A DNA stretch of 64,000 nt from NCBI GenBank assembly GCA_903939735.1, contig CAJAIA010000020.1:1-64000 (forward strand), given 5' to 3'. Position numbers and translations under genes: made by a program. Below are positions 1 to 64,000 of the stretch, one piece after another. The stretch's first letter is position 1, and each line of letters opens with the position of its first letter. The notes under the pieces were generated by a model. That model saw only the letters and a program-made list of their open reading frames with translations, ran no database searches and was not told the origin of the DNA. This DNA comes from an uncultured Ignavibacteria bacterium (lineage in GTDB: Bacteria > Bacteroidota > Ignavibacteria > Kapaibacteriales > Kapaibacteriaceae).

Positions 1-36
1 AGAATAAATCGGCCCATGTGTAGCCCTTTGAAGAGT

Positions 37-60
37 TTTGGCTTACGGTTTGGCTTACGG
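37..60. repeat. 12-bp tandem duplication
   Basis: TTTGGCTTACGG occurs twice in immediate succession (37-48 and 49-60), followed by TTTT. It lies in non-coding sequence at the window edge. No function can be assigned. Confidence 0.7.
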
Positions 61-208
61 TTTTCGAGTTGATCTCTGCATATCGCGGCAACCTTCCCGA
101 TGCGTAAAGTCAACGTATTCCCTTTGTTTTCATTGTGTTACTAATACTCTGGATATCTCAGGATTTCTCCACATATCATAATGTTCAAGTCCTGCCCCCG
201 CTACAAAC

Positions 209-241
209 AAAGCCCTTGTATCATTCGATGCAAGGGCTTTT
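209..241. terminator. Perfect 10-bp hairpin, terminator-like
   Basis: AAAGCCCTTG (209-218) pairs perfectly with CAAGGGCTTT (231-240) around a 12-nt loop. The 3' arm runs into TTTT on the + strand. On the - strand the hairpin is followed by a T-rich stretch, so it could act in either direction. The gene it would terminate lies outside the window or was not recognised. Apart from this hairpin and the repeats at 37-60 and 442-473, I see nothing convincing in 1-510. Confidence 0.55.
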
Positions 242-441
242 GGCATTGTAGCAAATGGGCTCCCACATAGGGGCGCTCCTACCACAACGTTCGTACGGGC
301 GGGGCTATGTGGTCTAAAGCGGTCAATCGTGCACGCCTGCTGGGGTCTCAGCAGCGCAGTGCTTTTCACTCAACGACCGGCACTCTTGAACACCACCGAT
401 AAAAAATCATTGGTTGAACCACAAACAAGTATGTAGGATAT

Positions 442-473
442 TGAGACGCTGAGATGCTGAGACTTTGAGATAA
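442..473. repeat. Four degenerate 8-bp tandem repeats
   Basis: Four consecutive octamers fit TGAGAYNN: TGAGACGC, TGAGATGC, TGAGACTT and TGAGATAA. They end 37 bp before the ATG of the first gene. They may be a regulatory repeat or a simple slippage product. Confidence 0.6.
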
Positions 474-510
474 TGATACATCTACGGTAGAGAGCTTTAG
501 ATTGGATTCT

Positions 511-1992
511 ATGAAAACAACAACGCGTGCTGTTGCATGCAGACGAGCACTCTTGTCCTACGTCTTGCTGATTCTCACGCTATTCTCTTTCGGCGCTCTG
601 CAAGCACAGACCCTCCCCGTGGTAGGAAGGGTGCTGTGGCGGGTGCCTTTCTTGAATGGCAACCCTACTGGAGCAATCGCCTACGCTCCGTCAGCCGATC
701 TTGTCTTCGCGGGTGCACAACGCGGTGAGATCTACGTCGTACGAGGTACAAGCGGCGAGTCCATTGACACAATCTCGATCGACACGTGGAGACTCACTCC
801 AGATGGGATCCCGCTTGACAACCCCTGCGACCTCGCCTGCTCGCGCGATGGCCGTGTGATCGCCGTCACCGTGCGCAACGACGACGTCAGCAAGGTTGTG
901 GTGCTCGAGTACCCTTCCAAGCGCATCCTGCGCGACAGCTTGTACATCAGCAGGTTGAGCAACGAGTATATCATATATCGAATCACCGTCTCACCCTCGG
1001 GACGCTACGTAACCGTGCCGGATGCCGGTACCAGTCAGGTTTCGTTCAATGGCATGCGTCTCTTCGACCTTGAAGCGGGTACCTCGTGTATCATCTCGAA
1101 CGGCTCGGCAGTGTTCGGCAAGGTGGACTTTGATGATGCAGAGCGATACATGGTGTTCACAACGATAGGAACCGTGGGTTCTGATCCGCAGGAGTATCGC
1201 AACTGCATTTCGCTTGCCGACCTCTCAACGTTCCCCCCTACGGTACGAAACCTCAATGACTATGGCCGTGGCAGCATCTCGGCCGACGGACGGTACATCA
1301 TGGTCTCCGGCGCAGGCATCGGTACGGACCCCATCACTTCGGCCCCTATCACCCTGCCCCGTGCCAGCGTGTACGAGCGAGCAACGGACTCGTTGATATG
1401 GAGAGTGAACGGGAAGAGCGGCAGTGGTGCAATCGACTTTGTCCAGCACCAGTGGTCCAAGGATGCACGGCGGCTGTTCATCATGCTGCGATCGACCAAG
1501 GTTCCCGAGGACTGGGTCCGTCGCGGGGTGTTCTACCGTGTTGGCGACTCGCTTCCCTATGCTCGTCCATGTGACTCGTGCTATTACAACGGCAGCTACA
1601 CCTATACCAACTACGGTACTGTCGGCAATGCCGATCTCGACGTCACGTTTGCGAATGCGTTCGTTACAGGCGGTCTTGTTGCGATCTCGATGACACCCAC
1701 GACATCTGTCGCGGACATCGGCACTCCCGACGTACCAGTTGTCTACCCCAATCCGTCTACCGGCGAGGTGCGTGTGCGTTGCAGCACGTCGGCGCTTGTT
1801 CGTGGGTGGGGACTGGCCACCATCAACGGTCAGGACGTAGCTAGGGGCACGTTCGCAGCAACCGACGCACAACCCACCGACGGGTCCTATGTAGTCCGTA
1901 TCGGCACCGATGTGCCCACCGGCGTCTACTTCCTCACCCTTTATGGCGAACAAGGCACAGCGCTGTGCACGCAGAAAGTGGTGCGGCAATGA
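511..1992 (+). CDS. Secreted beta-propeller-like protein with T9SS C-terminal sorting domain
   Basis: A 493-aa exported protein. The N-terminus is a signal peptide (basic n-region, hydrophobic core around residues 15-30, cleavage near ALQAQ). The middle resembles WD40/quinoprotein-type propeller repeats (for example SRDGRVIAV, SPSGRYVTV, SADGRYIMV). Residues ~411-493 form a type A type IX secretion sorting domain: VYPNPSTGEVRV, then a GVYFLTL strand and a terminal basic residue. It is therefore predicted to cross the outer membrane by T9SS and be surface-attached or released. The start is ATG 511; an upstream in-frame TTG at 502 would only add three residues. No Shine-Dalgarno is visible. Its biological role is unknown. 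Confidence 0.85.
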   Translation: MKTTTRAVACRRALLSYVLLILTLFSFGALQAQTLPVVGRVLWRVPFLNGNPTGAIAYAPSADLVFAGAQRGEIYVVRGTSGESIDTISIDTWRLTPDGIPLDNPCDLACSRDGRVIAVTVRNDDVSKVVVLEYPSKRILRDSLYISRLSNEYIIYRITVSPSGRYVTVPDAGTSQVSFNGMRLFDLEAGTSCIISNGSAVFGKVDFDDAERYMVFTTIGTVGSDPQEYRNCISLADLSTFPPTVRNLNDYGRGSISADGRYIMVSGAGIGTDPITSAPITLPRASVYERATDSLIWRVNGKSGSGAIDFVQHQWSKDARRLFIMLRSTKVPEDWVRRGVFYRVGDSLPYARPCDSCYYNGSYTYTNYGTVGNADLDVTFANAFVTGGLVAISMTPTTSVADIGTPDVPVVYPNPSTGEVRVRCSTSALVRGWGLATINGQDVARGTFAATDAQPTDGSYVVRIGTDVPTGVYFLTLYGEQGTALCTQKVVRQ

Positions 1993-2168
1993 AAGCGCTC
2001 ATCGTTGGAGTATGCCTGCTGGTGATTTCGAGTGCTCAGCAGCTGGCGTGTCGATCAGTGCCTACAATTCAATCGGTGGAAGCATCAACCATAGAATCAC
2101 GCCCTCAAACTGACTCGTTAGAAGCCGCCGTATCTTCGTGCCATGGCTCGCATGAACGAACACACTGA
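1989..2168 (+). CDS. Possible small exported peptide overlapping ruvB
   Basis: A 59-aa reading frame whose ATG overlaps the stop of the preceding gene (ATGA). It starts with a short basic/hydrophobic segment ([18 protein letters not shown]) that could be a signal peptide with a poor lipobox (QLAC). It runs 26 bp into ruvB and contains the putative ruvB -7 box at 2131. Translational coupling favours a real gene. The overlap with a promoter and the lack of any recognisable family argue against it. It could be just read-through after the T9SS gene. Confidence 0.3.
2131..2138 (+). promoter_or_regulatory. -7 box of ruvB
   Basis: TATCTTCG lies 4 nt before the ruvB ATG. It matches the Bacteroidota -7 element TAnnTTTG except for one base. 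The predicted transcription start is at or next to the start codon. Confidence 0.5.
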
Positions 2169-3180
2169 TCCGCAGCATCGCAGCGACGAGGACGTTGAAT
2201 CCGCGTTGCGTCCGCAGGCATTCGACGACTTTACGGGACAACCCAAGATCGTCGAGAACTTGCGGATCTTCATTGCGGCTGCGCGTGGTCGCGGAGAGCC
2301 CCTTGATCACGTCCTCCTGACCGGGCCTCCGGGCCTTGGGAAGACAACGCTCTCGCACATCATTGCGCGCGAGATGCAGGCACAGATCAAGATCACGTCG
2401 GGTCCGGTTCTCGAAAAGCCGGGCGATCTTGCAGGCTTGCTGACAAGTCTTGACGAAGGTGATATTCTCTTCATCGATGAGATTCACCGGTTGTCGCCCG
2501 TTGTGGAAGAGTACTTGTACTCTGCGATGGAAGACTTCCGCCTCGATATCATGATCGACTCGGGTCCGGCTGCACGCTCAATCCAACTCGCCGTACCGCG
2601 CTTTACACTCGTTGGTGCAACCACACGCCAGGGTCTGCTCACAGCGCCATTACGCTCACGCTTTGGCATCACGAACCGACTCGACTATTACGATGCTGCA
2701 GAGCTCACGCGTGTGATTACTCGAAGTGCCGGCCTGCTCGGCGCGGCCATCGAACCCGCAGGCGCAGAAGAACTTGCACGTCGAGCCCGCGGCACACCGC
2801 GTATCGCCAACCGCTTGCTGCGTCGCACGCGCGACTTTGCTGATGTTCGCGGCAGTGGCGTGATCACGCTCGACATCGCACGCATGGCGCTGACGGCGCT
2901 CGATGTGGATGAGTTCGGTCTCGACGAAATGGACACGCGCATCATCCTCGCGCTGATCGAAAAATTCTCCGGCGGTCCGGTAGGTGTTACCACCCTCGCC
3001 GTTGCCGTTGGCGAAGAAGCCGGCACACTTGAAGAAGTCTATGAGCCATTCCTGATTCAACAGGGATTTCTCCAACGAACTCCGCGCGGACGGATCGCCA
3101 CACCGCTCGCGTATCGACATGTTGGCATCAACATTCCTTCATCACACCCTACCCTGTTCTCAGGAGATTCACCACCATGA
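2143..3180 (+). CDS. ruvB: Holliday junction branch-migration helicase RuvB
   Basis: A 345-aa AAA+ ATPase that drives branch migration of Holliday junctions together with RuvA and RuvC. Visible motifs: Walker [10 protein letters not shown] (61-69), Walker B LFIDEIHR (109-116), sensor 1 LVGATTR (156-162), arginine finger RSRFG (171-175), and a C-terminal winged helix ending with [14 protein letters not shown]. Length is normal for the family. The start at ATG 2143 fits a leaderless promoter; ATG 2155 is an alternative. The stop overlaps the start of the following VOC gene (ATGA). ruvA and ruvC are not in the window. Confidence 0.97.
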
Positions 3181-4004
3181 TCTTGCGAACGCTCGGTGTC
3201 CTCGTGTGGAGTAGCATCCTCCTCACCGCCGCACCGTCACCCGACTCGACAGATATCGATGTTCCACCGGCTGAACGCGCAGCCTCAATTATCGGTCACC
3301 ACACCCGACTCGTCCTCAGCTCGAAGGACCTCTTACAGTCGATGGCGTGGTGGACACGGATGGGCTTCGCACCGCGCAAGCTTGCGGGCGAACGCGCCGA
3401 CTCGGCGATCACACTCACCGATGGACAGCTCATCATCACGCTCGTGAGCACATCGCAGCCATCACCCATCATCGCATATCGCTGCGCAAACATTAGCCGA
3501 CTCAAGGAACAGCTCGACTCGTTGCTCGTCGGTAACAATGTCGATGTGCAGGGTCCGACCTACCGCGAACTCCGCTTCCGCTCCCCGAACGGCGTCCACG
3601 TGGCTGCGCGTATGGCAGGCGTCGAGCCCGACTTGTCGCCAACGAAGGAGCTCAACCCCCTCTGCGGCGAACTCAAGGAATACAGCATCGGCGTTGCATC
3701 GGTCACACAAGAAAAACAGTGGTGGGCCGACCTCGGCTTTGCACCAACAAAGCAAGCAACGAAGCCGTACCCATTTGTGAACATGGCCGACAAGGCATGC
3801 GAGATCGGCATCCATCAAGACCGCGACATTGCCAACGTTGCCATCACGTACTTCATGCCCGACATGGAGCAACGTATCGATCGCCTGAAGAATGCCGGCA
3901 TGAAACCGGTCGAGGAGATTCCGTCTGCCGACAAGCGCATCGCCAATGCCATCTTTCAATCGCCGGACGGACAGCTGGTGTTCCTCTTCGAGACTCCGAA
4001 GTAA
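3177..4004 (+). CDS. Exported double VOC (glyoxalase/dioxygenase-fold) protein
   Basis: 275 aa, translationally coupled to ruvB by an ATGA overlap. Residues 1-20 look like a signal peptide ([20 protein letters not shown]). Two tandem vicinal-oxygen-chelate modules follow: one near residues 40-145 ([20 protein letters not shown]) and one near 165-273 ([20 protein letters not shown], ending [11 protein letters not shown]). VOC proteins include glyoxalase I, ring-cleaving dioxygenases and antibiotic-binding proteins. The substrate cannot be predicted. A periplasmic location would be less usual for the family. It is probably cotranscribed with ruvB, with no obvious functional link. Confidence 0.75.
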
Positions 4005-4010
4005 GGTTTC

Positions 4011-4018
4011 TATCTTTG
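4011..4018 (+). promoter_or_regulatory. -7 box of proS
   Basis: TATCTTTG is an exact TAnnTTTG match 4 nt before ATG 4023. A leaderless transcript is predicted. Confidence 0.6.
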
Positions 4019-4022
4019 CCGC

Positions 4023-5489
4023 ATGAGCAAAGACATTACATCGCGCGCCGACGACTATTCCCAATGGTACATCGACCTCGTCCGTAAGGCAGGTCTGGCC
4101 GACTATTCAGCCGTAAAGGGCTGCATGGTGATCAAACCCTATGGCTTCGCCATCTGGGAAAACATGCGCGACACGCTCGATCGCATGTTCAAGGACACCG
4201 GCCACGTGAACGCCTACTTCCCGCTCTTCATCCCGAAGAGCTTCCTGAGCAAGGAAGCAGCGCACGTTGAAGGCTTTGCGAAGGAATGCGCCGTGGTTAC
4301 GCACTACCGTCTGAAGAATGCTGAAGACGGTTCAGGTGTTGTTGTGGACCCTGATGCAAAGCTCGAAGAAGAACTTATCGTACGTCCGACGTCGGAGACG
4401 ATCATCTGGAATACGTATCGCGATTGGATCGACTCCTATCGCGACCTCCCGCTGCTGATCAATCAGTGGGCAAACGTTGTTCGTTGGGAAATGCGCACAC
4501 GTTTGTTCCTCCGCACAGCGGAATTCCTGTGGCAAGAAGGACACACAGCGCACGCAACACGCGACGAAGCGATCGACGAAACGCGCAAGATGCTCGACGT
4601 CTATGCAACGTTTGCCGAAGAGTGGATGGCAATGCCGGTGATCAAGGGCGTTAAGACAGCCAACGAGCGCTTTGCCGGTGCCGAAGACACCTACTGCATC
4701 GAAGCATTGATGCAGGATGGCAAGGCGCTGCAAGCAGGCACATCGCACTTCCTCGGACAGAACTTTGCCAAGGCGTTTGACGTGCAGTTCAACACGAAGG
4801 ACAACACACGTGAGTACGTGTGGGCAACCTCATGGGGCGTCTCAACACGTCTGATGGGCGCACTCGTGATGGCACACTCCGACGACGATGGCTTAGTCAT
4901 CCCACCACGTCTTGCTCCAACGCACGTAGTGATCGTCCCGATCCCAAAGCCAACGCCGGAACTCGTCGAACGCGCAACAGCGATCGCCACCGATCTGCGC
5001 AGCAAGGGCGTGCGCGTGAAGATCGATACCGACGATCAGAACCGTCCAGGCTACAAGTTCGCCGAATACGAAAAGCTCGGTATCCCTGTCCGCCTCGGCC
5101 TGGGTGCACGTGATCTCGAAAACGGCACCATCGAAGTTGCACGTCGCGACACGAAGGAAAAGGCAAGTGTCGATATCACGACGATCACCGATCACATCGT
5201 GAAGCTGCTCGACGATATTCAAGCAAACATGCTCGAACGTGCTCGCGCCTATCGCGACGAGCACATCACACCTGTCGACACATGGGATGAATTTGTTCGC
5301 TTGCTCGATGAAAAAGGGGGCTTCCTCAGCGCTCACTGGGATGGCACGGGCGAAACAGAAGAACTCATCAAGACCGAGACGAAGGCTACGATTCGCTGCA
5401 TCCCACTCAACAACCCACAGGAAGCGGGCACGTGCATCAAGACCGGCAAGCCAAGCACACAGCGCGTGTTGTTCGCACGAGCGTACTGA
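4023..5489 (+). CDS. proS: Prolyl-tRNA synthetase (short, ProS type 3)
   Basis: A 488-aa class II aminoacyl-tRNA synthetase that charges tRNA-Pro. The class II catalytic core includes the motif 2 region ([20 protein letters not shown]) and motif 3 near [16 protein letters not shown]. An anticodon-binding domain starts around [12 protein letters not shown], followed by the C-terminal zinc-binding-like extension ending in RVLFARAY. The C-terminal Tyr and the ~490-aa length, without the INS editing insertion, identify the archaeal/eukaryotic-type ProRS found in many Bacteroidota. It starts at ATG 4023, directly behind an exact -7 box. Confidence 0.96.
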
Positions 5490-6379
5490 TCCTCTCGCTC
5501 GTCGTCACGTCGTGCGCGTCGATTCCTCCCCTGCCGTCAACATCAATCCTGTTGGCAGACTTCGACGCGTCGCGTGGGGCAATCACCGCTGTCACGGAAA
5601 TCACACCGCACGCCGGATATAACAACCAGCCTGCGTTCAGTGCTGATGGACGCACGGTGTACTACGTCGATGATGTTAACGGCGCAACCGACATTGTGCG
5701 GTACGACCGCACAAGCGGCGCACGCACGCGTGTGACACAAACACCTGAAGCGGAGTTCTCGCCAACGCCAATGCCGGATGGACGGAGTCTGTCTGCCGTG
5801 CGCGTGGCGCGTCCAACAGCGTCAGGCGAAGCCTACACAGAATCACAACAGCTCTGGCGATACGATATAACCGGACGTGCCATTGCACCCATACTCGGCA
5901 TGCGTCGCATCGGCTATCACTGCTGGATGAGCGATGGCATGGTTGCGGTGTTTGTCGTGGGCGACGAAGAACACAACGTGCCGCACGCTCTCCGCGTTGT
6001 CGAGCTTACATCACGTCAGTCCGTTACCGTTGCATCATCGATCGGACGCACCTTGCGGATGTCGCCACAGAACCGATTGACCTACGTCGATAAAACAGAC
6101 TCCACGCAGTGGATGTTGATGTCGATTACGCAAGGCGAAGAGCGCGGAACATCCGTTCTCGCAATGCCGCGCGGCTCGGAAGATTTCGTCTGGCTTGCAG
6201 ATGGACGCGTACTCATGAGCAGTGCCGACGGGTTGCTGATTGCACAACAGAACGGCACCGCGTGGTCGTACACGCCGGTGTCGGGCGTACTGCCGCTGCG
6301 CGGACGTATAGGACGCATCGCGATGAGTGCCGATGGACGCACGCTTGCAATGGTTGTCACGCGCGAAACCGCGAAGTAA
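5432..6379 (+). CDS. PD40/TolB-like beta-propeller lipoprotein
   Basis: 315 aa. It begins at GTG 5432 inside the end of proS; no later in-frame start leaves a signal sequence. The N-terminus is lipoprotein-like: hydrophobic [11 protein letters not shown] with the lipidated Cys at residue 28. The rest contains WD40-like/PD40 repeats such as [24 protein letters not shown] and [14 protein letters not shown], the fold seen in TolB-type propellers. It is probably anchored in an envelope membrane. It overlaps proS by 58 bp and is followed 9 bp later by a porin-like gene, so the three may be cotranscribed. Confidence 0.75.
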
Positions 6380-6388
6380 CAGATCTGT

Positions 6389-7504
6389 ATGTTCCACCAC
6401 CTCGTCATCACTGCCATTGCCCTGGCAACCTCGATCACAACACTGCAAGCACGCGATAGCACTGTCGTGACCGCACGCGTGCTATTCGACGCTGCTTACT
6501 CAACGTCGTTCAACGCACCAGCCAATCACCAGCGCGCATTCACGCTGCAGCCATCGCGCAACGATCAATTCGGCATCATGCAAGGCATTGCGGGCGTTGA
6601 GCTGCGCAGCACGCATGTGCGCGGCAAGGTAGCAGCGCAGACAGGGTGGTTTGCCGATGTGTTGTGGACGGGCGCTGATACTGCGTTCCGATGGCTGAGC
6701 GAAGCATGGGTTGGCGTGCGCCTGATAGAAGGCGTGTGGCTCGACGCAGGGGTGTACCCCTCGCACATTGGTGCTGAGTCGATGATTGCTCGCGACAACC
6801 TTGTGCTGTCGCGACTGTACGTTTCCGATGCAACGCCGTATGCCGAAACCGGCTTGTCGCTCACATGGGACGAGTCGGCGTCAACATCAATTGCCGTGCA
6901 TATCCTCAACGGATGGCAACGCATTACAGACAACAATGACGGCATCGCAATTGGTACGCGACTCACGCATCGTCCAACCGACGCCATCACGCTATCGTGG
7001 AGCACCTTTGTTGGAGACGAGCAGCCTCGCGGAGCTGCCCAACAACTTCGCTACTACAGCAACATGTGGATGCAATGGAACGCCACCGACGCACTCACTC
7101 TCGTAGCACTTGCAGACATCGGCGCACAGGAACGGACATTAGTGCAGTATGACATCGTCTGGTATCTCGGCGCTATCGCCGCACTTCGCGTCTCTCCAGC
7201 TCTGCGCATTGCTGGACGCATCGAACACATGCACGACCGGCACAACGTGTTGATTCCAACGCCAACGCAGCAACCGTTCATCTCAACGTCGGCATCCATT
7301 AACGCCGATTACGCATTCGGTGAGAGCCTGCTCCTCCGCGCCGAAGGGCGGATACTACAAGCCCCATACGCGATGTTTCCATCACGTACAGGGCTTCGAA
7401 TGCACGATGCGTTTGTGACCCTTTCGGCGTCGTACGCGTTTCAGCTACCGCTTACTGCTCAGTATACAGCGTCGAGTTATCAACGTAGATCAAGTAATCC
7501 TTGA
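6389..7504 (+). CDS. Outer-membrane beta-barrel protein, BBP2/OmpL-like porin
   Basis: 371 aa with a signal peptide (MFHHLVITAIALATSITTLQA). Alternating aromatic/hydrophobic strands are typical of an outer-membrane barrel. Segments such as EAWVGVRLIEGVWLDAGVYP and SRLYVSDATPYAETGLSLTW resemble the putative beta-barrel porin-2 (OmpL-like) family. It follows the PD40 lipoprotein by 9 bp. Its last ~17 codons overlap the 3' end of the convergent NTF2-like gene by 53 bp, so the extreme C-terminus may be an accidental extension. The transported substrate is unknown. Confidence 0.7.
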   Translation: MFHHLVITAIALATSITTLQARDSTVVTARVLFDAAYSTSFNAPANHQRAFTLQPSRNDQFGIMQGIAGVELRSTHVRGKVAAQTGWFADVLWTGADTAFRWLSEAWVGVRLIEGVWLDAGVYPSHIGAESMIARDNLVLSRLYVSDATPYAETGLSLTWDESASTSIAVHILNGWQRITDNNDGIAIGTRLTHRPTDAITLSWSTFVGDEQPRGAAQQLRYYSNMWMQWNATDALTLVALADIGAQERTLVQYDIVWYLGAIAALRVSPALRIAGRIEHMHDRHNVLIPTPTQQPFISTSASINADYAFGESLLLRAEGRILQAPYAMFPSRTGLRMHDAFVTLSASYAFQLPLTAQYTASSYQRRSSNP

Positions 7505-7814
7505 TCTTGCCGTCGACCATGTTGAAGACGTTTGCGAAGTGAACGCTGAGCGTTGAACCGCTGTGACGCGTGTATGTCACCGTACCTTCTGTCAGCACGA
7601 AACCGTCGCCTTCACGGACGCTGAGGTTCGAGTGCTTGATTGCTGCGATGCTCTGGAACCATCCCTCGAGGAAGTTCACGATGTTCTCCTTACCAACGAC
7701 CGCTGGGTGGTTGGCGAAGCGGAACTGCGCATCGTCTGTGAGGAATGTTCCGAACAGCACGTGGTCCTTGGCGTCAATGCCGTTGAAGAGCACGCTGAAA
7801 TCTGGATTTGGCAT
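7452..7814 (-). CDS. NTF2/SnoaL-like small protein
   Basis: 120 aa starting MPNPDFSVLFNGIDAKDH. A longer reading frame reaches 7919, but its extra residues lack family character. The fold is the cone-shaped NTF2-like/SnoaL-like domain: residues for F-NGIDAKD, FGTFLTDDAQFRFANHP, NIVNFLEGWFQSI and TEGTVTYTRHSGS resemble nuclear transport factor 2 family proteins that bind small hydrophobic ligands or carry out isomerase/hydratase chemistry. No catalytic assignment is possible. A TAGTTTCG box at 7853-7860 on the minus strand could be its -7 element, about 34 nt upstream of the start. It is monocistronic and convergent with the porin. Confidence 0.75.
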   Translation of the reverse strand: MPNPDFSVLFNGIDAKDHVLFGTFLTDDAQFRFANHPAVVGKENIVNFLEGWFQSIAAIKHSNLSVREGDGFVLTEGTVTYTRHSGSTLSVHFANVFNMVDGKIKDYLIYVDNSTLYTEQ

Positions 7815-7944
7815 GTGAGTCTCAGAAATGAGTGGGGAAAGCGTCGAGAACGCGAAACTACGAGTTTTTGTTCCTGATTCCGACCAATTGGTCAATTTCC
7901 CACGAGTTAGCATAGACACATAGCCCGACCGTCCAGTTGCTCCG

Positions 7945-7952
7945 TATCTTTG
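7945..7952 (+). promoter_or_regulatory. -7 box of lepA
   Basis: TATCTTTG, an exact TAnnTTTG match, ends 7 nt before ATG 7960. A 5' leader of only a few nucleotides is predicted. Confidence 0.55.
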
Positions 7953-7959
7953 CCCTCTT

Positions 7960-9759
7960 ATGAAGAACTACCGCAACTTTTGCATCATCGCGCACATTGA
8001 CCACGGGAAGTCCACACTGGCAGACCGATTGCTAGAGCGGACAGGGCGTGTGTCGGCGCGCGAGATGACAATGAATCAGATCCTCGACGACAACCCTCTC
8101 GAGCAAGAGCGTGGCATCACCATCAAGCTGCATGCGATCCAAATGGATTACACAGCTAACGATGGAAACTCCTACAAGCTCAATCTCATCGACACGCCGG
8201 GTCACGTTGACTTTTCCTACGAAGTATCACGCTCCCTGAGCGCATGCGAAGGCGCACTCCTGGTTGTGGATGCAACGCAGGGCGTCGAGGCACAAACGAT
8301 TTCGAATTTGTTCATGGCGATCGAGCAAGGTTTGGAGATCATCCCGGTGATCAACAAGATCGACTTGCCGAGTGCCGTGACGACGATCGAAAGCGTGAAG
8401 CAACAGGTTATCGACCTGATCGGCTGCAAAGAAGAGGACATGATCCTTGCATCTGCGAAGGCAGGCATCGGGATCGATGAAATCCTCGAAACCGTCGTCG
8501 CAAAGATCCCTCCTCCAGCTGGTGATCCGAAGGCACCACTGCGTGCGCTGATCTACGACTCAATCTTTGACGCCTATCGTGGTGTGGTGGTCAACGTGCG
8601 CGTCTTCGATGGCACGATGAAGGAGAAGGACAAGATCCTTTTCATGAACACGAATCAAACGTACGAGCTCGATGAAGTTGGCGTGCTCTACATGCAACGC
8701 AAACGCACTGGAATCCTTGAAGCCGGCAACGTGGGGTACTTCACTGCTGCAATTCGCCGTTTGCAGGACTCCAAGGTGGGCGACACCGTAACGCTTGCGA
8801 GCAATCCGACGACGAACCCTATCGAGGGCTTCCGCGAAGTAAAGCCGATGGTGTTTTCGGGCATCTACCCGGCCGACAGCGACGACTTCGAGGATTTGCG
8901 CGAAGCACTCGGCAAACTGTCGCTCAACGACTCTGCAATTAGCTTCGAACCGGAATCATCTACTGCGCTCGGATTTGGTTTCCGGTGCGGCTTCCTTGGC
9001 TTGCTCCACATGGAGATCGTCCAAGAACGTCTCGAGCGTGAATTCAACCAAGTGATCGTCACCACCGTACCGAACGTACGCTACAAGGTGATCACCACAC
9101 GCGACGAGATCCTCTGGGTCGACAATCCGTCGCAGCTCCCGAACCCAACGCTGATCAAAGAAATCCAAGAGCCATTCATTCGCGCACAGATCATCGCGCC
9201 ATCGGAATACGTTGGCACGATCATGAAGCTCTGTATGGAACGCCGCGGTACAATGCTTGGACAGTCGTATCTGTCGGCAGACCGTGTTGACATGACGTTT
9301 GATTTGCCGCTGGCTGAAGTGGTATTCGACTTCTACGACAAGCTGAAGTCGAACACACGTGGCTATGCATCGCTCGACTACGAATACTCCGACTACAAGC
9401 AGGGCGAACTGGTCCGCATGGACATCCTCCTTAACGGCGAAGCTGTTGATGCGTTGTCATCGATCGTGCACCGTCAGAAGGCGCATGAATGGGGCAAGAA
9501 GCTCTGCGCGAAACTGAAAGAGCTCATCCCACGTCAGATGTTCGAAGTTGCTATTCAAGCTGCCATCGGTTCGAAGGTTGTTGCACGCGAATCGATCAGT
9601 GCAATCCGCAAGAACGTGATCGCCAAGTGCTATGGTGGCGACATTTCGCGGAAGCGCAAGTTGCTCGACAAGCAGAAGGAGGGCAAGAAGCGCATGAAGC
9701 AAGTAGGCAAGGTGGAAATCCCGCAGGAAGCATTCCACGCAGTTCTCTCTATTGATTGA
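7960..9759 (+). CDS. lepA: Elongation factor 4 (LepA), translational GTPase
   Basis: A 599-aa ribosome-associated GTPase implicated in back-translocation and 30S biogenesis. GTPase motifs: G1 AHIDHGKST (11-19), G2 within RGITIK, G3 DTPGHVDF and G4 NKIDLP. Domain II, EF-G-like domains III and V and the LepA-specific C-terminal domain ([19 protein letters not shown]) are all present, at normal family length. Its stop codon lies 5 bp before the ATG of the first signal peptidase. lepA-lepB linkage is a common bacterial arrangement. Confidence 0.98.
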
Positions 9760-9764
9760 TCGCT

Positions 9765-10736
9765 ATGTCTCTCATCGAAACCATCTACAGCAAGTTTGGT
9801 CCGTTCGGACAATGGCTTATCCGCCGTCGACGTGCGCGGTTGAATGCACCAAAGCCTGAGACGGCAGTGCAGCACGTGGTAGCGTGGATCAAGACGCTTG
9901 TGTGGGCGGTTTCGGTAGTGACGATCATCAACGGACTCGCCCTTGCGTCGTTCACCGTACCAACGGGTTCGATGGAGCGCACCGTGATGGCGGGTGATTT
10001 CCTCTTCGTGAACAAGTTTATCTACGGTCCATCAACACCGCAGATCATTCCGTTTCTCAATCTGCCGCTCCCCTTCTACAAGCTTCCACCACTCAGCGCG
10101 CCGAAGCATGGCGATGTGATCGTCTTCATCTTCCCGGGCAATCGCGACGATGCAACGGCTGATCACTTCGAGTACTATCTCAAGCGCTGCATCGCCGTAG
10201 CAGGCGACACGCTCGAGATCCGTGGCGGACGTGTGATTGTCAACGGCGTCGAACACCCGCTCCCTGAGCACGGACAGTTCGCCCCCTACAGTCGTGAAGA
10301 ACGCATGGCGCGTCATGAGAACGACCGGATGGCGACGTTCCCACAAGGACGTCAGTTCACGCGCGATGATTATGGTCCGATCCGCATTCCGAAAGAAGGC
10401 GATGTGATCGCACTCACACCAGAATCGCTCTACGAATGGGCGACGTTCATCCGTCGTGAAGGCCACACCGTTAATCTCGGCACAGGCACCATCGACGGAC
10501 AACCAGCAACGTCGTACACCGTCGAACGCGACTACGTGTTCGGCATGGGCGATAACCGCGACAACTCCGCCGACTCACGCTTCTGGGGATTCATCCCGCA
10601 GGACGATGTCGTTGGCACACCAATGGTCGTGTACTGGTCGTGGGAACCCGACAACATGGAGTCCGGCAAGCGCTTGTCGCTCTTCGAGCGCTTTGGAACG
10701 ATTCGTTGGAATCGCCTCGGGACGGTCATCCACTAA
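9765..10736 (+). CDS. lepB: Signal peptidase I (first of two paralogues)
   Basis: 323 aa. Type I signal peptidase removing N-terminal signal peptides at the periplasmic face. One N-terminal membrane segment (about residues 45-62) is followed by the catalytic Ser69 (VPTGSMERT). The Lys general base is Lys140 (YYLKRCIAVAGDTLEI). Box E is GMGDNRDNSADSRFWGFIP. A large insertion between the Lys region and box E (~residues 160-230) explains the extra length. The start is ATG 9765; a TTG nine bases upstream is less likely. The second paralogue starts two bases after its stop, so lepA, both lepB genes and hemW form one operon. Confidence 0.93.
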   Translation: MSLIETIYSKFGPFGQWLIRRRRARLNAPKPETAVQHVVAWIKTLVWAVSVVTIINGLALASFTVPTGSMERTVMAGDFLFVNKFIYGPSTPQIIPFLNLPLPFYKLPPLSAPKHGDVIVFIFPGNRDDATADHFEYYLKRCIAVAGDTLEIRGGRVIVNGVEHPLPEHGQFAPYSREERMARHENDRMATFPQGRQFTRDDYGPIRIPKEGDVIALTPESLYEWATFIRREGHTVNLGTGTIDGQPATSYTVERDYVFGMGDNRDNSADSRFWGFIPQDDVVGTPMVVYWSWEPDNMESGKRLSLFERFGTIRWNRLGTVIH

Positions 10737-10737
10737 G

Positions 10738-11340
10738 ATGGAGAGCCCCGGGTTCTCAAGCATTCGCTGGCGCGATCTCGCCCTCACTGCAGTATTCGCT
10801 GCGTGTATTGCGATTGCGTTGCGCGTGTTCGTACTTGGCGCGTTCACCATCCCGTCGCACTCCATGGAAGGCACAATTCTCCATGGCGACTACATCCTCA
10901 TGAGCAAGATCACGTATCTCCTGCGCGATGTGCGCCGTGGCGATGTGATCATCTTCTCGCTCCCAGATTCGCTTCGCGGACGCGAACCAAACGAACTCTA
11001 TATCAAGCGTGTTGTCGGCCTGCCGGGCGACACGCTGTTGTTGACACACGAATCAATCTCCGTCAACGACACACTCTTGCCAACGCCACCACAAGCACAA
11101 CCGCCATACGATCCATTACTCTCACCGAAGGATCGCAAGCGTACGATTGTGGTGCCACCCGGCAGCTTCTTTGTGATGGGCGACAACCGAAGCAATTCCT
11201 ACGATTCACGGTCGTGGGGGATGCTTCCAAGCGATCACATCATGGGCTCGCCTCTGTTCATCTACTGGTCGTTCGGTGATACACCGAACAACCCCGCGGA
11301 ACACATTCGCTGGGATCGCCTTCTGCAATTCATCAAGTAA
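10738..11340 (+). CDS. lepB: Signal peptidase I (second, compact paralogue)
   Basis: 200 aa. It has an N-terminal membrane segment, nucleophile Ser42 (IPSHSMEGT), Lys90 (ELYIKRVVGLPGD) and box E VMGDNRSNSYDSRSWG, so the catalytic dyad is intact. It is closer to the minimal SPase I length than its upstream neighbour. The ATG at 10738 lies one base after the previous stop. An in-frame upstream start at 10456 only reads through the first lepB in another frame and is rejected. Its stop overlaps the hemW start (TAATG). Confidence 0.92.
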   Translation: MESPGFSSIRWRDLALTAVFAACIAIALRVFVLGAFTIPSHSMEGTILHGDYILMSKITYLLRDVRRGDVIIFSLPDSLRGREPNELYIKRVVGLPGDTLLLTHESISVNDTLLPTPPQAQPPYDPLLSPKDRKRTIVVPPGSFFVMGDNRSNSYDSRSWGMLPSDHIMGSPLFIYWSFGDTPNNPAEHIRWDRLLQFIK

Positions 11341-12473
11341 TGCGCGGCTACTACCTCCATATCCCCTTCTGCGAAAAGAAGTGCTCGTACTGCGACTTCT
11401 ACAGTCTCGAGACAACGCAGCATATCGATACATTCGTCGAGACGTTGTTGCGCGAGATCACGATGCGTGCAGATGCTCCAACAAGCGAACCTGTCACATC
11501 CGTGTTCTTCGGCGGCGGCACACCATCGCTGCTTTCGATCGAGGCATTGACGCGCATAACAGAGCATGTGCGCGCCAGCGTACCGGTTGCACCCGACGCC
11601 GAGTGGACGATGGAATGTAACCCAGGCACAGTTACGGCCGAATCGCTTCAGGGATATGCACACGCAGGCATTAATCGCTTGTCCTTCGGTGTGCAGTCCT
11701 TCACGGAGTCAGAACTTGCGTTTCTCGATCGCATTCACACCGCCGATGAAGCGTCACTGGCAATGCAGCTTGCCCGTCAAGCAGGCTTTGCAAACGTCAA
11801 CATGGACCTCATGTTCGCCGTGCCGGGGCAGACGTTTGCTTCCCTGCAGTACAACATTGAGCGCCTCCTCGCTCTCGAACCCGATCACATCAGCGCGTAC
11901 TCGTTGATCTACGAGCACGGCACACCGCTCTATGCGAAACTGAAAAAGGGGCTTGTCACACCCACATCGGAAGACACCGATGCAGCAATGTATGCGCTGG
12001 TGATCGACACGCTCACACGTGCAGGATACGAACAGTACGAAGTCAGCAACTTCGCTCGTCCTGGTCGACGTTGTTTACACAACCGCACGTATTGGTTCTG
12101 CGCGCCCTACACTTCCGTGGGACCTAGTGCTCATGGCTTGCTGGGTACAACCCGCTACTGGAACCATCGTTCACTCACACAGTGGACAGCGAAAGTGCAC
12201 GCTGCGGAACTACCCGAAGCCAATCGCGAGACGCTCGACACCCAGGAACAACTCACAGAGTTTTTGTTCTGTACGTTACGCGCTGAGGGCATTCCCGTGG
12301 ACATCATACGCGATCGCTTTGGCATTGATATTCGCCAAGCGCTGGGGCAGCATCTCACGCATTGGATTGAAGCCGACTTCATCCGCGATACAGGTGCGCA
12401 TCTCCGCCTAACTGCCGAGGGCTACCGCGTATGCGACGAGCTCACGCTGCACATGCTCGCGTGTGTCGAGTAA
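11340..12473 (+). CDS. hemW: HemW-like radical SAM protein
   Basis: 377 aa. Radical SAM enzyme with the CxxxCxxC cluster-binding motif at Cys11, Cys15 and Cys18 (PFCEKKCSYCDF), the GGGTPS SAM-binding motif and a NMDLMFAVPGQT strand. HemW is a heme chaperone formerly annotated as oxygen-independent coproporphyrinogen III oxidase. The short N-terminus before the first Cys favours HemW over HemN. It overlaps the second lepB by TAATG and is convergent with the permease gene, with only 3 bp between stops. Confidence 0.93.
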   Translation: MRGYYLHIPFCEKKCSYCDFYSLETTQHIDTFVETLLREITMRADAPTSEPVTSVFFGGGTPSLLSIEALTRITEHVRASVPVAPDAEWTMECNPGTVTAESLQGYAHAGINRLSFGVQSFTESELAFLDRIHTADEASLAMQLARQAGFANVNMDLMFAVPGQTFASLQYNIERLLALEPDHISAYSLIYEHGTPLYAKLKKGLVTPTSEDTDAAMYALVIDTLTRAGYEQYEVSNFARPGRRCLHNRTYWFCAPYTSVGPSAHGLLGTTRYWNHRSLTQWTAKVHAAELPEANRETLDTQEQLTEFLFCTLRAEGIPVDIIRDRFGIDIRQALGQHLTHWIEADFIRDTGAHLRLTAEGYRVCDELTLHMLACVE

Positions 12474-12476
12474 TCG

Positions 12477-13664
12477 TTACCGCGAGCGTACGGCGTCGGC
12501 AACAACGATGCGCGCAGCACGACGCGCGGGGTATTGCGCAGCAAGACCCGCACAAAGGATGCCCATACAGGCAACGATGATCACGTCGAGCGCATACACA
12601 TCAACCGGAAGTGCTGGAATGGCATATCCTTGCGTGATGTCGAACCGTATCCATTGAAACGTGCGTTGGCCAATGCAAAGTCCAACGCCAAGTACACTAC
12701 CAACAAGCACACTGCCCACACCGAAGGCAAGGCCCTGCAACTGAAAGATCTGATGGATCTGACGGTCAGTTGCACCTATCGCCTTGAGAATCGCAATGTC
12801 GCGTCGCTTCTCCATCACGCCAAGCGTGAGTGACACAAGAATGTTGAACGCCGCCACAACGACTATCAGCGAGAGAACGATGAACGAACCGATGCGCTCA
12901 AGACGCATCATATCAAACATCGTACGGTGCATTTCACGCCACGGTTCCGCCTGATAGCCCCTTTCCCGTAGCGTCTGTGCCACGTTGTCGGCGCGATCGG
13001 CATCAACAAGTCGAATGTCGGTATAGGCAACGGCCGAGGCGCGCGCAATCGACGTAAGTACAGTGTCGAGCATATACATCTGCACAGATGCAGATGCTCC
13101 CGATGTTGCAGGCGTAAGGATGCCGCGAACTTCGACGCGTGCTCCTGTTGGTATCGACATTGTGAGCAATGATGATTCGATTGCCTCCGGCGCGAGCACA
13201 ACCAGTGTGTCGCCGAGGTAGACGTTGAGTGCTTCGGCTAGTTCAAGCGACACCACAGCGCCGGACAGTCCTTGGCGTTGTGCGATATCCGCAACACCGA
13301 TCACCGTTGAACGTGCAAGATCATCGACCACTGCTGGTGTGTTGCTTACACCCAACGTGCGCGCAGCAGTAGTCCGTCCCGGCAGTTGCACGACGAGCGT
13401 CGACTGATACACGTGCGATGCGAGCGCCACGCCGTTGATTCCGCTCACGATCGACGCAGCATTACCCACCACCCGCACATGCGGTCCGGCACTCGTCATA
13501 CTGTCGATAGCTACGCCACGAAATCCATTGAAGAGCGACAGTACGATGATCAACGCCGCAGTACCAACAGCGATACCCACCACCGAAATGCCACCAATAA
13601 GGCCTATCGCCGAGAGTCGGCGAGGCCGGATATATCGCAATGCAATTGCTACGGATGGATTCAC
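12477..13664 (-). CDS. FtsX-like ABC transporter permease (LolC/LolE type)
   Basis: 395 aa. A first membrane helix near residues 20-45 (GISVVGIAVGTAALIIVLSL) is followed by a large periplasmic MacB-like domain, then three C-terminal helices, including VLSLIVVVAAFNILVSLTLG and a cytoplasmic EKRRDIAILKAIGATDRQI coupling segment. This is the FtsX/LolCE architecture for lipoprotein release or mechanotransmission by ABC transporters. No ATPase gene is adjacent. The start overlaps the ppk1 stop (ATGA), so it is cotranscribed with ppk1. Confidence 0.85.
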   Translation of the reverse strand: MNPSVAIALRYIRPRRLSAIGLIGGISVVGIAVGTAALIIVLSLFNGFRGVAIDSMTSAGPHVRVVGNAASIVSGINGVALASHVYQSTLVVQLPGRTTAARTLGVSNTPAVVDDLARSTVIGVADIAQRQGLSGAVVSLELAEALNVYLGDTLVVLAPEAIESSLLTMSIPTGARVEVRGILTPATSGASASVQMYMLDTVLTSIARASAVAYTDIRLVDADRADNVAQTLRERGYQAEPWREMHRTMFDMMRLERIGSFIVLSLIVVVAAFNILVSLTLGVMEKRRDIAILKAIGATDRQIHQIFQLQGLAFGVGSVLVGSVLGVGLCIGQRTFQWIRFDITQGYAIPALPVDVYALDVIIVACMGILCAGLAAQYPARRAARIVVADAVRSR

Positions 13665-15763
13665 GATCGACGCTTCGATGGAAGAAACGTTTGCTGCGCA
13701 CGCATCGGCGTCGCACCTGGTTCGACGCGACGGTACGAACCATCCGGTTCGAGCATGCGCGCCTTCACAGTGTCGCCAAGATACGTCTTCAGAATCTCGC
13801 GCAAACGCTTCTTCACCTTCGCATCGTGAACTGGGAAGACGATCTCGATACGACGATCAAGATTGCGCGTCATCCAATCCGCACTCGAGATAAAGAGTGC
13901 GTCGTCGCCGCCATTTCGGAACCAGAAGATGCGACTGTGCTCGAGGAACCGGTCAAGGATACTCCGTACCGTGATGTTCTCACTCACGCCCGGCACACCG
14001 GCACGCAAGGAGCAAACACCACGCACAATCAGCTCGATCTTTACACCAGCCATCGATGCGCGATACAGGGCCTTAATGATCGTCGTATCAATCAAGGCAT
14101 TCATCTTCGCGATGATATGCCCCTTACCACCTTGCTGTACATGCGCAATCTCACGATCGATCAAGTCGATGAACGTACTGCGCAGATTCAAGGGGGCTAC
14201 ACCAAGGTGCTGCCATGATGCGTGACGTGAGTATCCGGTGAGCAGGTTAAACAGATGCACGAAATCCCGCTCAAACTCCTGACGTCCCGTGAAGATCCCA
14301 ACGTCTGTGTACACACGCGACGTTGCGAGGTTGTAGTTGCCCGTTGCAACGTGTGCATAGGTAAGCACACTGGTGCCTTCCTTGCGGACAACGAGGCACA
14401 CCTTGCAGTGGACCTTCAGACCCATCACGCCGTAGACAACGTGCACGCCTGCCTGTTCAAGTGCACGCGCCCATTGAATGTTGGTTTCTTCATCAAAGCG
14501 CGCCTTCAGCTCAACGAAGGCCGTAACGTTCTTGCCAAGGGTTGCGGCGCGCTTGAGCGCTTCGATCACCGGGGACCGGCCGCCTGCACGATAGAGCGTG
14601 ATCTTGATCGCAAGCACGTGCGGATCTTCAGCAGCAGCCTCGATAAACCGCACAACGGAATTCGTAAACGAATCGAATGGGTGGTGCACGAAGATGTCGC
14701 CATCCTTCAGCACATCGAAAATGTTCTCGCCATCGCGCTCGAACTCGGCGACCTTTCGGGAGGTGAACGGCACGTCCTTCAAACCGCGCCGGTCCAGCTG
14801 CATTAGCGCTAAGAAGTCTTGGAGGTTCAATGGCATGTCGACGCTATAGACGTCGGAATTCTCGAGCTCGAGTGCACGCGTAAAGAACTGCGTAAGCTTG
14901 CGTGGCATCTCCGGGCTGATCTCCATGCGTACAGCATCAGTACCCCATCGGCGCTGACGAATGCCCTCGGCGACGGCCGTAATAAGATCGTTGGCTTCGT
15001 CTTCAGCAATATCGACGTCGGCATCACGCGTCACGCGGAAGAGATGACTCTCCTCGACACGCAGACCAGGGAAAAGGATGCTGGCATGCGCCCGAATGAC
15101 ATCCTCGAATAGCACATAGTGATGGCCACCGGTGCGTGCGAGCTTGATCAACCGCGGCAGAGCCGACGGCAGCTGCACAACAGCAACCTTGCTTTCGTCC
15201 TCGTCGCTTTGTTCATCGACGAGTCGAAACGCAATCGTCAACGATCGATTGAGCAGGCGTGGAAACGGGTGTCCGGGATCAAGTGCAAGGGGCGTGAGCA
15301 CCGGCATGATGTTGTCGAAGAAATCACGCTCAAGATCTACGCGTTCTTCGGCGGTGAGTTCTTCATGACGATGCAGATGAATTCCCTCGCGTTCGAGCGC
15401 TGGCACAATCGTCTTGCGCCAAACGTCTGCCTGCCGCTTGTACATTGGAATCAGTCGCGCTCGAATCTCGCGCATCTGTTCAAGGGGCGTCATTCCGTCA
15501 GAGGAAAGCTCCGTGACACCGGAGTAGATCTGCTCCTGCAGGCCTGCTACGCGAATCATGAAGAACTCGTCAAGATTCGTCGAGAAGATCGCCAAGAACT
15601 TCAGTCGCTCAAGGAGCGGATGCGTGAGATCTTCGGCCTCTTCGAGGACGCGCTTGTTGAACTCGATCCATGAGAGTTCGCGATTGAGGTAGAGCGACTC
15701 GTCGTCGAGGTCAATTGCGGTCGTTAACGAGGGCTTCTTGGCCTTAGTGGTGCGTTTTGCCAT
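13661..15763 (-). CDS. ppk1: Polyphosphate kinase 1
   Basis: 700 aa. Transfers the terminal phosphate of ATP to a polyphosphate chain via a phosphohistidine intermediate. It has the N-terminal helical domain (YLNRELSWIEFNKRVLEEA, near residue 27) and the head domain. In the C1/C2 phospholipase-D-like domains, the active-site region GLKVHCKVCLVVRKEG contains the phospho-accepting His, and SSADWMTRNLDRRIEIVFPV follows. Length and motif order match PPK1. It is transcribed from a -7 box 4 nt upstream and coupled to the downstream permease. Confidence 0.97.
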   Translation of the reverse strand: MAKRTTKAKKPSLTTAIDLDDESLYLNRELSWIEFNKRVLEEAEDLTHPLLERLKFLAIFSTNLDEFFMIRVAGLQEQIYSGVTELSSDGMTPLEQMREIRARLIPMYKRQADVWRKTIVPALEREGIHLHRHEELTAEERVDLERDFFDNIMPVLTPLALDPGHPFPRLLNRSLTIAFRLVDEQSDEDESKVAVVQLPSALPRLIKLARTGGHHYVLFEDVIRAHASILFPGLRVEESHLFRVTRDADVDIAEDEANDLITAVAEGIRQRRWGTDAVRMEISPEMPRKLTQFFTRALELENSDVYSVDMPLNLQDFLALMQLDRRGLKDVPFTSRKVAEFERDGENIFDVLKDGDIFVHHPFDSFTNSVVRFIEAAAEDPHVLAIKITLYRAGGRSPVIEALKRAATLGKNVTAFVELKARFDEETNIQWARALEQAGVHVVYGVMGLKVHCKVCLVVRKEGTSVLTYAHVATGNYNLATSRVYTDVGIFTGRQEFERDFVHLFNLLTGYSRHASWQHLGVAPLNLRSTFIDLIDREIAHVQQGGKGHIIAKMNALIDTTIIKALYRASMAGVKIELIVRGVCSLRAGVPGVSENITVRSILDRFLEHSRIFWFRNGGDDALFISSADWMTRNLDRRIEIVFPVHDAKVKKRLREILKTYLGDTVKARMLEPDGSYRRVEPGATPMRAQQTFLPSKRRS

Positions 15764-15767
15764 GCTA

Positions 15768-15775
15768 CGAAGCTA
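15768..15775 (-). promoter_or_regulatory. -7 box of ppk1
   Basis: Minus-strand TAGCTTCG followed by 4 nt and the ppk1 ATG. This is the same spacing as at ruvB and proS. Confidence 0.5.
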
Positions 15776-15816
15776 CCGAACACGGCGCAATGGCGTGTGT
15801 TACGTTTTCATCGAAG

Positions 15817-17463
15817 CTACTCGGCAACCACCACGAGGCAGCGCCCTCGGATCACATCCGAGGTGTCAGCATCAACGGCAAGAATCGTCACGACATAGGG
15901 TCCGGGCTCCACACGACGTCCGCCCGTATCGATCCCATCCCAAGCGATACTCCCCTCGGCGGCAATGAAACAGCTATTGCACAACGTTTGGCGGAGATAC
16001 CCGGCTTCGTCAAGAACATCAATCCGAGCGCGTGCTTGCTGGAACGGAATGCTCCACGAGATCCGCGTGGTGCACCTAGGATGCATGGGATCGCTCGACA
16101 TCACGTGGGGCTCCGCGACGAGCGTTGCGATGGATGCTGGTTGCTGCACGATGCTGTTGGGAACACCCGGCGTTGCACGTTCAAGGGCTGCGCAGGACGT
16201 CCATGCCGCCGCGTGCTCGCTTCGCATGCGTGCATCACGTTTCTCGAGCGACACTCCCTCGGGAGTTGCCAGACGTGGATGATGATACGCGCGGTCGTAC
16301 CACATGCTATCCACACGCAAGCCTTCGGGCGTGCACAACACGACCAGTTCCCGCTCTTGCGTGATCGACAGCGTCGGACTCGTCCTCGCGCGGTGTTCGA
16401 CGCGCTGCATGGGCGGACTCGACAGATTCGCACAGAGTACACCGAAGCCCCCTACGGGAATCGTCAGTGGTGGCACACATCGATATTGGACTCCCCTCGC
16501 AGTTTCGATGATCCAGTCGGCGAGATCAACGTCGTCTTCGGTACCATTCCATACCTCAACAAAGTCGCACTCAGCACTTCGCGGCTGCGCAAGAACCTCG
16601 TTGATCATCAGCGTGCCTGCAATGGGCGGCGACGTTATTCGAGCACGAAGCAGATCGTTCTCAGGTCGGTCATCCGATCCTTCAACCTGCACCGTAATCT
16701 GTCGCGATTGTACACGCGCACGTCCACCTGACACGGCATCGGGAAGGTTCCATTCCACCACATCCCCAGCACGGAGCGGACCGATCACGGTATCGAACAC
16801 ATCATCATCGACTACGCAGCGCACACGTCGCTGTCCACCTGATCGTGTTCCGTCGTTAGCGACCACAACAATCACGCGCTCGCGCGTTGTTCGCACGCCA
16901 CGAAGTCGGTAGTCCTGTTCGCTCACCACAGCCGTGTTGATCCCCCCGCACGTTGCGCTATCGAACGCCGTCGACACAGTCCATCGCGCTTCCCAGAGCA
17001 CCGAACCACCACGCTCTACCCCACAACGCTCGATGCTACGTCCGCGGTCGCTACTGCGCACATCGTACCCCAGGGAATCGACGACAGAGGCCCCCTTCAT
17101 GAGCAGGAGCGTATCTGTTGTGTTGTTCAGAGATGGCAATGCCACGGTTCGGACGATCACGTTGTCGGAGATGTATCGTTGTTCGCGCAGCGCGATGCTA
17201 TCACGTGTGAGCACGCACATGCCGCCGGGGCGCACCATGACGTCTGGCAGCTGCACACAGCCACGCGGATCGCAGACTTGCCATGAGCGCAATGCGACGT
17301 GTGCGGCAGAGGCGTTCACGAGCTCGATCCACTCCGGCTCGCCGGCAGCAGGCACAGGCTGCACCTCGGTGATGATCACTTGCGCGCGCGTACCCACAGC
17401 GCAGAAACCTGCAATCAGGCCAACGCAAGCAATGGTGTGGCAAAACGAAGTGATGCGATTCAC
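15817..17463 (-). CDS. Secreted protein with two lamin-tail domains
   Basis: 548 aa. Signal peptide (hydrophobic IACVGLIAGFCAVGTRAQ) with mature start near VIITEV. Two lamin-tail (LTD) domains are visible: residues ~28-140 (IITEVQPVPAAGEPEWIELV, LRSWQVCDPRG) and ~285-400 (LMINEVLAQPRSAECDFVEV, VDLADWIIETARG). A FlgD-Ig-like region near the C-terminus (AWDGIDTGGRRVEPGPYVV) replaces a canonical T9SS tail. LTD domains in bacteria are extracellular modules often found with nucleases or other surface enzymes; here no catalytic domain is seen. The start is GTG, 3 bp after the stop of the methionine sulfoxide reductase, so the two are probably cotranscribed. Confidence 0.8.
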   Translation of the reverse strand: MNRITSFCHTIACVGLIAGFCAVGTRAQVIITEVQPVPAAGEPEWIELVNASAAHVALRSWQVCDPRGCVQLPDVMVRPGGMCVLTRDSIALREQRYISDNVIVRTVALPSLNNTTDTLLLMKGASVVDSLGYDVRSSDRGRSIERCGVERGGSVLWEARWTVSTAFDSATCGGINTAVVSEQDYRLRGVRTTRERVIVVVANDGTRSGGQRRVRCVVDDDVFDTVIGPLRAGDVVEWNLPDAVSGGRARVQSRQITVQVEGSDDRPENDLLRARITSPPIAGTLMINEVLAQPRSAECDFVEVWNGTEDDVDLADWIIETARGVQYRCVPPLTIPVGGFGVLCANLSSPPMQRVEHRARTSPTLSITQERELVVLCTPEGLRVDSMWYDRAYHHPRLATPEGVSLEKRDARMRSEHAAAWTSCAALERATPGVPNSIVQQPASIATLVAEPHVMSSDPMHPRCTTRISWSIPFQQARARIDVLDEAGYLRQTLCNSCFIAAEGSIAWDGIDTGGRRVEPGPYVVTILAVDADTSDVIRGRCLVVVAE

Positions 17464-17466
17464 GCA

Positions 17467-17967
17467 TCACTGTGCGCTATCACCGTAGGAACGTGACACA
17501 AGGATTGCGACGATCTGCTGGAGGAAACCAGCATCATCCTCGGTGCAGCGTCCGACGCGCGGACTGTCGATGTCGAGCACGCCCAGCAACGTATCGCCAT
17601 GCATAATCGGCACAACGATCTCCGAGGCACTTGCTGCGTCGCAGGCGATGTGTCCGGGGAAGTCTGCAACATTTGGGACAACGACGGTGCGACGCTCAGC
17701 GGCTGCCGTGCCGCACACACCACGTCCGAGTGCAATGCGCAGGCATGCGGGCTTGCCGTGGAACGGACCCAGCACCAACTCCGTTCCGTCAAAGAGGTAG
17801 AATCCCGTCCAGTTCACCTCGGGCATCATGTGATACAGCACCGAGGCCGTGTTGGCGGCATTAGCGATGAAGTTATCTTCTCCCTCCGTGATCAGGCGCA
17901 CCATCGATACGATTGCATCGCGCTGCTGGTCGGGAGACGTTGATGTGAGGTCTGGGAGATTGAACAT
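17467..17967 (-). CDS. msrC: Free methionine-(R)-sulfoxide reductase, GAF-domain
   Basis: 166 aa, a single GAF domain reducing free L-Met-(R)-sulfoxide. The three redox cysteines fall at residues 75, 85 and 109 (PACLRIALGRGVCG and HIACD). The spacings of 10 and 24 equal those of E. coli Cys84/94/118. The motifs NWTGFYLFD and VPIMHGDTLLGVLDIDSP are typical. The start at 17967 is preferred because a TATGTTCG box ends 5 nt upstream; ATG 17979 is an alternative. It faces a divergent gene whose ATG shares the same CATG. Confidence 0.92.
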   Translation of the reverse strand: MFNLPDLTSTSPDQQRDAIVSMVRLITEGEDNFIANAANTASVLYHMMPEVNWTGFYLFDGTELVLGPFHGKPACLRIALGRGVCGTAAAERRTVVVPNVADFPGHIACDAASASEIVVPIMHGDTLLGVLDIDSPRVGRCTEDDAGFLQQIVAILVSRSYGDSAQ

Positions 17968-20065
17968 GACAGCGAACATACCGAAGCTTCTGCCTTTGAT
18001 CGCGCTATGCCTTGTGCTTGCACCAGCACTCAATGCACAGCCACTGGAAGAGGTCCTCTCGTGCCTCCCCTACGAGATGCGTCCGGTCCGCGCGATGGAC
18101 ATCACAGCAGAGCTCAAGCCACGTATTGTTATGGCAGGAGAAGGCGTCGTACGCACGATCCCGGGCGGAGCGATTGTTGAGCTGTGCGAGAACTACCGCG
18201 GGACGACCTTCACGCACCTTGCTCTGGCGAGCGATACGATCGCTCTCATGCGAACAGCTCATGGAGACATCGTTGCCGCAGACATCGTCGACAGACGTGA
18301 GGTTGTGATCGACAATCTCCCGTCGACTGGTCGTGCTGTGCTGCGGTGTAACTCCTACGTCGTCATACCCATCGATAGCGCGCTCCTTCGTTGCACACTG
18401 CGCGACGGCGTTCTTCGCATCGACACACTTGCACTCGATGGCTTTACGCCGAATCTTTCGTCAGCTGCTGACGGAGAGCACTGCACGCTGATCGATACGG
18501 CCCGACGCGAGCTACGTGTGATCAACATCATCACAGGTGCAGCAACGTGGAAGCGCGGTCTAACAAATGTGAACCTGCCCGTGTTCCTGCAAGCATTATC
18601 ACCACGCCTCTCACTGATCATTGGGTATGGACTCGGGAGCCTCATCGCGGTCTGGAACGATCGAGATAGCGCAGAGATACTTCACAATGTCGCGCAGTAT
18701 CGTGTCACACCGATCATTGCATCACGCTATGGTGGCGGCGCGGTGATCTACAATGTCGATCTCATAACCGCAATCGACGACACACTGCGCGTTGTCAAAA
18801 GCTATTCACCCGTCGTATCCAGAACGACCGCCACCGCAGGCGTCGCGTGGTGGTACGCTTCGGCGTCGCAGCCTCGCTGGTTCTTTGCGGGAACCGGCGT
18901 ATCGCTCGCACGTATTGAGCCCGATGGAACAACACCGACCGATTCGGATTCGTACCAGTTCGCACGTATGCTCGCGACCTCTACGTGGTCGCATGCTGCG
19001 GCAGCCGGAGCGACGATTGTTCTCGCCGCGCAATGCAGTCCGAGCGCCACGTCGAATTCGAAGTTCATCATGATGCTCGTATCGCGCGACCACGGTTCGA
19101 CGTGGATCACACGCGACATCCCGTTGGAGGGGTCTATCAGATCACTCACAACAGACAGCAACGCTCGGATCGTGCTCGCAACACGCGATACAGTGGTCAT
19201 GCTCGACGGACCCTTTGCCCAGGCACGCACGATGACGACGTCAAAACAGTTGGGCTCGTCGATTGTTGGTGCATCACTCACACCCAGCGAACTCATCGTA
19301 CTAGCTGACTCGGTGCACGTGCGCCAACACACCAGCGATGAGTGGCGAGTTCGCACATCGCAAACCTACTCGCGCGGATCACGCATGCTGCTTGTACGGG
19401 GAGACACCATAGCTGTTCAGCCAATGCTCACCGTTGACGGCGGAGCCACCTGGCGCAACACCTCGTTTTGGGATGTCTCGGCGATTTCAAGCTGCGTGCT
19501 CAACACCGACACCACATTTGCGGGTGCGACGATCAATGGGATCAGCACAAGCAAGGGGAAGATGATTAACCCCACTATCACAGGTGACCTGCTACGCATC
19601 GACGACAACACGATCTTCTACGCCACTGAGCGCCGCGCACGGCGTGTCGATATTGTCCAGGGCACGATCGACGATCGCGACGTACTCACACTCGATCCAT
19701 ATGCCGGCGTGAATCCGTGGATCTACTATCCACCTGCTCCACGGCGCGTATTTGACAACGCAAACGGCACCGGATATCTCATCGTCGGTTCAATGATGAA
19801 ACGCATCACACGGATGCCAACCACATCCGTGGGAGACACACCCCCACAGCAGGGTCAGCGCATTTGGCCACAACCTGCGAGCACCGTGCTCCACGGTCTC
19901 TCAGGCACTGTCGATGTGCACACACTCACCGGCGCTCATATCACAACGTACGAGCCCGATGCACGTGGCTCAATTGATGTGAGCCGCCTAACACCGGGCT
20001 TGTACATTCTTTCGACGCAGACTGCTTCACGGAAGCAGAGCATGCTTGTTGTTATTCAGCGATAG
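17966..20065 (+). CDS. Secreted propeller protein with T9SS sorting domain
   Basis: 699 aa. Signal peptide MTANIPKLLPLIALCLVLAP followed by ALNAQ. The central part has BNR/sortilin-like features (SRDHGSTWITRD, VDGGATWRNTS), suggesting a sialidase-like or YCF48-like propeller. The C-terminal ~75 residues (IWPQPASTVLHGLSG, HTLTGAHITTY, LTPGLYILSTQ, ending VVIQR) form a T9SS type A domain with a slightly atypical PQP in place of PNP. The ATG at 17966 overlaps the divergent start codon. A longer upstream extension would run antisense through the reductase and is rejected. Function unknown. Confidence 0.82.
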   Translation: MTANIPKLLPLIALCLVLAPALNAQPLEEVLSCLPYEMRPVRAMDITAELKPRIVMAGEGVVRTIPGGAIVELCENYRGTTFTHLALASDTIALMRTAHGDIVAADIVDRREVVIDNLPSTGRAVLRCNSYVVIPIDSALLRCTLRDGVLRIDTLALDGFTPNLSSAADGEHCTLIDTARRELRVINIITGAATWKRGLTNVNLPVFLQALSPRLSLIIGYGLGSLIAVWNDRDSAEILHNVAQYRVTPIIASRYGGGAVIYNVDLITAIDDTLRVVKSYSPVVSRTTATAGVAWWYASASQPRWFFAGTGVSLARIEPDGTTPTDSDSYQFARMLATSTWSHAAAAGATIVLAAQCSPSATSNSKFIMMLVSRDHGSTWITRDIPLEGSIRSLTTDSNARIVLATRDTVVMLDGPFAQARTMTTSKQLGSSIVGASLTPSELIVLADSVHVRQHTSDEWRVRTSQTYSRGSRMLLVRGDTIAVQPMLTVDGGATWRNTSFWDVSAISSCVLNTDTTFAGATINGISTSKGKMINPTITGDLLRIDDNTIFYATERRARRVDIVQGTIDDRDVLTLDPYAGVNPWIYYPPAPRRVFDNANGTGYLIVGSMMKRITRMPTTSVGDTPPQQGQRIWPQPASTVLHGLSGTVDVHTLTGAHITTYEPDARGSIDVSRLTPGLYILSTQTASRKQSMLVVIQR
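17973..17980 (-). promoter_or_regulatory. -7 box of the methionine sulfoxide reductase gene
   Basis: Minus-strand TATGTTCG, 5 nt before ATG 17967. It lies inside the first codons of the divergent gene. Confidence 0.45.
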
Positions 20066-20073
20066 TCATCGGA

Positions 20074-23000
20074 TTAGCGCTGCACAACCACACGCACAGC
20101 ATGCATGCCGCTGGTGGTAGCAACACACACTGTGTATGTCCCGGCGGCTATACGATCAAGTGGGATCATCACTGCGTGATCAGCGCTCATCGCTTGAGCG
20201 CCGGACATCCACACAGTGCGACCTTGCACGTCGACGAGACTGATCGTTGTTGGCTCACCGATGGCGTTCCATGCAACACGGACGTGATCTGCCGCAGGGT
20301 TTGGCGTTACGGAAACAGATGGCGCACCTGCGTTTTGGTCGTCAACGCTTGTGAACTCATCTACGATCACAGGATAGGTCACGACGTCGCTACAGCCACC
20401 AGGCCATGTACGTTCGATACGGAGAGGACGAACACCCATTTCCGTGTTCCAGCGAACAAGGATCTCGTCGCGCGTTGGATCGCCGACAATTTCTCCGCCG
20501 ACAACAGTCCACTTCATCGTGCCCGGGGTTGATCGACGCACGCGATACGTAGCCGTATCACCGACAAACACGTAGTCGCGTCCTACAATCATTGCCGGCG
20601 CGTGCATCAGCTTCTTCGATCCTTGGTCCCATGTAATTTCCGTACCACTGAGAGCGCGCGGACTGTTGCCCGTTGCATCGAGTGCGCCAAGGCCTTCGCC
20701 TTCATCAAGCAACCACGTGCCGACAAGACCCGCATGTTCGCCAACGAATCGGCGGTGCATGTTCTCACGGATCTGGCGTTCGCTGCGCATCACATTCCAA
20801 ATGCGAAGGTCGCGCATCGAACCACGATGGTTGAGATTTACGTACGGGTTAGAGCCGATCGTCAGCTTCTTCAAATCGCCAGGTGCTGATGCAAAGCTTG
20901 AACGCTTTGCAAGACGGCCATCGAAGTAGATCGCCATTGAGTCGTAGCCATTGCTCACAACCGCTACATGCGTCCACGCGCCCAGCTTGCTCTCGTAGCT
21001 TGTCGATACACGACCCGACTCGCCAACGTTGCCGTAGTCCCAGTAGTAGTTCTTGTCATCCCATGGCGCGTGTGCCCGGAATCGCTTCTGATCACTGTTT
21101 GCTTCACCGATCATGAACGCGACGCTTTGCTTTACCTGATCAGTATTGATCAGACTCCAGTACTCAACCGTCGTGGATCGTCCTTGGAAGTAAAAGTCTG
21201 GCGACATCAATCGCTCGCCATTGCCAGTGAATCGCACAGCAGAATTCTCACATGGCGCTTGCGTTTTGATTGATGCGTCCTTCCACGGTCCGTCGATAAA
21301 TGTCGACCGTGCGCGTACACGAATCGTCATCGTGCTGTCGGCCGGGAGTTCCGGGAACTGCGCACGCGCACTTGTACCTGAGGCCACGACATTATTGCGC
21401 GATGCGATCACCGTGTTGGTTGCCGTATCCACAACAGCCACCTCATACCACGATGCACCACGCGTAACAGGCACCGTCGACCACACGACTTCGTGCGCAT
21501 GATCGCGCAGAAGTGGCTGCGCACCCGTGCCGGATGTAAACGACGGTGCGGCGAGAGCCGTAAGGTCCTCACACGCAATCGTTGCACCGCTCTTCGTCCA
21601 CATTGCGTTCGCTGTCAGTGTCAACACGCGATTCTTTACAGCATCCTTCGATGTTGTTCCCGCGTTTTCATCCATGCGCCACCAGCCGACCACCTTCGAT
21701 GTTTCTGATCCTCGTGGTGCGCGGCGGGACATGCTCGAGCGGATCTCATCCGCCGTGCGCACGACATTCCACAGACGGAACTCATCAACGGAACCATTGA
21801 ATGCACCGTTACCAATCATCCCACCAATCGTCAGCTTCTTGAGTCCGGTAGGCGCCGATGCTTCGTTGCCCGAGGCAGCAAGCTCGCCATTGATGTAGAT
21901 CGCCTTGAAGGAACTTCCATCGCTGACAAATGCGAGATGCACCCACTGATCGTAATACCGAGAGAACGACGTGCTGATGCGCCCCTTGTCACCAATGTTG
22001 CCGTAGTCCCAATACAGATTGCCGTCTTCCCATGGTGCGTGCGCTTGGAATCGATTGCCAGCGTTGTCACCTTCGCCAACCATAAACGTCGTCGATGGCT
22101 TCAGCGTTGCACGCTTCACATACGTCCAATATTCGACCGTTACTGCGCCGCCGTTCCATGTGAGTGTAGCATCGGTCGCACGCTGGTCTGCACCGTCGAA
22201 CACGAGTGCGGAACCACTGCACGATGCCGACGTCGTAAAGCGCGCCGGTTGCGACCAATCACTTGTCGTCGATGCGTTGAGTCCGCGTACGCGCCAGAAT
22301 CTCGTTGCATCTTCTGGCAACGGGACAGCGATTGCGCCAGCGTCTCGAGCAATGAACACATACTCGAGATCATTAAATGCTTGGTCTGCTGCTACCTGTA
22401 CCTCGTACTGCGCAGCGTTTGGCATTGTTGACCACACGATTGTGGTTGGCGATGGCACGCCTACTGTATTGGCCGCAGGCGAGATGAGCGATGGGGCCTG
22501 CATTCCCCTGCCATTTGGTATGCCATGCGGATACGAAGTCGGCACGGCTGAGATCGCAGGCGTGAACACGCTTTGCTGCGAGCCGCGCACAGTGCGAACG
22601 GCATACCAGAACGTTGTATTGAGCGATACACCGTGATCGACATACGATGTTGCTGTCGCACGCAGCGACGCAATCTTCTCGAGCGTTGCAGCCGTTGAGC
22701 CACGCCACACTTCAACGCGATCGCCAGGTGCCGGAGATTCAACCTGCCACTGCAGCAGCACGCGGATTGGACCCTCTTCGTAGCGGAGTGCAAATGGAGG
22801 CGTAAGACCAACCGATGTAAACTCACGTGCGAAGCGATCGTTCGCTGGGTTCTCGTCACCTTGCGCCTGTACTGTCAGATCGGCAACATGCACACCTGAT
22901 GCAAGCAACGGCAATGCATCGAGCTCGATAGTATCCTGTGCTCCTGCACGCAGGCGCGGCAGTGTGATCGTCTTCACATCAGATGGTGCTGTGTGGCGCA

Positions 23001-25068
23001 CCCACTTTGTGCTCAGTCGGCATACAACATCCGTGGCGTCCTGACCGCCAAGATTGCGCACAACAATCCGTGGCTTTACTGGCGTTGGCACGCTGGCATT
23101 GATTTGCGGAGCGACGATGTCATAAGCCTGCACATCGATACCGACGGCGATCGTGAAAACTGCGTTCGATACATCTGCAATAGTTGCATTTCGCGAGCTG
23201 CTCACACGCACCAAGCACGTTGTCGACGCGGTATACGGGACCTTCCAATCGAACGTGCCCTTCGCTCCTTCGACCTTGTACTGTAGCGTCTTCCATGTTG
23301 CACCGGCATCAATCGAATACTCCATCAACACATCGGTAACGCCTGTTGCTGTAAACTGCACGGGCACAGTTGTTCCCGCGCGAAGCGTTTCGCCTCCATT
23401 TGGGGACACAACGGCGATGCTTCCTGCCTCCTGGGCCGCCACGCGGAACGGACGTGTAATGATGTCGTTGGTGGCATGCTGGTCGCTTTGGACTTCGACA
23501 CGGAGCACGCCGAGCATGTCTCCCCCTGTCGTGAGCGTCACACCAGGCAACGTCACGCGAAGTGTCTGTCCCGCCGCGAGTTGTGCTACCACCGTAGAAC
23601 ACGTTGCGACCTGCGTATTGCTGAGATCTGTCACGGTAAACCGCACCAGCACATTGCGTAGAGCTAGGCGACCAGAATTGCGAATCACGCCGATCGGCTC
23701 GAAGCGTTGTTGCGCTGTAATGATGCCACCATTTGCTGGCGTTACAATCGACAACGCAACCGCGTCTGTATCGCGAGCGCTTGGGATAGGAGCAACGCAT
23801 GGCGAGCTCGCCATCACACGATTGAAGAGTGACGCAACGCGTGGGTGGAACTGAAGCTCAGTGCCCTTCGATTGAAGGTGACAGTAGCTCATGATCGTGC
23901 CACGCTGTACTCGTGTATTCTCGTAGCATCCACCTTCGGCATTCCAGCACGAATCGATCGGCGGATTCCAACCGCAGTTATGCGTGTGCGAGGAGCCGAT
24001 GTTATGTCCGAGCTCATGTGACGTCACGTCGATGTCCCAGATGTAGCCACCCGCAGGGAAGTTCACACGTCCGTCGACACCGCTAACGTTGTATCCATAG
24101 CCACTGCAAAGGACGCCCACCCATGCCAGACCGCCACCACCCTCGCCAGAGAGCAGGCAGGTAACAGAGCGCTTGACATGCGTCATGTTATTGTTCCAGT
24201 GGTCGCGAATGCCACCGAGCTTCTGACCGATCTCGCCTGGATAGGGATCCTTCGACGTGAACACGCGCAGATACGGCACACGGATAACAACGTTCGCGTC
24301 GCGCTCGTACACAATCGCGCATGCACCTACGATGGCAATTGCCGAGGATGCAGCAACCGAGAGGTTGCTACCAAGGTTCTTGTAGAACGACTCTGTGCAA
24401 TCGAGCGCAAGCTGGAGCGCATAGGGCGTAGCATTCAGCGTTGTTTCGGTGATCTTGTTGCGAAGCTGGTCAGACCCAAGCGCGATGGCAAAGATCGAAT
24501 CCGCACGCTGTTGATTTCCAGGAAGCGTCTCCGCAGAGCACTGCCGAGGTTGTCCGTCGCCAAGGCGCATTTCGTAGACGACGTGCGAAGCCATGCGACC
24601 AGGAATCACCGTGTCTGGGGCAATGAGAACGCGACGTGTTCCGCCCGCTTCGGGGAAGTCAATAAAGCCGACCACATGGGTTTCAAACGCAGCGAGGAAC
24701 ACCGTCGAACGGGCATGCCCGCGCACAGCACCACGGAACACGGCATGCTCGATCATGGGCATCTCAACATCGCCGCGCTCACCGTGCGCAATGAACTGCG
24801 CGTCGCCAGTGAACAGATCGAACGTCGAACCGTCGATCACCAGATCACCCTCCGACGAAGGGATCACTATCGTATGTCGCGGTCCCTGCTGGAGCGCCGC
24901 AACGAACGATGCCGGCGGACGCACCACGGTGGCCCCTGGTGGCAATACAGCCGCCGTGCGCAGGTCGCTCTCACGTCCTTGCGAGAAGCGCATCTGAGCA
25001 GATGCAGATGATACGAAAACGGCGATGCAGACTGCGAGCATCGCTACGAACGAGCAAAAACGTGCCAT
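20074..25068 (-). CDS. Giant secreted reprolysin-like zinc metallopeptidase with two LamG domains and T9SS tail
   Basis: 1664 aa. Signal peptide MARFCSFVAMLAVCIAVFVS followed by SASAQ. A propeptide-like region is followed by a metzincin peptidase domain with HELGHNIGSSH at residues 351-361 (three zinc His and the catalytic Glu). CARDB-like and fibronectin/Ig-like modules follow at ~460-950. Two concanavalin-A/LamG domains (~955-1110 and ~1275-1440) each contain an EYW strand, WDYGN and AIYxxG. A PKD-like module (~1490-1570) precedes the T9SS sorting domain (SVTPNPAADHVRV near 1585, ending VVVQR). It probably degrades or binds extracellular protein or glycan. The two LamG copies are similar, indicating internal duplication. 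The start is ATG 25068; an upstream in-frame ATG at 25119 is less signal-peptide-like. Confidence 0.9.
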   Translation of the reverse strand: MARFCSFVAMLAVCIAVFVSSASAQMRFSQGRESDLRTAAVLPPGATVVRPPASFVAALQQGPRHTIVIPSSEGDLVIDGSTFDLFTGDAQFIAHGERGDVEMPMIEHAVFRGAVRGHARSTVFLAAFETHVVGFIDFPEAGGTRRVLIAPDTVIPGRMASHVVYEMRLGDGQPRQCSAETLPGNQQRADSIFAIALGSDQLRNKITETTLNATPYALQLALDCTESFYKNLGSNLSVAASSAIAIVGACAIVYERDANVVIRVPYLRVFTSKDPYPGEIGQKLGGIRDHWNNNMTHVKRSVTCLLSGEGGGGLAWVGVLCSGYGYNVSGVDGRVNFPAGGYIWDIDVTSHELGHNIGSSHTHNCGWNPPIDSCWNAEGGCYENTRVQRGTIMSYCHLQSKGTELQFHPRVASLFNRVMASSPCVAPIPSARDTDAVALSIVTPANGGIITAQQRFEPIGVIRNSGRLALRNVLVRFTVTDLSNTQVATCSTVVAQLAAGQTLRVTLPGVTLTTGGDMLGVLRVEVQSDQHATNDIITRPFRVAAQEAGSIAVVSPNGGETLRAGTTVPVQFTATGVTDVLMEYSIDAGATWKTLQYKVEGAKGTFDWKVPYTASTTCLVRVSSSRNATIADVSNAVFTIAVGIDVQAYDIVAPQINASVPTPVKPRIVVRNLGGQDATDVVCRLSTKWVRHTAPSDVKTITLPRLRAGAQDTIELDALPLLASGVHVADLTVQAQGDENPANDRFAREFTSVGLTPPFALRYEEGPIRVLLQWQVESPAPGDRVEVWRGSTAATLEKIASLRATATSYVDHGVSLNTTFWYAVRTVRGSQQSVFTPAISAVPTSYPHGIPNGRGMQAPSLISPAANTVGVPSPTTIVWSTMPNAAQYEVQVAADQAFNDLEYVFIARDAGAIAVPLPEDATRFWRVRGLNASTTSDWSQPARFTTSASCSGSALVFDGADQRATDATLTWNGGAVTVEYWTYVKRATLKPSTTFMVGEGDNAGNRFQAHAPWEDGNLYWDYGNIGDKGRISTSFSRYYDQWVHLAFVSDGSSFKAIYINGELAASGNEASAPTGLKKLTIGGMIGNGAFNGSVDEFRLWNVVRTADEIRSSMSRRAPRGSETSKVVGWWRMDENAGTTSKDAVKNRVLTLTANAMWTKSGATIACEDLTALAAPSFTSGTGAQPLLRDHAHEVVWSTVPVTRGASWYEVAVVDTATNTVIASRNNVVASGTSARAQFPELPADSTMTIRVRARSTFIDGPWKDASIKTQAPCENSAVRFTGNGERLMSPDFYFQGRSTTVEYWSLINTDQVKQSVAFMIGEANSDQKRFRAHAPWDDKNYYWDYGNVGESGRVSTSYESKLGAWTHVAVVSNGYDSMAIYFDGRLAKRSSFASAPGDLKKLTIGSNPYVNLNHRGSMRDLRIWNVMRSERQIRENMHRRFVGEHAGLVGTWLLDEGEGLGALDATGNSPRALSGTEITWDQGSKKLMHAPAMIVGRDYVFVGDTATYRVRRSTPGTMKWTVVGGEIVGDPTRDEILVRWNTEMGVRPLRIERTWPGGCSDVVTYPVIVDEFTSVDDQNAGAPSVSVTPNPAADHVRVAWNAIGEPTTISLVDVQGRTVWMSGAQAMSADHAVMIPLDRIAAGTYTVCVATTSGMHAVRVVVQR

Positions 25069-25091
25069 ACCAACCGGTCCCAGATTGATGA

Positions 25092-28113
<3,022 letters not shown>

Positions 28114-28149
28114 AGAGGCCCCGATGATTATTGAGTGGTGAGTTCGCGG

Positions 28150-28157
28150 TAAAGATA
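28150..28157 (-). promoter_or_regulatory. Possible -7 box of the DUF3078 gene
   Basis: Minus-strand TATCTTTA, one mismatch from TAnnTTTG, about 36 nt upstream of ATG 28113. This gives a short leader, unlike the leaderless neighbours. Confidence 0.35.
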
Positions 28158-28192
28158 CCCAACCAACTGCCTTCCCATAGGGCCTTCCGCCG

Positions 28193-28200
28193 TAACTTTG
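28193..28200 (+). promoter_or_regulatory. -7 box of the amidohydrolase-bshC operon
   Basis: TAACTTTG, an exact TAnnTTTG match, 4 nt before ATG 28205. It would drive the whole 8-kb overlapping gene string up to 36218. Confidence 0.6.
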
Positions 28201-28204
28201 CTCC

Positions 28205-31200
28205 ATGAAGTTTCTCGTCTGCCTCCTGCTGGCCGCTTCGTCTGTTGCGGCACAAGTTTCAACAACTGTTGTCGACGGTCTTCGCTCGAAGGCTGTTCGC
28301 CTGATCGCCTACACGAATTGCACTGCTGTGCCAGCACCTGGCGAGCAAATCGATTCGGCCGTGATCGTGATTCGTGGCGAACGCATTATCGCGATCGGCA
28401 AGAATGTAGCGATCCCAAAGGGTGCTGAAGTGCGCGATCTGCATGGCGCATGGGTGTATGCGGGATTCGTCGAGCCCTACCTCGATGTTCGCTCCCTCGC
28501 TGGCTCAACAGGGCCTGACGCTGGACGCTCGGCCAACTGGGAAGAAGATGAAGCTCCTGGCATCCCGGCACAACAAGGCGCACGCTATTGGAACCAGGCA
28601 ATCCGTCCGGAACGCCGAGCAACAGAGGATCTGTCGATTCGCACAGATGCAGAGTCCGAATGGACAAAGCGCGGATATGGCGCTGCGGCAGTATCGATCC
28701 ATGATGGGATCATGCGCGGCACAGCAGCCGCCGTGCTTCTTCGCGAAGGTGCTGCAGCCACAACCGTGATTGCCGATCAACCCTACCATGGGATGTCATT
28801 CCGCAAGGGCTCCTCAAAGACGCCTTATCCGTCATCGCAGATGGGCAGCATCGCGCTGATCCGACAAGCATTATACGACGCTGATTGGTACGGCAAGGCT
28901 CATACAGCTGCTTCGCGCGGTACAATGCCAACTCCACCAGAGTTCAACATTTCGCTCCAGGCTCTTCGCACGCTTCGCGACGCCCGCACACCAATCATTG
29001 CCGAGGCACAGGACGAACACGACATCGCACGGTGGGATGCTATCGCTCGGGAGTTCGATCTCTCGATGACGTACAAAGGCACGGGCACCGAGTTCCGCCG
29101 TCTTCCAGCAATGGCGGCGATGAAGCCAACATTGATTTTGCCATTGACGTTTGCTGAAACTCCAGATATGCGCGATCCGATCTCGGCTCGCGAAGTGCCA
29201 CTCACTGATCTGATCACGTGGTACTGGTCTGCAGATAACCCTCGTTTGCTGGATTCGGTGGGCGTACGCTTTGCATTCACGACAGACGGACTCAAGGATC
29301 GCAACGCGATGCTTGCCCGCGTGCGCGAGTGCGTCGATCGCGGCCTACGTCCAGCAACGGCTCTTGCAGCACTGACAACCGAAGCTGCGCGCATCGCCGG
29401 CATCGGTGATCGCGTCGGCAAGCTTGAGCGTGGATTCTATGCCAACCTCGTGATTACCTCGCACCCTCTCTTCGATGCGAAGAGTGAGCTTCAACGCGTA
29501 ATGGTTGCGGGCAATGAAACCGTGCTCGTTCAACGCGCAGAGCTCGACATGCGTGGCCACTGGACGATGACGTCGTCACTCCTGCCTGGATCGAAGCCGC
29601 TGAAGGTTGTCATCACCGGCACGCCAGAGTCACCAACGGTTGAGATCAAGCGCGACAGTGCTTCCATCGCTTCTACGTTTGCATTGCAGGGCAAGCGCGG
29701 ACGTCTAACGATGACCTTCGATACGCTTGCGTCACTCGGTACGGTTCGTTCAGCATTTCTTGCTGACAGCATCTTGATCAATGGCGAGCTTCTCGCCAAC
29801 GACGGACGCACGGCAGCGTTTGTCCTGCGTCGCGATTCGGCGCTTGCCAAGCCTGAGAAGAAGAACGCAGCTCCCGCACCGGCCATTGCGCGTCGCCCAC
29901 TGCCACAACAGCTCCCGCTCGGCCCATTTGGTCTGACCGCTCAACCGGCGCAACGCAGCGTCATTCTGACCAATGCTACCGTCTGGACGTCTGCTGCGGC
30001 AGGCATCATGGAAACAACAGATGTCGCCATCGCAAACGGCAAGATTGTCGGCATCGGCAAGGGGCTCAAAGGCGACACCACGATTGATTGCACAGGCATG
30101 CACATTACGCCGGGCATCATCGACGAGCACTCACACATTGCGATCTCACGCGGTGTCAACGAGGGCACGCATGCCGTTACAACAGAAGTACGCATTGGCG
30201 ACGTTCTCGATCCGGATGATGTCAACATCTACCGCCAGCTTGCCGGCGGCGTAACGTCGACGCATCTGCTTCACGGGTCCGCGAATCCAATGGGCGGACA
30301 GCTTCAATACATCAAGCTTCGCTGGGGTACGGATGCCGACGGACTCAAGGTTGCCGGCGCCGTGCCAACGGTAAAGTTTGCGCTCGGTGAAAACGTCAAG
30401 CAGGCTAACTGGGGCGATCGCTTCTCGGTGCGTTATCCGCAGACGCGTATGGGTGTCGAGCAGATTATGCGTGATGCATTCCGCACAGCACGTGAGTACG
30501 AACGCGAACGCGCGGTAAACGATCCATCAAAGCCTGTACGTCGCGACATTCAGCTTGACGCACTGGTCGAGATTCTCAACAGCAAGCGCAACATCCACTG
30601 TCATTCCTACGTGCAGAGCGAGATTCTCATGCTCATGCGTCTTGCAGAGGAGTTCGGGTTCCGTGTCCATACCTTCACACACATCCTCGAAGGCTACAAG
30701 GTTGCCAAGGAGATGGCTGCACACGGAAGCGGCGCGTCATCGTTTGCTGACTGGTGGGCGTACAAGTTCGAGGTGTTTGACGCGATCCCTGAGAGCCCTG
30801 CGATCATGAGCGAAAACAACGTTCTCGTGTCGATCAACTCTGACGATGCCGAGATGGCACGCCGTCTGAATCAAGAAGCAGCCAAGAGCGTGAAGTATGG
30901 CGGCATCAGCGAAGAAGAAGCATTGAAGTACGTCACGATCAATGCAGCTAAGCAGATGGCAATCCACGCACAAACCGGAAGTCTTGAGATCGGCAAGGAT
31001 GCTGATATCGTTGTCTGGTCTGGCAACCCACTTTCGAACATGTCGCGTGTTGAGCGCACATTCGTTGACGGTCGCATGTACTTCTCTCGCGACATCGATC
31101 AGCAGCTTCGTACACGCGACGGTGAACTGCGTCGATTCCTCGAGCAGGAGGCACTTCGCGCTGCAGCAGGTGGAGCTCCAACAGCTTCGGGCGGACGTGC

Positions 31201-31267
31201 TCCACGTCGCGAGTATCATTGCGATACGGACGACGATGAGATGTCTGGTGTACTGGAAGGACGATGA
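28205..31267 (+). CDS. Exported tandem amidohydrolase-fold protein
   Basis: 1020 aa with signal peptide (MKFLVCLLLAASSVAAQ). Two amidohydrolase-like halves are present. The C-terminal half (~615-1000) is imidazolonepropionase-like, with ITPGIIDEHSHIAI (His642 and His644 as metal ligands), a later His pair (VHTFTHILEG) and the ending GSLEIGKDADIVVWSGNPL. The N-terminal half (~25-430) keeps the frame of the fold (GERIIAIGKN, WVYAGFVEPYLDVR, VGKLERGFYANLVITSHPLF) but lacks the HxH metal site, so it is probably non-catalytic. The substrate is unknown. Its stop overlaps the bshC start (ATGA). Confidence 0.85.
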   Translation: MKFLVCLLLAASSVAAQVSTTVVDGLRSKAVRLIAYTNCTAVPAPGEQIDSAVIVIRGERIIAIGKNVAIPKGAEVRDLHGAWVYAGFVEPYLDVRSLAGSTGPDAGRSANWEEDEAPGIPAQQGARYWNQAIRPERRATEDLSIRTDAESEWTKRGYGAAAVSIHDGIMRGTAAAVLLREGAAATTVIADQPYHGMSFRKGSSKTPYPSSQMGSIALIRQALYDADWYGKAHTAASRGTMPTPPEFNISLQALRTLRDARTPIIAEAQDEHDIARWDAIAREFDLSMTYKGTGTEFRRLPAMAAMKPTLILPLTFAETPDMRDPISAREVPLTDLITWYWSADNPRLLDSVGVRFAFTTDGLKDRNAMLARVRECVDRGLRPATALAALTTEAARIAGIGDRVGKLERGFYANLVITSHPLFDAKSELQRVMVAGNETVLVQRAELDMRGHWTMTSSLLPGSKPLKVVITGTPESPTVEIKRDSASIASTFALQGKRGRLTMTFDTLASLGTVRSAFLADSILINGELLANDGRTAAFVLRRDSALAKPEKKNAAPAPAIARRPLPQQLPLGPFGLTAQPAQRSVILTNATVWTSAAAGIMETTDVAIANGKIVGIGKGLKGDTTIDCTGMHITPGIIDEHSHIAISRGVNEGTHAVTTEVRIGDVLDPDDVNIYRQLAGGVTSTHLLHGSANPMGGQLQYIKLRWGTDADGLKVAGAVPTVKFALGENVKQANWGDRFSVRYPQTRMGVEQIMRDAFRTAREYERERAVNDPSKPVRRDIQLDALVEILNSKRNIHCHSYVQSEILMLMRLAEEFGFRVHTFTHILEGYKVAKEMAAHGSGASSFADWWAYKFEVFDAIPESPAIMSENNVLVSINSDDAEMARRLNQEAAKSVKYGGISEEEALKYVTINAAKQMAIHAQTGSLEIGKDADIVVWSGNPLSNMSRVERTFVDGRMYFSRDIDQQLRTRDGELRRFLEQEALRAAAGGAPTASGGRAPRREYHCDTDDDEMSGVLEGR

Positions 31268-32880
31268 TCGTTCTTCCTCCATCGCACATCATTGCGCAAC
31301 CTCTCACGAGGGCGCTGCTCGACGGTGCGCATGACCTTGATCATCGATTCCCCCATCGAACGATTACACGCGAACTCTGCACGCTTCGTGCAAAGCACGG
31401 TGCATCGAGGTCGCGCCTGCGATCCTTGGTGCAGACATCAATGCGGCATCTCGACTTGTCGCAACAGCAGCAGACTGCTCTCGATCAGCTCAGTGATCAG
31501 CACAGTGTTGTGATTGCAACCGGACAGCAGGTTGGCCTGCTGGGCGGACCGATGTACACACTCTACAAAATCGCGAGTGCTGCTTCGACGGCACGTGATG
31601 TGTATGCGACACATGGCATCGCTGCTGTTCCTGTGTTCTGGCTTGAAGACAACGATCACGATGCGGCCGAGGCCAGCACAACTCAGCTCGCAACCTCCGA
31701 CACCATTACGTCGACAACGGCATGGGATGGCACTGAGCCTCGACGACCGGTGTCGTCGCGCAACCATACTGCAGCAGAGTGCGATGTCATCACATCGGCC
31801 CTTGCGACGCTGGGCGGACAATACGCCGAGGGCGTACAGGGACGCTACGGTGGGGTGTATCGCGACGGCGTTGCGTGGACAGATGCATTTCTCGCAGTCT
31901 TGCAACCCTACCTCTCTGCATGGGGTGTGCTTGTTGTCCGCGCAAGCGATGTTCTCGCGCACGGACTCCACTCGCCTATCCTGGTGCATGAGCAGAGCTC
32001 TGTGCCAACCATCTCTGATGCGCTCCGCAGAGGAACGCAAGTCATCATCGATGCCGGCTTTGAGCCTCAAGCACGTCCATCTGATGTAGCATTCTTTGCT
32101 CGCGACACTGAAGGTCGGCAACGCATCACGCCAGAGGGCAACGATGTCGTCATTGGCAGTCGTCGTATCTCCCGTGCGGAACTCGACAACGAACTCATCG
32201 CAGCACCGCAGCACTTCTCACCGACCGTACTTTCCCGTCCGCTCGTACAGGATGCCGTTCTTCCGACCGTAGCATCAATTCTTGGCGCTGCGGAAATCGC
32301 CTACCATGGTCAGCTGCGCGAAGCCTACGAGCTCTGTGGCATCCCAATGCCAGTGCCGCTGCTGCGCCACGGCGCTACATTGCTTGACACACGCACCGAA
32401 CGCAACATCCGCAAGGACAGCCACGATCCATCGTGGTACATGCGATCAGTCGATGCCGTTGAGCACGAGATCACAGCTTCCGTTGCAGGCCTCTCAGTAC
32501 CCGATGCCGCATCGCTGTCAACGCTTGTCGATGCACTCGTGGCACCGTACGAATCTGCGGCAGAGCGCATCGACTCAACACTTATCGCGACAGTCCGAGC
32601 TCAGGCAGCAGGCATACGTGCGACCCTCGAAGCACTCGAAGGCAAGCTGCGTGCCGCTGCGAAACGAACAAACGCAACCACCATCGATCGACTTCGTGCA
32701 ACACATCGCATGATGCACCCCAACGGAACCCTCCAAGAGCGCGTGTATCCTCTCGCATTCTGGGAAGCTCGGTTCGGTGTTGACACAATTCTACAGCTTG
32801 TTGATCGCATGTGCGCCGAGCCACTTGGTTCGCATAGCGTTATTGGCATTTCAGTTCTACCAACGTCATCGCCACAATGA
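31264..32880 (+). CDS. bshC: Bacillithiol biosynthesis cysteine-adding enzyme BshC
   Basis: 538 aa. BshC is thought to join cysteine to glucosaminyl-malate in the last step of bacillithiol synthesis. The family signature is clear: VVIATGQQVGLLGGPMYTLY, PVFWLEDNDHDAAEAS, and later the HEQSSVPTISDALRRGTQ and YHGQLREAYELCGIPMP regions. Length is normal. bshA and bshB are not in the window. It overlaps the upstream amidohydrolase and the downstream 47-aa gene by 4 bp each. Confidence 0.92.
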   Translation: MIVLPPSHIIAQPLTRALLDGAHDLDHRFPHRTITRELCTLRAKHGASRSRLRSLVQTSMRHLDLSQQQQTALDQLSDQHSVVIATGQQVGLLGGPMYTLYKIASAASTARDVYATHGIAAVPVFWLEDNDHDAAEASTTQLATSDTITSTTAWDGTEPRRPVSSRNHTAAECDVITSALATLGGQYAEGVQGRYGGVYRDGVAWTDAFLAVLQPYLSAWGVLVVRASDVLAHGLHSPILVHEQSSVPTISDALRRGTQVIIDAGFEPQARPSDVAFFARDTEGRQRITPEGNDVVIGSRRISRAELDNELIAAPQHFSPTVLSRPLVQDAVLPTVASILGAAEIAYHGQLREAYELCGIPMPVPLLRHGATLLDTRTERNIRKDSHDPSWYMRSVDAVEHEITASVAGLSVPDAASLSTLVDALVAPYESAAERIDSTLIATVRAQAAGIRATLEALEGKLRAAAKRTNATTIDRLRATHRMMHPNGTLQERVYPLAFWEARFGVDTILQLVDRMCAEPLGSHSVIGISVLPTSSPQ

Positions 32881-33020
32881 ACCGTCTCTACATCCTCGTG
32901 GTCGCCGCTCAACAAGCAACCAAGCAGATAGCTGCGCTGCGAGCCGTGATTGCTGCATACCAACGTGGCGACTCCGATATGGCAGCAGAGCTTCTTGCAT
33001 CGCTTGAGGGCGACGCGTGA
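32877..33020 (+). CDS. 47-aa microprotein between bshC and crtI
   Basis: A small gene with ATGA overlap at its start (bshC stop) and GTGA overlap at its end (crtI-like start). It begins MNRLYILVVAAQQATKQIAA and ends AAELLASLEGDA. The product is predicted to be alpha-helical and Ala/Gln-rich. It has no signal peptide and no family I recognise. Exact 4-bp coupling on both sides is strong evidence that it is translated. Confidence 0.65.
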   Translation: MNRLYILVVAAQQATKQIAALRAVIAAYQRGDSDMAAELLASLEGDA

Positions 33021-34495
33021 GCACGATCGTCGTCATCGGCGGAGGCATTGGTGGACTTGTAACGGCGGCACGATTGGCACATGCCGGACACACAGTTCAT
33101 CTCTTCGAGCAGTCTGCAACGCTCGGCGGCAAGCTCAACCACATTGAACACGACGGCTGTTCCTTCGAGACGGGTCCTACCCTCGTAACCATGCCCGTTG
33201 TGCTTGAGAAATTCTTCGCCAGCGTCGGCATGACAATGTCCGATACGCTCACGCTCGATCGCGTTGATCCAGCGTGCCACTATCGCTGGAGCGATGGTTC
33301 GCGGCTCGACCTCCCGTTCGATCTCGATGCGATCCCTTCTGCAATCGATCAGTTTGCGCCAAGCGAAGGCGCTGCCGTGCGGAAGTATCTCGAGGACGCA
33401 CGCGAGTTGTATGACCTCACAAAGGACGTCTTCATTTTTTCCGAGTTTGATGGATTCCGCGAGTTCGTCAAGCCACGCAACGCATCGCTGCTGCGACACC
33501 TTCCCAAGCTGCAGCTCGGATCCACGTTGCACCAAGTTCATCGCAAGCGTTTTCGAGATCCGCGTGTCATTCAACTCTTCGATCGCTTCGCAACCTATAA
33601 CGGCTCGTCGCCGTATCGAGCTCCTGCCACGTTGATGGTGATCCCATGGGTGGAGATGGGGCTTGGGTCCTGGTATCCGCGCGGTGGCATGTATGCAATC
33701 GCTGAGGCTATCGGCGGTGCCGCACGTACGTGCGGCGCACACCTTCACACGTCAACGTCGGTGCGTCGCATCCACCACAGCCGTGGCAAGGTCACAGGCG
33801 TCGAGCTGCGCGACGGAACTGTTGTTGACGCAGATCACGTGGTATCGAATGTCGACGTTCACGTAACACGTCACCACTTGCTTGGCATGAAGCAATCCGA
33901 ACCGAGCAACCTGTCAACCAGCGGACTCGTCCTGCTTGCATCTGTTGAGCGCCGGGACCGAGGGCTCGCACACCACAACGTCCTCTTCGCCGATAACTAT
34001 CGCGCGGAGTTCAACGCTCTGCAGCACGACAAACTCCCCGATCAGCAAGCAACTGTGTACGTCTCACGATCTGTCCATGCCGACGCGACACGTGCACCTG
34101 ATGGATATGAGAATTGGTTTGTGCTTGTCAACGCACCACCGCGTGGTGTCGCACCCGATCTCAACAGCAATGAACAGTCTGTTTGGCACGGCATCGAGCA
34201 GGATCGTGCGCAGCAAGTTCTTGATCGCATCGGTGTATTTACGGAGGCCCCGGTCGTGCGATCGATGGTTGTGCGCACGCCAGACACGATGGCGCGCGAA
34301 TGGTCGTCATATCGAGGCGCACTCTATGGTGCGTCGTCAAACTCCATGCTTAGCGCATTCTTGCGTCCGCGCCAACGCTCCACCGACCTCCAGAATCTTT
34401 GGTATGTTGGAGGGAGTGCACATCCAGGCGGGGGCATTCCACTTGTCGCTACAAGCGGGATGATTGCCGCTGACTGTATTCTTCGACAATCGTGA
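33017..34495 (+). CDS. Phytoene desaturase-family FAD oxidoreductase (CrtI/CrtD type)
   Basis: 492 aa. Rossmann dinucleotide motif GGGIGG at residues 8-13 (MSTIVVIGGGIGGLVTAARL), the carotenoid-desaturase features LFEQSATLGGKLNHIEHDG, FETGPTLVTMP and WYPRGGMYAIAEAI, and the C-terminal signature VGGSAHPGGGIPLVATSGM. It introduces double bonds into carotenoid precursors; whether it acts as CrtI, CrtD or a related isomerase cannot be told. No crtB or cyclase is nearby. GTG start, overlapping the microprotein gene. Confidence 0.88.
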   Translation: MSTIVVIGGGIGGLVTAARLAHAGHTVHLFEQSATLGGKLNHIEHDGCSFETGPTLVTMPVVLEKFFASVGMTMSDTLTLDRVDPACHYRWSDGSRLDLPFDLDAIPSAIDQFAPSEGAAVRKYLEDARELYDLTKDVFIFSEFDGFREFVKPRNASLLRHLPKLQLGSTLHQVHRKRFRDPRVIQLFDRFATYNGSSPYRAPATLMVIPWVEMGLGSWYPRGGMYAIAEAIGGAARTCGAHLHTSTSVRRIHHSRGKVTGVELRDGTVVDADHVVSNVDVHVTRHHLLGMKQSEPSNLSTSGLVLLASVERRDRGLAHHNVLFADNYRAEFNALQHDKLPDQQATVYVSRSVHADATRAPDGYENWFVLVNAPPRGVAPDLNSNEQSVWHGIEQDRAQQVLDRIGVFTEAPVVRSMVVRTPDTMAREWSSYRGALYGASSNSMLSAFLRPRQRSTDLQNLWYVGGSAHPGGGIPLVATSGMIAADCILRQS

Positions 34496-34515
34496 TTCAC
34501 CACATCTCACATACC

Positions 34516-35166
34516 ATGTTGCACTCATCACATGAACACACCTTGCCACGCATCCTTATCGCCGTCGCACTCGTCTGCGCCACATTCCTCGCCTCCTGCG
34601 GATCACTGACGAACATCAGCAGCTCGCTGATGAACGTAAAGCCCATGCAGTTCAAAGTGCGCAGCATCACAGCTATGCGTGTCGGAAGCATCGACATCTC
34701 GTCAAAGACATCGATGACCAGCTTCTCGATTCCCGAAGCATTGGCACTCAAAGACATGATCGCGGCGAAGACCTTCCCCGTCACGTTTGTTCTTACCGTG
34801 GATGCCATGAATCCAAACGCAGGCACGAACGGACTCAAAAGCGTGCCCTTGACGCTTGAGGATCTCCAGTGGCGCCTTCTCATCGACGGACGTCCGACGA
34901 TTACCGGCGGACTGGATCGTCCGCTCGAGATTGCAGGCAACAACGGCACAACGTCGATTCCCTTGACCGTGTCAATGGATCTCATGAAGACCTTCGGCGA
35001 CCGTGATCTTCAGAGCCTTGTCAACCTCGCATGCGCACTCGGCGGTGCAAAGGGTAGCACGGCATCAGTCGCCGTCGACGCACTTCCAACGGTACGGTCG
35101 CCGCTTGGCAAGCTCTCCTCAGACAAGCGCATCATGATTGTTGATACGGAGTTCCGCGGTAAGTAA
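34516..35166 (+). CDS. Lipoprotein with LEA14-like character
   Basis: 216 aa. Lipoprotein signal (RILIAVALVCATFLASC; lipidated Cys28) followed by a mostly beta protein (SFSIPEALALKDMIAAKTFP, LEDLQWRLLIDGRPTITGG) resembling LEA14/WHy-like lipoproteins of Bacteroidota. An alternative GTG start at 34492 would overlap the previous stop (GTGA), like the other joints of this operon, and would add eight residues. Role unknown. Confidence 0.7.
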   Translation: MLHSSHEHTLPRILIAVALVCATFLASCGSLTNISSSLMNVKPMQFKVRSITAMRVGSIDISSKTSMTSFSIPEALALKDMIAAKTFPVTFVLTVDAMNPNAGTNGLKSVPLTLEDLQWRLLIDGRPTITGGLDRPLEIAGNNGTTSIPLTVSMDLMKTFGDRDLQSLVNLACALGGAKGSTASVAVDALPTVRSPLGKLSSDKRIMIVDTEFRGK

Positions 35167-36218
35167 TGGAAGCCCTCATTATCATCCTCGCCGTTCTTCT
35201 GAGCGGCACCCTTGATTACCTCGCTGCCGCGCTCGCATACATGCCGCTTTCGGTCGTGTCTGCCCTTGCCGATGAGGGATCTTCGTCTGGCGTCATTCTC
35301 AAGCGTGCCCTCGACGAACCAAACGAGACGCGCCTCGCACTGTCCATCATTGATGGACTTGTGCTCATCCTCGCTGGTACAATCCTCGTGATGAAGCTGC
35401 TCCTTGACCACGACATGGTCGTATTTGAACAGTTCGCATGGGAGATCGGCTCGCTGGCTATCGGACTTGTCATCGTAAAGGTTGCAGCAAGCGCTCTCGG
35501 AGAACGCACTGCTGATCATGCACTGAGATTTGTCAGTGTCGGCATCCGCACTGCTGCAATCATCGCTGCGCCCTTCGTTGTTGCACATCGCGCCTTGCTT
35601 GCTCTCACCAAACCACGCACACGCGAGGAAGAGGAAGAAGAAGCGCGGGAAGAACTTGAAGCACTCGTGGAGACTGCGCGGGAAGAAGGGGCTCTTGATG
35701 CGGGCGAGTATCGCATCATGACCAACATCATGCGACTCAGCAGCATTGAAGTATCCGACGTCATGACGCCACGGACAGTGGTGTCGTCGCTGAACTCCGA
35801 ACACACCGTTGAAGACGTCATCAAGCTTCCCGAGCTGCAGATGTTTTCGCGCATGCCGGTGTACGACGGAGCTGATCTTGATGCCGTTGTCGGATATGTG
35901 ATGACGAAGGACATCTTACGTGCGGCACTTGCTGGACGCAACTCCGTGCAGCTTGCTAAGCTCAAGCGCGATGTGGCGTTTATTCCGGAGAACATCGCTC
36001 TCGACCAGGCGCTCGAGCAGTTCCTGCAGAAGCGTCAGCATCTGTTCATGGTCGTGGACGAATACGGTGGCGTCGAAGGACTCCTCACGATGGAGGACGT
36101 ACTCGAGACCATGCTCGGCGCTGAGATCATCGACGAGGCCGATCATGTGGTCGACTTGCGTGCACTTGCAAAGCAGCGACGCGACGCTCGTATTGCGCAG
36201 TACGCGCAGGGGGCGTAA
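35166..36218 (+). CDS. CNNM/CorC-type membrane protein with CBS pair
   Basis: 350 aa. The N-terminal DUF21-like membrane domain (three to four hydrophobic segments within residues 1-150) is followed by an acidic linker (EEEEEEAREELEALVETARE). Two CBS domains follow (VSDVMTPRTVVSSLN and FMVVDEYGGVEGLLTMEDVLE). It belongs to the hemolysin C/CorB-CorC group linked to Mg2+/Co2+ homeostasis. A C-terminal CorC_HlyC domain is short or missing. The start overlaps the upstream stop (TAATG). It is the last gene of the operon and convergent with the aldehyde dehydrogenase (12 bp). Confidence 0.85.
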   Translation: MEALIIILAVLLSGTLDYLAAALAYMPLSVVSALADEGSSSGVILKRALDEPNETRLALSIIDGLVLILAGTILVMKLLLDHDMVVFEQFAWEIGSLAIGLVIVKVAASALGERTADHALRFVSVGIRTAAIIAAPFVVAHRALLALTKPRTREEEEEEAREELEALVETAREEGALDAGEYRIMTNIMRLSSIEVSDVMTPRTVVSSLNSEHTVEDVIKLPELQMFSRMPVYDGADLDAVVGYVMTKDILRAALAGRNSVQLAKLKRDVAFIPENIALDQALEQFLQKRQHLFMVVDEYGGVEGLLTMEDVLETMLGAEIIDEADHVVDLRALAKQRRDARIAQYAQGA

Positions 36219-36230
36219 TCAGCCGCCCAT

Positions 36231-37595
36231 TCAGCGGATGACCTTGATCGATGTGAACTCGCGCAGTCCTATTGTGCCCAGCTCACGTCCGTACCCACTG
36301 TCCTTTACCCCTCCGAATGGCAACCGCACATCACTGCGAACGAAGTCGTTGATTGCGACAGTGCCGCACTGCAACTGCGCTGCGATACGGGATGCACGTT
36401 CCGAATCCTGGGTAAACACCGCCGCTGCCAACCCGTAGCGACTATCATTGGCCATGGCAACAGCCTCCTCATCTGTTGTGAACGACCAAACGCCAGCGAC
36501 CGGTCCGAAGAGCTCTTCACGAAAGAGTGGTGATTCCTGCGATGCATCCGTGAGAAGCATTGGCGCTACGTACCATCCATTGACTGGCATATCAGACTGC
36601 GAACGATGTGTGAGGACGCGCGCACCGAGCGCTAGAGAACGCTCAACCTGATCGAGCAGACCATCACGCAGATCGCGTCGCGCAAGTGGTCCGATCTCTG
36701 TTGCATCATCCATTGGATCACCAACGCGGAGCGCATCAAACGCTGCAGCAAGACGTTCAGTGACCTCGCCGAGGACTGATGCATGCACCAAGAATCGCTT
36801 CGCAGCGATACAGCTCTGTCCGCTGTTTACCATTCGCCCACGCACGCATGCCTCAACGGCAGCTGCGATATCAGCATCGCCGAACACGATATACGGATCG
36901 TTACCACCCAGCTCTAGGATCGTTTTCTTCACCGCTGCTCCAGCCAGAGCAGCCACAGCCGAACCACCGCGCGTCGAACCCGTAAACGTCACGGCCCGAA
37001 TCCGCGGGTCGGCGATAACCCTCGCAACCGCAGTCTCATCGATGCGCAAATGCTGCACCAGATCGACCGGCACGCCAGCCTCGTGAAGTGCGCTCACCAT
37101 CAGCTCCGCGCTTCCCATCACGTTCGGGGCATGCTTCAACACAACCGCATTCCCCGCAAGAATAGCAGGCGCTGCAAAGCGGATAAACTGCCAGAGCGGG
37201 AAGTTCCACGGCATGATGGCGAGCACCACGCCCATCGGATCGTACCGCAACTCAGCACGCGCACCTTCGATGTCGATCCACTCCGAGGCCAACGTCGTAG
37301 CCGCAACCGACGCCAGATAGCGGCAGGCGGCGGAACACTTGTCCACTTCTGCACGTGCTTGGCTAAGGGGCTTCCCCATCTCCACCGTCATCATGTGCGC
37401 AAGTTCTTCACGCAGCGCATCGAGTACATCGGCAATGCGCTCCACAATCTCGCGGCGAGATGTATGCGATGTGGCAGACCATGTGCAACTTGCAGTGTGC
37501 GCGGTGGCAAGCACCGCATGCACGCGTTCTAGCGAATCTTCGTCATACACGGCCACCGTGCCACCTGTGGCTGGATCAATGCTCGTAAACTTCAT
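36231..37595 (-). CDS. Aldehyde dehydrogenase, succinate-semialdehyde dehydrogenase-like
   Basis: 454 aa. NAD(P)-dependent oxidation of an aldehyde. It has IMPWNFPLWQFIRFAAPAIL (the conserved Asn of the active site), the glycine motif FTGSTRGG, the ELGGNDPYIVF motif with the catalytic Glu, and catalytic Cys262 in NSGQSCIAAKRF. Overall resemblance is to GabD/YneI-type succinate-semialdehyde dehydrogenases. Substrate specificity is inferred only by similarity. It is monocistronic, from a promoter overlapping that of terC. Confidence 0.9.
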   Translation of the reverse strand: MKFTSIDPATGGTVAVYDEDSLERVHAVLATAHTASCTWSATSHTSRREIVERIADVLDALREELAHMMTVEMGKPLSQARAEVDKCSAACRYLASVAATTLASEWIDIEGARAELRYDPMGVVLAIMPWNFPLWQFIRFAAPAILAGNAVVLKHAPNVMGSAELMVSALHEAGVPVDLVQHLRIDETAVARVIADPRIRAVTFTGSTRGGSAVAALAGAAVKKTILELGGNDPYIVFGDADIAAAVEACVRGRMVNSGQSCIAAKRFLVHASVLGEVTERLAAAFDALRVGDPMDDATEIGPLARRDLRDGLLDQVERSLALGARVLTHRSQSDMPVNGWYVAPMLLTDASQESPLFREELFGPVAGVWSFTTDEEAVAMANDSRYGLAAAVFTQDSERASRIAAQLQCGTVAINDFVRSDVRLPFGGVKDSGYGRELGTIGLREFTSIKVIR

Positions 37596-37599
37596 ACCA

Positions 37600-37607
37600 C
37601 AAAGCTA
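37600..37607 (-). promoter_or_regulatory. -7 box of the aldehyde dehydrogenase gene
   Basis: Minus-strand TAGCTTTG, an exact TAnnTTTG match, 4 nt before ATG 37595. Its TA bases are shared with the divergent terC box. Confidence 0.6.
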
Positions 37608-37613
37608 CACTTG
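37606..37613 (+). promoter_or_regulatory. -7 box of terC
   Basis: TACACTTG, one mismatch from TAnnTTTG, 5 nt before ATG 37619. Confidence 0.45.
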
Positions 37614-37618
37614 CCTGT

Positions 37619-38386
37619 ATGGAAGTCCTGTTTACCCCTGACATCATCATCTCGCTGATCACGCTCACCGTGCTCGAGATCGTGCTTGGCATCGACAACA
37701 TCATCTTTATCTCGATCCTCGTCGGACGTCTCCCTGAGCGCGATCAGGCACGAGCACGCACCATTGGACTATCGCTGGCACTCGTGTTGCGCATCGTCTT
37801 CCTGTTTGGAGCCACCTGGATCGCCCAACTCACGACAGATCTTATAACCGTACCGTCTATCGGCGGCCTGACGCCCGCGTTCGGTTTCAGCGGTCGCGAT
37901 CTCATCATGCTTACCGGTGGACTCTTCCTGTTGGCCAAGGCGACATCCGAGCTGCACGCCAAACTGGAAGGAACCGAACACTCAGCCAAGACGGGCGCAA
38001 CGGCATCCTTTGGGGCTATGATCGCCCAGATTATTGCTCTGGACTTGGTTTTCTCCATCGACTCTGTGATTACCGCCATCGGCCTTACGCAGCATTTCTG
38101 GGTGATGGTTGTGGCAGTCGTGATCTCCGTTGGCGTTATGCAGATGAGCGCCGGCGGTATATCCCGCTTCATCCATCGACACCCCACGGTTAAGGTTCTG
38201 GCCCTCGCCTTCCTGATCATGATCGGGACGCTCCTGGTGGCGGAAGGCTTCGAGGTGCACGTTCCGAAGGGCTATGTCTACTTCTCCATGGCCTTCTCGA
38301 TGGCCGTTGAGTTCCTGAACATGCGTCTTCGCGGCCGTGCTGAAGCCCAGCCAGTGGAGCTCCGTCAGCCCCCTTATCAGAGCTGA
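37619..38386 (+). CDS. TerC-family integral membrane protein
   Basis: 255 aa with about seven hydrophobic segments. The TerC signature is present twice: LEIVLGIDNIIFISILVG (residues ~18-35) and ALDLVFSIDSVITAIGLT (~140-157), with membrane-embedded Asp residues. Family members are implicated in tellurite resistance, manganese export or folding of exported metal-dependent enzymes. Expressed from a leaderless-type promoter divergent from the aldehyde dehydrogenase. Confidence 0.9.
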   Translation: MEVLFTPDIIISLITLTVLEIVLGIDNIIFISILVGRLPERDQARARTIGLSLALVLRIVFLFGATWIAQLTTDLITVPSIGGLTPAFGFSGRDLIMLTGGLFLLAKATSELHAKLEGTEHSAKTGATASFGAMIAQIIALDLVFSIDSVITAIGLTQHFWVMVVAVVISVGVMQMSAGGISRFIHRHPTVKVLALAFLIMIGTLLVAEGFEVHVPKGYVYFSMAFSMAVEFLNMRLRGRAEAQPVELRQPPYQS

Positions 38387-38462
38387 CAACGTTTTTACTT
38401 GCTATGCGTCACTTCCGTGACCTATTATAGCTGAACTCTGCATATGGCACGAAAGGGGACCA

Positions 38463-39551
38463 ATGGCCAAGAAGCTCACGCCCAAGAATCCGGCATCTAC
38501 TCTCGACACATCGGCAATGTTCGACGTCCTGTACCGCTTTCCCGAGCAGGTAAAGGAAGCCGTAGGCATTGGTGAAAGCGCTCCCCTGTGGCGCCAGCAA
38601 GCAACATCAAACCGCTTCGCATTCTTCGGTCTCGGAGGATCAGCAATAGGTGCAGACCTGCTCCGGAGCTATGCGGCAGCGACCGTCGGAGCCGACCATC
38701 TCGACATATCGGTGCATCGCGGATACTCAGCTCCAGGCTGGCTCAATGCCGATACAAACGTCGTATGCTCAAGCTACTCTGGTGAAACCGAGGAAACGCT
38801 CTCCGCCTTCGATGAAGCTCGCAAGCGTACAATGCGCATGCTCTGCATCACCACAGGTGGATCGCTCGGCAAGCGCGCCGTTACCTACGGCATGCCGATC
38901 ATCAACATCCCGCCGGGTCTGCAGCCACGCTGCGCCATTGCCTATGCCTTCTTCCCGCTGCTGACCGTGATGACGCGCTACGGTGCGTTCGACGCACGTG
39001 CAGGCCGGGCAAACGCCAAGGGCATTCGCGAGATTCTGGCCCACACCGAGGAGATGCGTGACGTCTATGCATCCACGACGGCTAAGAACCCCGCACTCCA
39101 GATCGCAAAGAAGCTCGCCGGAACCTATCCGGTGATTTACTCCGCCTCCGAGCGGCTCGACGCTGTTAATCTTCGCTGGCGTGGCCAGATCCAGGAGAAT
39201 GCCAAGCAGGTTGCTTTTGGCAACACGCTCCCGGAGATGAATCACAACGAGATCAATGGATGGCAGTTCCCGAAGGGCAAGACGAAGCCCTTCTCCGTGG
39301 TCTTGCTGCGCGACCCAGATGACCACAAGCGCACGCAGCTCCGCTTCGATGCACTCAAGGACATCATCAAGACCAGCGTAGCAGAAGTACAGACATTCGA
39401 GGGCAAGGGCAGCACGCTGCTTGCACGTATGTTCTCGCTGATCTACCTGGGCGATTGGGTAAGCTGGCACCTGGCAGTGCTGAACAAAACCGATCCAACA
39501 CCTGTACCTGTCATTCAGCAACTCAAGACCCGTCTCGCCAAGGCCCGCTAA
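38463..39551 (+). CDS. Bifunctional phosphoglucose/phosphomannose isomerase
   Basis: 362 aa. SIS-domain sugar-phosphate isomerase interconverting glucose-6-P/mannose-6-P and fructose-6-P. It has FFGLGGSAIGADLLRSY, VVCSSYSGETEETLSAFDEA (phosphosugar loop), NIPPGLQPRCAIAYAFFPL and the catalytic EMNHNEINGW segment. This matches the archaeal/Bacteroidota Pgi/Pmi family in length and motifs. Unusually for this window an SD-like AAAGGGG (38453-38459) lies a few bases before the ATG. A short inverted repeat GTCAC/GTGAC sits at 38408-38421 upstream. Confidence 0.9.
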   Translation: MAKKLTPKNPASTLDTSAMFDVLYRFPEQVKEAVGIGESAPLWRQQATSNRFAFFGLGGSAIGADLLRSYAAATVGADHLDISVHRGYSAPGWLNADTNVVCSSYSGETEETLSAFDEARKRTMRMLCITTGGSLGKRAVTYGMPIINIPPGLQPRCAIAYAFFPLLTVMTRYGAFDARAGRANAKGIREILAHTEEMRDVYASTTAKNPALQIAKKLAGTYPVIYSASERLDAVNLRWRGQIQENAKQVAFGNTLPEMNHNEINGWQFPKGKTKPFSVVLLRDPDDHKRTQLRFDALKDIIKTSVAEVQTFEGKGSTLLARMFSLIYLGDWVSWHLAVLNKTDPTPVPVIQQLKTRLAKAR

Positions 39552-39626
39552 CGCTCTACGCGACATAGGTTTACGGCGCCCCGACACAGATTCGTGTCGA
39601 GAGCGTGCTTTTTGTCCGTTTTTCGC

Positions 39627-39634
39627 TATCTTTG
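39627..39634 (+). promoter_or_regulatory. -7 box upstream of the rpsU operon
   Basis: TATCTTTG, an exact TAnnTTTG match. The predicted start site leaves a leader of about 20 nt before ATG 39660, in contrast to the leaderless genes. Confidence 0.6.
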
Positions 39635-39659
39635 TGGCCCGCTCATTTTTGAGTAAACC

Positions 39660-40121
39660 ATGGCTACAGCAAAGAAAACGGTCAAGAAGGCAGTGAAGGT
39701 TGCAGAAGGCGACGCCGCCGAAGCACCCAAGAAGACCAAGCGCAAAGCGAAGTACATCGTCTTGTACTCGCCGTTCCTGATGCGTGACACCAAGCACGAA
39801 CTTATTGGCGAACCCGTTGAAACAGATAACGGTCGTCAACAATGGGCTCGCTGTTCGGTTAGCCATCACTCACAGCTTGTAAATCTCGACGCACTTGCCG
39901 CATCGGCTGAGAAGAAGGTCACCGAAATCAAGCTTGCACGTGAGGACTCGAAGGAGTACTCACCGAAGAGCGAGTACAAGGTTGGCGACGTGATCTATCA
40001 TAAGTCGTGGGACGATGTTGGCATCGTTCGCGCAAAGGAAGTCATGTCGAATGGTCGCGCTTCGCTGCTCGTCCACTTCGAGAAGAACAAAGAAAAACGC
40101 CTCGTCGAAAACTTCAAGTAA
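39660..40121 (+). CDS. Small basic protein with SH3/Tudor-like C-terminal domain
   Basis: 153 aa. Residues 1-30 are a Lys/Ala-rich flexible tail (MATAKKTVKKAVKVAEG, PKKTKRKAK). The centre (VLYSPFLMRDTKHELIGEP) is not recognised. The C-terminal ~45 residues (YKVGDVIYHKSWDDVGIVRA, then SLLVHFEKNKEKRLVENF) resemble the small beta-barrel (Tudor/DUF3553-like, CarD-like) found at the end of UvrD/PcrA helicases and in RNA-polymerase-binding proteins. It probably binds nucleic acid or RNA polymerase. It is followed 23 bp later by rpsU and probably cotranscribed with it. Confidence 0.75.
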   Translation: MATAKKTVKKAVKVAEGDAAEAPKKTKRKAKYIVLYSPFLMRDTKHELIGEPVETDNGRQQWARCSVSHHSQLVNLDALAASAEKKVTEIKLAREDSKEYSPKSEYKVGDVIYHKSWDDVGIVRAKEVMSNGRASLLVHFEKNKEKRLVENFK

Positions 40122-40132
40122 TCTCTTTTTTC

Positions 40133-40138
40133 AAAGGA
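40133..40138 (+). promoter_or_regulatory. Shine-Dalgarno of rpsU
   Basis: AAAGGA, 6 nt before the GTG start. One of the few clear SD sequences in the window. In Flavobacteriia, rpsU is known to keep an SD although most genes lack one. Confidence 0.65.
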
Positions 40139-40144
40139 TCTCCC

Positions 40145-40339
40145 GTGATCGGAGTAACAATCCAGAGCAACGAGTCGATCGACCGTGCACTTCGCCGCTT
40201 TAAGAAGAAATATGAGCGCTCAGGCGTTCTGCGCGAGTTTAAGAAGCGCGCATTCTTCGTTAAGCCGAGTGTTGAGCGTCGCATGTCTCGTATGAAGGCG
40301 GCTCGCCGTCAGCATCGCGCTCAAATGGAACAAGAGTAA
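40145..40339 (+). CDS. rpsU: Small ribosomal subunit protein bS21
   Basis: 64 aa, starting at GTG (MIGVTIQSNESIDRALRRFK). Highly basic, with the bS21 signature RFKKKYERSGVLREFKKR and the basic tail RRMSRMKAARRQHR. bS21 sits near the anti-Shine-Dalgarno on the 30S subunit. A longer in-frame reading frame from 40007 overlaps the upstream gene and is rejected. A strong SD and GTG start, and a good terminator after the stop, make this a well-defined gene. Confidence 0.95.
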   Translation: MIGVTIQSNESIDRALRRFKKKYERSGVLREFKKRAFFVKPSVERRMSRMKAARRQHRAQMEQE

Positions 40340-40359
40340 GATTCGCCGCAATTCCTACG

Positions 40360-40390
40360 AAGGCGCTTCGCAAATGCGAGGCGCCTTTTT
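40360..40390 (+). terminator. Rho-independent terminator after rpsU
   Basis: AAGGCGC (40360-40366) pairs with GCGCCTT (40381-40387). Inner pairing is TCGCA/TGCGA, and a run of five T follows (40386-40390). It ends six bases before the convergent murE stop. Confidence 0.8.
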
Positions 40391-40395
40391 GTGCT

Positions 40396-41862
40396 TCATG
40401 CCGAACCGCTACGTGTGTTCCATGCGAGGATCTCTGCTGCATCGCTAAACGACAGACGGTCGGCACCGATGATTTGATACTCTTCATGCCCCTTACCAGC
40501 GACAAGCACAATGTCGCCATCGCCTGCGGCATCAAGTGCAGCACGAATAGCCGTTCGGCGATCTTCGACGACGGTAACGCGCTCGAGGGCAGCGCCTTCA
40601 ATACCGCCGAGAATGTGTCGGATAATGGCTGCCGGCTGCTCCGATCGTGGATTGTCGCTGGTTACGACCACTGCGTCGGCAAGCTCTGCCGCGATGCGCC
40701 CCATTTCAGGTCGCTTGCCGCGATCACGATCGCCACCACAACCAAACACGACATGAATGCGCGCGTTACGCTGACGTGATAGATCACGGAGGACGCGGAT
40801 CGCATTTTCCAAGGCATCAGGTGTGTGCGCATAATCGACAACGCCTACTGCGCCGTTGTGCAGTGGATAGCGCTCCATACGTCCGGCCGGACCCGTCACG
40901 GTAGCGATAAGGGCCGCAACGCGATCGGCAGGCATACCATCGAGCATGCACAACACGGCACACAAGGCTGCATTCATCACGTTAAAGCCGCCCAGGAGCC
41001 TCGTCGTGAGGACCACGCGCTCTGGGAGTATGGGAAGATCCGAGCGTTGTCTGAGCAGCGTAAACGTAGCGCCTTGTAGGTGAAGATCTACATCAACGAT
41101 GCGGACTTCGGCATCGACGCCGAGGCCGACAGTGACGGCGCGCTCCGCCTTGCAGTTGCGCTTCATGTACGGCGCCCACTCGCTGTCGGCATTAAACACT
41201 GCCGATGCGTCGGGCGCGAGCATATCGAAGAGGCGCTTCTTCGCGCGTGCGTAATTCTCCAGCGTCTTATGATAGTCGAGATGATCGCGCGTGAGATTCG
41301 TAAAGATTGCTCCACGGAATTCTACGCCCCATACGCGATGCTGATCAAGCGCATGAGAACTCACCTCCATGGAAACCGTGGCAACACCGTGGTCGCGCAT
41401 GTCCACAAACAAGTCTGCGAGAGCATGGGCATGTGGTGTGGTGTAGTTGGTTGTGTGTTGGACACCACCGTATCTATTCCCCGTGGTTCCGATGAAACCA
41501 ACGCGTTGTTGATCGCCGCGGAACATCTGTTCGAGCAGTGTGGCACAGGTTGTCTTCCCATTCGTTCCAGTCACGCCATACACGCGCATGCCTCGCGACG
41601 GGTAGTGGCAGATCTCCTGAACAAGCTGCGCATAGGCTAGGCGAGCATCAGGTACGATCACCATAGGCACCGACAATGTGGTATCGGGCGCATGTTCAGC
41701 GACCACGGCAATTGCACCGTTAGCCACGGCCGTTGTGATTACGGAGTGTCCATCGAATGATGAACCCTGGATTGCAACAAAGATCCAACCGGGACGCACC
41801 GAACGCGAGTCGGTGGTAACGTCGATACAAGCAGGGAGCGCGAGAAGATCGTGAAGTGTCAT
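40396..41862 (-). CDS. murE: UDP-MurNAc-tripeptide ligase MurE
   Basis: 488 aa. Adds the third amino acid to UDP-MurNAc-L-Ala-D-Glu. P-loop GVTGTNGKTTCATLL, the carbamylated-Lys region, and the DNPRSEQP motif that marks meso-diaminopimelate-specific MurE. The C-terminal ligase domain ends with VLVAGKGHEEYQ. The start MTLHDLLALP at 41862 is supported by a -7-like box 5 nt upstream; a longer reading frame to 42072 lacks family similarity. It stands alone, outside a dcw cluster, divergent from the NUDIX gene. Confidence 0.94.
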   Translation of the reverse strand: MTLHDLLALPACIDVTTDSRSVRPGWIFVAIQGSSFDGHSVITTAVANGAIAVVAEHAPDTTLSVPMVIVPDARLAYAQLVQEICHYPSRGMRVYGVTGTNGKTTCATLLEQMFRGDQQRVGFIGTTGNRYGGVQHTTNYTTPHAHALADLFVDMRDHGVATVSMEVSSHALDQHRVWGVEFRGAIFTNLTRDHLDYHKTLENYARAKKRLFDMLAPDASAVFNADSEWAPYMKRNCKAERAVTVGLGVDAEVRIVDVDLHLQGATFTLLRQRSDLPILPERVVLTTRLLGGFNVMNAALCAVLCMLDGMPADRVAALIATVTGPAGRMERYPLHNGAVGVVDYAHTPDALENAIRVLRDLSRQRNARIHVVFGCGGDRDRGKRPEMGRIAAELADAVVVTSDNPRSEQPAAIIRHILGGIEGAALERVTVVEDRRTAIRAALDAAGDGDIVLVAGKGHEEYQIIGADRLSFSDAAEILAWNTRSGSA

Positions 41863-41867
41863 CGCCG

Positions 41868-41875
41868 TGAATTTA
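41868..41875 (-). promoter_or_regulatory. -7 box of murE
   Basis: Minus-strand TAAATTCA, 5 nt before ATG 41862. It has two mismatches from the consensus but standard spacing for this genome. Confidence 0.4.
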
Positions 41876-41890
41876 CAACGGGATTCTCTG

Positions 41891-41898
41891 CAGATTTG
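41891..41898 (+). promoter_or_regulatory. -7 box of the NUDIX gene
   Basis: CAGATTTG, 5 nt before ATG 41904. TTTG is exact and only the first base differs. Confidence 0.4.
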
Positions 41899-41903
41899 TA
41901 CCA

Positions 41904-42545
41904 ATGGAACTGTTTGATTTTCTCGCACATCGACTACAGCAGCCGTTGCCCGGTATTGATGCGCATCGGTTGTTCTTTCCCGATGAGCTGGCTTCGATCT
42001 CGCGGATCGCCGAGCCACCGACCGACGCACGCAAGAGCGCAGTGCTCGTTCCATTAATTCGCACCGATGCAATGTGGCCGTTGGTGTTGTTCACGGTACG
42101 AAGCGAGCGATTAACACATCACACCGGACAGATCTCCTTCCCGGGCGGACGTTTGGATCCGCACGAAGGTCCGCGCGAGGCGGCAATTCGCGAGTTCAAC
42201 GAAGAGGTCGGAATCCCATCAAGTGCTGTTGAAATTCTCGGTGAGCTATCACCGATCTACATACCGCCATCCAACAGTGCAGTGACGCCGATTGTTGGCG
42301 TGATTGATCGCGCGTCACATTGGCCAATCAACGAAGCAGAAGTGCAGGAAGTCATCGAAGTGCCTCTGTCGCATTTTCTCGATCCCTCATCGCGATCGAT
42401 AGCAACGCGCGACGTCTTTCGGCGACAGATGGAGGTTCCGTTCTGGAACATTCACCCGCAGATACCTCTCTGGGGTGCAACTGCAATGATCCTGAGCGAA
42501 CTGGTAGCCGTTACTCGCGAATTTGCAATGGAGCATCACCAATGA
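41904..42545 (+). CDS. NUDIX hydrolase, CoA pyrophosphatase-like
   Basis: 213 aa. The NUDIX box runs from GRLDPHEGPREAAIREFNEE into VGI. It is preceded by the CoAse-type segment LTHHTGQISFPGG, which suggests hydrolysis of coenzyme A or its derivatives to 4'-phosphopantetheine and 3',5'-ADP. It starts at ATG 41904 behind a -7-like box. Its stop overlaps the start of the small lipoprotein gene (ATGA). Confidence 0.88.
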   Translation: MELFDFLAHRLQQPLPGIDAHRLFFPDELASISRIAEPPTDARKSAVLVPLIRTDAMWPLVLFTVRSERLTHHTGQISFPGGRLDPHEGPREAAIREFNEEVGIPSSAVEILGELSPIYIPPSNSAVTPIVGVIDRASHWPINEAEVQEVIEVPLSHFLDPSSRSIATRDVFRRQMEVPFWNIHPQIPLWGATAMILSELVAVTREFAMEHHQ

Positions 42546-42856
42546 TCAAGCATCTGTCAATGATACTCGCAAGCACCGTTGCTTGCGCGGCCTTCTGCAC
42601 GTCGTGCAATGATTCCGAAGTGCCAGACGAGCGCTTGGTGTCGGCCTATGTCGACGTGATGATTGTGCGGCAGTCGAGTTTGGATACGACTGTGATTGCA
42701 CAACGCGTCGACTCTGTTCTACAGCATCATGGCTTTACAAGTACCGAGTTCTTCGACCGTGTACGCGAAGAGGGACAACGTCCACGGATGTTCAAGGCGA
42801 TGTTCGACTCAGTAGCTGCGCGCTACGAACGCATGCGCGATACGACGTCCCGATAA
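42542..42856 (+). CDS. Small lipoprotein
   Basis: 104 aa. Lipobox signal (MIKHLSMILASTVACAAFCT followed by SC; lipidated Cys22), then a hydrophilic helical region (PDERLVSAYVDVMIVRQ, VDSVLQHHGFTSTEFFDRV). The pattern of a short helical lipoprotein resembles DUF4296-like Bacteroidota lipoproteins, but I cannot confirm membership. It is coupled to the NUDIX gene by ATGA and overlaps the convergent pyrD 3' end by 34 bp. Confidence 0.65.
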   Translation: MIKHLSMILASTVACAAFCTSCNDSEVPDERLVSAYVDVMIVRQSSLDTTVIAQRVDSVLQHHGFTSTEFFDRVREEGQRPRMFKAMFDSVAARYERMRDTTSR

Positions 42857-43947
42857 ACGCGGTGTCCGGCACGACCGAACGCTTCGAAGTAGCCAACGTA
42901 CCATTGATTGAGTCGCACTCCAATCGCCGCTGATGCGGCTACATCGTCAGCACCTGCAACACCGCCGCAGCGAATCACCTCGAATGCATCACCTGCGCCG
43001 CACGCCGTACGCGCAGCAATGGCAACACCACAGAGCGCCAGCGAGTCACTCCGCAGTGGAGCACCACTCAGTCCCCCACCATACGTTGCAGTGAAGTGGT
43101 CGTACAGCGCGCGATCGCGCTGATCGATGAGCGCAGCGTGTTCCGCGTATCGTGTGGATGTATTCCCAACGACGATCCCATTGAAACCACGCTCGTGCAG
43201 CGCTTGCACAACGCCTGGAAGCTGTTCTACTGACGTGTCATTTGAGAACTTCACGACAACCGGTAGATGTCGTGAGCGTTTTGCCAGCACGTGCGATGCA
43301 ATCATGTCGAGACGTCGCACGAGGTCGGCATCAAGCGCTTCGCGATGTGCATGCCCAGGCACGTTCGGACAGCTCTCATTGAGCTCGATGTAGTCGACGC
43401 CTGCATCGGCATACATGTGCATGCCATCGACAAGCTCAGCAACCGCAACGTCAGCATCGAGTCCAGGCTCGGCGCTCACACTCGCACCGATCGGACACCC
43501 AGCAACGCGCGTGAGTGTCGCAAGACGTGATGCTACTGCGCGGTGTCCGGCATTCGGCAAGCCCATCCAATTCGACGATGCATGCGAATTCGCATACGGC
43601 ACGGCAGGCCACTGCACGCCATCACGCACATTCCCTGTGCGCACGCGTGAAGTCGTGGTCCCCGCGACATACGCGCCAGCGCCTTGGGCTGCGACAACGT
43701 CGTAGGCTTCCCCGCCCTTAAACATGCCTGCTGCATTCCAGAGTGGCATGCGAAACGTAAGGCCCATCGCCGTCACCGATACATCGGCAGGGGGCACGTA
43801 GTGTTCCCGCGGAACATCCGTGGCGAAGCGTTTCGCAAACGCTGTGCGACCAGCCGAGAAAAGCCGTACCGCAATGGCAGGAGGAAGCGCTGAGACCACA
43901 CCGCGCAAGCGGTGCTCCAGCGACGCGAAGCGTTCAACAGCACTCAT
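42823..43947 (-). CDS. pyrD: Dihydroorotate dehydrogenase family protein
   Basis: 374 aa. TIM-barrel flavoprotein oxidising dihydroorotate to orotate in pyrimidine synthesis. It has an N-terminal extension (~1-45, helical) as in class 2 enzymes. FMN-binding segments are NAAGMFKGGEAYDV, GTTTSRVRTGNV, YIELNESCPNVPGHAH, VVVKFSND and IRCGGVAGADDV. The base is in an SCPN context, as in class 1 proteins, while the length recalls class 2, so the electron acceptor is uncertain. The promoter is leaderless-like and divergent from the AMP nucleosidase gene. Confidence 0.85.
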   Translation of the reverse strand: MSAVERFASLEHRLRGVVSALPPAIAVRLFSAGRTAFAKRFATDVPREHYVPPADVSVTAMGLTFRMPLWNAAGMFKGGEAYDVVAAQGAGAYVAGTTTSRVRTGNVRDGVQWPAVPYANSHASSNWMGLPNAGHRAVASRLATLTRVAGCPIGASVSAEPGLDADVAVAELVDGMHMYADAGVDYIELNESCPNVPGHAHREALDADLVRRLDMIASHVLAKRSRHLPVVVKFSNDTSVEQLPGVVQALHERGFNGIVVGNTSTRYAEHAALIDQRDRALYDHFTATYGGGLSGAPLRSDSLALCGVAIAARTACGAGDAFEVIRCGGVAGADDVAASAAIGVRLNQWYVGYFEAFGRAGHRVYRDVVSRMRS

Positions 43948-43952
43948 GTATG

Positions 43953-43960
43953 CAAATTAC
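43953..43960 (-). promoter_or_regulatory. -7 box of pyrD
   Basis: Minus-strand GTAATTTG, 5 nt before ATG 43947. TTTG is intact and the TA is shifted by one base. Confidence 0.35.
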
Positions 43961-43995
43961 AACCTTGTGCCTGCGCGCCGAAGGCGAACTCTCCG

Positions 43996-44003
43996 TAGTT
44001 TTT
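43996..44003 (+). promoter_or_regulatory. -7 box of the AMP nucleosidase gene
   Basis: TAGTTTTT, 4 nt before ATG 44008, one mismatch from TAnnTTTG. Confidence 0.4.
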
Positions 44004-44007
44004 CATC

Positions 44008-44784
44008 ATGCATACAAAGCTCGACATCGCGCGGAACTGGCTTCCACGATACACCGGCACCGAGATCGCTGCGTTTGGCGACTACATCTTGCTCACGAAC
44101 TTTCGTGGTTACGTCGAATCATTCGCGAAGCGGCACGACGTGCCAGTGCTTGGCACCGACCGTCCGATGCAGACCGCAACGTCGGGCAACCTTACGATTA
44201 TCAACTACGGAATCGGCTCGCCGAACGCTGCGCTGATAATGGACCTGCTGGTTGCGCGTATGCCGAAGGGCGTGCTGTTCCTTGGCAAGTGTGGCGGACT
44301 TAAGGCATCCACAGAGATCGGACACTTCATTCTGCCGATTGCGGCGATTCGTGGTGATGGTACAAGTGATGACTACTTCCCACCCGAGGTACCGGCGCTT
44401 CCTTCGTTCAAGCTCCACAAGTTTGTGTCAGATCGCATTCTCGATCACAAGCAAGACTATCGCACAGGCGTTGTCTACACGACGAACCGTCGTGTATGGG
44501 AATGGGACGAACAGTTTCAACAGCGCCTGCAGGACCTGTCATGCCTGGCAATCGACATGGAAACTGCTACCATCTTCATTGTTGGTCACAAGAATGGAAT
44601 TCCACGTGGAGCGTTGTTACTCGTGAGCGACGTACCCGTTATGCCAGAAGGCATCAAGACCGAAGAGTCTGACAAGATGGTAACTGAGACGTTTGTCGAT
44701 CTCCATCTCACGATTGGCATTGAAGCCATGCGCGACATTGGTCTGCAGGGCGAAGAAATCAAACACCTCCGCTATGAACGCTAA
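44008..44784 (+). CDS. amn: AMP nucleosidase (short Bacteroidota type)
   Basis: 258 aa. Hydrolyses AMP to adenine and ribose-5-phosphate. Nucleoside-phosphorylase-like fold with NYGIGSPNAALIMDLL, LFLGKCGGLKASTEIGHFIL, the YTTNRRVWEWDEQFQQRL segment and the purine/ribose-binding AIDMETATIFIVGHKN. It lacks the long N-terminal domain of E. coli Amn, as usual in Bacteroidota. Its end overlaps the following phosphatase gene by 11 bp. Confidence 0.9.
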   Translation: MHTKLDIARNWLPRYTGTEIAAFGDYILLTNFRGYVESFAKRHDVPVLGTDRPMQTATSGNLTIINYGIGSPNAALIMDLLVARMPKGVLFLGKCGGLKASTEIGHFILPIAAIRGDGTSDDYFPPEVPALPSFKLHKFVSDRILDHKQDYRTGVVYTTNRRVWEWDEQFQQRLQDLSCLAIDMETATIFIVGHKNGIPRGALLLVSDVPVMPEGIKTEESDKMVTETFVDLHLTIGIEAMRDIGLQGEEIKHLRYER

Positions 44785-46114
44785 ACTCCTCATCGCTCTC
44801 GTTTGCATCCTTCAGGCTGTCACCGCGATGAGCCAAGCTACCCTTGTGTCGGGTCCGATGCTTGGTCATATCGACATGCGCAGTGCCTCCATCTGGGTGC
44901 AGACATCAACGGCTGCGCGCGTACAGGTGCGCTACCGCGTGGTAGGCACACCACGCACGTTCACATCAGCGCAGGTTCTCACCGACCAGCGCACGGGATT
45001 CTGCGCAACGGTTGTGCTCGATAGCGTCGAGCCGCAGCGGGCGTACACCTACGATGTGGTTCTGGACGGGGCTCCTGTATCAACAACACTTCCAACGACC
45101 TTTACCACACGTCCGATTTGGCGCTTCCGTGGCAACACGATTCCCACGGTGTCGATTGCACTTGGGAGCTGTCACTATATCAACGAGCCAGGCTTCGAGC
45201 GCTTCGATTCAACTGGCAAGGAGCGTGGGTATGGAACACCAACAGGCATCTTCGATGCGATCGCTGATCGTAAGCCCGATGCGATGGTTTGGCTTGGCGA
45301 CAACACGTATCTGCGCGAGGGCGACGTCGGCTCCCGCGCTGGGATCTTCAAGCGCTATGCGCACACACGCGCGTGGCCGGGATCGCAGCGACTGTTCGCA
45401 ACGGTTCCCAATTACGCCATCTGGGACGACCACGATTACGGTCCGAACGATGCAGACTACACCTACGCACTTAAGCATGACGCGCGCGATGCATTCATGG
45501 CCTACTGGCCGAATCCATCCTACGGCATCGAACCGCATCAAGGCATCACATCGACCTTCGATGTTGCAGACGTGCAAGTATTCCTGATGGACGATCGGTG
45601 GTATCGCACCCCGAACGCACGCACGGATATTCCTCGGCGCATCCTCGGCGAACAGCAACTACAGTGGCTCATCGATGCACTCGCGTCAAGCAAGGCTACG
45701 TTCAAGGTTGTTGCCATTGGCTCGCAAGTACTGAGCGACAACATGAAGCGCGAAGGATTCGCATGGTCGCCTGCTGAGCGCGACACGCTCATCGCTGCAA
45801 TCACACGACTCAAGATCAGCGGCGTGATGTTCATCTCTGGCGATGTGCACTTTGCCGAACTCTCGAAGTTGGATCGACCAAGCACGTATCCGATCTACGA
45901 GCTCACATCGTCACCGTTGTCGTCGGGCGTAAACTCCAGCGAGATTTATCGCACAAACTCACGTCACGTTGAAGGCACCAAGTACATCGGACACAACTTC
46001 GGTCTGATCACCGCGCAAGGCAATCGCGGCGACCGCAGCATTACGCTCCGCATCGTCGATGCACAGGGCACAGACGTATGGACGCGCACCGTGCACGAGC
46101 GCGAACTGCGCTAA
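44774..46114 (+). CDS. PhoD-like alkaline phosphatase/phosphodiesterase
   Basis: 446 aa with signal peptide (MNAKLLIALVCILQAVTAMS). A PhoD N-terminal fibronectin-like domain (GPMLGHIDMRSASIWVQ) is followed by the metallophosphatase core: LGSCHY, WLGDNTYLREGD, WDDHDYGPNDADYTY, and SGDVHFAEL near the end. It is predicted to be exported and to hydrolyse phosphomonoesters or diesters with Ca/Fe cofactors. ATG 44774 is chosen because the signal peptide starts there; it overlaps amn by 11 bp. It is convergent with malic enzyme (8 bp). Confidence 0.88.
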   Translation: MNAKLLIALVCILQAVTAMSQATLVSGPMLGHIDMRSASIWVQTSTAARVQVRYRVVGTPRTFTSAQVLTDQRTGFCATVVLDSVEPQRAYTYDVVLDGAPVSTTLPTTFTTRPIWRFRGNTIPTVSIALGSCHYINEPGFERFDSTGKERGYGTPTGIFDAIADRKPDAMVWLGDNTYLREGDVGSRAGIFKRYAHTRAWPGSQRLFATVPNYAIWDDHDYGPNDADYTYALKHDARDAFMAYWPNPSYGIEPHQGITSTFDVADVQVFLMDDRWYRTPNARTDIPRRILGEQQLQWLIDALASSKATFKVVAIGSQVLSDNMKREGFAWSPAERDTLIAAITRLKISGVMFISGDVHFAELSKLDRPSTYPIYELTSSPLSSGVNSSEIYRTNSRHVEGTKYIGHNFGLITAQGNRGDRSITLRIVDAQGTDVWTRTVHERELR

Positions 46115-46122
46115 CGCCAAAC

Positions 46123-47751
46123 TCAGTACTCAGGTTGCCAGATGTGCTCGCGAACAAACGTTGCGACATCGGCAGGACGCTCAACGCGAGCAAGACCCTC
46201 GTTGAAGAGGTACTCTGTGACTGCGTTCGCTACCACAACAGCTGCGTCACGGATATTTGACATCGGTGGATAGATGAGCCCCTTTGCAAACTGCTCATCA
46301 GTAACCATCGACGCCAGTGCGCGCGCTGCAACAGCGAAGGCTTGATCTGGAATGCGCGATGCCTGCGTTGCATACACCGCAAGACCAACACCAGGGAAGA
46401 TGTAGACGTTGTTACCCTGCCCAGGATAGTATGTGGTGCCGTTCAACTCAACAGGCAGGAATGGCGAACCGCTTGCGAAGATCGCTGCACCGTTTGTCCA
46501 GGTGTAGGCTTCTTCCGCAGAGCATTCGCTCTTTGATGTTGGATTCGAGAACGGACAGATCATCGGACGTGGCGTGTTGCGCGCCATTTGTTCGATCACA
46601 TCCTGCGTGAAGCTCTTCGGGATGGTGCTTGTGCCGATGATTGCTGTTGCCTTTGTCACCGTAACGGCCTCGAGCAACGTCGACACATGCGGTGCGTCGT
46701 GCGCGAATGGCTTCTTGGTGTCTGCAAGATCTTCGCGGGAAGACACGACGAGCCCCTTACTATCGACAAGCCAGCACCGCTTGCGTGCTTCATCGATCGT
46801 GATGCCTTCTGCGACCATGATATTGCAGAGGAGATCTGCAATGCCAGTTCCGGCAGAGCCCGCTCCAAAGAACAAGAACGCCTGTTGCGAAAGATGCTCG
46901 TCCTTCATGCGAAGCGCAGCAAGAATTCCCGCCACGCCAACAGCTGCAGTGCCCTGAATGTCGTCGTTGAACGACGAGATGCGATCGCGATAACGCTCGA
47001 GGATCGGACCCGCATTTGGATTCGCGAAGTCTTCCCACTGAATGCTGCAGTGCGGGAACACGGTCTCGACAGCAGAGACGAACTCTTCGATGAATGCATC
47101 ATACTCTTCACCGGCCAGTCGCTTTTGGCGAATACCGATGTAGAATGGATCGTTGAGAAGCTCTTCGTTATTCGTGCCAATATCGAGCACGATCGGGAGT
47201 GTGAGATGTGGCGGAACACCGGCGCATGCGGTGTAGAGCGCGAGCTTTCCAATCGGAATGCCCATACCCTGCGCGCCAAGGTCACCCAGACCAAGAATGC
47301 GCTCGCCATCAGTAACGCAGATCCAGCGTACGTCAGACTCTGGCCAATTGCGCATCACATCGACCATACGACCGCGATGACGTGCGCTGATGAAGAGTCC
47401 TTTCGGACGACGATAGATGCGTCCAAACGTCTGACATGCCAGACCAACGGTCGGGGTGTACACCACAGGCATGTACGCAACAGGGTCGCGCATCAGGATG
47501 TGGTAGAACAGACTTTCGTTACGTTCTTGGAGATCGCTGAAGTACACGTAACGATCAATGTCTGTTGGCAGCGAGCGGATATGGCCTTCAATACGCTGAA
47601 TCTGCATGTCGAGCGACGAGACAATATCAGGGAGCAAGCCGCTCAACCCATACTTCTGACGCTCTTCGCGTGTGAATGCCGTACCCTTGTTGTATCGCGG
47701 ATCCCGGAGCATGTCCAGGCCGCGCTTCGATGTTTCATCATGTATTGACAT
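46123..47751 (-). CDS. maeA: NAD-dependent malic enzyme
   Basis: 542 aa. Oxidative decarboxylation of malate to pyruvate. It has the N-terminal malic domain (DPVAYMPVVYTPTVGLACQT), the substrate/metal region ILGLGDLGAQGMGIPIGKLA and WEDFANPNAGPILERY, and the NAD-binding Rossmann motif FFGAGSAGTGIADLL. The length and the NNEELLNDP segment match the large-type malic enzymes (SfcA/MaeA) rather than the short ones. It is monocistronic and divergent from an outer-membrane protein gene. Confidence 0.95.
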   Translation of the reverse strand: MSIHDETSKRGLDMLRDPRYNKGTAFTREERQKYGLSGLLPDIVSSLDMQIQRIEGHIRSLPTDIDRYVYFSDLQERNESLFYHILMRDPVAYMPVVYTPTVGLACQTFGRIYRRPKGLFISARHRGRMVDVMRNWPESDVRWICVTDGERILGLGDLGAQGMGIPIGKLALYTACAGVPPHLTLPIVLDIGTNNEELLNDPFYIGIRQKRLAGEEYDAFIEEFVSAVETVFPHCSIQWEDFANPNAGPILERYRDRISSFNDDIQGTAAVGVAGILAALRMKDEHLSQQAFLFFGAGSAGTGIADLLCNIMVAEGITIDEARKRCWLVDSKGLVVSSREDLADTKKPFAHDAPHVSTLLEAVTVTKATAIIGTSTIPKSFTQDVIEQMARNTPRPMICPFSNPTSKSECSAEEAYTWTNGAAIFASGSPFLPVELNGTTYYPGQGNNVYIFPGVGLAVYATQASRIPDQAFAVAARALASMVTDEQFAKGLIYPPMSNIRDAAVVVANAVTEYLFNEGLARVERPADVATFVREHIWQPEY

Positions 47752-47757
47752 AGCCTG

Positions 47758-47765
47758 CTAAAATA
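47758..47765 (-). promoter_or_regulatory. Possible -7 box of maeA
   Basis: Minus-strand TATTTTAG, 6 nt before ATG 47751. Confidence 0.3.
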
Positions 47766-47776
47766 CGGACTCTTCG

Positions 47777-47784
47777 TAGCTTCG
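47777..47784 (+). promoter_or_regulatory. -7 box of the 47791 gene
   Basis: TAGCTTCG, 6 nt before ATG 47791. It is identical to the ppk1 box. Confidence 0.45.
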
Positions 47785-47790
47785 AACACC

Positions 47791-48396
47791 ATGAAGCAGC
47801 TTCTTTCCTTGCTTTTCTGCGCGATGTGCGTCGCGAGCCAGCTCTCCGCACAAAGCACTGCGCAACCAACAACCTATCGCGCCGGAGTGTTTTCCGATCG
47901 CCTTGGCATCGATGGCGGACTCTACTTCCCGATGGGCGACATCAAGCGCGGACTTGACTTGTCGACTGCATGGGGGATGAATCTCAACTTCTGGCGCTTC
48001 ATTGATGATCGCGTTGTCGGTGTGGTTTCCGTAGGCACATCGTTCTACCAACTCGGTAAAAACGTCCCAACAGACTCGTCGACGATTGACCTCTCGGAGC
48101 TTTCGCTCAACGCCACGCCTATTATGGGCGGCATTGGATATGTGTTTGGCACGCAGGATCTTCACCCGTACGTGATGGCACATGCGGGTGCAACGCTCAT
48201 TACGGTCAACATCGGGGCGCGACGACCTTCCGAAGAAATCAACAACGAAGCCTACTTCACGCTCGGCGCAACTGCTGGTGTTGGCTATGCAGCTAGCGCA
48301 CGCCTCACCATTACATCAAGCGTTCGGTACACGAAGATGTTTCGCGAAGATCTTCAAACTCTCTCCGTACTCTTTGGCATCGCCTACCACCTATGA
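47791..48396 (+). CDS. Outer-membrane beta-barrel protein
   Basis: 201 aa with signal peptide (MKQLLSLLFCAMCVASQLSA). Eight-strand OmpA/OmpW-like barrel pattern: GIDGGLYFPMGDIKRGLD, VVGVVSVGTSFYQLGKN, YVMAHAGATLITVNIG, TLGATAGVGYAASARLTITS, and a final strand ending in Leu. Function unknown. Its stop overlaps the next gene start (ATGA), so it pairs with the PD40 protein. Confidence 0.8.
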   Translation: MKQLLSLLFCAMCVASQLSAQSTAQPTTYRAGVFSDRLGIDGGLYFPMGDIKRGLDLSTAWGMNLNFWRFIDDRVVGVVSVGTSFYQLGKNVPTDSSTIDLSELSLNATPIMGGIGYVFGTQDLHPYVMAHAGATLITVNIGARRPSEEINNEAYFTLGATAGVGYAASARLTITSSVRYTKMFREDLQTLSVLFGIAYHL

Positions 48397-49442
48397 ATCT
48401 CCGTACGACGCTCGTTATCGCGCTATCGTTCTGCGCACTCGCAACAATCACGCAAGCGCAGGAGAAGCACCTTCGCAATATCAAGCAGCTCACGTTTGGT
48501 GGCGACAATGCAGAAGCCTATTGGAGTCCTGACGGCACGAAGCTCGCCTTCCAATCGAACTTCAAGGGATGGGGCCATTCGTGCGATCAGATTCATGCGT
48601 TGACGATTGCAGCAGCTGGTGATTCAACGTACCGTCCGCCGATGATCAGCACTGGAAAGGGGCGCACCACGTGCTCGTACTTCATGCCGAACAGTCGCGA
48701 TGTTCTCTACGCAAGCACGCATCGTCACGACGATACATGTCCGCCCGGACCACCAGAGCGCGCCGACCGCAAGTACCTATGGCAAGTACTCCCGACGTAC
48801 GACATCTACGTGGCAGATCCATCGGGCAGCGTGATCGATACGCTCACCGATCGATACGGCTACGATGCCGAAGCAACGGTTTCACCCAAGGGCGACAAAA
48901 TCGTCTTCACATCGGATCGCAGTGGCGACCTCGAATTGTGGACGATGAACATCGACGGATCGGATGTGCGACAAGTAACGAACGAGCTCGGCTATGATGG
49001 CGGCGCGTTCTTCTCTCCTGATGGAACGATGCTCGTGTACCGCTCATCGCGACCCAAGACGCCTGAGGAACAAGCCGAGTACAAGGAGCTTCTCGCGCAG
49101 GGTCTCGTCGCACCAACGAACATGGAGATCTACGTCTGCAACGTCGACGGATCAAACGTGCGACGCATCACATCTCTTGGCAAAGCGAACTGGGCGCCGT
49201 TCTTCCATCCGTCGCAGAAGAAGATCATCTTCTCATCGAACCACGCATCACCACGCGGCTACGACTTTCAGCTGTACATGATCAATGTGGATGGAACGGG
49301 GCTCGAGAAGATCACGAGCGAGAGCATCTTCAATGCATTCCCGATGTTCTCACCCGATGGCAAGTACATCGTATGGTCGAGCAATCGCAACAACCAAGGC
49401 ACGCGCGACACAAACGTGTTTGTTGCCGAGTGGGTTGATTAG
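48393..49442 (+). CDS. TolB-like PD40 propeller protein, exported
   Basis: 349 aa with signal peptide (MNLRTTLVIALSFCALATIT followed by QAQ). At least five PD40 repeats are visible: EAYWSPDGTKLAFQSN, ATVSPKGDKIVFTSD, GAFFSPDGTMLVYRSS, APFFHPSQKKIIFSSN and PMFSPDGKYIVWSSN. It is periplasmic, TolB-fold, without the TolB N-terminal domain. It is coupled to an outer-membrane barrel gene, suggesting an envelope role. Confidence 0.85.
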   Translation: MNLRTTLVIALSFCALATITQAQEKHLRNIKQLTFGGDNAEAYWSPDGTKLAFQSNFKGWGHSCDQIHALTIAAAGDSTYRPPMISTGKGRTTCSYFMPNSRDVLYASTHRHDDTCPPGPPERADRKYLWQVLPTYDIYVADPSGSVIDTLTDRYGYDAEATVSPKGDKIVFTSDRSGDLELWTMNIDGSDVRQVTNELGYDGGAFFSPDGTMLVYRSSRPKTPEEQAEYKELLAQGLVAPTNMEIYVCNVDGSNVRRITSLGKANWAPFFHPSQKKIIFSSNHASPRGYDFQLYMINVDGTGLEKITSESIFNAFPMFSPDGKYIVWSSNRNNQGTRDTNVFVAEWVD

Positions 49443-49465
49443 GAGAAGTGGCCAGTCCACATGCG

Positions 49466-51694
49466 TCACCGTGCAACGATTACCTTAAGAGCGTTTGAAG
49501 TTTGCGAGTTTCGCACAACTAAGAAATAGACGCCTTCGTTGACATTGTTGACGTCGAGTGTCACTGGCTTTCGGTCGCTTGGCATCACGAACGTTGGCAA
49601 CTGTCTCGAATAATCCCTCACTACACGACCGCTCAGGTCGCACAACTGAAGCGTTACCGTTGCCAGATCCGCTGTGGCAAACTTCCCAATATCAACGGCA
49701 AACGTTCCACTCGTGGGGTTGGGCCGAACATTCTCGAGATATACATGCGAAATGTTCTGTGCAATTTCATCAACCACAGAGGTGGGCAGACCGGACTTCA
49801 ATGAGACTGTGCAGTGTACGCCCCATTTGGGATGAACAAACACAAGGCGGTCGTGCGAATCGAATCTCACCAACGCATCGGTAGTTTCATTAAATGGCGA
49901 ACGGACTGCCCTCGGAAGTACAATGTCCGATGCAACTCTTTCACCAACTATGCGGATAAGACGCAACGACCTAGTATCGAGTATGCTAAGCGTGTCGTTA
50001 GAACTGTGGAATGCTAGGCCATATTGCTCGCGTGGTTTCAAGACTGACACTGAGCTTTGGAGCATTTCGGAAGGTGACTTCCAACGAATCAATGTTACCT
50101 TCAAACTGTCTCCAGTAACAGTCGTTGCCCACGGCATAAATACGAGGATCGCGGATGCAGAGTCGGTGCCAGCTATCCAACAGGTGGACGAAGTTGGCGC
50201 TTGAAGTGTCCAGGCATCTTTCACAGTGTCTGCAGTGACACGTCGGGGAACGACCACGAATCCAGATCCTGATCGGTTAACGACAAGCCATTCCGGCAGG
50301 GTAACAGCCTGCCTCATGAAACCTGATTGACGTGGCTCAAACACAATTGAACGCCAAGTTTCACCTTCGTCCTCGCTAACTCCAAAACCACCATTCCTGA
50401 AGTCCGTGAGATAGTTGCCCATGTTGTCAGATATCAACGGCCCCTTGAACTCAGTGCTTACAAGGCGCACACTGGCGAGATTACGATCGGTGATGAACAC
50501 CCCATTGTTGCCGGCTACAACCAGGGACGTATCAGAACGAACACGAACTGTGGAAACATCGCCGACCGTACTCAACTCCCATGGCATGTCCTTAAGATAG
50601 ATAGAGGTGCTATCATTCACTCCGGATACGCCAAACACAGTCTGCCCCGAGGATGAGCGCCTCTTCCCAAACACGACAATCGAGTCTGAGTTGATGTCAA
50701 CGGTCCAATTCGCCTCGCCTACCCATGATGGCAGAGGTCCCGACACCTTCATTGTATCCGACTCGGTCACGTGCCGAGTTGAACCATCACGATGGAACGT
50801 TAGGAGTGATCGCCCATCATAGTGAACTGCAGATAGGCTTGCTGTTGAACTAATGGCGGAATCAACTACGCGACCTCTATCTCGAGTAGGGCCTAGGGTA
50901 ATAGCAAATGTTCCTAAGAGCGGCCGAAGGCCGGACAAGACAAGCACTCGGCTACCGTCATCATTGAGGCCCATCGACGATGCAATGTAAAACAGCTCGC
51001 GACCATATTGACCGGTGACATTTGCAAACTTCTCGGACAGTCTATTCTGTTGCACAAAGCATTTACCTGCCATGCTGATGTATACCAGGGAACCGTCCTC
51101 AATAACGTGAAACTGTCGCGGCATTGCATCGAGATCAAGGATGTTCGTATCCACCGTATCTCCGGCGAACACAAGCACAGCATTTTCGTCTGTAGGTACG
51201 GCGAGGATGGTGTCTCCCTTTACTGCAATTGCATCGATTGTGGATGAAGCAATAGGTAGACTCCGAATCGTCATCACTTGGTTTCGAGTGAGACGTTTTA
51301 CCGTTCTCCCGGCCGCATACACGAGCGTGCTGTCGTGATCGACAAACAGCGAGAATACGAGCGTATCCACAACTCGAACAGAACCCAGCTGTGGCGCTGA
51401 TTCGAGTAGCCGTCCACGTGCTGTAAGTAGAAACAGACTCCCGTTCACGTACTCGATGCGACGAACGAATTCACCCTTTTGCTGCGGCAGAACGGCAAAC
51501 GTGCCGTTACGCGGGTTGAACAACGAAACACTTCCGTTAGCTCGCAGCACGCAAACACTTGTGTCCACCTGCCTTGCCTCAACGACAAACGAGTACTGGT
51601 CGGGATAGAGAGGTGCGAACCTACTTTCTTGGCACCATGACACATTGGCTGTGAATATGGTGGCCACAAGGCAAACAATCACGTGCTTCAGCAT
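49466..51694 (-). CDS. Secreted propeller-like protein with T9SS sorting domain
   Basis: 742 aa. Signal peptide MLKHVIVCLVATIFTANVSW followed by CQ. The middle contains many short beta repeats with no firm family (SEDEGETWRSI suggests a BNR-type motif). The last ~85 residues form a type A T9SS sorting domain: LENVRPNPTSGTFAVDIG, LCDLSGRVVRDY, VNEGVYFLVVRN and a final Arg. The sequence looks AT-richer than the preceding genes, as do the accessory genes to its right, so it may belong to the same acquired region. No -7 box close to the start was seen. Confidence 0.82.
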   Translation of the reverse strand: MLKHVIVCLVATIFTANVSWCQESRFAPLYPDQYSFVVEARQVDTSVCVLRANGSVSLFNPRNGTFAVLPQQKGEFVRRIEYVNGSLFLLTARGRLLESAPQLGSVRVVDTLVFSLFVDHDSTLVYAAGRTVKRLTRNQVMTIRSLPIASSTIDAIAVKGDTILAVPTDENAVLVFAGDTVDTNILDLDAMPRQFHVIEDGSLVYISMAGKCFVQQNRLSEKFANVTGQYGRELFYIASSMGLNDDGSRVLVLSGLRPLLGTFAITLGPTRDRGRVVDSAISSTASLSAVHYDGRSLLTFHRDGSTRHVTESDTMKVSGPLPSWVGEANWTVDINSDSIVVFGKRRSSSGQTVFGVSGVNDSTSIYLKDMPWELSTVGDVSTVRVRSDTSLVVAGNNGVFITDRNLASVRLVSTEFKGPLISDNMGNYLTDFRNGGFGVSEDEGETWRSIVFEPRQSGFMRQAVTLPEWLVVNRSGSGFVVVPRRVTADTVKDAWTLQAPTSSTCWIAGTDSASAILVFMPWATTVTGDSLKVTLIRWKSPSEMLQSSVSVLKPREQYGLAFHSSNDTLSILDTRSLRLIRIVGERVASDIVLPRAVRSPFNETTDALVRFDSHDRLVFVHPKWGVHCTVSLKSGLPTSVVDEIAQNISHVYLENVRPNPTSGTFAVDIGKFATADLATVTLQLCDLSGRVVRDYSRQLPTFVMPSDRKPVTLDVNNVNEGVYFLVVRNSQTSNALKVIVAR

Positions 51695-51786
51695 ATCAGA
51701 GTAGGGCTCGTGTCACAATCAGCGGTTTAGTTACTGTCGCAGGTATTCACGTTACAGTCGTTACAGGGGGCTAATCTCTGGGCACA

Positions 51787-51821
51787 ACATAAACGAGAAA
51801 CATAAACGAGAAACACAAACG
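51787..51821. repeat. 13-bp tandem repeat
   Basis: ACATAAACGAGAA occurs at 51787-51799 and 51800-51812, followed by a partial third copy (ACACAAACG). It lies 3 bp from the end of the broken selD tail. Confidence 0.6.
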
Positions 51822-51823
51822 TA

Positions 51824-52157
51824 TCACACTCCTGAGACAATCAGCACGGCATTTCCCTGTTCTGCACGCTCCCGAATTACACCAATGGAGTGAAGTGCGC
51901 CGAGTCCAAGCACAGACGCAACCGCAACAAATGCATCAACATGCGCAGGATCGACACTCACCAACAGTCCACCGCTTGTTTGCGGATCGCAGAGCACTGC
52001 ACGTTGCTCGTCTGTGAGCGCACTGATGCGATGACCATACGCTGCGAAATTGCGATTGGTACCACCAGGCACGCAGCCTTGTGCGACGTAGGAACGAATC
52101 GCTGCATCATCGATGAGTGGCACCGCTGATGCGTCGAGCAACGCAGTGCACGATGCT
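51824..52157 (-). pseudogene. Broken selD 3' end, copy A (distinct C-terminal tail)
   Basis: On the minus strand this encodes the last third of SelD ([35 protein letters not shown]) and ends at a stop at 51824. It lacks everything upstream of the 19-bp junction sequence at 52139-52157. About 200 bp are nearly identical to the intact gene, but the last ~40 residues differ ([20 protein letters not shown] in A). It may be the displaced original 3' end of the selD locus after an insertion. No start or ribosome-binding signal. Confidence 0.85.
52139..52157. repeat. 19-bp junction repeat, copy 1
   Basis: CAACGCAGTGCACGATGCT. Joins selD tail A to the small peptide segment. Identical copies at 54392, 56904 and 57327. 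Confidence 0.9.
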
Positions 52158-52180
52158 GCTGCCTTTATTTTCCTAATCCA

Positions 52181-52306
52181 TTACTGCAGTATACTGCGGG
52201 CCAGACCCTTCTCGGCGTAGTTCTGTTGATCGATCCGGATATACTTGCTGGTAGGGATTCTGTACTTCTCCGGCAGAGTGGACAGTGGTGTGGTAGATGA
52301 GGCCAT
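52181..52306 (-). CDS. 41-aa peptide gene segment, full-length copy
   Basis: ATG at 52306 preceded by AAGGA-like sequence; the product starts MASSTTPLSTLPEKYR and continues IPTSKYIRIDQQNYAEKGLA. Its last 26 residues recur, with changes, next to the selD tails at 54.2 kb and 57.0 kb. It could be a real small protein or the C-terminal end of a lost mobile-element protein. The stop region contains the perfect palindrome GCAGTATACTGC. Confidence 0.4.
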   Translation of the reverse strand: MASSTTPLSTLPEKYRIPTSKYIRIDQQNYAEKGLARSILQ

Positions 52307-52409
52307 TTTCCTTGCAATCGGTGGAAAATCAATGTAACATGCCTCTGCCGAGGGGGCTAGATCGGTTGTTTGATGGGAGAGATACGTAGTTGACTGCGCG
52401 GAGGAATCG

Positions 52410-54014
52410 ATGCGCGATTATTGCTGTAGGCTGATTGTTGCCGTTGCCCTTGCGACCTTGGTTGGGCTTTGTCCGGCAGTTGCTGACGCGCAGGAGATCT
52501 TGCGTGGGGGCGAGGTGATACTAACGACAAGAAGTGTAAGTCACCAGACGGTTGTAATCGGGCCAGACAGTGTCTGTGTATATGCTCGTACTTACTCCGG
52601 CGATAGTACACCAGTTGTACTTCATCAGTTCGACGCAAAGAGGCGTTTCTGGGACTCCATTCCGTTTGGAGGCAGGCTCCTATATGCTGCCAACGGTGGC
52701 CTCATGGCAGGCTACGAGACCTTGTTTGACTCTGCCACCTCCGGCTTTGTGAGGAAGATCTGGATCGGCCGGACGATCAACGACATCCGAACTGTGATTG
52801 CTGGAGACTCGGGCGACATCCCCTCCACCAGTCGGATCATCGACATCGTGGCCCATCCGTACAGCCCAGCGGTGGCGATCGTTAAGCTGGGTAACTATCC
52901 CCGGGACTTTCAGCATGCGTTCATCACAACGGATGCGGGCATCACGTGGCGGACGTTCGACCCACCAACAAAGGCCGGTGACTTCCGGAGGTTGTACTAC
53001 TATGGGTTCGACGCGCGGTATCCAACCCGTATCCATATCGCGGTGGAGCGCGATGCAGGCTTCGGGTTCGAGACTCTCGGTACCCGCACGGTATACACCG
53101 AGGACTTTGGGCAGTCGTGGACCGATACACTGCGGTACGTCAATGGTGAGCCAATGCCGGTGATGGAGCCGTGCATAGAACAAGGTGTTGGCATCTGGAG
53201 CAAGGTAGGAGGTCTGGTGTATGAGGATCCTACAGCCAACGGAGCGCCAAAGCACTGGTGGCTCACATCGGACTCGTTGTTTCTCGAGCCGGGCGAGGCG
53301 CCGAGAAGGGTCCAACTGCCGTGGCTTGAGAATGCACGAAGGTGTATAGCACCAGGTTCCGATACAAACGTAGTAACGTTTGAGTACTATTATCAATGGC
53401 ACCTTAGCTATCACCAGAAGTGGCCGGACATCGTTGTGCTGTCCTTTGATTGCAGGTATCGGGTGGACACGGGACTTGTTCGTGAGATATTTGTTGCGAT
53501 GACGAATGATTTCGGTAAGTCTTGGTCGTTACTTGCGCGAATCAAGGCGAATACAATGCGGGACGAATTCGATTATGTCGAACTCGATGACATCGATCTC
53601 GACCCGTCCGGCCCGCACATATACGTGTCATATCGTCATACAAGATATCAGGTCATTGAAGGTCGTACCCAATTCTTCGGCGCTGCCTACACGGTGCGCT
53701 GGAGCAACATCCCCACCGGAGTCGAGGACCACGGTGTTGCCCATCCAGGACCATTGGTCCTCCGTACCTCGCCGAATCCGGTATCCGGATCCGCCACACT
53801 GCGTGTGAATGTTGAATCGTCGCTGGAGCTGTCTTCCGTGAAGGATGTTGCGATCTACGACGCTAGCGGGTCACTTTCCGCTACGTGTGGTGCACACATC
53901 GTATCCGACAAGGCGTTCGATGTCAAACTGCCTGGGCTCGTGCCCGGGGTGTATATCCTCGTCATACGCACGGCATACTTAACGAATACAATAGGGTTTG
54001 TAGTTCTGGACTAG
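52410..54014 (+). CDS. Secreted BNR/sialidase-like propeller with T9SS sorting domain
   Basis: 534 aa. Signal peptide MRDYCCRLIVAVALATLVGL followed by CPAVADAQ. BNR (Asp-box-like) repeats: TTDAGITWRTFD, TEDFGQSWTDTL, TNDFGKSWSLLA. The C-terminal domain (LRTSPNPVSGSATLRVN, IYDASGSLSATC, LVPGVYILVIRT) is a T9SS type A tail. No sialidase catalytic residues could be identified. It lies between two broken selD tails and is the cargo of the left cassette. Confidence 0.83.
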   Translation: MRDYCCRLIVAVALATLVGLCPAVADAQEILRGGEVILTTRSVSHQTVVIGPDSVCVYARTYSGDSTPVVLHQFDAKRRFWDSIPFGGRLLYAANGGLMAGYETLFDSATSGFVRKIWIGRTINDIRTVIAGDSGDIPSTSRIIDIVAHPYSPAVAIVKLGNYPRDFQHAFITTDAGITWRTFDPPTKAGDFRRLYYYGFDARYPTRIHIAVERDAGFGFETLGTRTVYTEDFGQSWTDTLRYVNGEPMPVMEPCIEQGVGIWSKVGGLVYEDPTANGAPKHWWLTSDSLFLEPGEAPRRVQLPWLENARRCIAPGSDTNVVTFEYYYQWHLSYHQKWPDIVVLSFDCRYRVDTGLVREIFVAMTNDFGKSWSLLARIKANTMRDEFDYVELDDIDLDPSGPHIYVSYRHTRYQVIEGRTQFFGAAYTVRWSNIPTGVEDHGVAHPGPLVLRTSPNPVSGSATLRVNVESSLELSSVKDVAIYDASGSLSATCGAHIVSDKAFDVKLPGLVPGVYILVIRTAYLTNTIGFVVLD

Positions 54015-54074
54015 GGTAGGCCAGGACCATTTCATGTTTTAGTTGCTAGGAGGTCGTCATGTATGCTTTTAGGA

Positions 54075-54095
54075 ACGCCGCGATGTTCGCGGCGT
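54075..54095. other. 9-bp perfect hairpin
   Basis: ACGCCGCGA pairs with TCGCGGCGT around a TGT loop. There is no T-run, so a terminator is uncertain. It sits 10 bp before the cassette boundary and could mark an element end. Confidence 0.5.
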
Positions 54096-54103
54096 ATATG
54101 ATC

Positions 54104-54217
54104 AGATGCTGCACCCTTTACTTCCATATCCATGACTGCAGTGTACTGTGGTCAGTACCGATCTTCTCGGCGCAGTACTGTTGTCCGATACAGAAATACT
54201 TACTGGTTGGGATACGA
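54104..54217 (-). repeat. Small-peptide segment, copy B
   Basis: Minus-strand sequence nearly identical to 56917-57026. It encodes RIPTSKYFCIGQQ and then differs (YCAEKIGTDHSTLQ), and it has lost the stop present in copies A and C. Immediately downstream of selD tail B. Confidence 0.75.
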
Positions 54218-54410
54218 TTAACCTATCTGAACAGCGACCTCTGTTCGAGCCGACATTACGCCGATCGAAGTAGCTGATATCGTGTTGTTCTGCGCACATA
54301 CCGCAACAAATTCATCAACATACGCAGGATCGACACTCACCAACAGTCCACCGCTTGTTTGCGGATCGCACAGCACCGCTGATGCGTCGAGCAACGCAGT
54401 GCACGATGCT
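54218..54410 (-). pseudogene. Broken selD 3' end, copy B, internally deleted
   Basis: Same C-terminal tail as intact SelD ([21 protein letters not shown]), but 126 bp (42 codons) are missing. The deletion runs between two GCACCGC direct repeats that are seen intact at 57182-57188 and 57308-57314, fused here at 54373-54379. The copy starts at the 19-bp junction. Only a few substitutions separate it from the intact gene, so the duplication is recent. Confidence 0.85.
54392..54410. repeat. 19-bp junction repeat, copy 2
   Basis: CAACGCAGTGCACGATGCT, in the same orientation as copies 1, 3 and 4. It separates selD tail B from the thioredoxin-like gene. Confidence 0.9.
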
Positions 54411-54445
54411 ACCACTTGCTGGTAGGAGATAGGGACCTCCAATTA

Positions 54446-55909
54446 TTAACGCTTAGCAACCCGTCGAACAAAGTCCACAACGTTCTCAATCTCAATGTCT
54501 CTCGCGATTATCTCGCCCCCTCTTCCAAGAATGAGAATTGTCGGGAATGATGTTATAGCCAACTGATCAGCTAGCCTCTTGATGCTACCCTGGGATTTAT
54601 GAGCAAACAACTGTTCTCCGCTCCTGTTCTGAGAAAAACGCTTCCAGATCGGGAAACGAGCACTATTCTCACACGCTATGTGAATAGTCCGAAACCCCAT
54701 GGACTCGATAGTGTCTGCAGTGGCCTCAACCAGATCGTAGCTATCGATACAGGGCTTGCACCAAGTGCCCCAAAAGTGGAGCATGTACATCGAATCAGGA
54801 TTAATCTCACGAGTAATGATGACAGAGTCATACCGTGTGCCCTCAAACGAATCTATGACCTTCGTTGAAAGAGCGTCGCATAAACTTTGCAGATCGATTC
54901 GAAGTCTGCTACAGAAGTACGAAGAGTCAGTTTCGGCAAGGCTCATGAGGTAACGTGGCAACTCCTCCGTACACCGTTCGAAGTGAAAACCTGGAACAAC
55001 CGACGATCTCTGATACAAACCATACCCTACTTCACACGCACAGGACTCTCCAGCAATTGAGAGCACCTTTTTCGCAACGTCTAGAGATAGTCGTCTGTCT
55101 AAAGTGCCATCTTTGGAGCGCATCCATTTCGGCATTTGGTAGGCCGACGCATATGCAATACTCCTTACCATCATATATGCCTCATTAGACAATGATATCA
55201 TGCGCAGAGATCTCGCTCCCTTTCTCGACTCGAATACCTCGCGTCTTCCATTTGTAGATGTCTCTGCTTCGACTCTTGCAGAGTCCGATTCAGCCTCGTA
55301 TCGCGTCTGCACGGAATTGATGTACCAACGGACAGGTTCAATCACACTGTCACGAATAACTGCCTTTTGAAATGGCATGTAGAACATGTCTGATAGTGTG
55401 GCCTCCGCTATGTTCAGCTGCTTATTGATCTCAGCGTACGCCTGAGAGAGCATGGCCGATGAGGCAACTATAGGCCATACTGCACGAGTGAGATGCCTTA
55501 CCGCTTCGCTATATCGCTCAATCACCGGATCATTTGCCTGTGCAGACGCGTGATAGCATGTGAAACGAACAACTAGCGAATCGTGAAGCAAGGGATTTAT
55601 GAAAAATTCCCGCGCATATGCTCCCTCAGGGAGATAAATGTTTGCATGGTACGCCTTGCTCTTATCGAGTTCAATGCTGAAGAATTGATTCAATGGACCG
55701 CTATACAATGTGTCACCACTACTCGCCAGGGTCAATTGCCAATTCACGTTACTGCTCAGGTTATCGATGCGTAACGTAATCTCTTTGGACTCTATTTTGC
55801 GAAGCACTTGTGCAGGTACGTATTGGCAGGTAAATACCACCTGAAACAAAATCACCAGCCATACTCTATTGATATAGCTGGCGTTGCATACATTGTACTC
55901 AGAGATCAT
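54446..55909 (-). CDS. Exported thioredoxin-like (TlpA/ResA-type) protein
   Basis: 487 aa. An N-terminal hydrophobic segment (VWLVILFQVVFTCQYVPAQ) acts as signal or anchor. The first ~330 residues are a poorly conserved helical region like the N-terminal domain of Bacteroidota TlpA-like proteins. The C-terminal ~140 residues are a thioredoxin fold with FWGTWCKPCID (CxxC redox pair) and the cis-Pro region ITSFPTILIL. Its ATG overlaps the stop of the Cys-rich gene (TAATG), so the two are translated together. AT-rich and lacking a leaderless-type box, unlike native genes. Confidence 0.82.
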   Translation of the reverse strand: MISEYNVCNASYINRVWLVILFQVVFTCQYVPAQVLRKIESKEITLRIDNLSSNVNWQLTLASSGDTLYSGPLNQFFSIELDKSKAYHANIYLPEGAYAREFFINPLLHDSLVVRFTCYHASAQANDPVIERYSEAVRHLTRAVWPIVASSAMLSQAYAEINKQLNIAEATLSDMFYMPFQKAVIRDSVIEPVRWYINSVQTRYEAESDSARVEAETSTNGRREVFESRKGARSLRMISLSNEAYMMVRSIAYASAYQMPKWMRSKDGTLDRRLSLDVAKKVLSIAGESCACEVGYGLYQRSSVVPGFHFERCTEELPRYLMSLAETDSSYFCSRLRIDLQSLCDALSTKVIDSFEGTRYDSVIITREINPDSMYMLHFWGTWCKPCIDSYDLVEATADTIESMGFRTIHIACENSARFPIWKRFSQNRSGEQLFAHKSQGSIKRLADQLAITSFPTILILGRGGEIIARDIEIENVVDFVRRVAKR

Positions 55910-56379
55910 TAGTTGAACGACCCCAAGTAGCCAGGTGCTGCCTGAGGGTCGCTTGTGAGAACGCATTCGACTCTGTTCCCGTTACAATCTCCCCCACAAA
56001 CTGGTGGTAGAGAACACGGATCGTAGTTACAAGCCGGGTGGCTGCATCTGTGAACCATTCCGCCCGCCCCATTGAAGATATACGAGTTTCCACCTGAAAC
56101 AGTCAGTGCAATCCAACAGGTAAACGCTTTGCCGGACTTAACACCGCGCCCCCACAAAAACCAGTTTGACCCAGACTTGACAAGGTCTATAGTAGTCGGA
56201 GACACCGTCGACCCGTCGTTGAACTCTTGTTCAAAGGCGCTAGCGAGAGTCACCTTGCTTGCTGAGAACGTGTACGTACCTCCACTGATTGTCGCTACAA
56301 CGGTCTGTGAATGTGCGCTCGATACAAGTGCAACGAGCGCTACACCTGTCAACAGAATCGCACGGATGAACTTTCTCAT
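55909..56379 (-). CDS. Small secreted cysteine-rich protein
   Basis: 156 aa. Signal peptide MRKFIRAILLTGVALVALVS followed by SAHSQ. The mature protein has seven cysteines; six are packed in the C-terminal part (HRCSHPACNYDPCSLPPVCG, then GDCNGNRVEC), suggesting a disulfide-stabilised knot. A GGAG Shine-Dalgarno lies ~7 nt before the ATG, unusual here and consistent with foreign origin. No family recognised. It is directly coupled to a thioredoxin-like protein that could form or reduce its disulfides. ATG 56391 is an alternative start four codons upstream. Confidence 0.7.
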   Translation of the reverse strand: MRKFIRAILLTGVALVALVSSAHSQTVVATISGGTYTFSASKVTLASAFEQEFNDGSTVSPTTIDLVKSGSNWFLWGRGVKSGKAFTCWIALTVSGGNSYIFNGAGGMVHRCSHPACNYDPCSLPPVCGGDCNGNRVECVLTSDPQAAPGYLGSFN

Positions 56380-56520
56380 ATACATCTCCAAATTGAGTGA
56401 AATAGATAGTATTGTCCACTTTGTTTGTAGTTGGACTCTTGATCGTATGTTGATTGAAAGCCAGTGAATTGTATAGATACCTCCATATGCTGTAGATGAT
56501 GCATACTGTGATTGCGTGAT

Positions 56521-56820
56521 TTAGGAGGCCAGTTTCAGAACACCGTCATTGTATTCGATCCCGTGAAGAATACTGGCGGCGTGAACGAATCCATCAATCC
56601 TCCGCCATGTCTTCTCTGCCTGTTTCGCGAGCATGAACATCATTCTAACTGCAGCCTCTCCTGGGCCGTTAGCGTTGGTCTACTTACTCCATTGTCTGAT
56701 CGAAGCTAACATTGATTCAATCTCGTTCGTCGGCTCTATGGACCTAAAGTGTTCGGCTATACTTGACGACGCAGTGAGAACATACACCAACATATTTACA
56801 CGAGCAAACGTAATCCACAT
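56521..56820 (-). pseudogene. IS256-family transposase remnant (C-terminal third)
   Basis: About 100 codons in one frame with an internal TAG at 56680-56682. The translation carries the C-terminal signature of Mutator/IS256 transposases: EHFRSIEPTNEIESMLASIR (canonical EHW..lRTTNPIESTFATVR), then MMFMLAKQAEKTWRRIDG and HGIEYNDGVL. The N-terminal part with most of the DDE residues is absent. No terminal inverted repeats were found by eye. The rest of 56392-56903 shows no gene. Confidence 0.75.
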
Positions 56821-56903
56821 TGGTCGTGCGGGCAACAGAGAGCACGACGAAACACAGCTCCAGGCTCTGTCACCCTATTCGGCATGATCTCCGCTATACG
56901 ATG

Positions 56904-56922
56904 CAACGCAGTGCACGATGCT
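56904..56922. repeat. 19-bp junction repeat, copy 3
   Basis: CAACGCAGTGCACGATGCT, at the outer edge of the segment next to intact selD, followed by GCACCCTTTACTTCC as at copy B. Confidence 0.9.
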
Positions 56923-56944
56923 GCACCCTTTACTTCCATATCCA

Positions 56945-57025
56945 TTACTGCAGTGTACCGAGTGCCATACCCTTCTCGGCGAGGTTCTGTTGTCCGATAC
57001 AGAAATACTTACTGGTTGGGATACG
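56945..57025 (-). repeat. Small-peptide segment, copy C
   Basis: Minus-strand 26-codon stretch RIPTSKYFCIGQQNLAEKGM and on to a TAA stop at 56945, lying directly behind the selD stop. It lacks the start codon and the first 15 codons of copy A. Confidence 0.75.
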
Positions 57026-57026
57026 A

Positions 57027-58073
57027 TTAACCTATCTGAACAGCGACCTCTGTTCGAGCCGACATTACGCCGATCGAAGTAGCTGACATCGTGTTGTTCT
57101 GCGCACACACCGCAACGAACTCATCAACATGCGCAGGATCGACACTCACCAACAGTCCACCGCTTGTTTGCGGATCGCACAGCACCGCACGCTGCTCGTC
57201 CGTGAGCGCACTGATGCGATGACCATACGCTGCGAAATTGCGATTGGTGCCACCAGGCACGCAGCCTTGTGCGACGTAAGAACGAATCGCGGCATCATCG
57301 ATGAGTGGCACCGCTGATGCGTCGAGCAACGCAGTGCACGATGCTCCATCGGCGAGCTCGACTAAGTGTCCGAGTAGACCAAACCCCGTGACGTCGGTCA
57401 TCGCATGCACGTAGGGCAATGCGCCAAACGCTGCACCTGCTGAATTGAGTTTCACCATCACGTCGCGCGCCCATGTAGCGTGCTCAGGTTGCAGCACGCC
57501 ATTCTTCTCGGCCGTGGTGAGGATGCCGACTCCGAGCGGTTTGGTGAGAAATAACACGTCGCCTACCTTGGCGCCTGTGTTTGTTTTGAGATGGTTCAGT
57601 GCTACTCGCCCCGTAACGGCCAGACCAAAGATCGGCTCCGGACTGTCGATGCTATGTCCGCCTGCAAGGGGAATGCCTGCTTCGGCGCACGCCATGCGTG
57701 CCCCTTCCAAGACTAAGCGTGCAGCCTCGACCGGCACCGTATTGACGGGCCATCCCAACACGGCAATGGCCATCATCGGCGTACCGCCCATTGCATAGAC
57801 ATCGCTGATTGCGTTCACACTAGCGATGCGACCAAAGTCAACAGGATCATCGACGATGGGCATGAAGAAATCTGTCGTGCTCACAACCGCCGTACCATCA
57901 CCAAGGTCGTACACAGCTGCATCATCGCGTGATGCATTGCCTACGAGCAACCGCGCATCATGCGGTGCAACAAACGTCGAATGCAAGATGGTGTCGAGCA
58001 CGGATGGAGAAATCTTACATCCACAGCCAGCGCCGTGCGAATACTGCGTTAGCCGATATGAAGGTGTGCTCAT
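57027..58073 (-). CDS. selD: Selenide, water dikinase SelD
   Basis: 348 aa. Makes selenophosphate from selenide and ATP. The catalytic loop HGAGCGCK puts Cys17 and Lys20 at the same positions as in E. coli; both cysteines are TGT, so there is no selenocysteine. Other motifs: [43 protein letters not shown] and [15 protein letters not shown]. The last ~40 residues differ from copy A and match copy B, so the 3' end may have been replaced. It starts at an ATGA overlap with mnmH. The 19-bp junction sequence lies inside the gene at 57327-57345. Confidence 0.96.
57327..57345. repeat. 19-bp junction repeat, copy 4 (inside selD)
   Basis: CAACGCAGTGCACGATGCT within the selD coding sequence (codes for part of SCTALLD on the minus strand). 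This is the presumed original target site. Confidence 0.9.
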
Positions 58074-59005
58074 GGCGTGTTGTTGTTGATGCGTTGGGTT
58101 TGACAATACGTGTAGGTCGCGTCGTAGTACGACAAGGCAAGGTCTGCTGCGGTCGCGAGATCGCCCGCTGCAACAGCTTCGCAGGCGCGCTGATAGCGAT
58201 CGCCACCAAGCTTGCGCTCGATGCGAGAGAATGCAGAGAGCAACATCTCAGCAGAAACTTCACCGTAGTCGCGCACTAAGCGAGCGATGCGTTCTTCGCG
58301 CGGTGTGTCAAGCGTCGTCATCCGAGCTGACTGCATGGCATCGAAGAGCACATCGGGAAGATGCACTGTGCCGATGGTGCGGCTTTCATCTTCGACGTAG
58401 ATCTCGCGTGATGGATCGCACGAAGAGAGGAAGAGTGCAATGTTGTTATGCACTTGCTCCGTTGTGGGCTGCGTGCCCATTGCGCCAAATGCCGAGCCCT
58501 TATGATTGGCGAGCGCTTCGAGGTCGAGCACGCGCTCACCACGTGCAGCAAGCGCATGCAGATGATCTGTCTTCCCTGCTCCCGTCATGCCGGCAATCAC
58601 ATGATACTTCCACGGCTGTGCAATCACACTGCGCGCCCACGACTTGAAGCCCTTGTACCCGCGTGGCACGATGCGTGGTTGCAATCCGGCAGCTGCATAA
58701 AGCCAAGCTACCGACGAGCTGCGCATGCCGCCGCGCCAACAGTAGACGATGAGCGGACGGTCGAGGGCACGTGCTTGATCGACGAGTTCATGCATGCGCG
58801 GACCGACATAGCGCAAGCCTTCGTCGAAGGCGATCGTTGCGCCCTGCTGCACATACAGCGTGCCTACATGCGCACGCTCGTCGTTGCTGAAGAGTGGGAT
58901 GTTGACTGCATTCGGAATGTGTCCCTGCTGGTATTCAGCAGGTGAACGCACATCGATGATGGCGTACTGTGGATCTCGCAGATCGTCAAACACCGTAGTC
59001 ATCAT
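58070..59005 (-). CDS. mnmH: tRNA 2-selenouridine synthase MnmH (SelU)
   Basis: 311 aa. Converts 2-thiouridine at the wobble position of tRNAs to 2-selenouridine via geranylation, using selenophosphate from SelD. N-terminal rhodanese domain ([20 protein letters not shown]; active Cys in [12 protein letters not shown]), then a P-loop domain ([17 protein letters not shown]). The start (MMTTVF) overlaps the end of the upstream nuclease gene by 20 bp; ATG 59002 is equally possible. The selD start overlaps its stop, giving a compact selenium-modification operon. Confidence 0.95.
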
Positions 59006-60749
59006 GCTCCGGCAGCTGCGAGTACTCGGACGGCGGAGCAACAACCTGCTCTGTATCACCGCGACGATACTGATTCAAGGTCGCATTGAGTTCGGATGGG
59101 AGTTGGTCAACGTCGCGCACAACTATCGTTGTTGCGCGCTCACGACGTCGGTACAACCATGATGTGATAATCTGGAGCTCATCAAGTTCGCGATCAGTAA
59201 ATCCACCACGCGGTGCTGGACGCTGGAACACGTCCATGAGCATGTCGATGAGTGGTTCGCGCGGAGCAGCCGTGCCGATCACGCGCTGATACATGAGTCT
59301 ACCTGCACGGAGCGCATAGACTTCCACCGTCGCATAGCGATCGCTGGTTGGGATCATGATGATAACGTTGGTGTCGGTGATAGCGAGCGGACGATCGGTA
59401 CCATGCAACGTGGCACGCTCGATCTCACGAATGCCGTCGCGAAGCATCGCCGCACGCTCGAAGTCAAGATCCATCGCAGCTTCTTCCATCTGCATCGATA
59501 AGCGTCCGATTGCTCCCGACTCAACATTCATCAGGAATCGTCGCGCATCGTCGATTGCTGCGCGGTAATCATCTATCGTCTGATGCAATGCACACGGACC
59601 TAGGCAGCGCTTGATGTGGTAGTCGAAGCACGGCCGAACGTCGGCATGCGGAAAGAGCGCGCCGTTGCACGTTCGGAGTTGGTGCTCCCGCACGACCATG
59701 TCGCGAATGCGCTCGGCCATGCGCTGACTCCGGAACGGACCAAAATACTCGCCTCCATCGTCCTCGATGCGATGCACAAGCTCAAGTCGTGGGAAGTCTT
59801 CCGTTGTGATCTTCAGGAACGCTGGCGCATGATACTCCAGGCTTGCTCGGTTATGGAGCGGACGCTTGGTCTTGATCTCGCGTGATTCGAGGAGCATTGC
59901 ACCGAGCTCGGTACCGGTTACTTCCCACTCGATGTGCCGGATATACCGAATCATCTTCTGCACAGATTTGCCGTGCAGCGGACCGTCGTGGAAGTACTGT
60001 CGCACGCGATCGCGGAGCGACTTTGCTTTGCCGATATAGAGTGTGTTTTTCTTGGTGTTCAGGAAGTAATACACACCCGGCTCATCCGGCACTTCATCAA
60101 GGCGCGGCGCGAGGAGCTGTTTGACGCGTTGATTTGACTTCGTCGGTGCGAGCTGACGTTGCGCGTGCTGGAGATCGATGAGATCACCAAGCGTTGCGGC
60201 ATCGTGCTCTGACCGTGCGCGCTCAATCAGTTTGATCAACACCTTTGCAGTCGCTTCCGTATCACCCATCGCTCGGTGGCGGGCTGTGATCGTGCAACCG
60301 TAGTGCTCTGCAACAACGCCAAGATTATGTTTTGCCAGACCAGTGCTGAGACGTCGCGACAGTCGGCATGTGCACAGACGTGGGACGTCTGGCACTGGCT
60401 CGCCCATGCGCTGGATGGCATGACTGACGAAACTCCAATCAAACCCGACATTGTGCCCGACGAAGACTACTACCTGGTCATCTGCGGCCAGCTCTGCAGC
60501 GATCGTAGGCATCACCGCATCCTCATCGGGGGCATCACGAACCATGTCTTCTGAGATACCCGTCATCAACTGAATGAAGTCTGGGATGGGCTGCCGCGGA
60601 TTCATCAGCGACTCGTACCGACGCACGATATCGTCGTCCTCGACCACGCACATCGCGATTTCGGTCATGCGATGATCATGCGCCTTGCCGCCCGTCGTCT
60701 CGACGTCGACGACGATAAACCGGACTTGATCTAGAGGGGTCGTGAGCAC
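58986..60749 (-). CDS. DEDDh exonuclease fused to UvrC-like GIY-YIG nuclease
   Basis: 587 aa. An N-terminal DnaQ-like 3'-5' exonuclease (VDVETTGG, GHNVGFDWSFV, HRAMGDTEAT; residues ~10-180) is followed by a GIY-YIG domain (PGVYYFLNTKKNTLYIGKAK, ~225-300) and a UVR motif (MEEAAMDLDFERAAMLRDGI). It resembles the exonuclease/UvrC-N fusions known in actinobacteria and other phyla, with a likely role in DNA repair; the UvrC C-terminal nuclease half is absent. The start is GTG 60749, lying in the arm of a perfect hairpin and 4 nt behind a -7-like box. It is first gene of the mnmH-selD operon. Confidence 0.88.
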   Translation of the reverse strand: MLTTPLDQVRFIVVDVETTGGKAHDHRMTEIAMCVVEDDDIVRRYESLMNPRQPIPDFIQLMTGISEDMVRDAPDEDAVMPTIAAELAADDQVVVFVGHNVGFDWSFVSHAIQRMGEPVPDVPRLCTCRLSRRLSTGLAKHNLGVVAEHYGCTITARHRAMGDTEATAKVLIKLIERARSEHDAATLGDLIDLQHAQRQLAPTKSNQRVKQLLAPRLDEVPDEPGVYYFLNTKKNTLYIGKAKSLRDRVRQYFHDGPLHGKSVQKMIRYIRHIEWEVTGTELGAMLLESREIKTKRPLHNRASLEYHAPAFLKITTEDFPRLELVHRIEDDGGEYFGPFRSQRMAERIRDMVVREHQLRTCNGALFPHADVRPCFDYHIKRCLGPCALHQTIDDYRAAIDDARRFLMNVESGAIGRLSMQMEEAAMDLDFERAAMLRDGIREIERATLHGTDRPLAITDTNVIIMIPTSDRYATVEVYALRAGRLMYQRVIGTAAPREPLIDMLMDVFQRPAPRGGFTDRELDELQIITSWLYRRRERATTIVVRDVDQLPSELNATLNQYRRGDTEQVVAPPSEYSQLPEHDDYGV

Positions 60750-60775
60750 GCCGCAAAATAGTATGCGGCGTGCTC
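60744..60775. other. Perfect 12-bp inverted repeat around a start codon
   Basis: GAGCACGCCGCA (60744-60755) pairs with TGCGGCGTGCTC (60764-60775) across an 8-nt loop. The GTG start of the nuclease gene lies in one arm, and the minus-strand CTATTTTG box (60754-60761) spans the loop. There is no T-tract. It could be an operator, an attenuator or a terminator for the upstream lipoprotein gene. Confidence 0.65.
60754..60761 (-). promoter_or_regulatory. Possible -7 box of the nuclease-mnmH-selD operon
   Basis: Minus-strand CTATTTTG, 4 nt before GTG 60749. Near match to TAnnTTTG with standard spacing. Confidence 0.35.
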
Positions 60776-60788
60776 CATTCCCCCATCG

Positions 60789-61364
60789 TTATCGCACAAC
60801 TACAGGGAATACGACCGAAACGTCGGTCTCGTCGCTCGGCGTGGTGCCGTTTTTCGACGTAGCATTGTCGAAATGCGACAACTGTACCGACATTGTACCG
60901 GCAGGAGCAGAGCCACTCTGGCTTAGCGCAAATGCCAATCCGACAGGCAACTGGCGGCTGTCCTTGTCAGTGATCGTCAGCGTGCCAAGGCCATCGCTAA
61001 GCTGATAGAAGAACTGGTGGTTATCCCGCTCGGCCTCGATCGTTGCCGTGAGATCCTCAGCAGGCGACACGGATCGATTGGCGACACGCAGTCTTCCGGT
61101 GTATGTGATCCCAGGACGGAGCACGACAGTGTCGATACGGTTCGGGTTTGCCCCACCCGGACCGTCAAGATCTTCCCACGTCACGATCTGTCGTGGAACT
61201 GTTGAATCGGATGCCGTGAGCTCGATCTCGATCGTTGTCACGACGTCGTGATCTGCGTGATCGTGCGGGTCGCTGCCGTGCTCCGAGCATCCGCTGAGCC
61301 CGAGGGCCATAATCGTGATCGCAGCAACCGGAGCAAATCGCTGTGTGAATGTGGTGATGTTCAT
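60789..61364 (-). CDS. Histidine-rich lipoprotein next to a TonB receptor
   Basis: 191 aa. Lipoprotein signal (ITIMALGLSGC, lipidated Cys26) followed by a His/Asp cluster (SEHGSDPHDHADHD) that could bind Zn2+ or another metal. The rest is a beta-rich domain (VLRPGITYTGRLRVANRS, QFFYQLSDGLGTLTITD). Many Bacteroidota encode such His-rich lipoproteins beside ZnuD-like receptors. It starts 18 bp after the receptor stop, so it is cotranscribed. Confidence 0.75.
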   Translation of the reverse strand: MNITTFTQRFAPVAAITIMALGLSGCSEHGSDPHDHADHDVVTTIEIELTASDSTVPRQIVTWEDLDGPGGANPNRIDTVVLRPGITYTGRLRVANRSVSPAEDLTATIEAERDNHQFFYQLSDGLGTLTITDKDSRQLPVGLAFALSQSGSAPAGTMSVQLSHFDNATSKNGTTPSDETDVSVVFPVVVR

Positions 61365-61382
61365 CGCAAACCTCTGAATGAG

Positions 61383-63707
61383 TTAGAATATGGTGGTTAT
61401 TCGAAGAATGATGTTTCGTCCGGGATCATCGGCGAAGTACCGATAGCGATTGAGATAGTCGCGATACTGCGTGTCATAAAGGTTGTTACACGCGAGCGTG
61501 ATACGCATTTGCACGGATGGCGACAGATCGATCATGCCGCCAAACGACGCATCGACGATGGCATACCCCGGCGGTGGAGGCGCGTAATCCTGTCCTGCCA
61601 CAAAGCGGTCCTGGCGTCGCACGCCCAACACGCTCACATCGATAAATGCATCGTGAAGGTGAAGTACGTCATCACCATGGATGTGCACGCCAATGCGCGC
61701 CCGATCGCTCGGCATCAAAAACAGCGGCTCGTCTGCGCGGGTATCGGTGCCGCGCACGATGCTGGATGTTGCATACGCCTGCACACCACCCGTGACATGT
61801 ACGCGCAGCGAGACGTCGCCACCAGCGAGCAACGCTGGCACTTGTGTAAAGCGATACGTTGGGAACGTACCACGCACGGTGATTGTCGGACGTGATGGAT
61901 CGGGGAGTGCGAGGATGTATCCATCAAACAGGTTAGCATACGCCGTGACTTCGAGCTCAACGGTAGGCGTCGAGAGCGCATAGGTTGCATCGAAGCCGAC
62001 TGATCGCTCTTCGTGCAGGGTGCTGTCGCCGATCTCGTAGAGCGCGCTTCCGTGGTGGACATCGTTGGCGTAGAGCTCGTTCACCTGGGGTGGACGCCAT
62101 GCTCGGGCAATGTTGAGTCCGATGGACTGCTCCTCACTCAACGCATACAGTGCGCCAGCACTTGCCGTAACCGAAGCAAAGGTGCGCTGCTGCTCTTCAC
62201 GAGCCGATGTGTTCCGTCGCTGAATCGACACGTCGAGCCAGCGCACATCATACCGCACGCCAGCGCTTAGCGTAAGATCGTCAAGCATGAGCGATTCGTA
62301 GGCGAACCCCCCTACACCCCATGCGACGTAGTCTGGCACAAGGAAGACTGTCCCGCTACGATCGTTCACCTGCCGCTGCGCGCTCATACCCGCCGTCCCG
62401 CGTATGTTCTTCGCGAGATCATGCTCGAGCTTTGCATCGAGTGTGTACGTTGTGAGCAGCAAGTTCATTGCCGGAGTTTGCAGCGCGCGCTGCAGTCGTG
62501 CTGCAGAGTCGGGTCCGATGATGCGCGTGTTATGTGCATCGTACTCACTCCGATCGTTCTGCTGCCATCCATACGTCACGCGCAGCACTGCATCGTCGTG
62601 CACGCGTGCGTGCCCCTGCATCGAGAGCAACGTGTGAGAGATTTCCTGGCGCGGACTCGTGATATCGTACCCAAACGCCGGCGAGGTCGATGGACGTCCG
62701 CGCTCAATAGCGCGACGTAAGTCTTCTGCGTTGCCGAGATGCGATCCGGCGAACACACCAAGTGTTGTGGCGTACAACGATCCCATGACGGTCATGCCGA
62801 GGTCGTCATCGCCAATGCCGACAGTACTTCCGGCGCTCCACTCGCTGAACCCGGTATTGCCGAGCACGTATGTTGGCGTGCGTGCATCACCCGCGCGTCG
62901 CAAAGCCCCTTGCACCCGATAGCCAATCGGAAGACTATCGGAGATGCGATCTTCGAGAAAGCCACCGATAGCCCCTTGACCGGAGTTGGAGAAGAGGTTT
63001 GCCGAGACTTCGCCATGCATCACGTCATCGTGTGGGAGGGGGCGCGGCAAGACGTCGATCACACCACCCATTGCGTTGGGTCCGTACATCACCGATGCAG
63101 GCCCCTTCACAACAGCGATGCGTGCAGGTGTGAATGGATCGATTTCCGGTGCGTGTTCAGCGCCCCATTGTTGACCCTCCTGCACAACGCCATGGTTACG
63201 CAAGACGATACGCTGCCCCATCATCCCGTGAATCATCGGTTTGCTAATACTTGGTCCGGTCTGGACCACCGTAACACCCGGCACACGCGTAAGAACATCG
63301 GCAAAGGTTTGTCCGCGATGCTCATCAATCTGCGTGGCAGAAAGTTCGGTAACGTGTTGCGTGGGCAGCGCGCTCGACCCATGCGATGTTCGTGATTCGA
63401 CCACCACGGCGCCTTCGGATCGGCGTTGCGAAGGTACAAGCAGCACCTCGATGCGCACATCATCACGTCCGCCTACGGCAAGCATCATGCGCTTCGTTGC
63501 ATAGCCAACATGCGAGAACTGCAACAGCACCGAATCGCCCGCAACGTCGTGCACGTGAAACACACCATTGCGGTCCGTCACAGTACCACGTGTTGTACCG
63601 ATCACGCGGATTGTAGCAGCATGGAGAGGTTCACGCGTGGCCGTATCACGTACAACACCATGCACGTGCACATCAAGGAGCGCTAGAAGCGCAAAAAGAG
63701 TAATCAC
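61383..63707 (-). CDS. TonB-dependent receptor, ZnuD-like
   Basis: 774 aa. A short signal (MITLFALLALLDVHVHG) precedes a carboxypeptidase-regulatory-like domain (VVRDTATREPLHAATIRVIG, ~15-100). The plug follows (FADVLTRVPGVTVVQTGPSI, GPASVMYGPNAMGGVIDVL) and then a ~550-residue barrel ending with FADDPGRNIILRITTIF. The plug segment MIHGMMGQRIVLRNHGVVQE followed by GQQWGAEHAPEID is typical of the zinc/metal receptor group. The start is GTG 63707. Its neighbours, a His-rich lipoprotein and a His/Cys-rich protein, support metal uptake. Confidence 0.88.
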   Translation of the reverse strand: MITLFALLALLDVHVHGVVRDTATREPLHAATIRVIGTTRGTVTDRNGVFHVHDVAGDSVLLQFSHVGYATKRMMLAVGGRDDVRIEVLLVPSQRRSEGAVVVESRTSHGSSALPTQHVTELSATQIDEHRGQTFADVLTRVPGVTVVQTGPSISKPMIHGMMGQRIVLRNHGVVQEGQQWGAEHAPEIDPFTPARIAVVKGPASVMYGPNAMGGVIDVLPRPLPHDDVMHGEVSANLFSNSGQGAIGGFLEDRISDSLPIGYRVQGALRRAGDARTPTYVLGNTGFSEWSAGSTVGIGDDDLGMTVMGSLYATTLGVFAGSHLGNAEDLRRAIERGRPSTSPAFGYDITSPRQEISHTLLSMQGHARVHDDAVLRVTYGWQQNDRSEYDAHNTRIIGPDSAARLQRALQTPAMNLLLTTYTLDAKLEHDLAKNIRGTAGMSAQRQVNDRSGTVFLVPDYVAWGVGGFAYESLMLDDLTLSAGVRYDVRWLDVSIQRRNTSAREEQQRTFASVTASAGALYALSEEQSIGLNIARAWRPPQVNELYANDVHHGSALYEIGDSTLHEERSVGFDATYALSTPTVELEVTAYANLFDGYILALPDPSRPTITVRGTFPTYRFTQVPALLAGGDVSLRVHVTGGVQAYATSSIVRGTDTRADEPLFLMPSDRARIGVHIHGDDVLHLHDAFIDVSVLGVRRQDRFVAGQDYAPPPPGYAIVDASFGGMIDLSPSVQMRITLACNNLYDTQYRDYLNRYRYFADDPGRNIILRITTIF

Positions 63708-63766
63708 AACTCATCACACCAGGAATGGACAAAATGCACTGCCGTAGCAGCGCATGCCGAGGGTGG

Positions 63767-64000
63767 TTAGATGTTTGTAGGGGGCGCTCTACCAGGTTGT
63801 TGGAGCGGACATCGGTCACTGACCATGTTGGCGATCAGCGGCTCATGCGCCGTGCCAACCATGTCGATCACGACATGATGCTCGAACACGATCGCTGTGT
63901 GTACGTCCTTGGTGACGTCGCAGAGCGCACATGCATCGTGTGCTTCGTCGTGGTGGCATTGCTCAATGTGCTCAGCCTTGAAGATCTCACCACCGTGTGC
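63767..64000 (-). CDS. Partial His/Cys-rich protein at the window edge
   Basis: The last 77 residues of a gene running off the right end. It is rich in metal-ligand residues: HIEQCHHDEAHDACALCD, FEHHVV and DRCPLQQ near the stop at 63767. The length and the CxxC-with-His cluster suggest a small metal-binding or exported protein of the kind encoded beside zinc TonB receptors. It precedes the receptor by ~60 bp on the same strand and is probably the first or an early gene of that operon. Name and start are unknown because the 5' part is missing. Confidence 0.6.
   Translation of the reverse strand, partial: AHGGEIFKAEHIEQCHHDEAHDACALCDVTKDVHTAIVFEHHVVIDMVGTAHEPLIANMVSDRCPLQQPGRAPPTNI

What the first reader, a model, noticed from the sequence alone, without database searches (positions are those of the whole stretch)
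54446..56379. Coupled pair: seven-Cys secreted protein and exported thioredoxin
A new-looking 156-aa exported protein with six cysteines packed in its C-terminal part shares a TAATG stop/start junction with an exported CxxC thioredoxin-like protein. The pair is AT-rich, has an SD sequence unlike its neighbours and sits inside the selD cassette array. Inference: a mobile two-gene unit for a disulfide-rich secreted effector or peptide plus its dedicated oxidoreductase.
Basis: partly seen in the sequence, partly recalled or inferred. Interest (0 to 1): 0.62.

Follow-up and report, generated by a model that had tools for sequence, protein, structure and literature searches.

The report
Six-cysteine exported protein with thioredoxin partner
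An undescribed small exported protein with six cysteines packed near its end is encoded directly in front of a thioredoxin-like enzyme, and the same pairing recurs in several families of the phylum, so the enzyme very probably acts on that protein, although what the protein does is unknown.

Summary
A 156-aa exported protein (SP; Cys 88 plus six Cys at 112-139) overlaps an exported thioredoxin-like protein (487 aa, CKPC) by one base (TAATG). The pair is AT-rich and lies in a 7.6-kb insertion behind selD with two duplicated selD 3' ends; two sister species have the empty site. SP matches nothing in Pfam, NCBIfam, PADLOC or PDB sequences, but profiles find relatives across the phylum. In the window's order 10 of 12 SP loci are followed on the same strand by an exported thioredoxin-like gene, plus three outside it; all 15 linked SPs have exactly six tail cysteines. 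Partner enzymes differ in their N-terminal parts; five operons add a DUF3078-like gene. Best reading: SP is the specific client of a TlpA/ResA-like thiol oxidoreductase. The pairing and the conserved cysteines are shown; that the enzyme acts on SP, in which redox direction, and what SP does are inferred. "Effector or peptide" is unsupported: SP is better conserved than its thioredoxin, and unlinked relatives include lipoproteins and one probable type 9 secretion fusion. The pair was inserted here, but no recombinase was recognised, so "mobile two-gene unit" overstates it.

The parts
55909..56379 (-). SP: 156-aa exported six-plus-one cysteine protein
   Evidence: ORF, signal-like N-terminus, Cys 88/112/117/122/128/132/139; homologues; N-domain modelled at pLDDT about 80
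54446..55909 (-). Exported thioredoxin-like (TlpA/ResA-like) oxidoreductase, 487 aa, active site WCKPC
   Evidence: Thioredoxin_8 29.4 bits, cut-off 27; Foldseek matches to ResA/TlpA/DsbE-type structures
55907..55911 (-). TAATG stop/start overlap between SP and thioredoxin
   Evidence: sequence
57027..58106 (-). Intact selD (selenide, water dikinase), next to the insertion
   Evidence: NCBIfam equivalog
49443..57025 (.). Insertion of about 7.6 kb absent from two sister species
   Evidence: G005 and G003 selD runs straight into the gene that ends at window 49442
54163..54410 (-). Duplicated selD 3' end with a 126-bp internal deletion, plus part of the downstream repeat
51824..52157 (-). Duplicated selD 3' end; first 236 bp 98.3% identical to sister species G005, then a divergent selD-like terminus
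56903..57022 (-). Repeat next to intact selD; related copies at 54105-54220 and 52138-52258, and at G000 C16:52540-52679
52410..54014 (+). Inserted 534-aa exported protein with a T9SS-type C-terminus
   Evidence: Por_Secre_tail weak
49466..51694 (-). Inserted 742-aa exported protein with a T9SS sorting domain
   Evidence: Por_Secre_tail above cut-off

Best explanation
SP is a Sec-exported small protein made of an N-terminal alpha/beta domain, a six-cysteine tail and a short C-terminal G-x-[LI]-G-x-F motif. Translation runs on into a TlpA/ResA-like thioredoxin that is exported too and acts specifically on the six cysteines (forming, shuffling or reducing disulfides) so that SP reaches its mature state in the periplasm or at the cell surface. 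Shown: both genes, the overlap, the recurrent pairing, constancy of six cysteines in linked copies, and the insertion at selD. Inferred: export, that SP is the enzyme's client, that the tail forms three disulfides, and surface location.
For: Within the own order 10 of 12 SP loci have a thioredoxin-like gene next downstream on the same strand, overlapping or within about 112 nt; G115, G599 and G605 outside it do too. Genomes of this group hold only 8-14 Thioredoxin_8 matches, so chance adjacency is below about 1% per locus. The 15 linked SP genes read (12 counted by script, three by eye) each have six tail Cys, while non-linked relatives have 4, 6, 7 or 8. In two genomes two SP genes precede one thioredoxin. 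Partner thioredoxins differ in their N-terminal part, so the link is more than one inherited operon.
Against: No biochemistry. The tail is modelled at pLDDT below 50. Three partners are poor catalysts on paper: G115 and G599 keep one Cys of CxxC, and the G045 C30 copy is frameshifted at the active site, though another thioredoxin follows. Most SP relatives outside the order have no thioredoxin beside them. The active-site residues (CKPC, Phe before Pro) do not tell oxidase from isomerase or reductase.
Confidence: 0.55

Rival explanations
1. SP is a metal-binding protein: its cysteines (with a His after the last Cys in many relatives) ligate a metal, and the thioredoxin keeps them reduced for loading, as TlpA does for copper-enzyme assembly (own knowledge).
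For: Many distant relatives share CxGxxCxxC..GCxC..C(N/G)H; the fold matches of the partner are mainly the ResA/TlpA/DsbE group.
Against: The window SP and its nearest relatives lack the CNH motif and the CxC spacing; no metal transport or oxidase genes are adjacent; ligand geometry cannot be tested because the tail is not modelled.
Confidence: 0.2
2. SP is a redox partner of the thioredoxin (electron donor, acceptor or regulator), and the thioredoxin works on other envelope proteins, such as the DUF3078-like protein encoded next in five operons.
For: SP is more conserved than the thioredoxin (56% against 41%); DUF3078-like third gene in five operons.
Against: The window pair and both G019 pairs lack the third gene; two SPs per thioredoxin fits clients better than a cofactor.
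Confidence: 0.15
3. The genes share an operon without acting on each other.
For: Eleven SP loci outside the order, and G091 and G037 within it, have no neighbouring thioredoxin.
Against: Recurrent same-order pairing in at least four families with different thioredoxin architectures.
Confidence: 0.1

Closest known systems
TlpA/ResA/CcmG-type exported thiol-disulfide oxidoreductases
   Same: Thioredoxin fold with CxxC at the C-terminus of an exported protein; Foldseek matches BVU-2223, ResA, DsbE, TlpA structures
   Different: Long N-terminal beta and helical parts; the Glu three residues after CxxC of typical CcmG proteins (PMC5909903) is Ser here
Sublancin operon with BdbB (Bacillus subtilis prophage SPbeta)
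   Same: A small exported cysteine-rich product encoded with its own thiol-disulfide oxidoreductase, in a mobile region (PMC6391423)
   Different: SP has a Sec-type signal and a folded N-domain; no peptidase-transporter, glycosyltransferase or known immunity gene among the adjacent ORFs
DsbL/DsbI with arylsulfate sulfotransferase
   Same: Dedicated oxidoreductase for a named exported client (reference cited in PMC12724015)
   Different: DsbA-class oxidase with a membrane partner; here a TlpA/ResA-like enzyme and no DsbI-like gene adjacent
NVEALA family (PF14055)
   Same: Small exported Cys-containing proteins of Bacteroidota (from memory)
   Different: No match in the window genome and none above cut-off in 99 genomes of the phylum

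Membership tests
TlpA/ResA-like thiol-disulfide oxidoreductase (partner) | Thioredoxin fold with CxxC and cis-Pro | tested here: met
   Thioredoxin_8 29.4 bits, cut-off 27 (26); WCKPC and SFP in alignment; fold matches E about 1e-5 to 1e-3 from a model with mean pLDDT 47
TlpA/ResA-like thiol-disulfide oxidoreductase (partner) | Glu three residues after CxxC of typical ResA/CcmG | tested here: not met
   CKPCIDS in the window; Glu present in the G000 C43 paralogue CEPCIRE
NVEALA (PF14055) | Match to the curated profile | tested here: not met
   no match in G000; none in Pfam scans of SP
Bacteriocin of glycocin kind | Dedicated peptidase-ABC transporter and glycosyltransferase in the operon | tested here: not met
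   neighbouring ORFs are selD fragments and two T9SS-type proteins
Type 9 secretion substrate | C-terminal sorting domain | tested here: not met
   none in SP or its thioredoxin; a weak one only in the G037 relative
Integron gene cassette | integrase with attC-like hairpin sites | tested here: inconclusive
   no recombinase recognised in the insertion; the repeat does not fold better than shuffles
Cystatin-like fold (SP N-domain) | helix packed on an antiparallel sheet | tested here: inconclusive
   beta-beta-alpha-beta model at pLDDT about 80, best Z 4.4, within the range of common arrangements

The most novel reading that the evidence does not exclude
An undescribed, phylum-wide family of six-cysteine exported proteins, each matured by its own TlpA/ResA-like thioredoxin and in some operons delivered with a DUF3078-like envelope protein: a dedicated redox maturation route for surface proteins of Bacteroidota.
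Probability: 0.3. Interest if true: 0.65.

Novelty: new variant of a known kind. Interest (0 to 1): 0.5.

Why it matters
Bacteroidota encode many exported TlpA-like thioredoxins without known clients (own knowledge). A gene pair in which a small six-cysteine protein precedes such an enzyme gives a concrete, testable client for one group, and a protein family that current libraries do not hold.

Tried and rejected
NVEALA membership: no match. Known anti-phage defence: no PADLOC match. Phage or plasmid carriage: no tblastn match of SP; no viral contig for the thioredoxin. PDB sequence relatives of SP: none credible. attC-like folding of the repeat: not better than shuffles. The repeat as the end of a recombinase or helix-turn-helix gene: considered from its reading frame, no convincing homologue outside the own genome found, left open. 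BFVD fold matches of SP: none credible. A DUF1936 hit of SP (E 0.0089, 12 residues) is below its cut-off and was ignored. Literature searches gave no description of the family. The thioredoxin N-terminal part was not searched as a model of its own; the whole model had low confidence.

Full report
What is there. On the minus strand, SP runs from ATG 56379 to TAA 55909 (156 aa) and the thioredoxin-like protein from ATG 55909 to TAA 54446 (487 aa); the last base of the first stop is the first base of the next start, TAATG. SP has Cys 88 and six more at 112-139. Its N-terminus reads as a Sec signal peptide; that is by eye, no signal predictor was run. GC is 52% and 47%, window 56.1%.

Where it sits. 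The pair lies in an insertion. In sister genomes G005 and G003, selD (95% and 90% identical in protein) runs directly into the convergent gene that in the window ends at 49442, so about 49443-57025 is inserted. The insertion holds the pair, two exported proteins with T9SS-type ends (534 and 742 aa), two duplicated selD 3' ends and a repeat of about 120 bp in three related copies. The selD fragment at 52157-51921 is 98.3% identical to the sister species' selD, then changes to another selD-like terminus. A fourth copy of the repeat lies beyond eno on contig C16, next to an exported metalloprotease-like ORF. How the segments were joined is not known. A 20-nt stretch shared by selD and the junctions suggests recombination there, and no recombinase was recognised.

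Is the pairing real. Profile searches with growing alignments gave SP relatives in the own order and elsewhere in the phylum. In the own order ten loci have a thioredoxin-like gene next downstream on the same strand (window, G019 twice, G045 twice, G084 twice, G481, G065, G475; the last two with two SP genes before one thioredoxin) and two do not (G091; G037, whose SP carries a weak T9SS end). Outside the order, G115, G599 and G605 are linked and eleven loci are not (G252, G453, G166, G155, G319 twice, G430, G407 twice, G501, G712). Neighbours of G453, G430 and the second G319 locus were read only from about 3 kb of sequence or less. The G605 partner was recognised by Pfam, not by the small profile built from the other partners. 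The fairly complete genomes of the order that were searched hold 8-14 Thioredoxin_8 matches, so a chance neighbour is well under 1%; related loci are not independent, but about six lineages or more remain.

Six cysteines. A script count gave exactly six tail cysteines in each of the 12 linked SPs counted. For G481, G599 and G605 I counted six by eye from translations. Of the non-linked ones counted, G252 has 4, G155 has 6, G091 has 7 and G037 has 8. Many distant members share CxGxxCxxC...GCxC...C(N/G)H; the window SP and its nearest relative do not. Linked members of families f1 and f9 and of the G084/G481 genus end in a G-x-[LI]-G-x-F-like motif.

The partner. The C-terminal third is a thioredoxin domain (Pfam; fold matches to TlpA/ResA/DsbE-type structures); the N-terminal parts differ among partners, that of G605 visibly so. 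Five operons continue with a DUF3078-like gene, above the Pfam cut-off in one and below it or absent by Pfam in the others; for the latter the assignment leans on position and resemblance by eye.

Structure. AlphaFold2 from three sequences gave an SP N-domain at pLDDT about 80 (two strands, a helix, then strands) and a tail mostly below 50. The best structural matches, including cystatin-like and monellin folds, reach Z 4.4, which may be only a common arrangement.

Interpretation. The recurrent order, different partner architectures and constant six cysteines argue that the thioredoxin acts on SP. Oxidation, isomerisation or reduction cannot be told apart: the active site is CKPC with Phe before the cis-Pro and Ser where CcmG-type reductases have Glu; one CcmG-family protein is both reductase and isomerase (PMC5909903). 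The identity of tail (30 of 46) and N-domain (55 of 86) with the nearest relative is similar, and SP is better conserved than its partner (56% against 41%), which does not look like a fast-diversifying effector. The nearest working parallel is a small secreted product with its own oxidoreductase, such as sublancin with BdbB (PMC6391423), but the defining parts of that system are absent here.

Noticed in passing
window 49443-57025: Insertion behind selD with duplicated, partly deleted selD 3' ends and three cargo units; empty in two sister species.
   Followed up: partly
G000 C16:52540-52679 (L084): Fourth copy of the selD-linked repeat beyond eno, beside an exported metalloprotease-like ORF with a Cys-rich N-terminus.
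   Followed up: partly
L078 (JAGFIZ010000005.1): Public record titled Bradyrhizobiaceae whose contig matches genome G019, which is placed in the window's own family; the title looks wrong.
   Followed up: no
G000 C43:198-1484 (L020, L086): Second thioredoxin of the same kind (27% over nearly full length) at a contig start, so any SP before it is cut off.
   Followed up: partly
L091 4831-6162: G045 C30 partner thioredoxin loses its CxxC by an apparent frameshift, and a second TlpA-like gene follows.
   Followed up: no
L085 1780-2355 (G018 C5): Reading frame ending FIGSFY* upstream of a thioredoxin gene, perhaps a decayed SP.
   Followed up: partly
G001 C7:380-568: Extra selD N-terminal fragment upstream of the intact selD.
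   Followed up: no
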